From Azospirillaceae bacterium (GTDB lineage: Bacteria; Pseudomonadota; Alphaproteobacteria; Azospirillales; Azospirillaceae): a stretch of DNA of 33,640 bases. Location of the stretch: the NCBI GenBank assembly GCA_028277115.1, contig JANQHG010000154.1, positions 1 to 33,640 on the forward strand, in the 5' to 3' direction. The stretch's first letter is position 1; the number at the start of each line of letters is the position of its first letter. This document shows, one piece after another, positions 1-33,640 of the stretch. The translations under genes were made by a program, and so were the position numbers. The notes under the pieces are model-generated. The model saw only the letters and a program-made list of their open reading frames with translations. It did not search any database and was not told the DNA's origin.

Positions 1-234
1 CACGACCTCGGGCAGGTGGCGCGGCGGCGCCACCCGCCGGCCGCGTCCGCGCTCGAGCGCGCCCTCGTCCTCGAGGTCGGCGATGAGCGCCTTCAGCGCC
101 AGGCGATCGGACCCGGTCAGCCGAAATGCGCGCGCGATCTCGCGCGTGCCGACCGGCGCCGGGCTTTCGCGGATGAACGCGAGCACGTCGTCGCGGCTCG
201 GGAACGGGACGGGAGACGAAGCCTTGCGCGCCAT
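1..234 (-). CDS. rnr: Ribonuclease R, N-terminal fragment (cut by window edge)
   Basis: Only the first 78 codons are in the window; the gene runs off the left edge on the minus strand. Read from ATG at 234, the protein begins MARKASSPVPFPSRDDVLAF and continues through a helix-turn-helix-like segment (roughly residues 26-70, with REIARAFRLTGSDRLALKAL and ERGRGRRVAPP). That is the winged-helix start typical of alphaproteobacterial RNase R, a processive 3'-5' exoribonuclease that degrades structured RNA and takes part in rRNA quality control. The RNB catalytic domain and S1 domain lie outside the window, so assignment rests on the N-terminus. It is divergent from the small gene at 455 and from the ribosomal superlocus. 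Its promoter would lie within 235-454. Confidence 0.8.
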   Translation of the reverse strand, partial: MARKASSPVPFPSRDDVLAFIRESPAPVGTREIARAFRLTGSDRLALKALIADLEDEGALERGRGRRVAPPRHLPEVV

Positions 235-454
235 CGGGATCGGGCCTGCGGTGACTGAATGGGTCAACCGCCGCGATATGGGGTGGCGCCGGCCGGACCC
301 CAAGCACATGCGGTGGTTGCAGGGGTGGCGCTCGGTTTTCGGACGGTTTTGCCGGGACCGATCGGCGTTATCTGTAAAGGCGTCCGTTGTGCAGTGCACA
401 GGGCGGACGGATCCGACCCGCGACGGGCGGCGGACGGCGATGGGGGTCTCCATC

Positions 455-655
455 ATGAGCATGCAGGACGACAAGACTTTTCCGACAACGGGTGCGATCG
501 ATTTCGCGGCCTACGAGCGCGAGGCGCAACGGCTACGCGCCCAAGCGGTCGCAGCGATGGTGCGGGCGGCCTGGCGCTGGGTCACCGAGCGCGTCCACGG
601 GGTGACCGGCGGTTGGTCGGTACCGCACCACCACCACCATCACCACCCGGCCTGA
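455..655 (+). CDS. Small unknown protein with natural hepta-histidine C-terminus
   Basis: A 66-aa protein. I prefer ATG 455 because a GGGGG run (442-446) lies at ribosome-binding distance; ATG 440 and ATG 461 are in frame alternatives. Residues 16-46 (DFAAYEREAQRLRAQAVAAM onward, then VRAAWRWV) should form one amphipathic Arg/Ala-rich helix with a Trp pair. This resembles the many short alphaproteobacterial proteins with a YxxxAxxLRAxA pattern, whose function I do not know. The protein ends in a flexible segment with seven consecutive His and then Pro-Ala, a potential Ni/Zn/Cu-binding tail. There is no signal peptide or membrane segment. It stands alone between rnr (opposite strand) and the rpsL promoter region. 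Coding status is likely but not certain. Confidence 0.55.
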   Translation: MSMQDDKTFPTTGAIDFAAYEREAQRLRAQAVAAMVRAAWRWVTERVHGVTGGWSVPHHHHHHHPA

Positions 656-1101
656 GCGACGTCACCCCGGGCGCCCCGCGCCCTGACCCGACGGCGGGCG
701 CGCGGTCCGGGGCGCGCCCCCGCCACGCGGCGCCGGCCGGCGCTTTCAAAAAAGCGGCATGAAACGGCTTGACGACGATCAGCGTCGCACGTAGTGTCGC
801 TCAATCTCTGGGGCTGGCATGTAACCGGTCGGTTGACTAGTGACTTTGTCGGCTGGACACGGTGCCGGTTAAACGCTGTCCCGATCGTAGCTCGTGATAC
901 GACAGGCGCCGCCCGCGGCAGCTCTCCCCGCCCCGACCGGGGGGGTTCGAGACGGTGAGGCAGCGCAGCGACGCGAATGAAGACCGCGCTCGAGGCGAAG
1001 ATGTCGGCTCGGCGCGGGTTTCTGTATCACAGGGCTTCGAGTCGGACAGCAGACAATTCGTCAGTGTGGACCGAACGGGCTTGTCAGGGAGCACGGTCGT
1101 T
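656..1101 (+). other. Intergenic region and long rpsL leader
   Basis: There are 446 bases without a convincing gene between the His-tail gene and rpsL. The first ~110 bases are GC-rich and then give way to an A-run (748-753) directly upstream of the candidate promoter at 769. From there the region would be transcribed as a ~300-base 5' leader of rpsL. An open frame continues upstream of rpsL from 955, but it lacks any family resemblance and S12 proteins start at the MPTINQL motif, so I treat it as untranslated. Such a long leader could hold regulatory structure; I see G/C runs near 926-950 but no perfect long hairpin. Confidence 0.5.
769..797 (+). promoter_or_regulatory. Candidate sigma70-type promoter for the str operon (rpsL)
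   Basis: TTGACG at 769-774, a 17-base spacer and TAGTGT at 792-797 (three of six matches to TATAAT). The -35 is embedded in TGAAACGGCTTGAC (760-773), which recurs with a single mismatch before rpsM at 18241-18254. An A-rich stretch (748-753) sits just upstream as a possible UP-like element. The position is right for driving rpsL, about 300 bases downstream. The -10 match is weak, so the exact boundary is uncertain, but the recurrence of the block at the other ribosomal promoter supports it. Confidence 0.5.
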
Positions 1102-1473
1102 ATGCCGACCATTAATCAGTTGATCAACAACCCACGCGTGCGCCAGATCAAGCGCAAGAAGGTGCCGGCGCTGCAGGAATGCCCGCAAAAGCGTGGGGTG
1201 TGCACGCGGGTCTACACCACGACCCCGAAGAAGCCGAACTCGGCGCTGCGCAAGGTGGCGCGGGTGCGGCTGACCAACCAGTTCGAAGTGACGAGTTATA
1301 TTCCAGGCGAAGGTCACAACCTTCAGGAACATTCGGTGGTGATGATTCGCGGCGGCCGGGTCAAGGATTTGCCGGGCGTGCGTTATCACATCATCCGCGG
1401 CACCCTGGACACGCAGGGGGTCAAGAACCGGCGCCAGCGCCGCTCGAAGTACGGGGCCAAGCGGCCGAAGTGA
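1102..1473 (+). CDS. rpsL: 30S ribosomal protein S12
   Basis: A 123-aa protein that starts [20 protein letters not shown] and contains the diagnostic [19 protein letters not shown] block and the KDLPGVRYH loop with the Asp that is commonly methylthiolated in S12. The Lys of PKKPNS, a known site of streptomycin-resistance changes, is the unmodified wild-type residue. S12 lies at the decoding centre of the 30S subunit and monitors codon-anticodon pairing. ATG 1102 is the start because it gives exactly the family length; AGGGA at 1087-1091 is a reasonable though distant ribosome-binding site. It is first in the str operon, 73 bases before rpsG. The rpoBC genes that often precede it are not in the window. 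Confidence 0.98.
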
Positions 1474-1546
1474 TCCAGGGGACGCGGGTCCGGGGCGACC
1501 GGGGTCCGCGCTTGAACCTTAAGACGGTGTCGAAGAGGGTAAGTCG

Positions 1547-2017
1547 ATGTCCCGCCGCCGGCGCGCAGAGAAACGAGAGGTCCTGCCCGACGCCAAGTTT
1601 GGCGATCGGATGGTCAATAAATTTATGAATTGTTTGATGCTCGACGGCAAGAAGTCGGTGACCGAGCGGATCGTCTACGGCGCGTTCGACCGCATCCACG
1701 GCCGGACCAAGACCGACCCGGTCCAGCTGTTCCACGACGCGGTCAACAATGTCCGGCCGCACCTCGAGGTGCGCTCGCGCCGGGTCGGCGGCGCGACTTA
1801 TCAGGTGCCGGTCGAGGTGCGGGCGGACCGGGCGCAGACCCTGGCGTTCCGCTGGCTGATCAACGCGGCGCGCGCGCGCAGCGAAAACACGATGATCGAC
1901 CGTCTGTCCGCCGAGTTGCTCGACGCCGCCAATCAGCGCGGTGCCGCGGTGAAGAAGCGGGAGGACACCCACCGGATGGCGGAAGCCAACAAGGCTTTCT
2001 CCCATTATCGCTGGTAG
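1547..2017 (+). CDS. rpsG: 30S ribosomal protein S7
   Basis: A 156-aa protein of normal family length. It begins [20 protein letters not shown] and includes the typical [14 protein letters not shown] segment (about residues 78-92) and the C-terminal [16 protein letters not shown]7 nucleates assembly of the 30S head by binding the 3' domain of 16S rRNA and contacts the E-site tRNA. In enterobacteria S7 is the translational repressor of the str operon, acting between rpsL and rpsG. Here the 73-base rpsL-rpsG gap could hold such a site, but I could not verify a matching structure. It is followed after 30 bases by fusA. Confidence 0.98.
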
Positions 2018-2047
2018 CTGCCGGCCAACGCTGATCGAGGTCGAACC

Positions 2048-4126
<2,079 letters not shown>

Positions 4127-4194
4127 CACGGAAACCCGACCCCAGGAAGACGCGCCCCGGGGCCAAGGCTTAAGAAAAGCGGAGACAAGGACGG

Positions 4195-5385
<1,191 letters not shown>

Positions 5386-5419
5386 GGGGCGGCGCACTCG
5401 CCCGGGCGGGGGACCCGCT

Positions 5420-5451
5420 GGCGCCGTCGACCCGACCGGTCGGACGGCGCC
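5420..5451 (+). promoter_or_regulatory. Perfect inverted repeat downstream of tuf
   Basis: GGCGCCGTC at 5420-5428 pairs perfectly with GACGGCGCC at 5443-5451. The interior contains the self-complementary CCGACCGGTCGG (5431-5442). It lies between the tuf stop and the T-rich hairpin at 5504. No T-run follows, so it is not itself a classical terminator; it could protect the 3' end of the str mRNA or bind a protein. Function is not known. Confidence 0.45.
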
Positions 5452-5503
5452 GCGGTCTCCCGACCCGCGACGGGCGGGGCGCCCGCGAGCGGGAAAGGTC
5501 GCG

Positions 5504-5550
5504 TCGGACCCGGTGCGCGGACGCGCGCCGGACCGAGGTTTGTTTTTTTG
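5504..5550 (+). terminator. Candidate intrinsic terminator between tuf and rpsJ
   Basis: A GC-rich stem (5510-5518 with 5523-5531, one G-T pair, four-base loop GGAC) is extended after small internal mismatches by TCGG (5504-5507) and CCGA (5533-5536). It is followed by TTTGTTTTTTTG (5539-5550). Stem plus T-run fits rho-independent termination at the end of the str operon. That would leave rpsJ onward to be transcribed from a separate promoter or by read-through. The S10 gene starts 135 bases downstream. Confidence 0.6.
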
Positions 5551-5684
5551 TGGCGCGGCGGTGTCGGGTGCGGCGTGCGCCGGGCGGGCAGAGCGGGCGT
5601 CCGGGGACGCCGGAGCCGGCCGGCTCGGGGTTGAGGTAGAGCCCAGGCGGGTTTGCGGATTTTTTGAACGCGAGACGGGACGTC

Positions 5685-5993
<309 letters not shown>

Positions 5994-6090
5994 AGCGACT
6001 GTGCTCAACAGTGCGACAGCGGCAGCACAGACGTAACAAGGTCGATCGGGTCGGGTCGAACGACCGGGTTTCGAGGAAGGGAAACGAGCG

Positions 6091-6789
6091 ATGCGCTCCG
6101 GACTGATCGCCGAAAAGGTCGGAATGACACGTGTGTTCACCGACGAGGGCGAGCATGTCGCGGTGACCCTGCTCCGGGTCGACGGCTGCCAGGTGGTCGC
6201 CCGGCGGACCGAGGCCGAGAACGGCTACACCGCGGTCCAGCTCGGTGCCGGCAAGGCCAAGGTCAAGAACGTGACCAAGCCGATGCGCGGCCACTTCGCC
6301 AAGGCCAAGGTCGAGCCCAAGGCACAGCTGGCCGAGTTCCGGGTCACCCCGGACGCGCTGATCGAGGTCGGGGCCGAGCTGTCGGCGGCGCATTTCGTGC
6401 CCGGCCAGTTCGTCGATGTGGTCGCGACCAGCATTGGCAAGGGTTTTGCCGGCGCGATGAAGCGGTGGAACTTCGCGGGCCTGCGCGCCTCGCACGGCGT
6501 GTCGATCTCGCATAGGAGCCACGGCTCGACCGGCAACTGTCAGGACCCCGGGCGGGTGTTCAAGAACAAGAAGATGGCCGGCCATCTGGGGCACGAGCGC
6601 ACGACCGTGCTCAACCTCAAGGTGGTGCAGGTCGACGAGGGCGAGGGCTTGATCGCGGTCAAAGGCGCGGTGCCGGGGCCGGCCGGCGGGGTCGTCCTGG
6701 TGCGCGACGCGGTCAAGCGCAAGGCGCCGGACGGGCTGCCGTTCCCGGCCGCGGTCAAGGCCCCGGCCCAAGAGGAGGCGGTGCAGTGA
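6091..6789 (+). CDS. rplC: 50S ribosomal protein L3
   Basis: A 232-aa protein beginning [20 protein letters not shown], with the family hallmark segment [20 protein letters not shown] (the Gln after Cys is the residue methylated by PrmB in several bacteria). L3 binds 23S rRNA early in assembly and extends a loop toward the peptidyl-transferase centre. A GGAAGGG element (6074-6080) precedes ATG 6091. The C-terminus is slightly long and Ala/Pro-rich. The stop codon overlaps the GTG start of rplD by four bases (GTGA), indicating translational coupling. Confidence 0.97.
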
Positions 6790-7406
6790 AGGCGACGGTG
6801 CGCAACCTCGACAACGAGGAGGTCGGGGAGATCGAGCTCGACGACGGCGTGTTCGGCGTGCCGGTCAGGGGCGATCTCCTGAAACGCACGGTCGATTGGC
6901 AACTGGCCAAGCGCCGGGCGGGCACGCACAAGACCAAGGGGGTCAGCGAGATCAGCGGCACCGGCAAGAAGCCGTACCGGCAAAAGGGCACCGGCCGGGC
7001 GCGCCAGGGCTCGTTGCGCTCGGCGCAGTTCCGCACCGGTGCGACGATCTTCGGCCCGGTGGTGCGCAGCCACGCCCACGACCTGCCGAAGAAGGTCCGC
7101 AAGCTCGCGCTCAAGAGCGCGCTCGCCGCCAAGCAGGCCGACGGCAAGCTGATCGTGCTCGACGCCGCGGTTGCCGAGACCCACAAGACCAAGGCGCTGG
7201 CGGCCAAACTCGAGCGGTTCGAGGTCGCCTCGGCGCTGGTGATCGCCGAGGCCAAGCCGGACGTCAACTTCGTGCGCGCGGCGCGCAACCTGCCCAAGGT
7301 CGACGTGCTGCCCGAGGTCGGTGCCAATGTCTATGACATCTTGCGTCGCGACACCCTGTTCGTGACCCGTGGCGCGGTCGAGCGTTTGGAGGCGCGGCTC
7401 AAATGA
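6786..7406 (+). CDS. rplD: 50S ribosomal protein L4
   Basis: A 206-aa protein with a GTG start overlapping the rplC stop. The long rRNA-binding loop that lines the exit tunnel is visible at about residues 58-92 ([20 protein letters not shown] and following). In enterobacteria L4 also represses its own S10 operon through the leader; whether that applies here is not visible. The C-terminal part ([20 protein letters not shown]) matches the globular domain that contacts 23S rRNA. The stop overlaps the rplW start by four bases (ATGA). Confidence 0.97.
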
Positions 7407-7741
7407 GTATCCGGCTGTTCCCCAAGGACCGGGCCCGGGTCGCTCGCATGACGCGGGAGGAGATGTACGACATCATCCGCGGGCCGGTGATCACGGAAAA
7501 GGCGACCATGGCGTCCGAACACAATCAGGTGGTGTTCCGGGTGCCGCTGACCGCGTCGAAGCCGGAGATCAAGACCGCGGTCGAGACCTTGTTCCAGGTC
7601 CGCGTGACCGCGGTCAACACGCTGATCCAAAAGGGCAAGACCAAGCGGTTCCGCGGCATCAAGGGTCGGCGCTCGGACGTGAAAAAGGCGATCGTGACGC
7701 TGGTCGAGGGCGATCGGATCGACGTCACCACCGGTCTTTAG
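7403..7741 (+). CDS. rplW: 50S ribosomal protein L23
   Basis: A 112-aa protein, about 10-15 residues longer at the N-terminus than most L23 proteins. The conserved part starts near [20 protein letters not shown] (residue 21). ATG 7403 overlaps the rplD stop (ATGA) and so is probably used, but ATG 7448 and ATG 7463 are in-frame alternatives that would give near-standard lengths. L23 sits at the peptide-exit site and docks trigger factor and SRP. KTRF-type basic loop residues appear in [20 protein letters not shown]. Confidence 0.95.
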
Positions 7742-7813
7742 GCGACGGGCGGTCTATGGACCACAGGATTTGGTCAACGCGAAGGATTAGGTCGAAAAGG
7801 CGGCGGTTTTAAG

Positions 7814-8644
7814 ATGGCGCTCAAGACATTCAACCCGATCACGCCGGGTTTGCGGCAGCTGGTTCAAGTAGACCGGTCCGACTTGTGGAAGGGCAAGCCG
7901 GTCAAGGCGTTGACCAAGGGGCTCGGCAAGTCGGGCGGGCGCAACAACACCGGGCGGACCACCGCGCGGCGGCGCGGCGGCGGCCACAAGCGGCGCTACC
8001 GGCTGGTCGATTTCAAGCGGCGCAAGTTCGACGTGCCGGGCGTGGTCGAGCGGCTGGAGTACGACCCCAACCGCACCGCGTTCATCGCGCTGGTGCGCTA
8101 CCAGGACGGCGAGCTCGCCTACATCCTGGCGCCGCAGCGCTTAAAGAGCGGCGACCAGGTGATCGCGGGCAACCGGGTCGACATCAAGCCGGGCAACGCG
8201 ATGCCGCTGCGCAACATCCCGGTCGGCACGATTGTCCACAATGTCGAGCTGAAGGCCGGGCGCGGCGGTCAGCTGGCGCGCGCCGCCGGGACCTATGTCC
8301 AGCTGGTCGGCCGCGACCAGGGCTACGCCCAGATCAAGCTCAACTCGGGCGAGCTTCGGGTGGTGCGCGGCGAGTGCATGGCGACGATCGGCGCGGTGTC
8401 GAACCCGGACCAGGCGAACATCTCGCTCGGCAAGGCCGGGCGCAACCGCTGGCTCGGCCGGCGTCCGTCCGTGCGCGGCGTGGTGATGAACCCGATCGAC
8501 CACCCGCACGGCGGCGGCGAGGGCCGGAGTTCCGGCGGTCGCCACCCGGTGACCCCGTGGGGCAAGCCGACCAAGGGCAAGCGCACGCGCAACAACAAGG
8601 CGAGCGACCGGCTGATCCTGCGGCGCCGGCAGCAGAAGAAGTAA
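7814..8644 (+). CDS. rplB: 50S ribosomal protein L2
   Basis: A 276-aa protein starting [20 protein letters not shown]. Near residue 230 it carries the invariant [12 protein letters not shown] motif, whose His lies close to the peptidyl-transferase centre, followed by [21 protein letters not shown]2 is needed for subunit association and tRNA binding. The 72-base gap after rplW is larger than its neighbours' gaps and contains no recognised gene; the ribosome-binding site is weak (GGCGG, 7802-7806). Confidence 0.98.
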
Positions 8645-8656
8645 GGGAGCGAGAGC

Positions 8657-8935
8657 GTGGCACGTTCGGTGTGGAAGGGACCGTTCGTCGACGGGTACCT
8701 GCTGGAGAAGGCCGAGAAGGCACGGGGGTCGGGCCGCAACGAGATCATCAAGATCTGGTCGCGCCGCTCGACCATCCTGCCGCAGTTCGTCGGGCTGACC
8801 TTCGGGGTCTATAACGGTCAGAAATTCCTGCCGGTGCTGGTGACGGAGAACATGATCGGTCACAAGTTCGGCGAGTTCTCGCCGACCCGGACCTATCACG
8901 GTCACGCGGCCGACAAGAAGTCCAAGAGGAGATAG
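8657..8935 (+). CDS. rpsS: 30S ribosomal protein S19
   Basis: A 92-aa protein with a GTG start at 8657, preceded by AAGGGAG (8643-8649). Conserved blocks: [35 protein letters not shown] and [21 protein letters not shown]19 forms a heterodimer with S13 in the 30S head and contacts A-site tRNA. It ends three bases before rplV, with the rplV ribosome-binding site GAGGAGA (8926-8932) inside its last codons. Confidence 0.97.
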
Positions 8936-8938
8936 CGG

Positions 8939-9334
8939 ATGGGCAAGCCGGCCAAGCCGCGGGCGCTCGACGAGACCGAGGCGATGGCGTCGGTCAAGAT
9001 GATCCGGACCAGCCCGCGCAAGCTCAATCTGGTCGCGGGCCTGATCCGGGGCAAACCGGTGATGACGGCGGTTGCGGAATTGACCTTCTGCAAGCGCCGG
9101 GTCGCGCGCGACGTCTTGAAGGTGCTGCAGGCGGCGATCGCCAACGCCGAGAACAACCATCAACTCGACGTCGACCAGTTGGTGGTCGCGCGCGCGACGG
9201 TCGGCCGCGCCTTGGTGATGAAGCGGTTCCGGGCCCGCGCGCGCGGGCGGGTCGGCCGGATCGAAAAGCCGTTCAGCAATCTGGTGGTGGTCGTGCGCGA
9301 ACGCGCGGTCGCGTTCGACGCGGACGCGGCGTGA
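8939..9334 (+). CDS. rplV: 50S ribosomal protein L22
   Basis: A 131-aa protein. The rRNA-binding globular part ([20 protein letters not shown], residues 19-38) is followed by the extended beta-hairpin [20 protein letters not shown] (91-110) that lines the exit tunnel; macrolide-resistance changes are known in this loop in other bacteria. It is slightly longer than E. coli L22 at both ends, as is usual in alphaproteobacteria. A near-perfect ribosome-binding site sits at 8926-8932. Confidence 0.97.
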
Positions 9335-9365
9335 CCGCGCCGCGGGCAGGGGTGGGCGAGTAGAG

Positions 9366-10160
9366 ATGGGTCACAAAGTCAATCCGATCGGGCTGCGCCT
9401 CGGCGTCAACCGGACCTGGGACAGCCGCTGGTATTCCGGCCGCGGCTACGGCGACATGCTGCACCAGGACCTGGCGCTGCGCAGCTATCTGTTCAAACGC
9501 CTGCATCAGGCCGGCTGCAGCCGGGTGGTGATCGAGCGGCCGGCCAAGAAGGCGCGGGTGACGATCCACACCGCGCGGCCGGGTGTGGTGATCGGCAAGA
9601 AAGGCGCCGACATCGAAAAGCTGCGCCAGGAACTGGCGCGGCGCACCGGCAGCGAGGTGCATCTCAACATCATCGAGATCAGGAAGCCCGAGATCGACGC
9701 CCGCCTGATCGCCGAGAATCTGGCGACCCAGCTGGAACGTCGGGTCGCGTTCCGGCGCGCGATGAAGCGCGCGGTCCAGTCGGCGCTGCGTCTTGGGGCC
9801 CAGGGCATCCGGATCAACTGTGCCGGCCGGCTCGGCGGCGCCGAGATCGCGCGCACCGAATGGTACCGCGAGGGCCGGGTGCCGCTGCACACGTTGCGCG
9901 CTGACATCGACCACGCCACCGCGACCGCCAAGACCACCTACGGCACCTGCGGGATCAAGGTCTGGGTGTTCAAGGGCGAGATCATGGCCCACGATCCGAT
10001 GGCGCACGAGCGCCGGCTGACCGAAGGCCAGGCGCAGGGGCCGAGCGGCCGCGAAGATCGCCCGCCGCGCAAGGAGCGTGACCGGGGCCGTGGTCGTGAC
10101 CGCGACCGCGACCGCGATCACGACGACCGCCATGGCGACAGGGATCGCGATCATGCTTAG
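9366..10160 (+). CDS. rpsC: 30S ribosomal protein S3 with Arg/Asp-rich C-terminal tail
   Basis: A 264-aa protein, longer than the usual 206-235. It starts [20 protein letters not shown]. The KH domain GXXG loop is GKKG at residues 77-80, and the C-terminal S3 domain ends around residue 210 ([16 protein letters not shown], then EIMAHDP). The last 28 residues are a low-complexity tail made almost only of Arg, Asp, His and Gly with RD dipeptide repeats. S3 shapes the mRNA entry tunnel and has helicase activity with S4 and S5. The tail codons overlap the rplP start by eight bases, so the tail is read to a real stop at 10158-10160. Confidence 0.97.
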
Positions 10161-10578
10161 TCCGAAGCGAACCAAATACAGAAAGGCGCACAAAGGGCGG
10201 CTCGAGGGCAACGCCAAGGGCGGGACCCAGCTCAACTTCGGCGCCTATGGCTTAAAGGCGATCGAGCCGGCGCGGATCACCGCGCGCCAGATCGAGGCGG
10301 CGCGGCGCGCGATCACCCGGCGGCTGCGCCGTCAGGGCAAGGTGTGGATCCGCGTGTTCCCCGACCTGCCGGTGTCGTCGAAGCCGGCCGAGGTGCGCAT
10401 GGGGTCCGGCAAGGGCTCGCCCGAGTTCTGGGCGGCCAAGGTCCGGCCCGGGCGGATCATGTTCGAACTCGACGGCGTGCCGGGGCCGCTGGCCAAGGAG
10501 GCGTTCCAGCTCGCCGCGGCCAAGCTGCCGATCAAGACCCGGTTCATCACCCGTCTGGGCGAGGAGATCGAGGGATGA
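10153..10578 (+). CDS. rplP: 50S ribosomal protein L16
   Basis: A 141-aa protein: [40 protein letters not shown] and [17 protein letters not shown] are all family hallmarks. L16 organises the A-site side of the peptidyl-transferase region; the Arg in RMGSGKG is the residue hydroxylated by YcfD in some bacteria. ATG 10153 gives the standard N-terminus and overlaps the end of rpsC by eight bases; longer in-frame starts would lie inside the rpsC tail. The stop overlaps the rpmC start (ATGA). Confidence 0.97.
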
Positions 10579-10796
10579 CCGGCGAGGACGTGCGCGCACG
10601 CACCAGCGACGATCTGAAGGATCAGCTGCTGGCGCTGAAAAAGGAACAGTTCAACCTGCGCTTCCAGCGGGCGTCCGGCCAGCTGGAGAACACGGCACGG
10701 GTCCGCGCCGTGCGCCGCGACGTCGCCCGGATCAAGACGATCCTGGCCGAACGCCGACGCGCCGCCGCCGCGGCGGCCGGCCGGGACGCGGGCTGA
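10575..10796 (+). CDS. rpmC: 50S ribosomal protein L29
   Basis: A 73-aa helical hairpin protein. It contains [40 protein letters not shown] and an Ala-rich C-terminal extension of a few residues. L29 sits at the polypeptide exit next to L23 and helps dock SRP. Its start (ATG 10575) overlaps the rplP stop by four bases; rpsQ follows after 25 bases. Confidence 0.97.
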
Positions 10797-10821
10797 CCGG
10801 CAAGGGGTAAGGGAGCAATCG

Positions 10822-11367
10822 ATGCCGCGGCGCGTGCTGCAAGGGACGGTGGTCAGTGACAAGGGCGACAAGACCGTGATCGTGCGGGTCGAGCGCCGCC
10901 TGATGCACCCGGTCTATAAGAAGTACATCCGGATGTCGAAGCGCTATGCAGCGCATGACGAGGACAACGGCTTTCACACCGGCGATCGGGTGATGATCGA
11001 AGAGTCGCGGCCGATCTCCAAGCGCAAGCGCTGGCGGGTGGTCGGCCGCCTCGGCGAGACCCGGGCGAGCCGGGCGGCGACCGCGGGCAAGGTGATCGAC
11101 GACACCGCGACCGACACCGGTGCGTCCACGGCGGCGGCGCTTGAGACCGAAGCACCGGGGGCCGAAGCGCCGGGGGCCGAAGCACCGGGGGTCGAAGCGC
11201 CGGGGGCCGAAGCGCCGAAGGCCGAGACATCAGAGACCGAGACATCAGAGGCCGAGGCACCCGACACCGAAGCGCCCGAGGGCGCCGCGGCGCGGGGTGC
11301 CGGTCCGGTGGGCGCGGGCAGCGGTGACGGCGGTGACACCGGGGCAGGGGCCGAGGCCGGCGCCTGA
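10822..11367 (+). CDS. rpsQ: 30S ribosomal protein S17 with ~100-residue acidic pentapeptide-repeat tail
   Basis: Residues 1-80 are a normal S17 ([59 protein letters not shown]), a 16S rRNA binding protein of the 30S body. The frame continues to 181 residues, where typical S17 is 75-90. Residues 110-154 are nine tandem five-residue units (EAPGA three times with one EAPGV, then [25 protein letters not shown]), encoded by 15-base repeats at 11149-11283, followed by a Gly/Ala stretch. The tail is acidic and probably disordered, the opposite charge from normal r-proteins. The start has a good GTAAGGGAG ribosome-binding site (10807-10815). No stop or frameshift separates core and tail. Confidence 0.97.
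11149..11283 (+). repeat. 15-bp tandem repeat array coding the S17 tail pentapeptides
   Basis: Nine consecutive 15-base units inside rpsQ. The first five are nearly identical (GAAGCGCCGGGGGCC-like) and the last four have diverged. All units stay in frame. The pattern suggests expansion by replication slippage in a gene whose 5' part is under strong constraint, so unit number may vary among strains. Confidence 0.85.
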
Positions 11368-11380
11368 CCTGGGTTTTTTT
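11345..11380 (+). promoter_or_regulatory. Possible attenuator or terminator-like site at the end of rpsQ
   Basis: CAGG (11345-11348) can pair with CCTG (11368-11371) around an inner AGGC-CGGC-GCCT hairpin (11354-11365). A run of seven T follows immediately (11374-11380). The stem is imperfect, so this is a weak candidate. It falls in the 98-base gap between the S10 and spc gene groups, a sensible place to tune read-through. AAAGGGCGG before rplN is further downstream. Confidence 0.3.
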
Positions 11381-11465
11381 GGATCAGGGACGACCACCCG
11401 GGGCGGCGACGCATCGGTGGGCGCCGGGGTCTTGGGGCGGGGTTCGATAAAGGGCGGTCTGGAAA

Positions 11466-11834
11466 ATGATACAGATGCAAACCAACCTGGAAGTCGCCGA
11501 CAACAGCGGCGCCCGCCGGGTGCAGTGCATCAAGGTGCTCGGCGGCTCGCAGCGGCGCTTTGCCTCGGTCGGCGACGTGATCGTGGTGTCGGTCAAGGAA
11601 GCGATCCCGCGTGGCCGGGTGAAAAAGGGCGACGTCCATCGCGCGGTGATCGTGCGCACCGCCAAGGACATCCGGCGCAGCGACGGCAGCGCGATCCGGT
11701 TCGACCGCAACGCCGCGGTCCTGATCAACAAGCAGGGCGAGCCGATCGGCACCCGGATCTTCGGGCCGGTCACCCGCGAGCTGCGCGCCAAGAAGTTCAT
11801 GAAGATTATCTCGTTGGCGCCGGAGGTCTTGTGA
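11466..11834 (+). CDS. rplN: 50S ribosomal protein L14
   Basis: A 122-aa protein, exactly the family length: [20 protein letters not shown], the basic [20 protein letters not shown] block and the C-terminal [20 protein letters not shown]14 forms intersubunit bridges and binds the silencing factor RsfS. It is first in the spc group. AAAGGGCGG (11450-11458) is the ribosome-binding site for ATG 11466. The stop shares one base with the rplX start (TGATG). Confidence 0.98.
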
Positions 11835-12157
11835 TGCCGATCAAGCTCAAGATCAAGAAGAAGGACCAGGTGATCGTCACCACCGGGCGCGACAAAGGCA
11901 AGATCGGCGAGGTGATCCAGGTCCTGCCCAAGGAGAACCGGGTGATCGTCCGCGGCGTCAACGTGGTCAAGCGCCATCAGCGCCCGAGCCCGCGCTCGGA
12001 AGGTGGGATCATCGAAAAGGAGGCCTCGATCCACGTCTCCAATGTCGCCCACATCGACCCCAAGGACCGGATGGCGACCCGGATCGGCTACCGGACCGGC
12101 GAGGACGGCCGCAAAATCCGGATCGCGCGGCGGTCCGGCGAACCGATCGATTTGTGA
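11834..12157 (+). CDS. rplX: 50S ribosomal protein L24
   Basis: A 107-aa protein with the KOW motif visible at about residues 10-37 ([20 protein letters not shown] and following), then [21 protein letters not shown]24 is an early 23S assembly initiator near the peptide exit. ATG 11834 overlaps the rplN stop by one base; the larger open frame upstream is read through rpsQ/rplN and is not coding. Confidence 0.97.
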
Positions 12158-12171
12158 GGAGACGGCGTGCC

Positions 12172-12714
12172 ATGCCCGCACGGCTGAAAGAGCGCTACGA
12201 GCGGCAGATCAAGCCGGATCTTCGCAAGGAGTTCGGCTATGCCAACGAGATGCAGGTGCCGCGGCTCGAGAAGATCGTGATCAACATGGGGGTCGGCTCG
12301 GCGACCGCGGACAGCAAGAAGCTGCAGAACGCGGTCGGCGACCTGACGCAGATCGCCGGCCAAAAGCCGGTGGTGACCCGGGCGCGCAAGTCGATCGCGC
12401 AGTTCAAGCTGCGCGAAGGCATGCCGATCGGCTGCAAGGTGACGCTGCGGCGCGAGCGCATGTACGAGTTTCTCGATCGCCTGGTCACGATCGCGCTGCC
12501 GCGGGTCCGTGACTTCCGCGGCGTGCCCGGCAAGAATTTTGACGGGCGCGGCAACTACGCTCTGGGACTAAAGGAGCAGATCGTGTTCCCGGAGATCGAT
12601 TACGACAAGGTCGACGAGGTTCGGGGTATGGACATCGTCTTCGTCACCTCGGCGAAGAGCGACAAAGAGGCCAAGGCGCTGTTGCGCGCCTTTGCCCTGC
12701 CGTTCGTCGATTGA
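12172..12714 (+). CDS. rplE: 50S ribosomal protein L5
   Basis: A 180-aa protein: [40 protein letters not shown], and the C-terminal [21 protein letters not shown]5 binds 5S rRNA in the central protuberance and touches P-site tRNA. I choose ATG 12172 because GAGGAG (12156-12161) sits ten bases upstream and the length matches the family. GTG 12154, which overlaps the rplX stop as GTGA, is an in-frame alternative that would add six mostly Arg residues. Confidence 0.97.
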
Positions 12715-12733
12715 GCCGATCAAGGGGGTAACG

Positions 12734-13039
12734 ATGGCGAAAGTCAGCTCGGTCGAAAAGAACAAGCATCGGATGAAGTTGGTCAAGAAGTTCGCCGACA
12801 AGCGCGCGCGTTTGAAGGCGATTGCCAAGGACAAATCGTTGGACCCGGAAGACCAGTTCGAGGCGCGCTTGAAGCTGGCCAAGCTGCCGCGCAACTCGAG
12901 CCGCACGCGCATCCGCAACCGCTGCCAGTTGTCGGGTCGTCCGCGGGGGTTTTACCGCAAGTTCAAGCTGTCGCGGGTGGCGTTGCGCGAACTCGGGTCG
13001 GCGGGGTTGATCCCCGGCATGGTCAAGTCGAGTTGGTAA
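12734..13039 (+). CDS. rpsN: 30S ribosomal protein S14
   Basis: A 101-aa protein of the zinc-free long form: the C-terminal core [20 protein letters not shown] has a single Cys where the short zinc form has CxxC pairs. It begins [21 protein letters not shown]14 belongs to the 30S head beside S3 and S10. AAGGGGG (12722-12728) precedes ATG 12734 with ideal spacing. Confidence 0.97.
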
Positions 13040-13052
13040 GGGGTGCGAACCG

Positions 13053-13451
13053 ATGGCGTTGAGCGATCCGCTTGGCGATATGCTGACCCGCATCCGCAAC
13101 GGGCAACGCGCGCGCAAGCCGACGGTGGAAAGCCCGGTGTCGAAGCTGCGGCTCAACGTGCTCGAGGTCTTGAAGCGCGAGGGGTTCATTCGCGGCTTCA
13201 GCCAGCACGAGCTCAAGCCCGGCATCCCGATGGTGCGGATTGAGCTGCGCTATCATGACGGCGAGCCGGTGATCAAGTCGATCGCGCGGGTGTCGAAGCC
13301 GGGGCGACGGGTCTATTCGAAGATCGCCGACCTGCCGCGGGTCTACAACGGCCTCGGCATCGCGATCTTGTCGACGCCGCGCGGCGTGTTGTCGGACAAC
13401 GAGGCGCGCGCGTCGCACGTCGGCGGCGAGGTGTTGTGCCACGTGTTTTGA
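13053..13451 (+). CDS. rpsH: 30S ribosomal protein S8
   Basis: A 132-aa protein: MALSDPLGDMLTRIRNGQRA, the conserved SKPGRRVYSKIADLPRVYNG and the C-terminal DNEARASHVGGEVLCHVF. S8 binds helix 21 of 16S rRNA and, in E. coli, represses the spc operon at rplE. It is followed by an 81-base gap before rplF that holds only the rplF ribosome-binding site. Confidence 0.97.
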   Translation: MALSDPLGDMLTRIRNGQRARKPTVESPVSKLRLNVLEVLKREGFIRGFSQHELKPGIPMVRIELRYHDGEPVIKSIARVSKPGRRVYSKIADLPRVYNGLGIAILSTPRGVLSDNEARASHVGGEVLCHVF

Positions 13452-13532
13452 TGCCGGCGTCGTGGCCGCAGATTGGGGTGACCCCCCCAACATGGTCCAC
13501 GGGGGCGTTTTGGGGTTGAGGGAGACGGCGCG

Positions 13533-14066
13533 ATGTCGCGCATTGGCAAGTATCCGGTCCCGGTGCCGGCCGGCGTCGAGGTCAGGATCGACGGCGCCAA
13601 GGTGCGCGCCAAGGGCAAGCTCGGCGAGCTCGATGTCGCGATCCCGGACGGCATCGAGGTCAAGCTGGACGACGGCAAGGTCGTGGTGACGCCCCTGTCC
13701 GAGCACCGCAAGGTGCGGGTGATGTGGGGCACGATCCGGACCTTGATCAACAACATCGTCACCGGGGTCAGCAAGGGCTTCACGGTCGAGCTCGAGCTCG
13801 CCGGGGTCGGCTATCGCGCCGCGGTCCAGGGCAAGGACTTGGTGCTGCAGCTCGGCTTCAGCCACGAGATCAAGTACCCGATCCCGACCGGGATCACGGT
13901 CAAGACCGAAAAGCCGACCCAGATCGCGATCTCGGGCGCCGACCGCAAACAGGTCGGCCAGATCGCGGCGGAGATCCGGGCCTACCGGCCGCCCGAACCC
14001 TATAAGGGCAAGGGCGTCAAGTATGCCAACGAGAAGATCTTGCGCAAGGAAGGCAAGAAGAAGTGA
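13533..14066 (+). CDS. rplF: 50S ribosomal protein L6
   Basis: A 177-aa protein with the duplicated L6 fold: [40 protein letters not shown], and the C-terminal signature [19 protein letters not shown]6 contacts the sarcin-ricin region of 23S rRNA near the factor-binding site. GAGGGAGA (13518-13525) is the ribosome-binding site. Confidence 0.98.
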
Positions 14067-14082
14067 CGGGGGGCGGTGAGCG

Positions 14083-14445
14083 ATGAACAAGACCAAGAAG
14101 ATCGACGCCCGGCGCAAGGCCCGGCTGCGGGCCCGGCTGCGCGTCGTCGGCTATGGCCGGCCGCGCTTGTCGGTGTTTCGATCGAGCAAGCACATCTATG
14201 CCCAGGTGATTGACGACCGCCAGGGGCGCACGCTGGCGGCGGCATCGAGCCTGGAGCGCGCGCTGCGCGAGGGCTTGAAGACCGGCGCCGACCGGGCGGC
14301 GGCGACCGCGGTCGGCAAGAAGGTCGCAGAGCGGGCGCTGGCGGCCGGGGTGACCCGGGTGGTGTTCGACCGCGGCGCTTACTTGTACCACGGCCGGGTC
14401 CAGGCGCTTGCCGACGGCGCGCGCGAGGGCGGGCTTTCGTTCTGA
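14083..14445 (+). CDS. rplR: 50S ribosomal protein L18
   Basis: A 120-aa protein: an Arg-rich N-terminus, then [20 protein letters not shown] and the C-terminal [21 protein letters not shown]18 binds 5S rRNA together with L5 in the central protuberance. GGGGGCGG (14068-14075) precedes ATG 14083. Normal length; no anomalies. Confidence 0.97.
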
Positions 14446-14485
14446 CGCCGTTCGACAGGCGGCAGATGGTGGAGAGACGAGGACG

Positions 14486-15064
14486 ATGGCACGGGACAAG
14501 AGCGAGCGGGGCGAGCGCGGGCGCGACCGCGAAGACAGCGAGTTGGTCGAACGCCTGGTCAGCATCAACCGCGTCGCCAAGGTGGTCAAGGGCGGGCGCC
14601 GGTTCGGCTTTGCCGCGTTGGTGGTGGTCGGCGACGCCAAGGGGCGGGTCGGGGTCGGCTCGGGCAAGGCGCGCGAGGTGCCCGAAGCGATCAGAAAGGC
14701 GACCGACCAGGCCAAGCGCACGATGATCCGGGTGCCGCTGCGTGAGGCGCGCACGCTGCACCACGATGTCCACGGCCATTTCGGCGCCGGCAAGGTGATC
14801 TTGCGCGCGGCCCCGGCCGGCACCGGGATCATCGCGGGCGGCCCGATGCGCGCGATCTTCGAAGCGCTCGGGGTCCAGGACGTGGTCGCCAAATCGATCG
14901 GCACCTCGAACCCGCATAATATGATCAAGGCGACCTTTTCGGCGTTGCGCCAGGTCGCGAGCCCGCGCCTGGTCGCGGCCCGCCGCGGCCGGCGGGTCAG
15001 CGACATCCTGGGCCGGCGCGAGACCCCGGAATACGCACGCGAGGGGGCGACAGCCCATGCCTGA
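14486..15064 (+). CDS. rpsE: 30S ribosomal protein S5
   Basis: A 192-aa protein. After a charged start ([20 protein letters not shown]) come [20 protein letters not shown] and the second-domain [20 protein letters not shown], both family signatures. S5 shapes the mRNA entry tunnel and influences fidelity. ATG 14486 lies after GAGAGACGAGGA; the open frame upstream is not conserved. Its last eight bases overlap the rpmD start. Confidence 0.97.
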
Positions 15065-15275
15065 GACACCGACCGAGCCGCGCGCGCAGGTGCGCGTCAC
15101 CCAGCACGGCAGCCCGATCGGGCGCAAAGCCGAGCAGCGGGCGACCTTGATCGGCCTTGGCCTCAACAAGCGCCATCGCTCGCGGGTGCTCGAAGACACC
15201 CCGGCGGTCCGCGGCATGATCCGCAAGGTCAGCCACTTGGTCACGGTCGAACCGGTCGAACCGGTCGGCGGATGA
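15057..15275 (+). CDS. rpmD: 50S ribosomal protein L30
   Basis: A 72-aa protein: [20 protein letters not shown], then [20 protein letters not shown] and [16 protein letters not shown]. It is slightly longer than the usual ~60 residues at both ends. L30 is a small bacterial/archaeal 50S protein. Its start overlaps the rpsE stop by eight bases. Unlike the usual tight rpmD-rplO spacing, 208 bases of repeat DNA follow. Confidence 0.96.
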
Positions 15276-15294
15276 CGGTCATCATTTGAAAGGC

Positions 15295-15448
15295 GTAGGT
15301 CGGGGCGCGCGCCGCTCGTCGGTCGATCTTGAAGGGTGCTGTTTGCGGGCGCGCGCCCCGACAGCGGCGGCGGCGAATGTTGGGGCGATCGGCCGACAGA
15401 TCGGTGATGCAACATGGATGGGGCGTGCCGGCCGATCGCCCCAACCGA
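15295..15448 (+). repeat. REP/BIME-like double-hairpin element (family A, copy 1) between rpmD and rplO
   Basis: The element begins with a GTAG head (15295-15298). Hairpin 1 is a perfect 15-bp stem (15299-15313 with 15348-15362). Hairpin 2 is a perfect 17-bp stem (15379-15395 with 15429-15445). Loops are 34 and 33 bases. The same two stem sequences, GTCGGGGCGCG and GTTGGGGCGATCGGCC, recur at 33148 and 33473 with different loops. GTAG followed by a palindrome is the hallmark of REP sequences mobilised by RAYT transposases. Here it sits inside a ribosomal operon, with rplO starting 36 bases further on. Stems conserved and loops variable is directly visible; mobility is inferred. Confidence 0.8.
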
Positions 15449-15483
15449 CGATTTCTTGTTCGGTATCTCAGGGGTTTCGGGCG

Positions 15484-15987
15484 ATGAAGCTCAACGAGTT
15501 GAGGGATAATCCGGGTGCGCGCAAGGCGCGGATGCGGATCGGCCGCGGCATCGGCTCGGGCAAGGGCAAGACCGGCGGCCGCGGCGTCAAGGGTCAGAAG
15601 TCGCGCACCGGCGTCGCGCTCAAAGGGTTCGAGGGCGGTCAGATGCCGGTCTACCGGCGGCTGCCCAAGCGCGGCTTCATCAACCCGTTCGGCCGGGTCT
15701 ATGCCCTGGTCAACCTCGGCCGCGTCCAGGCGGCGATCGATGCCGGCCGGATCGACCCGGCCGAGCCGATCACGCCCGAGGTGCTTAAGCGGGCCGGTGT
15801 GGTCGGAAAGCGGCTCGGCGACGGGGTCCGCCTGCTCGCCAAGGGCAAGGAGCGGTTCGCCACCAAGGCGGACTTCACGGTGACCGGGGCGTCGCTGGCG
15901 GCGATCGCCGCGGTCGAGGCTGCCGGCGGGCGGGTCACCTTCGCGGCGGTTGCGGCGGCCGCTGCGACGTCGGCAGAGCCGGCCTGA
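15484..15987 (+). CDS. rplO: 50S ribosomal protein L15
   Basis: A 167-aa protein: [20 protein letters not shown], then the Gly/Lys-rich RNA-binding stretch [38 protein letters not shown], and a C-terminal domain ending in an Ala-rich tail. L15 is a late-assembly 50S protein contacting many 23S helices. ATG 15484 follows the GGGGTTTCGGGCG stretch. An in-frame open stretch back to 15286 runs through the repeat element and is not conserved. Confidence 0.97.
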
Positions 15988-16159
15988 CGGCGCGGCCGGG
16001 GACAAAAATAAGGGGGTCGGGCCGGGGAGGCCGCCGACCAGCGCGGCTGGTGGCGCTCGCCGCCGCCGGACCACCACCACGTGCTCGAGCGGCGGTTGCG
16101 GGGCGACCGACGGCGCTCTAATCTCCCGCGACGGTCCGGAACGACAAGGGGTGCACCCG

Positions 16160-17503
16160 ATGGCATCCGCTGCGGAACAGCTTGCCGCCAACATGAACTT
16201 CGGCGCGTTCGCCAAAGCGACCGAGCTGCAAAAGCGGCTCCTGTTCACCTTGGGCGCGCTGGTGGTCTATCGGCTCGGAACCTATATTCCGCTGCCCGGG
16301 ATCGACCCGCAGATCCTCGCCGACGTGTTCTCGCAACACGGCGGCGGTATTCTCGGCATGTTCAACATGTTCTCCGGCGGCGCGCTGTCGCGGATGACGA
16401 TTTTCGCGCTCAACATCATGCCGTACATCTCGGCATCGATCATCATCCAGCTTCTGACCGCGACCTCGCCGACGCTGGAAGCGTTGAAGAAGGAGGGCGA
16501 GTCGGGGCGCAAACGGCTGAACCAGTACACCCGCTATCTGACCGTGATGTTGGCGGCGGCCCAGTCCTACGGGCTCGCGGTCGGGATCGAGGGGATGACC
16601 GGGTCGTCGGGCTCGGCGGTGATCGAACCCGGTCTGTTCTTCCGGGTGACCACGGTGATCACCCTGGTCGGCGGCACCGTGTTCTTGATGTGGCTCGGCG
16701 AGCAGGTGACCGCGCGCGGCGTCGGCAACGGCATCTCTTTGATCATCTTTGCCGGCATCGTCGCCGAGTTGCCGCGCGCGCTCGCCGGCACGCTTGAGCT
16801 CGGGCGCACCGGGGCGTTGTCGGCGGTGTTCATCCTGTTCATGCTGGTGATGTCGGTCGCGGTGGTCACCTTTATCGTGTTCATGGAGCGGGCGCAGCGC
16901 CGGTTGATCGTCCAGTACCCCAAGCGCCAGGTCGGCAACCGGATGTTCGGCGGCGAGTCGTCGCATCTGCCGCTCAAGCTCAACACCGCGGGCGTGATCC
17001 CGCCGATCTTCGCAAGCTCGCTGTTGCTCCTGCCCTTGACCGCGGTCGGCTTCGTCGGCACGTCCGGTCCGGAGTGGCTGCAGGTGACCGCCAGTTACCT
17101 GCAGAACGGCTCGGTGCCGTACATGATGCTCTATGCCAGCTTGATCATCTTTTTCTGCTTCTTCTACACGGCGATCGTCTTCAATCCACAGGAGACCGCG
17201 GACAACCTGAAGAAGTATGGCGGGTTCATTCCCGGGATCCGGCCGGGCAAGAACACCGGCGACTATTTGGACTATGTGCTGACCCGGTTGACCGTGTTGG
17301 GGGCGGCCTATCTGACCTTGGTCTGCTTGTTGCCGGAGTTTCTGATCGGCCAGTTCTCGCTGCCGTTCTATTTCGGCGGCACCAGCCTGTTGATCGTGGT
17401 CACGGTGACCATGGATACCGTGTCGCAGATTCACTCGCACCTGCTTGCGCATCAGTACGAAGGGTTGATCAAGAAGTCGAAGCTCAGAGGGAGGCGAGGG
17501 TGA
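16160..17503 (+). CDS. secY: Protein translocase subunit SecY
   Basis: A 447-aa polytopic membrane protein with about ten transmembrane helices, forming the channel of the Sec translocon with SecE and SecG. Seen: [20 protein letters not shown] then [13 protein letters not shown], the [16 protein letters not shown]-like helix ([16 protein letters not shown]), and the C-terminal [18 protein letters not shown] 16160 has AAGGGG (16147-16152) at ideal spacing; the open frame extends upstream to 15950 but that part is not SecY-like. A 172-base gap precedes it. Its stop overlaps the adk GTG start. Confidence 0.97.
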
Positions 17504-18159
17504 ACCTTATTCTGCTCGGGCCGCCGGGAGCCGGCAAAGGCACGCAGGCCCGGCTGATCGAGGAGACCCACGGGCTGGTCCAGTTGTCGACCGGCGATAT
17601 GCTGCGGTCCCTGGTCGCGAGCGGCAGTCCCCTCGGGCAGCAGGCCAAGGAGATCATGGGCGCCGGCCGGCTGATGCCGGACGAGCTGATGGTGACCATG
17701 ATCGCCGAGCGGATCGTCGAACCCGACTGCGCCAACGGCTTCATCCTCGACGGCTTCCCGCGCACGGTCGCCCAGGCCGAGGCGCTGGATCGCATGCTCG
17801 CGGACAAGGGGCTGAAGCTCGACTGCGTGATCGAAATGGCGTGCGACGACGAGGCGTTGGTCGAGCGGATCACCGGCCGCTTTGCCTGCGCCAAGTGCGG
17901 TGCCGGCTACCACGACCGGTTCAAGCAGACCAAGGTCGCGGGCGTGTGCGACGTCTGCGGGTCTCTCGAGTTCGTGCGCCGCGCCGACGACACCGCCGAG
18001 ACCGTGCGCACCCGGCTCCAGCAGTATCACCAGATGACCGCCCCGATCCTGCCCTATTACGCCGAGCGCGGCATGCTGAAGAAGGTCGACGGCATGGCAT
18101 CGATCGACGAGGTCACCTCCCAGATCGACGCCCGGCTTGCGGCGGCCAAGGGCGCTTGA
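17500..18159 (+). CDS. adk: Adenylate kinase, zinc-binding LID type
   Basis: A 219-aa enzyme (ATP + AMP = 2 ADP). It has the P-loop GPPGAGKGT (residues 7-15), the AMP-binding LSTGDMLR and DGFPRT (84-89), and a long LID domain with four cysteines at 130, 133, 150 and 153 (CAKC and CDVC), the structural zinc site of the long-form enzyme. GTG 17500 overlaps the secY stop by four bases and follows GAGGCGAGG. Location after secY is the standard spc arrangement. The longer open frame upstream is the secY shadow. Confidence 0.97.
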
Positions 18160-18249
18160 CGTGCGAAGGGGCGGCGTTCTGCGGGGGGCGGGGCGTCGGC
18201 TCAGGCGGGGCGCGGTCCCGGCGTTATGGCCGTTTCGCGGTGAAACGAC

Positions 18250-18278
18250 TTGACAGCCGGTCGCGCGGTCGGATATCC
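18250..18278 (+). promoter_or_regulatory. Candidate promoter for the alpha operon (rpsM)
   Basis: A perfect TTGACA (18250-18255) is followed by 17 bases and ATATCC (18273-18278); shifting one base gives TATCCA with an 18-base spacer. The flanking block TGAAACGACTTGAC (18241-18254) differs by one base from that before rpsL (760-773). It would give a ~160-base leader for rpsM, separating the alpha operon from secY-adk. Confidence 0.6.
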
Positions 18279-18443
18279 ACGCTGTCTCGGTCCGTATCGG
18301 GTCGGGACCCCTCGCGTCGTGTCTTTCCGGATGGCATCGGCGCGGCTTCGGCAGCCGCGGCCGCTCTCGGGACGTTTTGGACGAGGCAATTTGTTCAGAT
18401 GTGCGGCGCGCGGCGCGCGCCGACGACAGAAGGGAGACGAAGG

Positions 18444-18812
18444 GTGGCGCGCATTGCTGGCGTCAATATACCGGCGCAGAAGCGTGTGGAGATCAGTCTC
18501 ACCTATATTCATGGCATCGGGCCGGCGAAGGCGCGGGAAATCTGCGAACGCACACACGTTCCGGTCGAGCGGCGGGTGAACCAGCTGACCGAGGACGAAA
18601 TCGTCCGGATCCGTGAACTGATCGACAGCGATTATCGGGTCGAGGGCGATTTGCGTCGCGAAGTCGCGATGAACATCAAGCGCCTGATGGACCTCGGGTG
18701 CTACCGCGGATTGCGGCATCGCAAGGGGTTACCGGTACGCGGCCAGCGTACCCATACCAACGCGCGCACCCGCAAGGGGCCGGCCAAGCCGATCGCCGGC
18801 AAGAAGAAGTAG
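18444..18812 (+). CDS. rpsM: 30S ribosomal protein S13
   Basis: A 122-aa protein with GTG start: [20 protein letters not shown], the helix-hairpin-helix-like [12 protein letters not shown], and the basic C-terminal tail [20 protein letters not shown] that reaches tRNA. S13 bridges the 30S head to the 50S and dimerises with S19. The start is supported by AAGGGAGACGAAGG just upstream (18430-18443). rpmJ and infA, present near here in some bacteria, are absent. Confidence 0.97.
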
Positions 18813-18844
18813 CCCCAGCGTCGGTCGGGGCCGGCCGGTCCTGC

Positions 18845-18879
18845 GTGCCGCGCGGACGGGGTCCTCGTCCGCGCGGCAC
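18845..18879 (+). promoter_or_regulatory. Perfect 14-bp hairpin in the rpsM-rpsK gap
   Basis: GTGCCGCGCGGACG (18845-18858) pairs perfectly with CGTCCGCGCGGCAC (18866-18879) around a seven-base loop, GGGTCCT. The stem can be lengthened by CCTGC (18840-18844) with GCAGG (18884-18888) past a four-base bulge. No T-run follows, so simple termination is unlikely. The rpsM-rpsK gap is 201 bases where these genes are usually close. An RNA-processing, pausing or protein-binding role is possible but unproven. Confidence 0.6.
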
Positions 18880-19013
18880 CGGGGCAGGGGCGCGGGTGCG
18901 GCGCGGGGCGGCCAAGAAAAAACGGGGTGTGCCCGAGACGGGACCGCCCACGGATCGACCGCCGGAACGGCGGCGTTCGGTCTCACATCAAACGGGATTG
19001 ACGGTAGAGGCGG

Positions 19014-19412
19014 ATGGCCAGACCCAACGCAGCCGCACAGCGGCTTCGGCGGCGCGAACGCAAGAACATCACGTCGGGCGTCGCGCACGTCAGTGCGACC
19101 TTCAACAACACCATGATCACGATTACCGACGCCCAGGGCAACGCGATATCCTGGTCTTCGGCCGGCAGTCAAGGGTTCAAGGGGTCGCGCAAATCGACCC
19201 CCTACGCCGCCCAGGTGGCGGCGGAAGACGCCGGTCGCAAGGCGATGGAACACGGCATGAAGACCTTGGAGGTCGAGGTCAAGGGGCCGGGGTCGGGACG
19301 CGAGTCGGCGCTCCGGTCGCTGCAGGCGATCGGGTTCACCATCACCTCGATCCGCGACGTCACCCCGATCCCACACAATGGGGTGCGGCCACCGAAGAAG
19401 CGCCGGGTGTGA
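19014..19412 (+). CDS. rpsK: 30S ribosomal protein S11
   Basis: A 132-aa protein: [40 protein letters not shown], and the C-terminal [20 protein letters not shown], all typical. S11 sits on the 30S platform near the mRNA exit and the 3' end of 16S rRNA. GGTAGAGGCGG before ATG 19014 serves as ribosome-binding site. A 326-base gap follows, containing direct repeats, before rpoA. Confidence 0.97.
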
Positions 19413-19437
19413 CTTGGTCGGCGCGCCGCGCGCGGGC

Positions 19438-19469
19438 GGTTCGGTCCGCGCGCGCACGTGTGTCGACCC
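19438..19469 (+). repeat. 32-bp direct repeat, copy 1
   Basis: This copy is identical base for base to 19506-19537; the period is 68. It reads GGTTCGGTCCGCGCGCGCAC followed by GTGTGTCGACCC, with an internal CACGTG and an imperfect dyad around it. It lies in the gap upstream of rpoA. Confidence 0.85.
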
Positions 19470-19505
19470 CCGGATTTGGGCAGTCAGCAATGGTTGGAGA
19501 AACGG

Positions 19506-19537
19506 GGTTCGGTCCGCGCGCGCACGTGTGTCGACCC
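19506..19537 (+). repeat. 32-bp direct repeat, copy 2
   Basis: Second exact copy of the unit at 19438-19469. The 36 bases between the copies are not part of the repeat. Two identical dyad-bearing sites could be a regulator's binding sites or the residue of a small duplication. Confidence 0.85.
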
Positions 19538-19738
19538 GCCCGGGTCCGGTCACAGGTGGGCAGGCGGGCGCGGGCGGCAGGTGGTGCGGTCCCCAGGATC
19601 GGGGCGGCACCACGAGATGTGGCACCTGGACGATGTGGCGTCTCGATAATGAGTGACGGTGATGCGACGGGACATCGGTGACGGCCGGGCAGGCGATCCG
19701 GGCGCGCGGGCGGTCCCGAACGGCAAGGGGGCGAACCC

Positions 19739-20755
19739 GTGATCAACAAGAATTGGCAGGAGCTGATCAAACCCAACAAGCTCGATGTTCACCCGGGCGA
19801 TGACCCCCAGCGGATTGCGACCATTATCGCCGAACCGCTCGAGCGGGGGTTCGGGCTGACCCTCGGCAACGCGTTGCGTCGCGTCTTGTTGTCGTCGCTT
19901 CAGGGCGCCGCGGTGACCTCGATCCAAATCGACGGGGTGCTCCACGAGTTCTCCTCGATCCCCGGCGTTCGCGAAGATGTTACCGATATCGTGCTGAATA
20001 TCAAGTCCATGGCGTTGCGCATGCACGGCGACGGCCCCAAGCGGATGCGGCTCAAGGCGGACGGCCCGGGGGAGGTGCGCGCGCGGATGATCGAGACCGG
20101 ACCGGACATCGCGGTGCTCGACCCCGATCTGGTGATCTGCACCCTCGACAAGGACGCCAAACTGTCGATGGAGCTGACGGTCGAGAGCGGCAAGGGCTAT
20201 GTCCCGGCGACCCAGAATCGGCCCGACGACGCGCCGATCGGGCTGATCCCGATCGACGCCCTGTTCAGCCCGGTGCGCAAAGTGTCCTACGGGGTCGATA
20301 ACAGCCGCGTCGGACAAGTCACCGACTACGACAAGCTGTCGATGCTGGTCGAGACCAACGGCGCGGTCAAGCCGGATGACGCGGTGGCGCTGGCGGCGCG
20401 GGTGCTCCAAGACCAGTTGCAGCTGTTCATCAACTTCGAGGAGCCGCGGCCGGCGACCCACGAAGAAAAGGGCGAAGAGCCGCCGTTCAACAAGAACCTG
20501 TTGCGCAAGGTCGACGAGCTTGAACTGTCGGTGCGCTCGGCCAACTGCCTCAAGAACGACAACATCGTCTACATCGGCGACTTGGTCCAAAAGACCGAGG
20601 CCGAAATGCTGCGCACGCCCAACTTCGGCCGCAAATCCTTGAACGAGATCAAAGAAGTCCTGGCCCAGATGGGTTTGCATCTGGGGATGGAAATCCCCAA
20701 CTGGCCGCCCGACAACATCGAAGAACTCGCCCGCCGGCTCGAAGAACCCTACTGA
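19739..20755 (+). CDS. rpoA: DNA-directed RNA polymerase subunit alpha
   Basis: A 338-aa protein with GTG start. The N-terminal dimerisation domain is clear ([20 protein letters not shown] at about residues 35-54, [20 protein letters not shown]). A linker (about 235-255) precedes the C-terminal domain with [20 protein letters not shown] and [20 protein letters not shown], the DNA- and activator-contacting part. Alpha nucleates RNA polymerase assembly and binds UP elements. Length and sequence are normal. rplQ follows after 50 bases. Confidence 0.98.
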
Positions 20756-20805
20756 CCGAGCGGCGCCGACCGCCAACAGGACCAGCGCAGACAAGGGAGT
20801 GTACG

Positions 20806-21225
20806 ATGCGCCACGGCGTAAGTGGTCGCAAGCTGAACCGGACCCAGAGCCATAGGAAGGCGATGTTCGCCAACATGGCGGCCGCGCTGATCAAGCACGA
20901 GCAGATCCGCACCACGCTGCCCAAGGCCAAGGAACTGCGGCCGATCGTCGACCGGCTGATCACGCTCGGCAAGAGCGGCAGTTTGCACCATCGCCGCCAG
21001 GCGTTTGCGTTGCTGCGCGACGACACCATGGTCCGGAAGCTGTTCGGGCCGCTCGCAACCCGATACGGCGAGCGCGCCGGCGGGTATACTCGGGTCCTGA
21101 GGGCGGGGATGCGCTATGGCGACGCCGCGCCGATGGCGATCATCGAGTTGGTCGACCGCGACCCCGAAGCCAAGGGCCAGGACAGTGGGCCGCCGCAGAA
21201 CCTCGGCCATGGGGCGGACGACTGA
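20806..21225 (+). CDS. rplQ: 50S ribosomal protein L17
   Basis: A 139-aa protein: [20 protein letters not shown], then [20 protein letters not shown] and [21 protein letters not shown]17 lies near the peptide exit. AAGGGAG (20793-20799) precedes ATG 20806. It ends the ribosomal superlocus; the next gene starts about 50 bases on in the same direction with no terminator seen between, so read-through is likely. Confidence 0.97.
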
Positions 21226-21274
21226 GCGACACTGGTCGCCGGTCGGAGACGAGGAGACGGGGGGAGGTCCCGAG

Positions 21275-21598
21275 GTGCGCATGTCGGTGTCCCGGACGTT
21301 CATGGTTGGCGTCCTGATCGCGGTCGGCGGGTGTTCGTTCTCGCTGTTTGAGCCGAGCCAGCCGACCGAGCGGCCGTACGAGGTGCCGCGCGACGGCTCG
21401 GTCGAGGTGCCGGCGCGCCCGCCGAGTTATGACAATGTCGCGTCGTGCCGGGTCGCGTGCGAACGGGAAAATGCGGTGTGTCAGGACACCCGGGCCGCGC
21501 GACGCGACCAGCAGCACCCCTTCTTCGGCGCCGGCGGGCAGTGCCTCAATCGGTTGGAGCGGTGCCTGCGCCAGTGCGGCGGCGGCATCGGCGGCTGA
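21275..21598 (+). CDS. Small putative lipoprotein with mirror-symmetric cysteines
   Basis: Unrecognised, about 107 aa. Start GTG 21275 is preferred because GGGGGAGG lies about seven bases upstream; ATG 21281 is the alternative. A short signal peptide (RTFMVGVLIAVGG) ends at a Cys in VGGCS, a lipobox-like site. The mature part is Pro-rich and then carries six cysteines spaced CX3CX6C, 20 residues, CX6CX3C, a mirror image that suggests a helical hairpin held by disulfides in the periplasm. It lies 11 bases before the DegP-like protease gene, so the two are probably co-transcribed and both act in the envelope. Confidence 0.75.
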   Translation: MRMSVSRTFMVGVLIAVGGCSFSLFEPSQPTERPYEVPRDGSVEVPARPPSYDNVASCRVACERENAVCQDTRAARRDQQHPFFGAGGQCLNRLERCLRQCGGGIGG

Positions 21599-21609
21599 GC
21601 CGCTCGGCG

Positions 21610-23064
21610 ATGGACGGTCGGCGGCGGTCGTCCCTGCGCGCGTTGCTGGCCGCCGTTCTGGTGGCCGCGACGCTCGCGGTCGGTGGGGCCGGCGGGTCGG
21701 GCGGTGCGCACGCGAGTGAGCGCGCTGTCCCCGGGAGCCGCGACCAGATTACCCTCAGTTTCGCACCCTTGGTGCGGCGGGCAGCGCCGGCGGTTGTCAA
21801 CATCTTCGCCCGCAAGGTCGTGCGCAGCGCAGCACCGTTCGGCCGTCTGTTCGACGACCCGTTCTTTCGGCGTTTTTTCGGCGGCGACCCGCGGTTCGGG
21901 GTGCCGCGCGAGCGGGTCGAGCGCTCGCTCGGCTCCGGCGTCCTGGTCAGCACCGACGGGCTGGTGGTGACCAACGCCCATGTCATCGGCGAAGCCGACG
22001 AAATCCGGGTCGTGCTCAACGACCGGCGCGAGTTCGATGCCTACAAGGTCACGGTGGACGAACGCACCGATCTTGCGATCCTGCAGCTGCGCAGGGTCGA
22101 GGGGGCGTTGCCGTCGCTGCCGCTCGGCGACAGTGACGCGCTCGAGGTCGGGGACCTGGTGCTCGCGATCGGCAACCCGTTTGGGGTCGGCCAGACCGTG
22201 ACCAGCGGCATCGTCTCGGCCTTGGCCCGGACCACGGTCGGGGTGTCCGACTACAGCTTCTTCATCCAGACCGATGCCGCGATCAACCCGGGCAATTCGG
22301 GCGGCGCCCTGCTGGCGATGGACGGGCAGGTGGTCGGGATCAACACCGCGATCTACTCTCGCAGCGGCGGCTCGATCGGGATCGGCTTTGCCGTGCCGTC
22401 GGCGATGGTGCGCGCGGTCTTGTCGGCGGTCCAGCGCGGCGAACCCTTGGTCCGGCCGTGGACCGGGATCGCGGCGCAGTCGGTCGACCGCGAGCTCGCC
22501 CAGTCGCTCGGCCTCGACCGGCCCGCCGGGGTGCTGGTCCGCGGCCTTCACCGCTTGAGCCCCGGCCACCGCGCCGGCCTGCGTCCGGGTGACGTGATCA
22601 CCGCGGTCGACGGTCGGTCGGTCGATGATCCGCCGGCGTTGCGCTATCGGCTCGCGACCTATGCGATCGGCGGGTCGGCGGTGCTGACCGTGGTGCGCGG
22701 CGGTCGGACCCGCGAGGTGGTGCTGCCGTTGATCGCCGCACCCGAGGATCCGCCGCGTCGTGAGACCCTGCTCGAGGGCCGCCACCCGCTCGCCGGCGCC
22801 CGGGTCGCCAATCTCTCGCCGGCGGTGGCCGAGACGCTCGGGTTTGACGATGGTGCGGAAGGTGTGGTGGTGCTGCGCACCCTGCCGCGGTCGCCGGCGG
22901 TCCGGGTCGGGGTGCGGGCAGGCGATGTCGTGGCGGCGGTCAACGGTCGCGCGATCATCCGGGTGCGCGATCTCGAGGGTGTGTTGCGCCGGGCGCAGCG
23001 CCGCTGGCGGCTCGACGTGCGCCGCGACGGTCGCTTGTTGACGGTCACGGTGCCGGGGTTTTGA
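21610..23064 (+). CDS. Periplasmic Do/HtrA-family serine endopeptidase (DegP-like)
   Basis: A 484-aa protein. An N-terminal signal peptide (Arg-rich start, hydrophobic to about residue 25, AHAS near 33-36) sends it to the periplasm. The trypsin-like domain shows the triad His124 (TNAHVIG), Asp154 (ERTDLAIL) and Ser230 (INPGNSGGAL). Two PDZ domains follow, about 275-365 (AGLRPGDVITAVDGRSV) and 385-480 (VGVRAGDVVAAVNGRAI). This is the full DegP/MucD architecture used for envelope protein quality control. DegP, DegQ and MucD cannot be told apart from sequence alone. It lies 11 bases after the Cys-rich lipoprotein gene. ATG 21610 is the first Met giving a complete signal peptide; no strong ribosome-binding site is seen, suggesting coupling. 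Confidence 0.93.
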   Translation: MDGRRRSSLRALLAAVLVAATLAVGGAGGSGGAHASERAVPGSRDQITLSFAPLVRRAAPAVVNIFARKVVRSAAPFGRLFDDPFFRRFFGGDPRFGVPRERVERSLGSGVLVSTDGLVVTNAHVIGEADEIRVVLNDRREFDAYKVTVDERTDLAILQLRRVEGALPSLPLGDSDALEVGDLVLAIGNPFGVGQTVTSGIVSALARTTVGVSDYSFFIQTDAAINPGNSGGALLAMDGQVVGINTAIYSRSGGSIGIGFAVPSAMVRAVLSAVQRGEPLVRPWTGIAAQSVDRELAQSLGLDRPAGVLVRGLHRLSPGHRAGLRPGDVITAVDGRSVDDPPALRYRLATYAIGGSAVLTVVRGGRTREVVLPLIAAPEDPPRRETLLEGRHPLAGARVANLSPAVAETLGFDDGAEGVVVLRTLPRSPAVRVGVRAGDVVAAVNGRAIIRVRDLEGVLRRAQRRWRLDVRRDGRLLTVTVPGF

Positions 23065-23068
23065 GCTG

Positions 23069-23210
23069 CGGTGGTTTGGCGGCTTCGCCCCCCGACACCC
23101 CCTGACCAGGGGTTGCCCCCTGGCCCCCGCTTGAGGAGTGGGGGTCAAGGGGGGTGCCCCCCCTTGCGGGGGTCCGAGGGGGCAGCGCCCCCCGAACGGC
23201 CGTCAGGCCG
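23069..23210 (+). repeat. G/C-run hairpin repeat (family B, copy 1)
   Basis: Just after the protease stop lies a block of G- and C-runs. Its core contains CCAGGGG (23106-23112), loop TTGC, CCCCTGG (23117-23123), a perfect hairpin. A 3' module reads GAGGGGGCAGCGCC (23176-23189), then CCCGAACGGCC. Both modules recur in order at 29669-29764 and the core recurs inverted near 33016-33030. Extragenic position and structure suggest a dispersed palindromic repeat; it may also act as a transcription end or mRNA stabiliser. The remaining bases to 23337 hold a TTGACG (23245) that could be part of a promoter for the next gene. Confidence 0.75.
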
Positions 23211-23337
23211 AAATCCGGCGGCTCAGCCGGGATGGCGCGGCCGATTGACGGACACCGGCCGCGATGATAGCCAACCGGCTCGATCGATCGGCCCTCCCGG
23301 GGACGAACCCGATCGCGAAAACAAAGGGTGATCACGC

Positions 23338-24357
23338 GTGGACGGCGGCGAGAGTGGCGCGGCGGCGGTCGCGGTGCGTGGGCTGACCAAGGTCTATCGG
23401 CCGCAGAACGGTCGTGGCGCCGACGCCGGTACGCCGGCGCTTGATGCGATCGATCTCGAGATCCCGCAAGGGTCGTTGTTCGGCCTGCTCGGCCCCAACG
23501 GTGCCGGCAAGTCTACCTTGATCAACATTCTGGCCGGGCTGGTGGTCAAGAGCGTCGGCCGGGCGGAGATCTGGGGCTTCGACATCGACCGCACCCCGCG
23601 CCAGGCGCGCGCCGCGATCGGGGTGGTGCCGCAGGAGCTCAACATCGATCCGTTCTTTACGCCGCGCGAGTTGCTCGACCTCCAGGCCGGGCTCTACGGC
23701 GTGCCGCGGCGCCGCCGGCGGACCGACGCGCTGCTCGCGGCGGTCGGGCTCACGGACAAGGCCGATGCCTATGCCCGGACCCTGTCCGGCGGCATGCGCC
23801 GGCGGCTGATGGTCGCCAAGGCGATGGTCCATGCGCCGCCGGTCCTGGTGCTCGACGAGCCGACCGCCGGGGTCGATGTCGAGCTGCGCCGCCAGCTGTG
23901 GGCCTATGTCCGCCGGCTCAACCGCAACGGCACCACCGTGCTGCTGACCACCCATTATCTCGAGGAGGCCGAGAGCCTGTGCGACCGGATCGCGATTATC
24001 GACCACGGCCGGGTGGTCGCCTGCGATCGCACCCGCGCGTTGATCGACCGGCTCGACATCAAGGAGCTGACCCTGGTGGTCGATCACGACCTCGCCGCGG
24101 TCCCGCCGGCGCTCGGCGCGCTCGGGGCGGCGCGCCGCGGCAGCCGGCGCTTGGTGGTCCATCTCCAGCGCAGTCGGCTGACGGTTGACCGCGTGCTCGC
24201 CGCGGTTGCCGAGGACGGGGTGCGGGTGGTCGATCTGAGCACCACCGAACCCGACCTCGAGGACGTGTTCCTGCGCCTGACCGGCGGCGCCGCGACCACC
24301 GACGCCGAGGCCGAGGCCGAGGCCGACGCGGGTGCCGACTGGGCCGATGGTTCGTGA
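23338..24357 (+). CDS. ABC transporter ATP-binding protein, ABC-2 (DrrA/YadG-like) type
   Basis: A 339-aa ATPase: Walker A GPNGAGKST (52-60), Q-loop in VVPQELN (96-102), signature LSGGMRRR (149-156), Walker B VLVLDEP (169-175), and the H-loop in TTHYLEEAE (His206). The sequence after the H-loop, including the accessory C-terminal domain, is typical of ABC-2 exporter ATPases. The last 20 residues are Ala/Glu/Asp repeats. GTG 23338 is preceded by AAAGGGTGA. No permease gene is adjacent, so its membrane partner must be encoded elsewhere or lost. The 3' end overlaps the hydrolase gene by 11 bases. YadG-like is a resemblance, not proof. Confidence 0.88.
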   Translation: MDGGESGAAAVAVRGLTKVYRPQNGRGADAGTPALDAIDLEIPQGSLFGLLGPNGAGKSTLINILAGLVVKSVGRAEIWGFDIDRTPRQARAAIGVVPQELNIDPFFTPRELLDLQAGLYGVPRRRRRTDALLAAVGLTDKADAYARTLSGGMRRRLMVAKAMVHAPPVLVLDEPTAGVDVELRRQLWAYVRRLNRNGTTVLLTTHYLEEAESLCDRIAIIDHGRVVACDRTRALIDRLDIKELTLVVDHDLAAVPPALGALGAARRGSRRLVVHLQRSRLTVDRVLAAVAEDGVRVVDLSTTEPDLEDVFLRLTGGAATTDAEAEAEADAGADWADGS

Positions 24358-25390
24358 GCGCGCGGACACCCGTCCGCACCGCCGGGCGTTGCGGGTGCCG
24401 CCGCTCCTGCTCTTGTTCTTGCTGCTGCCGGGCGCCTGCACCGCCCGATACCAGCCGATGGCCGCGCCGGACGCGCCGCCGCGGTTGACCGACGCGGCGA
24501 TCGTCGCCGCTGACGGCTATGCCCTGCCGTTGCGCCAGTGGCGGCCGCGCGGGCGGGGACTCGAGGCGGTGGTGCTGGCGCTGCACGGCTTCAACGACCA
24601 TTCGAACAGCTTCGCCGCGGCCGGGCGCTTTCTCCAAGACCGCGGCATCCTGATCTACGCCTACGACCAGCGCGGCTTCGGCGCGACCCGCGGCTTCGGG
24701 GTGTGGCCGGGCACCGCGACCCTGGTCGCCGACCTTGCGACCGCGGTCGAGTTGGTCGCCCGCCGCCACCCCGAACTGCCGCTCTACGTCATGGGCGAGA
24801 GCATGGGCGGCGCGGTCGCGATGGTCGCGGCGGCCGGCGGCGCCGTCGGCGCGACCGCCGCCGCGGTGCTCCGGCGCCGGGTCGCGGGCCTGATCCTGGT
24901 CGCGCCGGCGGTATGGGGCCGCCGCGCGATGACCGCGATCGAGCGGGTCGCGCTGGCCGCCGCAGTGCGGCTGGTGCCCGGGCTCAAGCTCGGGCCGCCG
25001 CGCGGTCTCAACATCCAGCCGTCGGACAATCTCGAGATGCTGCGCGCGCTTGGCCGCGACCCCAAGGTGATCAAGGCGACTCGGGTCGACGCGATCCACG
25101 GGCTGGTCGATCTGATGGACCGGGCGCTCGCCGCTGCGCCGCGGGTCGGCTTGCCCGCGCTGGTGCTCTACGGCGCGCGCGAGGAGGTGCTGCCGCGCAC
25201 CCCGATCCGGATCGTCCTCGACACGCTGCCCGATCAGGGGCGGACCACCGTGGTCTACCCCGACGGCTGGCACATGCTGCTGCGCGATCGCCAGGCCGAG
25301 GTGGTGCTCGCCGACATTGCCGCCTGGCTCGACGACCCGGCCGCACCGCTGCCGAGCGGTCTCGACGCCGCCGCGCGCAGCTGGCCGTGA
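24347..25390 (+). CDS. Alpha/beta hydrolase (S33/monoacylglycerol-lipase-like), predicted lipoprotein
   Basis: 347 aa from ATG 24347. A signal peptide (Arg-rich start, PPLLLLFLLLPGAC) ends in Cys31, probably lipid-modified though Pro at -3 is unusual. The hydrolase fold is clear: oxyanion region VLALHGFNDHSN, DQRGFGAT, nucleophile elbow GESMGG with Ser152, and catalytic His309 in DGWHML. Where relatives normally carry the acid Asp (YGxxDE), this protein has Glu279 (YGAREEVLP). It is likely an envelope-located lysophospholipase or monoacylglycerol-lipase-like esterase; the substrate is unknown. It overlaps the preceding ABC ATPase gene by 11 bases, implying translational coupling. GTG 24332 is an alternative start. 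Confidence 0.85.
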   Translation: MVRERADTRPHRRALRVPPLLLLFLLLPGACTARYQPMAAPDAPPRLTDAAIVAADGYALPLRQWRPRGRGLEAVVLALHGFNDHSNSFAAAGRFLQDRGILIYAYDQRGFGATRGFGVWPGTATLVADLATAVELVARRHPELPLYVMGESMGGAVAMVAAAGGAVGATAAAVLRRRVAGLILVAPAVWGRRAMTAIERVALAAAVRLVPGLKLGPPRGLNIQPSDNLEMLRALGRDPKVIKATRVDAIHGLVDLMDRALAAAPRVGLPALVLYGAREEVLPRTPIRIVLDTLPDQGRTTVVYPDGWHMLLRDRQAEVVLADIAAWLDDPAAPLPSGLDAAARSWP

Positions 25391-25414
25391 CACGGCCGAT
25401 CCGGTCGACCCGGG

Positions 25415-25816
25415 TCAGCCTCGGCCGAGGACCCGGTCGGGCGTCACCGTGTCGCCCGGGGCGGCCCGTTGGGTCACGAGCCGCCCCGGCTTGTTGAAGT
25501 TCATCGTGATCATCAGCGCAACCGCGCCGCCGATCAGGCGCAAAGTCCGCTCCGATTGGACCGGCATCGGAATCTTCTTTGCGATACAATAGTTGATAAG
25601 TGAAGTCAGGATTTCCTGCTCGTCGATCCTGAGTTGGCGCTCGCCCTCACTGTCGTCGTCGGTGAACCCGAGGACGAGCGCGAGCCCGTCGTCGTCCACC
25701 AGGCGGGCGCGACGAATCTGGCCGGCCGGGACCGGGATGTTGACCCGGCGCCGGCGCGCGAGCACGGCGGCGGTCGCCTCGGTCTCCGAGAACACGAGAC
25801 AGCGCAGCTCTTTCAT
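25415..25816 (-). CDS. Conserved-looking protein of unknown function, 133 aa
   Basis: Unrecognised. From ATG 25816 the protein begins MKELRCLVFSETEATAAVLA. It has an Arg-rich patch (RRRR at 23-26), an acidic stretch (LGFTDDDSEGERQLRIDEQE) and a central amphipathic segment (SLINYCIAKKIPMPVQSERT); the last 20 residues are polar. There is a short hydrophobic patch (GGAVALMITMNF) but no clear membrane segment or signal peptide. The alternative start 25942 adds a stretch without resemblance, and a GGGGTCCCGGCG element precedes 25816 on the minus strand. It is convergent with the hydrolase gene (24-base gap) and divergent from the EAL gene, a pairing that hints at a link to c-di-GMP signalling. Confidence 0.7.
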   Translation of the reverse strand: MKELRCLVFSETEATAAVLARRRRVNIPVPAGQIRRARLVDDDGLALVLGFTDDDSEGERQLRIDEQEILTSLINYCIAKKIPMPVQSERTLRLIGGAVALMITMNFNKPGRLVTQRAAPGDTVTPDRVLGRG

Positions 25817-25905
25817 CGCCGGGACCCCGGTTCCAGATCGCAACGGTGCCGGTACCATACCGCACCGACGGTTGAGGGCAGGCCACCATAGCGTCACGCC
25901 AGCGC

Positions 25906-25935
25906 TTGCACTAACCTGTTTGTCTGTGCCGTAAT
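25906..25935 (+). promoter_or_regulatory. Weak promoter candidate for the EAL gene
   Basis: TTGCAC (25906-25911), an 18-base spacer and CGTAAT (25930-25935; four of six matches to TATAAT). It lies in the 208-base divergent gap and points toward the EAL gene, giving a leader of about 85 bases. The surrounding sequence is notably AT-richer than the coding regions. Only suggestive. Confidence 0.25.
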
Positions 25936-26024
25936 CAACCAAACTGCAAGCAGGGTTTGAATAGGTCTCTTCGAATGCATGCCATCCGACGCCTCAGCGG
26001 CTCGAAAGGATTAATGGGCAGCCG

Positions 26025-27671
26025 ATGACCAGTGATAACCAGAAGTTCCTGGCATTTGCATTTGTAAATGCGGACATATTGGTCGAGACCGACCGGATCC
26101 TGCGGATCCACCGGCTTTGGGGTGCGACCCGCAGCTTGCTTGGGGTTGGCGACGAGGCGTTGATCGGCCAACCGTTCGACCGGGTGATCAGTCCGCGCGA
26201 CCGGGCGGTGATCAAAAAGCTGATCAGCGAACTCGGCGACAACTGCCGGATCGAGTCGGTCTTGATCGAGTTGATCGGGGCCGCCGGCGCGTCGGTGCCG
26301 GTGCGGCTGTCCGGCTATCGGGTCGATGCCACCTGTTTCGTGACCCTGACCGCGGCCAAACTGACCCCGGCCGAACGGGCGTTGATCGCCCGCCGCGACC
26401 CCGAGACCGGCCTGATGGCGCGGGCGGACTTCGAGGCGTCGCTGCCCGATCGGGTTGCGAGCCTGCGCGCCGCCGGGCGCGCGGCGACGCTCGGGATGGT
26501 CCGGATCGAGCAGCTGTCCAATGTCGCCGCGCGGATGCCCCCTGACGCGGCCGAGCGGATGATGGACGAAATCGGCGGTCTGTTGCGCCAGTACGCGCTC
26601 GACGGCGAGACGGCCGGGCGGCTCGACGGCAACGCGTTCGGTGTGCTGCAGCGCGAGGACGCCGATGCGGCCGGCATGGAACGCGACCTGGTCGATCTGG
26701 TCGCCGATCGCACCGCGGTGCCGCGCGCCGACCTTGCGGTCGAAAGCGCCACCGTGCCGATCCCGGTCACCGGCATCGACACCGACACCACCCAGAAGCT
26801 GGTACTCTACACGCTGAAGACCTTTGCCGAAACCACCCGGCGGCCGTTCACCGAACGCCAGATCACCGGCGGGTTCCGGGTCATGCTCGGCGACGTGTTC
26901 AACCGCACCGCAACCCTGCGCGACACCATCCGCGACCGGGCCTTCGTGGTCGCGCTGCAGCCGATCGTGACCTTGACCGACCCGCCGCTGCTCCATCATT
27001 ACGAGGCGCTGATCCGGTTCGACGGCGACCATTCGCCCTACGACACGATCAAGCTGGCCGAGAACGCGGGCCTGGTCTGCGACCTCGATCTCCTGATGGC
27101 GGCGCGCGCGATCGGCATGCTCGAGGCGGCGGCGGCCGAGGGCCGCGAGGCGCATGTTTCGGTCAACCTGTCGGCGATCTCGCTTGAGACCGACGCGTTC
27201 ATCTCCGCCTTTCGCGACTTGGTCGGCGGTTACCGGTCGTTGCGCTCGGGCCTGATCCTCGAGATCACCGAGTCGATGGAGATCAAGGACCTGAGCGCCG
27301 CCGAGCGCAAGCTCCAGCAACTGCGCCAGGACGGCCATCCGGTCTGCCTCGACGACTTCGGGGCCGGCGCGGCGTCGTTTTCTTATGTCAACGCGCTGAC
27401 CGTCGATTACGTCAAGATCGACGGTGCCTATGTCCGGGAAATCAAGTCGCGGCCGCGCAACATCGCGATCATCAAGGCGATGGTCGCCCTGTGTCGGGCG
27501 CTCGAGGTCGAGATGATCGCCGAGATGGTCGAGCATGACACCGATGTCGAGATCCTGCGCTCTCACGGCATCGACTATGGTCAGGGTTTTTTGTTTGGCC
27601 GGCCGCTGATCACCCCGACGGTGCCGGCCGAGTGGGTGCCGCCCGCAGCGGCGTTGCGATCGCTCGGCTGA
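26025..27671 (+). CDS. PAS-like / degenerate GGDEF / EAL-domain c-di-GMP phosphodiesterase
   Basis: 548 aa, cytoplasmic, no membrane segments. Residues ~1-115 resemble a PAS sensor. Residues ~120-245 are a degenerate GGDEF domain: DPETGL is present but the active-site loop reads RLDGNAFG (199-206), so diguanylate cyclase activity is not expected. Residues ~300-535 are an EAL domain with the catalytic set visible: Glu327 (EAL), Asn381, Glu413, Asp443-Asp444 (DDFG), Lys464, Glu500, Glu503 and Gln520. Phosphodiesterase activity on c-di-GMP is therefore likely. An AAAGGA element and a four-codon mini-ORF (ATG 26014, stop overlapping the start) lie just before ATG 26025. It is divergent from the unknown 133-aa gene. 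Confidence 0.9.
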   Translation: MTSDNQKFLAFAFVNADILVETDRILRIHRLWGATRSLLGVGDEALIGQPFDRVISPRDRAVIKKLISELGDNCRIESVLIELIGAAGASVPVRLSGYRVDATCFVTLTAAKLTPAERALIARRDPETGLMARADFEASLPDRVASLRAAGRAATLGMVRIEQLSNVAARMPPDAAERMMDEIGGLLRQYALDGETAGRLDGNAFGVLQREDADAAGMERDLVDLVADRTAVPRADLAVESATVPIPVTGIDTDTTQKLVLYTLKTFAETTRRPFTERQITGGFRVMLGDVFNRTATLRDTIRDRAFVVALQPIVTLTDPPLLHHYEALIRFDGDHSPYDTIKLAENAGLVCDLDLLMAARAIGMLEAAAAEGREAHVSVNLSAISLETDAFISAFRDLVGGYRSLRSGLILEITESMEIKDLSAAERKLQQLRQDGHPVCLDDFGAGAASFSYVNALTVDYVKIDGAYVREIKSRPRNIAIIKAMVALCRALEVEMIAEMVEHDTDVEILRSHGIDYGQGFLFGRPLITPTVPAEWVPPAAALRSLG

Positions 27672-27716
27672 CCGTTTCGACGAAGCCGCTCCGGCGCGCG
27701 GGCCGGGTGGTGGCGG

Positions 27717-28460
27717 TCAGCGGGGGCGCGCCGGCCCCGGCTCACCGTCGGCACCGGGACAGAGCGTGCGGCGTCGGCTGAGATAGCGCTCGCGCTCGGC
27801 CTCGTAGTCGCCGCCGCTGCGGGCGACTGCGGCCGGGTTGCGGGCGGTGTCCTCGTCCATCAGGGTCGACAGGCGGTAACCGGCGCCGTAGGCGGCGGCG
27901 GCATAGCCGAACGCGGCGTAGCCGGCGAACGGCGGGATCATCGCGCCCAAAAAGTCGGCGACGGTCGCCGGGCCGTACAACGGCAGCACCAGATAAGGTC
28001 CGTCGGGCAGGCCGTAGGCGCACAAGGCCTCGCCGAGGTGACGCGGTTCGGCCCGGATGCCGCGTTCGCCGGCGCGGTCGTAGATGCCGCCGTAGCCCTC
28101 GGTCACATTGATCCAAAACCGCTGGAGCGACACCCCGGCGGTCTGGTACTCGCCGCGTAGCGCGCTGGTCAGCGCGCTCACCGGTTCGGTCATGTTGCGA
28201 TAGAAGTTCACGAGCCCGCGGCGCACCGTCGGCGGCAGGCCCGGCAGCGACGCGAACACCCCCTCGCCGGCGGCGCCATAGACCCGCACGTTGAAGTCGT
28301 GCATCAGCCGGTTGAAGGTGGTGAGCGGGTCGAGGATCGGCGGGTCGAGGATCGGCGGGTCGGCATCCGGGCCGGCGGCATGGCCGGTCATGGTCGGCAG
28401 CCCGACCAAAGACACGACCGATATGATCGCCGTCACCAGCGTGCGAACCCAACGGCGCAT
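27717..28460 (-). CDS. mlaA: MlaA (VacJ) family phospholipid-transport outer membrane protein
   Basis: 247 aa. The N-terminal signal peptide (MRRWVRTLVTAIISVVSLVG, GHAA near 26-29) lacks a lipobox Cys, unlike E. coli MlaA, so signal peptidase I cleavage is predicted. MlaA hallmarks are clear: DPLTTFNRLMHDFNVRVYGA, EPVSALTSALRGEYQ, RFWINVTEGYGGIYDRA and GPYLVLPLYGPATVADFLG. MlaA removes mislocalised phospholipids from the outer leaflet of the outer membrane and hands them to MlaC and the MlaFEDB ABC complex; none of those genes is here. A DPPIL unit is duplicated before DPL. AAAAGGACG precedes ATG 28460 on the minus strand. It is convergent with the EAL gene. Confidence 0.9.
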   Translation of the reverse strand: MRRWVRTLVTAIISVVSLVGLPTMTGHAAGPDADPPILDPPILDPLTTFNRLMHDFNVRVYGAAGEGVFASLPGLPPTVRRGLVNFYRNMTEPVSALTSALRGEYQTAGVSLQRFWINVTEGYGGIYDRAGERGIRAEPRHLGEALCAYGLPDGPYLVLPLYGPATVADFLGAMIPPFAGYAAFGYAAAAYGAGYRLSTLMDEDTARNPAAVARSGGDYEAERERYLSRRRTLCPGADGEPGPARPR

Positions 28461-28814
28461 GCGCGCGTCCTTTTCGACGGGCCGCCGGGTCCCGCCGCGA
28501 GACGGGAGCCGTCCGCGGCGCCGGCCGCGTTGGCCACACCCCTGTTCATATCGTGATTCGTCTCACGGTGCCAACCATCACCGATTGGTGGAGTCCACTT
28601 GCGACACCGCGGCAATCGGCGGTCGCTCGGGCCGGCGGTTCGCTGTCCGGTGCGGCATTTGCCCACCACGGCGCCACGGTCCCGTGTCCGTGACCGCCGC
28701 AACGCCGCACCGGGCGGCGGCATGGCGCGGTTGCAAGGCGCGCCCGTGCGCTTGGCGCGCCGGTTGCAGCGACGGCCGGCGCATCCCGCGATCCTTCCTG
28801 CCGAGCGCCCGCCC
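28461..28814. other. mlaA-urtD divergent intergenic region
   Basis: These 354 bases must contain promoters for mlaA (minus) and urtD (plus), but no strong -35/-10 pair stands out. I see a perfect 10-bp inverted repeat (28647-28656 with 28704-28713, 47-base loop). I also see a palindromic GGCGCGCC pair (28737-28744, 28754-28761) flanked by GCAA (28733) and TTGC (28764), a hairpin with a two-base bulge, about 50 bases before urtD. There is no recognisable remnant of urtC or other urea-transport genes. Confidence 0.5.
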
Positions 28815-29576
28815 ATGACCCACCACCGGACCGGCTACGCCGACAGCATGCTCTACCTGAACGACGTCACGGTGACCTTCGATGGGTTCCGCGCGCTCGA
28901 CCGCCTGAGCCTGGTCGTCGACCCGGGTGAGCTGCGCGCGGTGATCGGGCCGAACGGCGCCGGCAAGACCACGATGATGGACGTGGTCACCGGCAAGACC
29001 CGACCGGACGACGGCGAGATCTTCTTTCGCGGCGGCACCGACCTGCTCAGGCTCGACGAGGCCGCGATCGCCGAGCTCGGGATCGGGCGCAAGTTCCAGC
29101 GCCCGACCGTGTTCGACACCCACACGGTGTGGATGAACCTGGCGTTGGCGGTCGCCGGTAAGCGCACCGTGCGGCGGGCCCTGTTCGGCCGGCTGACGCC
29201 CGAACAGGCCGATCGGATCGATCAGGTGTTGGAAACCATCGCGCTCGCCGACCATCGCCACGCGCGCGCGGGATCGCTGTCGCACGGGCAAAAACAGTGG
29301 CTCGAGATCGGCATGCTGCTGGCCCAGGATCCGGACCTGTTGTTTCTGGACGAGCCGGTCGCGGGCATGACCGATGCCGAGACCGAGCAGACGGCCGAGC
29401 TGTTGACCGCGATCGCCGGCCGGCACTCGGTGGTGGTGGTCGAACACGACATGGCGTTCGTGCGCGCACTCGGGGTCAAGGTGACGGTGCTGCACGAAGG
29501 CGCGGTGCTTGCGGAGGGGTCGATGGCGCACGTTCAGTCCGACCCGCGGGTGATCGAGGTTTATCTCGGGCGGTGA
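28815..29576 (+). CDS. urtD: Urea ABC transporter ATP-binding protein UrtD (solitary)
   Basis: 253 aa. Walker A GPNGAGKTT (45-53) continues into MMDVVTGKTRPDDGEI. GIGRKFQRPTVF, the signature LSHGQKQWLEIGMLLAQDPD, Walker B LLFLDEPVAGMTDAET, VVVVEHDMAFV and the C-terminal VLAEGSMAHVQSDPRVIEVY together mark UrtD rather than a generic LivG. UrtD is one of two ATPases of the UrtABCDE urea importer. None of urtA, urtB, urtC or urtE is within reach on either side (mlaA upstream, the DoxX-NDH-2 fusion downstream), which is unusual. ATG 28815 has a poor ribosome-binding site; ATG 28848 is an alternative. Confidence 0.9.
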   Translation: MTHHRTGYADSMLYLNDVTVTFDGFRALDRLSLVVDPGELRAVIGPNGAGKTTMMDVVTGKTRPDDGEIFFRGGTDLLRLDEAAIAELGIGRKFQRPTVFDTHTVWMNLALAVAGKRTVRRALFGRLTPEQADRIDQVLETIALADHRHARAGSLSHGQKQWLEIGMLLAQDPDLLFLDEPVAGMTDAETEQTAELLTAIAGRHSVVVVEHDMAFVRALGVKVTVLHEGAVLAEGSMAHVQSDPRVIEVYLGR

Positions 29577-29627
29577 CGAGAGGCCTTGCGGCCGGAAAAG
29601 GGCCAACCGGCACCGAAGGCGCCGGGG

Positions 29628-29764
29628 GCGCGGTGTTGGGGGATGGTGCCCCCAATGTCAGGGGGGGCGCCCCCCCGACACCCCCCGACCAGGGGTTGCC
29701 CCCTGGACCCCATTTGGTGGGGGGCAGGGGAGGGGGCAGCGCCTCCCGTACGGCCGACAGGCCG
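29628..29764 (+). repeat. G/C-run hairpin repeat (family B, copy 2)
   Basis: The element lies between the convergent urtD and DoxX-NDH-2 genes. The core CCAGGGG (29689-29695), TTGC, CCCCTGG (29700-29706) is identical to the hairpin at 23106-23123. The 3' module GAGGGGGCAGCGCC (29730-29743), then TCCCGTACGGCC, also matches with few changes. The order and orientation are the same as copy 1; the spacer between modules is shorter. It could end transcription from both sides. Confidence 0.75.
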
Positions 29765-29766
29765 CG

Positions 29767-31941
29767 CTACGACGGTCCGTCCGTGATCAGCCGGGTCGAA
29801 CGACGAAAGGTCAAATACGCCCACGCCCAGTTGAGCAGCACGACCAACCGATTGCGCACCCCGGCCAAAAACAGCACATGGACCAAACCCCAAAACCACC
29901 AGGCAAGCGCGCCCCGAAGCCGAACCCGCCCGATCTCCGCAACCGCGGCCTGACGCCCGATCGTCGCGAGATTGCCGGCGTGGCGATACCGGAACGGCGG
30001 CGGCGCCGGCTGGCCGAGCAGACGCCGGTGGATCTCCTTGGCGGCATAGGCGCCGGCCTGCTTGGCCGCGGGCGCGATCCCCGGCACCGGCGTGCCGTCG
30101 CGACCGAGAATCTGCGCGGTGTCGCCGACCACGAACACCGACGGCTGCCCCGGCACCGTCAGGTCGGGCGCAACCATCACCCGGCCGGCCGGGTCGTGCG
30201 CCGCACCAAGCCATTTCTGCGCCGGGGACGCGATCACCCCGGCGGCCCACACCACCGTGCGCGCCGCCACCCGGGTCGCGCCGATGCGGACGCCGCCGGC
30301 ATCGACCTCCTGAACCCGGTGGCCGAGCACCACCTCGACCCCCAGCGCCTCGAGCGCGCGCAGGGTCTCCGTGGACGACGCGGGCGACAACGCCGGCAGC
30401 AGCCGCGGCCCCGCCTGGACCAGGATCACCCGCGCCGCGGCCGGATCGACGTGGCGGAACTCGTCAACCAGCCCGTGATGGGCGAGCTCGGCGATCGCGC
30501 CGGCAAGCTCGACCCCGGTCGGGCCGCCGCCGACCACGACGAAGGTCAACCAAGCTGCGCGCTCGTCCGGGTCGGCGGTGTCTTCGGCATGTTCGAACGC
30601 AACCAGGATGCGCCTGCGGATCTCGGTCGCGTCTTCGATCTTCTTCAACCCCGGCGCCAGCGTCTCCCACTCGTCGCGGCCGAAATAGCTGTGGCGTGCC
30701 CCGGTCGCCAGGATCAAAAAATCGTAGCCAAGCCGCTCGTCGCGCAGCCGGACCGTGCGCGCGTCAAGATCGACTCCGGTGACCCGCCCGAGCCGGACCC
30801 GGACATTGGCCTGGTCGCGGAACATCTCGCGGATCGGCCAGGCGATCTCGGACGCCGACAGGGCGGCGGTCGCGACCTGGTAGAGCAGCGGCTGGAACAG
30901 GTGATAGTTGTGGCGGTCGACCAGGGTGATCCGGCACGGGCTGTGGTGGAGCGCGCGGGCGGCGGCCGCCCCGGCGAAGCCGGCGCTGACGATCACGACA
31001 TGGGCGAGACCTTGGTCGTTCCATCGCGCACCGTCGATCAACGCCGGCGCATGCGCGGCGAGCCGCCGGCCGAGCCAGGCGTCGAGCGACAGCGCGCCGG
31101 GTCCCCGCAACAGCGGGATCACCAACAGGGCGAGCCAATAGGCATGCACCGGCTCGTGGCGCACCAGGGTCTCGATCACGATCGTCATCGTGACCAGCGG
31201 CACCGCGGCGACCCGAGTGAACAACCCGGCCGCGAGCAGCGGCGCGCACACCAACTCGACCGCGGCCGCCAGCCCGGCGGCCAGCGGCGGCGCCAACAGC
31301 GGCAGCCGATACTGCTCGCGGAACAGCGCGACCGCGTGGTCGAAGTTGGCGAGCTTGCCGACCCCCTCGGCAAAGAACAGGCCGGCGATCCCGAACCGGA
31401 ACGCGAAGAGGGCGAGCGGCCCGCCCCAGCGGCTGAGCCACGCCGCCGCGCCTTGGAGCGAGCCGACCAGCGGCAGCGCGATCCAGCGCGTGCCGCGGCC
31501 GAGCGCGGCATCGACCGAGATCGGCCCGGCGCCCGACACCCAATACCAGCCGAGCAGGACCGACGCATAAAGCTGGACCGACGGGTCGACGACCGAGGCC
31601 GAAGCGACCGCGATCAGCGCGGTCAGACCGGCGGCGGCGGCCCGGGTCGCCGCGCCGACCGCGAGCAGGACCCCGCCGACCAGCTCGACCGCCAACCATG
31701 CCGCCGGCACCGGTCCGCGGGTGCCGGTCAGCGTGGCGAGCCCGACCGAGACCACAAGCTGGGCGAGCCACAGCCGGCACACCAAGTCGAACAGCGGCCA
31801 CAGGCTGCGCCGGGTCAGCCGTTGGCCGTCGCGCCACGCCGCGATCCACGGGGCGAAGCGATAGAGTCGGCCGTCGATCGGCCGCGCGGTCGACGCCGGG
31901 ACGGCACCGGGGCTCGTGGGGCTGTCGGGCGGCCCGTCCAA
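29767..31941 (-). CDS. Double DoxX - type II NADH dehydrogenase fusion
   Basis: 724 aa if started at TTG 31941, the only plausible start after the preceding gene; upstream starts would lie inside that gene. Residues ~45-155 and ~172-290 each look like a four-helix DoxX membrane domain. From ~312 the protein is a flavin NADH:quinone oxidoreductase (NDH-2): FAD-binding HVVIVSAGFAGAAAARAL, YHLFQPLLYQVATA, LILATGARHSYFG, NAD-binding FVVVGGGPTGVELAGAIAEL (GGGPTG at 471-476), VFVVGDTAQ, and a C-terminal membrane-anchor stretch (WWFWGLVHVLFLAGVRNR). The first Gly of the FAD motif is Ser. It would oxidise NADH and reduce membrane quinone. Relation of the DoxX part to substrate or anchoring is inference. 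It follows two small membrane-protein genes. Confidence 0.85.
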   Translation of the reverse strand: MDGPPDSPTSPGAVPASTARPIDGRLYRFAPWIAAWRDGQRLTRRSLWPLFDLVCRLWLAQLVVSVGLATLTGTRGPVPAAWLAVELVGGVLLAVGAATRAAAAGLTALIAVASASVVDPSVQLYASVLLGWYWVSGAGPISVDAALGRGTRWIALPLVGSLQGAAAWLSRWGGPLALFAFRFGIAGLFFAEGVGKLANFDHAVALFREQYRLPLLAPPLAAGLAAAVELVCAPLLAAGLFTRVAAVPLVTMTIVIETLVRHEPVHAYWLALLVIPLLRGPGALSLDAWLGRRLAAHAPALIDGARWNDQGLAHVVIVSAGFAGAAAARALHHSPCRITLVDRHNYHLFQPLLYQVATAALSASEIAWPIREMFRDQANVRVRLGRVTGVDLDARTVRLRDERLGYDFLILATGARHSYFGRDEWETLAPGLKKIEDATEIRRRILVAFEHAEDTADPDERAAWLTFVVVGGGPTGVELAGAIAELAHHGLVDEFRHVDPAAARVILVQAGPRLLPALSPASSTETLRALEALGVEVVLGHRVQEVDAGGVRIGATRVAARTVVWAAGVIASPAQKWLGAAHDPAGRVMVAPDLTVPGQPSVFVVGDTAQILGRDGTPVPGIAPAAKQAGAYAAKEIHRRLLGQPAPPPFRYRHAGNLATIGRQAAVAEIGRVRLRGALAWWFWGLVHVLFLAGVRNRLVVLLNWAWAYLTFRRSTRLITDGPS

Positions 31942-31955
31942 CGGCGGCCCGTTCT

Positions 31956-32315
31956 TTAGGACCCGCCGGGCACGAGCGCGGCGACCGTCGCGCCGGCCCG
32001 TTCGCCGATCGAATAGACCGCGCCGGCGATGATGCCGAAGAAGCACATATAGCTCATCCGGGTCGCGAGCGCGTAGGTGGCGGTCATCCAGCCTTCGAAG
32101 ATCACCCAATCGAACACCGGTGAATAGCCGACCATCAGCGCGCCCAGGGCGGCGCCGCCGAGGCAGCCGAAGAACGCGGCGTTGTTGTCGATCCATGGCG
32201 CCTGATCGGCCGGCGCGGCGGCGGCCGGCGGCTCGGCGCGCGCCGGGCCGATGCCGGTCGGCAAGACCGCCAGAAGCCCGGCGATCAGGACGGTGAGCAG
32301 GGCGGCGCGGCTCAC
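31956..32315 (-). CDS. Small secreted/membrane protein B, paralog of the upstream gene
   Basis: 119 aa from GTG 32315, which overlaps the stop of the upstream gene by four bases (GTGA). The signal peptide (SRAALLTVLIAGLLAVLPTG) ends near ARA (25-27). The mature part has two or three hydrophobic helices with WIDNNAAFFGCLGGAALGAL and YMCFFGIIAGAVYSIGE. Cys51 and Cys91 are exactly 40 residues apart, as in the upstream paralog (Cys62, Cys102). A 65-residue ungapped alignment of the two gives about 20 identities. The DoxX-NDH-2 fusion gene follows about 14 bases later. Family not recognised. Confidence 0.8.
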   Translation of the reverse strand: MSRAALLTVLIAGLLAVLPTGIGPARAEPPAAAAPADQAPWIDNNAAFFGCLGGAALGALMVGYSPVFDWVIFEGWMTATYALATRMSYMCFFGIIAGAVYSIGERAGATVAALVPGGS

Positions 32316-32701
32316 AGCAGCCCGTCGCCGCCGGTGATCATCTCGAGCGTCGAGTCCGCGGCCGAGGTCACGACCCCGCCGATCAGCCCGAAGTAGCAGC
32401 CGAGCAGGCTGCGCCACACCAGAATGCCGATCGACAACAGCGCGCCGGCATCCTTGGCCCATTTCCACAACGGGTAGGTCGCGACGGTGAACGAGCCGGC
32501 GGCGATCCCGATCCCGCAGCCGGCGAGCACCATGCCGGGGTCGATGAACGGGTCTTGGGCGGTCGGTGTTGCGAATCCATCTGATGGACCTTGAGCATAC
32601 GCGCTCGACCCGCGGCCGGCCATCGGCGCCGCCAAGACGAGCGCGACGGCGATCAAGGTAACGGCACCCCGGCATTTGGCCCGACTGATGGCCGATTTCA
32701 T
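32312..32701 (-). CDS. Small secreted/membrane protein A, first gene of the DoxX-NDH-2 operon
   Basis: 129 aa from ATG 32701, preceded on the minus strand by GGGAAAAG. The signal peptide (RGAVTLIAVALVLAAPMAG) has a probable cleavage after AYA (34-36). The mature protein contains FIDPGMVLAGCGIGIAAGSF and SLLGCYFGLIGGVVTSAADS with an intervening helix around WKWAKDAGALLSIGILVW. Cys62 and Cys102 match Cys51 and Cys91 of the next gene. In-frame starts further upstream (to 32860) add a part without signal-peptide character. Not recognised; glycine-zipper-like helices suggest a membrane-embedded oligomer. Confidence 0.8.
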   Translation of the reverse strand: MKSAISRAKCRGAVTLIAVALVLAAPMAGRGSSAYAQGPSDGFATPTAQDPFIDPGMVLAGCGIGIAAGSFTVATYPLWKWAKDAGALLSIGILVWRSLLGCYFGLIGGVVTSAADSTLEMITGGDGLL

Positions 32702-33000
32702 GGCTTTTCCCGTTCGCGCATCCCCGCTGCGGCGCCGCAATGATGCACCGCGAGACCCATTAAGTGCCCAATTCACCGGGGCGGCGTCAACGGGAACCTT
32801 GATGGCTGACGGGTCGAGACGGGGCCTGCGTTTCGAGCCCGTAGGGCCCGCACGCGTCAAAGCGTGCTGGCCGGCGGCGGTTCACCCAAGACGCGCCGCG
32901 TGGGACCTTAAGGGCTTGTTCGCATTCACCCGCTCTACACCATCGGCTGCAACCCATTGGAACTCTAATGACCTTAGCCGCTGAAGTGATTCGCTTGTTC

Positions 33001-33052
33001 CCCCGCGGGCCCAAAGGGGGTAACCCCTGGTCGGAGGGTGCCCCCTTGACCT
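33001..33052 (-). repeat. G/C-run hairpin repeat (family B, copy 3, inverted and partial)
   Basis: On the minus strand the sequence reads CCGACCAGGGGTTACCCCCT (around 33034-33015), one base different from the core of copies 1 and 2 in the loop. The 3' module is absent. It abuts the start of the ~288-base direct repeat, which itself starts inside this core (GGTCGGAGGGTGCCCCC). Confidence 0.6.
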
Positions 33053-33315
33053 TGGAGGCAAAGCCACCAAAACCTCGCGAACGGGTGTCGGCTTCTTGTC
33101 TCATGCCAAATCCGGTTGAACCATTCCGTTTGGTCGGAGCACCGCCGGTAGGTCGGGGCGCGGGCGCCCCCTGGTTGATCGGGAGCGCCCTGTCCCAGGC
33201 CCGCGCCCCGATATCGACGGTGCCGCAAAGCTGAACCGCCGATGTTGGGGCGATCGGCCCCCACCGGCGATGCAAACAGGCAAACCGTGCCGGCCGATCG
33301 CCCCAACCTACAGAT
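33029..33315 (+). repeat. ~288-bp tandem repeat unit, copy 1
   Basis: The unit runs from GGTCGGAGGGTGCCCC to CCAACCTACAGAT. It is nearly identical to 33353-33640, differing at about ten positions. The copies are separated by 37 bases, giving a period of about 324. The right half of the unit is a family A double hairpin (33148-33311). Confidence 0.85.
33148..33311 (+). repeat. REP/BIME-like double-hairpin element (family A, copy 2)
   Basis: GTAG head at 33148-33151. Stem 1: 33153-33165 with 33199-33211 (13 bp). Stem 2: 33244-33259 with 33292-33307 (16 bp). It closes with CTAC (33308-33311), so each end carries an outward-reading GTAG head, as in paired inverted REPs. Loops differ from copy 1 in the spc operon. 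Confidence 0.8.
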
Positions 33316-33352
33316 CGGTGAACAGCTTCCTCAGGCGTGGATAACCGGAACT

Positions 33353-33640
33353 GGTCGGAGGGTGCCCCCCTTGACCTTGGAGGCGAAGCCACCAAAACCT
33401 CGCGAACGGGCGTCGGCTTCTTGTCTCATACCAAATCCGGTTGAACCATTCCGTTTGGTCGGAGCACCGCCGGTAGGTCGGGGCGCGGGCACACCCTGGT
33501 TGATCGGGAGCGCCCTGTCCCAGGCCCGCGCCCCGACATCGACGGTGCCGCAAAGCTGAACCGCCGATGTTGGGGCGATCGGCCCCCACCGGCGATACAA
33601 ACAGGCAAACCGTGCCGGCCGATCGCCCCAACCTACAGAT
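33353..33640 (+). repeat. ~288-bp tandem repeat unit, copy 2 (reaches window end)
   Basis: Second copy of the unit at 33029-33315. It begins with the same GGTCGGAGGGTGCCCC (one extra C) and ends at the last base of the window at the same CAGAT, so further copies may lie beyond the edge. Confidence 0.85.
33473..33636 (+). repeat. REP/BIME-like double-hairpin element (family A, copy 3)
   Basis: GTAG head at 33473-33476 and closing CTAC at 33633-33636, with the same two stems as copy 2 and only a few substitutions, mostly in the loop of hairpin 1 and between the hairpins. It arose with the tandem duplication of the surrounding unit. Confidence 0.8.

Follow-up and report, generated by a model that had tools for sequence, protein, structure and literature searches.

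The 155-nt element at positions 15295-15449, between rpmD and rplO of the spc operon, is very probably one free copy of a genome-specific head-to-head repeat dimer that was inserted here, is mostly tolerated and has a mild effect at most. The window, that is, the whole stretch of DNA analysed, is 33,640 nt long, and its host is an alphaproteobacterium, with SecY at 81% to that of Azospirillum soli. Pfam-based gene assignment places the rpmD stop at 15275 and the rplO start at 15484, bearing out the 208 bases that an earlier note on this DNA had read between the two genes. The dimer lies 19 nt from rpmD and 34 nt from rplO, and the features concerned are as follows.

15057-15275, plus strand: rpmD (ribosomal protein L30), the gene 5' of the insertion; Pfam PF00327, E = 5e-21
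15295-15449, plus strand: complete head-to-head REP-like dimer (BIME-like), 155 nt; alignment to other copies and the relatives' spacer of 4-36 nt
15295-15298, plus strand: GTAG head of hairpin 1; sequence, and the genome copies of GTAGGTYGGGGCG (counted below)
15299-15313, plus strand: left arm of hairpin 1, GTCGGGGCGCGCGCC; 15 bp perfect, two-sided stem changes across copies
15348-15362, plus strand: right arm of hairpin 1, GGCGCGCGCCCCGAC; 15 bp perfect, two-sided stem changes across copies
15379-15395, plus strand: left arm of hairpin 2, GTTGGGGCGATCGGCCG; 17 bp perfect, two-sided stem changes
15429-15445, plus strand: right arm of hairpin 2, CGGCCGATCGCCCCAAC; 17 bp perfect, two-sided stem changes
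15446-15449, minus strand: degenerate head of hairpin 2, GTCG, where most other copies have GTAG/CTAC; copy alignment
15469-15473, plus strand: probable Shine-Dalgarno sequence of rplO, AGGGG, outside both hairpins; sequence and accessibility estimate
15484-15987, plus strand: rplO (ribosomal protein L15), the gene 3' of the insertion; Pfam PF00828, E = 4e-17
33108-33352, plus strand: related dimer (33148-33311) inside a 3'-truncated terminal-inverted-repeat (TIR) element (MITE); sequence comparison of copies
33433-33640, plus strand: second MITE-borne dimer, repeating the first in tandem with a period of 325 and cut short where the contig stops

Both stems of the operon copy are perfect, as had been noticed from the letters: hairpin 1 has 15 bp, a loop of 34 nt and GTAG at its foot, hairpin 2 has 17 bp and a loop of 33 nt, and the head of hairpin 2 faces the opposite way to that of hairpin 1. 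The predicted fold of the rpmD-rplO spacer has an energy of -103.7 kcal/mol (z = -2.5), with about -42 kcal/mol per hairpin. The window has only six sites with a perfect inverted repeat of at least 14 bp and a short loop; five of them are copies of this family, and 20 block shuffles of the window yielded zero.

In all 20 same-family genomes in which both genes could be read, only 4-36 nt separate rpmD from rplO, against 208 nt here. The two genes are thus normally adjacent, as had been claimed, and the dimer is an insertion relative to these relatives, which belong to other genera of the family. The earlier note had allowed that the spacer might be an ancestral regulatory element shared by all relatives; the same 20 genomes dispose of this. 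Taking out 15295-15449 leaves 53 nt, which is of the same order as in the relatives, and the gap measures <80 nt in most of 70-odd more distant alphaproteobacteria. Different palindromic inserts stand at the same junction in Brevundimonas mediterranea (263 nt; L166 4015-4277) and in one MAG (140 nt; L127), and these unrelated inserts suggest that the rpmD-rplO junction is a permissive site.

Pattern searches of the genome, with reversed patterns as controls, revealed scores of further copies, so that the refuting outcome named in the earlier note, a lack of copies beyond those in the window, does not hold. There are 78 intact copies of hairpin 2 and 29 of hairpin 1, on many contigs, against 0 matches in the reversed-pattern controls; GTAGGTYGGGGCG has 75 exact copies, whereas its reversed pattern has 1, and each of 38 relatives has 0-5. 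Since the assembly is incomplete (93.8%) and several of its 285 contigs terminate in a repeat copy, these counts are minima. Among 385 genomes from across the class, this is the one with hairpin 2; the 384 others lack it. The family is a genome-specific, high-copy, GTAG-tagged palindrome, which the other genomes searched do not share. A GTAG-headed hairpin that diverges from these and has another stem (GATGTGCC/GGCACATC; L314 384-454) possibly belongs to a second REP subfamily.

Across the family, stems measure 14-17 bp, loops 28-36 nt and the unit about 68 nt, and most full copies, tandem arrays included, are arranged head to head, with GTAG...CTAC pointing outward. In the aligned copies the stems are 3-5 times less variable than the loops; the paired state persists in 98.9% and 96.8% of cells, and both sides have changed together at 3 and 2 pairs (T-A to C-G; G-C to C-G; G-C and U-G). 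Half of the copies show U-G at one of the hairpin 1 pairs, a position that therefore pairs as RNA on one strand only.

Free copies are found at rpmD-rplO and on contigs C140, C131, C62, C74, C42, C249, C189 and others, with flanks that are not shared; some form tandem arrays with a period of about 180 or 294 nt, and the best matches of the operon copy are free tandem copies on C140, at 76% and 74%. In the small sample of copies with nameable flanking genes, most free copies start 3-110 nt past the 3' end of a gene (the 5' genes being MCP, Uma2, acyl-CoA dehydrogenase, trpE, dnaE, purL, CHAT and TPR), and two others lie at 200-300 nt. The operon copy, 19 nt past rpmD, matches this habit, and published REPs likewise prefer positions near gene 3' ends (PMC3733652).

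Other copies are carried by a MITE. The recurrence of the stems at 33148 and 33473, pointed out in the earlier note, proved real, with stem 2 identical to the operon copy over 18 nt and stem 1 a variant of GGGC rather than GCGC type; both copies sit within a TIR element of about 270 bp, and the recurrence thus concerns the MITE-borne form. At the contig end, positions 33041-33640 form a tandem duplication of 325 bp, with a MITE-borne dimer in each unit. The ends of the element are AAATCCGGTTGAACCGTTCCG...GGAACCAAACAATCGGATTT, and about 85 left-type ends were counted in the genome. TIR elements of 160-280 bp were found in L013, L034, L040, L245, L248, L252, L264, L267, L268, L292, L303, L305 and others, in versions that carry hairpin 1 alone, hairpin 2 alone or both. 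Of 24 full copies, 14 are flanked by identical 3-bp TNA sequences; in 10,000 shuffles the mean was 4.5 and the highest value 13. The TIR element is a MITE that picked up the dimer. A distant DNA search of plasmids with a MITE-borne copy as the query gave no match. No cognate transposase was found for the MITE; an IS630 transposase was considered as its mover and rejected: the target duplication of IS630 is TA, unlike the 3-bp TNA duplications here, and the only trace is one remnant with two stops for which no matching ends were seen.

The search for a RAYT (TnpA-REP) gene, proposed in the earlier note, was successful as to the gene and unsuccessful as to its linkage to the repeat. The sole RAYT-type Y1 transposase gene detected lies on contig C77 (L031 1147-1905, minus strand), beside panB. 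Its product scores 77.3 bits with the NCBIfam REP-associated model, just below the cut-off of 80, has TnpA-REP 4er8 as its relative in the PDB, and is closest, at about 50% identity, to proteins on plasmids of Skermanella and Rhodospirillum. No free repeat copies flank the gene in the 93.8% complete assembly, and it does not form a REPtron; the closest repeat, a hairpin 1 borne by a MITE, lies about 1 kb off, across panB. The TIRYT type was rejected for this gene, around which no long inverted repeats were found. With neither flanking free copies nor long inverted repeats at the gene, movement by a RAYT stays an inference. A dimer of two different hairpins entered the short rpmD-rplO gap, 19 nt past the rpmD stop, and a RAYT-type HUH transposase may have carried it there in the form of a single-stranded hairpin; the sole detected RAYT being unlinked, the mover may be lost, unassembled or different.

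The reading of the element as a REP/BIME-like insertion is supported in the sense that it works like a REP dimer. The repeat works like a BIME, but its size and its lack of RAYT linkage keep it from being counted strictly among the published GTAG-REP families, and it is not proven to belong to any of those described. It has compensatory palindromic stems, a high dispersed copy number, inverted dimers and extragenic positions near gene 3' ends, and one foot of the palindrome carries an unpaired tetranucleotide of the GTAG type; in the operon copy, hairpin 2 has a degenerate outer head (GTCG). Like GTAG REPs and BIMEs (Di Nocera et al. 2013, PMC3733652; Nunvar et al. 2010, PMC2817692), the family combines the GTAG foot with outward-headed inverted pairs, heterodimers, high copy number, placement at gene 3' ends, some tandem arrays and some partnerless copies. 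Described GTAG REPs, however, have stems of 5-13 bp, loops of 2-20 nt and units of 20-40 nt (PMC3733652, Table 1); the stems, loops and unit here exceed all three, in the operon copy as in the family, and no repeat-flanked RAYT was found.

GTAG REPs as dimers, and dimers inside longer palindromes, are already well described (PMC3733652). REPINs (Bertels and Rainey 2011, PMC3116915) likewise consist of two inverted REP-like units that move as one short element; each unit here, however, is itself a long hairpin, and the dimer needs no single-hairpin fold. In Anabaena variabilis, GTAG-15 REP dimers occur in long palindromes (PMC3733652), much as many copies here lie inside a longer inverted-repeat element, but in this genome the dimer is carried by a TIR element that makes TNA duplications, and the operon copy has no such carrier. 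The repeat is an addition to the REP-like families, specific to this genome and with stems and loops of unusual length, and an example of such a repeat being tolerated within the best-conserved bacterial operon; the occurrence of the same dimer in free and MITE-borne form bears on how REP-like repeats spread without a repeat-flanked RAYT.

The possible effects of the insertion on the operon are predicted from the sequence and from precedent. Transcribed as part of the spc mRNA, the dimer would form a pair of highly stable stems. A terminator scan of the rpmD-rplO spacer found no terminator-like site, and the element does not qualify as an intrinsic terminator; a promoter scan was empty. Occlusion of the rplO ribosome site was rejected, the site lying outside the stems and its predicted accessibility changing only slightly (0.33 with the dimer versus 0.46 without). 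The stems would accordingly be expected neither to terminate transcription, as they have no U tract, nor to bury the ribosome site. Repeats of the REP type lower translation in E. coli when they lie <16 nt from the stop (PMC12306157); the first stem here begins 23 nt past the rpmD stop, beyond that range. A precedent is the malE-malF intercistronic REP of E. coli, whose stems act as a decay barrier within the operon (PMC5927463): in both cases stable repeat-derived stems lie between two operon cistrons; the operon copy belongs to a different repeat family and would have a decay role by analogy. On this analogy a decay-boundary role is possible, as is the altered expression of rplO-secY-adk that the earlier note had envisaged. 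At most, the dimer would separate rpmD from rplO in translation and hinder 3'-5' decay, to the slight benefit of the upstream cistrons. The likeliest reading is that the operon tolerates the inserted repeat, with a mild mRNA-decay boundary as the upper limit of its effect.

A stronger functional claim would be that selection keeps the stems as a differential-expression element, which stabilises the upstream r-protein cistrons relative to rplO-secY-adk and beyond. The perfection of both stems despite diverged loops and the malE-malF precedent speak for it, but stem conservation belongs to the whole family rather than to the operon copy, and the cell still has to express the downstream genes, which are essential; we regard this as rather unlikely. 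We give little credence, too, to the bolder version in which the dimer has been recruited as an spc expression divider, between the early r-proteins and L15-SecY-Adk-S13-RpoA, and the rpmD-rplO gap is a recurrent landing site, the latter because Brevundimonas mediterranea has its unrelated 263-nt palindromic insert there. If true, the divider would mark a lineage with altered stoichiometry between these two groups of proteins. The element could also be a regulatory RNA local or ancestral to the spc operon, for instance an r-protein binding site or an attenuator, rather than a mobile repeat. Its location in an r-protein operon and its two very stable stems with conserved pairing would fit, but 20 of 20 same-family genomes are without it at this junction, which led us to reject an ancestral element, the same dimer adjoins unrelated genes elsewhere in the genome, and no Rfam family reached its threshold, the only matches being spurious ones to mir-341 at 20-22 bits versus 90. 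A regulatory RNA of this kind is thus very improbable; the dimer may have been recruited later (exaptation).

The route of arrival may also have been different, with the operon copy delivered as part of a MITE, with TNA target duplications, whose TIRs were lost later. Many full-length copies in the genome are indeed MITE-borne, and 14 of the 24 full MITE copies have identical TNA flanks; yet neither TIRs nor target-site duplications were found around the operon copy, which is thus not a MITE as it stands, its best matches are the free C140 copies, and several other copies in the genome are free of TIRs. Delivery in this form appears unlikely. A misjoining of two contig pieces at a repeat is hardly credible: the assembly is indeed fragmented, with several contigs ending in a repeat copy, but the operon copy is unique in sequence (the next best being 76%), the genes on either side stand in their usual order, and nothing seems abnormal about the remaining spacer and its ribosome site.

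Several minor features of the window were also recorded. The rplO-secY gap (15988-16160) is likewise long, about 172 nt, and holds no copy of the repeat. Between rpsM and rpsK of the same gene cluster lies a perfect 14-bp hairpin, GTGCCGCGCGGACG / CGTCCGCGCGGCAC, at 18845-18879, of which no copy was seen among the other loci compared. A 32-nt exact direct repeat, GGTTCGGTCCGCGCGCGCACGTGTGTCGACCC, is present at 19438-19469 and 19506-19537, 68 nt apart. A second dispersed repeat, beginning CCCCCCGACACCCCC, occurs at 23088-23233 and 29671-29787, the two being 78% alike over about 130 nt, and is related to the sequence around 33015-33040.

Follow-up and report, generated by a model that had tools for sequence, protein, structure and literature searches.

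Two small, overlapping genes of an Azospirillaceae bacterium raise the question of what kind of membrane protein they encode, and of why both predicted products carry two cysteines at matching positions. The genes lie in a stretch of 33,640 nt (contig JANQHG010000154.1), which as a whole is called the window below. The first-pass annotation had read them, from the sequence, as tandem paralogs of no recognised family, and had argued from the exact spacing of the cysteines that these residues matter.

The tandem gene pair

The GTG start of gene 2 overlaps the stop codon of gene 1 by 4 nt (Table 1), and a promoter and terminator scan gave no signal exceeding that of shuffles. Aligned without gaps at an offset of 11, the two proteins share 24 identities over 73 residues, with 22 in the best 65-residue stretch (about 20 in 65 had been noted at first reading), and Cys62 and Cys102 of gene 1 fall opposite Cys51 and Cys91 of gene 2, as the first-pass annotation had placed them. 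The alignment scores 101, which none of 4,000 shuffles reached: the best score was 57 among 2,000 whole-sequence shuffles of the mature gene 2 protein and 58 among 2,000 shuffles within 12-residue blocks, which preserve the hydrophobic pattern. An alignment no better than that of shuffled membrane proteins had been named as a possible refutation; the observed one exceeds them all, and the tandem-paralog observation is confirmed. Both frames match the family profile described below (gene 1, E 4.8e-21; gene 2, E 6.0e-19), for which they also served as seeds, and gene 1 as the sole query recovers gene 2 from their genome at 7.8e-7.

Table 1. Positions in the window of the gene pair, of its predicted parts and of the adjoining gene
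Feature	Position	Strand	Description and basis
Gene 1	32312-32701	minus	open frame, ATG start; 129-aa precursor with predicted signal peptide and predicted two-helix Gly-zipper hairpin
Gene 2	31956-32315	minus	GTG start; 119-aa precursor, paralog of gene 1
Gene 1, probable signal peptide	32591..32701	minus	residues 1-37, cleavage after AYAQ; read by eye
Gene 1, predicted helix 1	32483..32539	minus	residues 55-73, with Cys62; AlphaFold2 H18-36 of mature protein, pLDDT ~66-68; hydropathy
Gene 1, predicted helix 2	32333..32443	minus	residues 87-123, with Cys102; AlphaFold2 H50-86 of mature protein, pLDDT ~53-70
Cys62 codon, gene 1 helix 1	32516..32518	minus	Cys in 66/66 collected members
Cys102 codon, gene 1 helix 2	32396..32398	minus	Cys in 66/66 collected members
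Cys51 codon, gene 2 helix 1	32163..32165	minus	aligned with Cys62
Cys91 codon, gene 2 helix 2	32043..32045	minus	aligned with Cys102
Context gene directly downstream of gene 2	29767..31959	minus	PF07681, PF07992, PF22366; frame as searched, start provisional

Distribution and age of the family

In its own genome, gene 1 by itself matches three additional places (E 8e-8 to 2e-6). A six-copy profile recovers those six copies there, and a broadened profile adds two more. The eight paralogs of this genome stand as two pairs (one of them in the window), a three-gene cluster and a single gene next to murJ. Among relatives, an initial search gave matches in 7 of 59 genomes; across the order, the broadened profile (E up to 0.01) matched 14 of 82 genomes, representing 4 of 13 genera (the source genome is included in both counts). 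The 14 comprise seven multi-copy genomes and seven genomes of genus g11 with one to three copies, and at least four named records among the matches listed are Azospirillaceae or Rhodospirillales MAGs.

An iterated profile run over the fetched regions collected 66 members, the core identity of which to gene 1 goes down to 10-20%. This set does not include the two C159 members of the source genome, two weak own-genome matches (E 0.07 and 0.38) or L126 and L127, which matched weakly in the order-level search and were not kept by the iterated profile. Beyond the order, three class samples (385, 376, and 385 genomes) and a phylum sample (388 genomes) were searched, each including the source genome together with a few members of its family or class; up to 15 candidates were scored per genome, so that weak members may escape. 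These samples yielded 17 matches outside family f1 (E 5.7e-5 to 0.0092), which were rejected because, judged by eye, they resemble fragments of other reading frames (ABC permease, MFS, and similar), and they yielded no accepted member outside the order. Viral contigs gave 159 pattern matches with no relative among them, plasmids gave no match to the one stretch from genome G080 used as query, and matches to a degenerate DNA pattern of the motif were not above the reversed control.

Nor do the profile libraries name the family. The window proteins have one match in Pfam (12.8 bits; cut-off, 21) and one in NCBIfam (6.8 bits; cut-off, 27.7). A Pfam scan of 40 members gave nothing convincing (best E 0.013, to Oleosin, in one member): 22 families were matched at E up to 1, the most frequent being Melittin (5 of 40 members, best E 0.02), and presumably none of the 22 belongs to clan CL0500, to which we return below. 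The PHROGs scan of the members (best E 0.0033, in one member) and the search of PDB sequences (two chains of one complement receptor, E ~0.1 over 20 positions) were equally unconvincing, and literature searches gave no recognised description of the family. A VirB2-like pilin was considered and rejected, as it is absent from the profile matches and no secretion genes were recognised in the neighbour tables. The initial impression that no known family fits is thus upheld for Pfam, NCBIfam, PHROGs and PDB sequences. The family is lineage-restricted, so far seen only in this bacterium's order, and undescribed as far as these searches show.

A local tandem duplication was considered and rejected, because counterparts of the pair occur in other genera. 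A tree of 68 cores, built on 74 columns and with many of its forks unresolved, places gene 1 with the first gene of the G008 cluster (100/98) and gene 2 with the second (83/85), and the core of gene 1 is 64% identical to its counterpart in L041, from another genus. Five genomes of genus g6 have a corresponding pair in matching order; their second genes may be orthologs of gene 2. With neighbourhoods and tree read together, the order within the tandem pair is kept in all seven multi-copy genomes. Since the pair stands in matching order in two other genera, the duplication is old and widespread rather than local, and the pair probably predates these genera. Between two g6 genomes (L051 and L055), the gene-1 type has a dN/dS of 0.09 and the gene-2 type one of 0.15, and with values this low the pair looks like real genes under purifying selection.

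Cysteines, glycine zipper and predicted topology

All 66 collected members have a cysteine in both of their hydrophobic helices, and the two C159 members of the source genome, counted from the printed letters, also show the pair at a distance of 40. Homologs lacking the pair would have counted against the first-pass reading; no member without it was collected, although the profile seeds bore cysteines, which biases the collection toward such members, and the related rows do not amount to 66 independent events. The exact spacing seen in the window does not extend to the whole family: the distance is 40 residues in 54 of 66 members and otherwise 41 (four members), 39 (three), 36 (two), 35 (two), or 42 (one); an alignment of 40 members puts the length variation in the stretch between the helices. 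Glycine stands three positions after the first cysteine in 65 of 66 members, directly before the second in 65, and three positions after the second in 63. The Gly-Cys dipeptide was rejected as a lipobox, because the first cysteine is not directly preceded by a long hydrophobic stretch.

From 14 residues before the first cysteine through the stop, the 66 members contain no other cysteine in ~5,590 residues, where ~59 would be expected at the average of 1.05% in the predicted proteins of the window and regions L038-L066 (exported proteins may generally have fewer). Because both cysteines persist in every member down to 10-20% core identity, with no other cysteine in the counted region, they very probably matter, and this part of the first-pass argument stands. 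A small-x3-Gly-x3-small pattern surrounds the cysteine of helix 1 in 46 of 66 members, and Gly-x3-Gly-x3-small occurs in helix 2 in 53. Some C-40-C spacing is found in three of 131 other small predicted proteins, and the fuller motif C-x2-G-x30-38-G-C-x2-G is found in 61 of 66 members and in none of the 361 other proteins predicted in those regions. Gly/Ala-rich membrane segments easily look alike, but a chance resemblance between two composition-biased proteins is excluded as far as the shuffles, the motif counts and a tree that puts each gene with a counterpart from another genus can exclude it.

A hydrophobic start followed by an AxA-like site is present in 61 of 66 members by a crude rule (not a signal-peptide program); five fail the rule, among them L042, which seemingly has a membrane anchor instead. 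From four residues before the first cysteine to thirteen after the second, charges are few, no column exceeding 8 of 66 members, with the single exception of an Arg or Lys five residues before the second cysteine (19 of 66). The members are probably exported proteins of the inner membrane. AlphaFold2 was run on 11 sequences. In its low-confidence models of the two window proteins (mean pLDDT 61.5 and 68.8), a first helix is followed by a short and then a long one. Counted from the centre of the turn, the cysteines of the first model lie at ~18 and 22 residues, those of the second at ~19 and 21. Given these matched distances, a hairpin would set both cysteines at a similar depth in the membrane.

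Neighbouring genes, a proposed assembly and its alternatives

The family occurs in several kinds of neighbourhood. The pair of genus g6 adjoins glnD in L046, L051, and L059 (by clustering; Pfam for L046) and pyrD in L044, L051, and L055 (by clustering; Pfam for L044). The three-gene cluster of G008 is flanked by glnD and murJ, a single small frame separating glnD from its first member; this arrangement of a three-gene cluster in a glnD–murJ housekeeping block is that of L041 (3892-10251). The three-gene cluster of the source genome (L038, 9601-12242) lies beside a phasin-like gene (PF09361), as does its G008 counterpart (L040, 6519-9178; by clustering).

One class of members lies on the same strand just downstream of a gene for TMEM43 (PF07787) in five of five g6 genomes. 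Human TMEM43 is a heart disease gene, the role of which is debated. Ten TMEM43 genes were found, six adjoined by a family member and four with none nearby; that of the source genome, which lies near a contig end, is among the four. The adjoining members are those of L049, L054, L058, L061, and L064, and the L066 member is divergent from a second TMEM43 gene. Another class lies on the same strand just upstream of a gene for an FAD oxidoreductase (PF01266) in five of five g6 genomes (L056 by clustering only). In L062, an EAL-domain gene (PF00563; 5668-6879, plus strand) overlaps the predicted start of a member (6876-7334, plus strand) by 4 nt, and the L050 member adjoins a related gene. The neighbourhood tables hold no neighbour common to all classes and suggest no shared task, and literature searches on TMEM43 and on Romo1/Mgr2 gave no bacterial lead. 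The window ends in two direct copies of a 275-nt stretch (33041-33315 and 33366-33640; 97% identical, spaced 325 nt, reaching the contig end), perhaps an interspersed repeat that broke the assembly.

Taken together, the sequences suggest an undescribed group of exported glycine-zipper proteins that form disulfide-stapled two-helix hairpins in the inner membrane, with gene 1 and gene 2 supplying two subunits of a hetero-oligomer, a reading that we give an even chance of being right. The precursor would be exported by Sec and its signal peptide removed, which would leave the N terminus in the periplasm. The mature part would insert as a two-helix hairpin with both ends periplasmic, and the turn, ~20 residues from each cysteine, would bring both cysteines to similar depth on facing helices. 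Periplasmic DsbA/DsbB would then link the two by a single intramolecular disulfide, stapling the hairpin. Hairpins would pack against one another by their glycine faces, and both proteins of the operon would join in a heteromeric inner-membrane assembly, the role of which, as a guess, is structural or gating. The gene for DsbB (PF02600) is present in all seven multi-copy genomes.

Alternatively, both thiols might stay reduced and jointly bind a metal ion, heme or a membrane redox centre. The gene directly downstream of the pair fuses DoxX and an NDH-2-like FAD/NADH oxidoreductase in one reading frame, and electrons from its product could pass over such a centre; this fits two cysteines in all members at similar distances from the turn, and the class upstream of the PF01266 oxidoreductase gene points the same way. 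However, no His, Met, Asp or Glu is conserved beside the cysteines in the 66 members (the commonest such residue is an acidic one, six positions before the first cysteine, in 27 of 66), the other regions fetched first contain no protein similar to the DoxX–NDH-2 fusion, and an oxidising periplasm with DsbB favours a disulfide, all of which makes reduced thiols unlikely. Tandem paralogs with aligned cysteines, and zipper faces that suit oligomers, would also be consistent with intermolecular disulfides, by which one hairpin is bonded to its neighbour (gene 1 to gene 2) and not helix to helix within itself; where a genome has a single copy, that member could form homo-oligomers. Of the 66 members, 37 have a family neighbour on the same strand within 900 nt and 29 have none, and the matched distances between cysteines and turn suit an internal bond, which needs no partner; we therefore consider bonds between hairpins decidedly unlikely.

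The small paired glycine-zipper proteins CdzC and CdzD of Caulobacter, likewise an alphaproteobacterium, suggest a third possibility, namely a pair of secreted, bacteriocin-like proteins that insert into the membranes of rivals; pore-forming proteins are indeed on the Foldseek list, none of them significant. The Cdz proteins are encoded with type I secretion genes in the same cluster (PMC5380434), whereas the window family has a Sec-type start in most members (by the crude rule above). No type I secretion gene or other exporter gene was recognised by eye among up to four neighbours on each side (first 50 residues of each). The family also differs from Cdz in its cysteines, present in all collected members, and in its housekeeping neighbourhoods (glnD, murJ, and a class I tRNA synthetase gene), which are partly in conserved order. 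A bacteriocin function is therefore very improbable. The published search for Cdz-like systems filtered out zippers interrupted by cysteine (PMC5380434), and so would not have listed such proteins. GxxxGxxxG in short membrane proteins is shared with the glycine-zipper Pfam clan CL0500 (PMC5072337), from which the window family differs by its paired cysteines.

Returning to the stapled hairpin, a comparison with mitochondria suggests itself. Disulfide-stabilised glycine-zipper hairpins are known mainly from mitochondrial protein import. Tim17/Tim22/Tim23 and Romo1/Mgr2 are likewise Gly-rich helix hairpins, and Tim17 family members have their N terminus on the intermembrane-space side, the equivalent of the periplasm, as the window family would. 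An intramolecular disulfide is described as stabilising the complexes of both Tim17 and Tim22 (PMC4893733). The window family differs in its predicted bacterial signal peptide and in having the cysteines inside the zipper. The Tim17 family is held to be exclusive to eukaryotes, and bacterial zipper matches to Tim17 profiles are known, with scores that fall once the zipper is masked (PMC5072337).

Homology to these proteins was examined and is not supported by Pfam, profile–profile or motif tests. PF02466 and PF10247, which we take to be the accessions for Tim17/Tim22/Tim23 and Romo1, do not appear among the 22 families of the Pfam scan of 40 members (E up to 1). The PRAT motif, given in PMC5072337 as (G/A)X2(F/Y)X10RX3DX6(G/A/S)GX3G, occurs in none of the 66 members and does match the human TIMM17A control. 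With hhalign, Tim17/22/23 scored 14.0 (probability 0.79%; best of 60 column shuffles, 19.0) and both groups together 13.8 (0.71%; best shuffle, 14.8), although Romo1/Mgr2 scored 15.8 (3.2%), above all 60 column shuffles (best, 13.4); the target profiles are small (5, 2, and 7 sequences) and the matches span 13-16 columns. Because the sequence tests fail, the family is not filed with Tim17 or Romo1.

Structure comparison gave no significant match. For the first model, the best Foldseek match has E 1.1, and chains of the TIM23 complex follow at E 2.7 and 6.6 (Z 4.0 and 5.9). For the second model, yeast Mgr2 (9j9b_D) is first of 20 matches (probability 0.75, E 1.6), with Z 6.2 and an rmsd of 3.4 over 65 residues, tied with unrelated chains. 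A Tim17 query matches by sequence 5lc5_Y (NDUFA11, E 0.0034) and 9f5x_e (E 0.074), and both recur lower in the second-model comparison (Z 4.9 and 5.1), where unrelated helical chains score alike. Disulfide-stabilised Tim17/Tim22 is the nearest working analogy, and the family may work in a similar way. That the hairpins are bacterial cousins of the Romo1/Tim17 hairpin that have survived, or re-invented it independently, and form a periplasm-side, cysteine-stapled gate or insertase-like complex, is a long shot; if true, a bacterial relative sharing Tim17 topology and staple would bear on how the mitochondrial protein import channel arose.

The family, with eight copies in one genome and no convincing match in the profile libraries, offers a testable signature, C-x2-G ... 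G-C-x2-G with a spacing mostly of 40. It will be of interest to membrane-protein specialists, the general surprise being modest until a function or a deeper relationship is shown. With several bacterial paralogs, one class of which is linked to TMEM43, it provides a small system for the study of such staples and perhaps of bacterial TMEM43.
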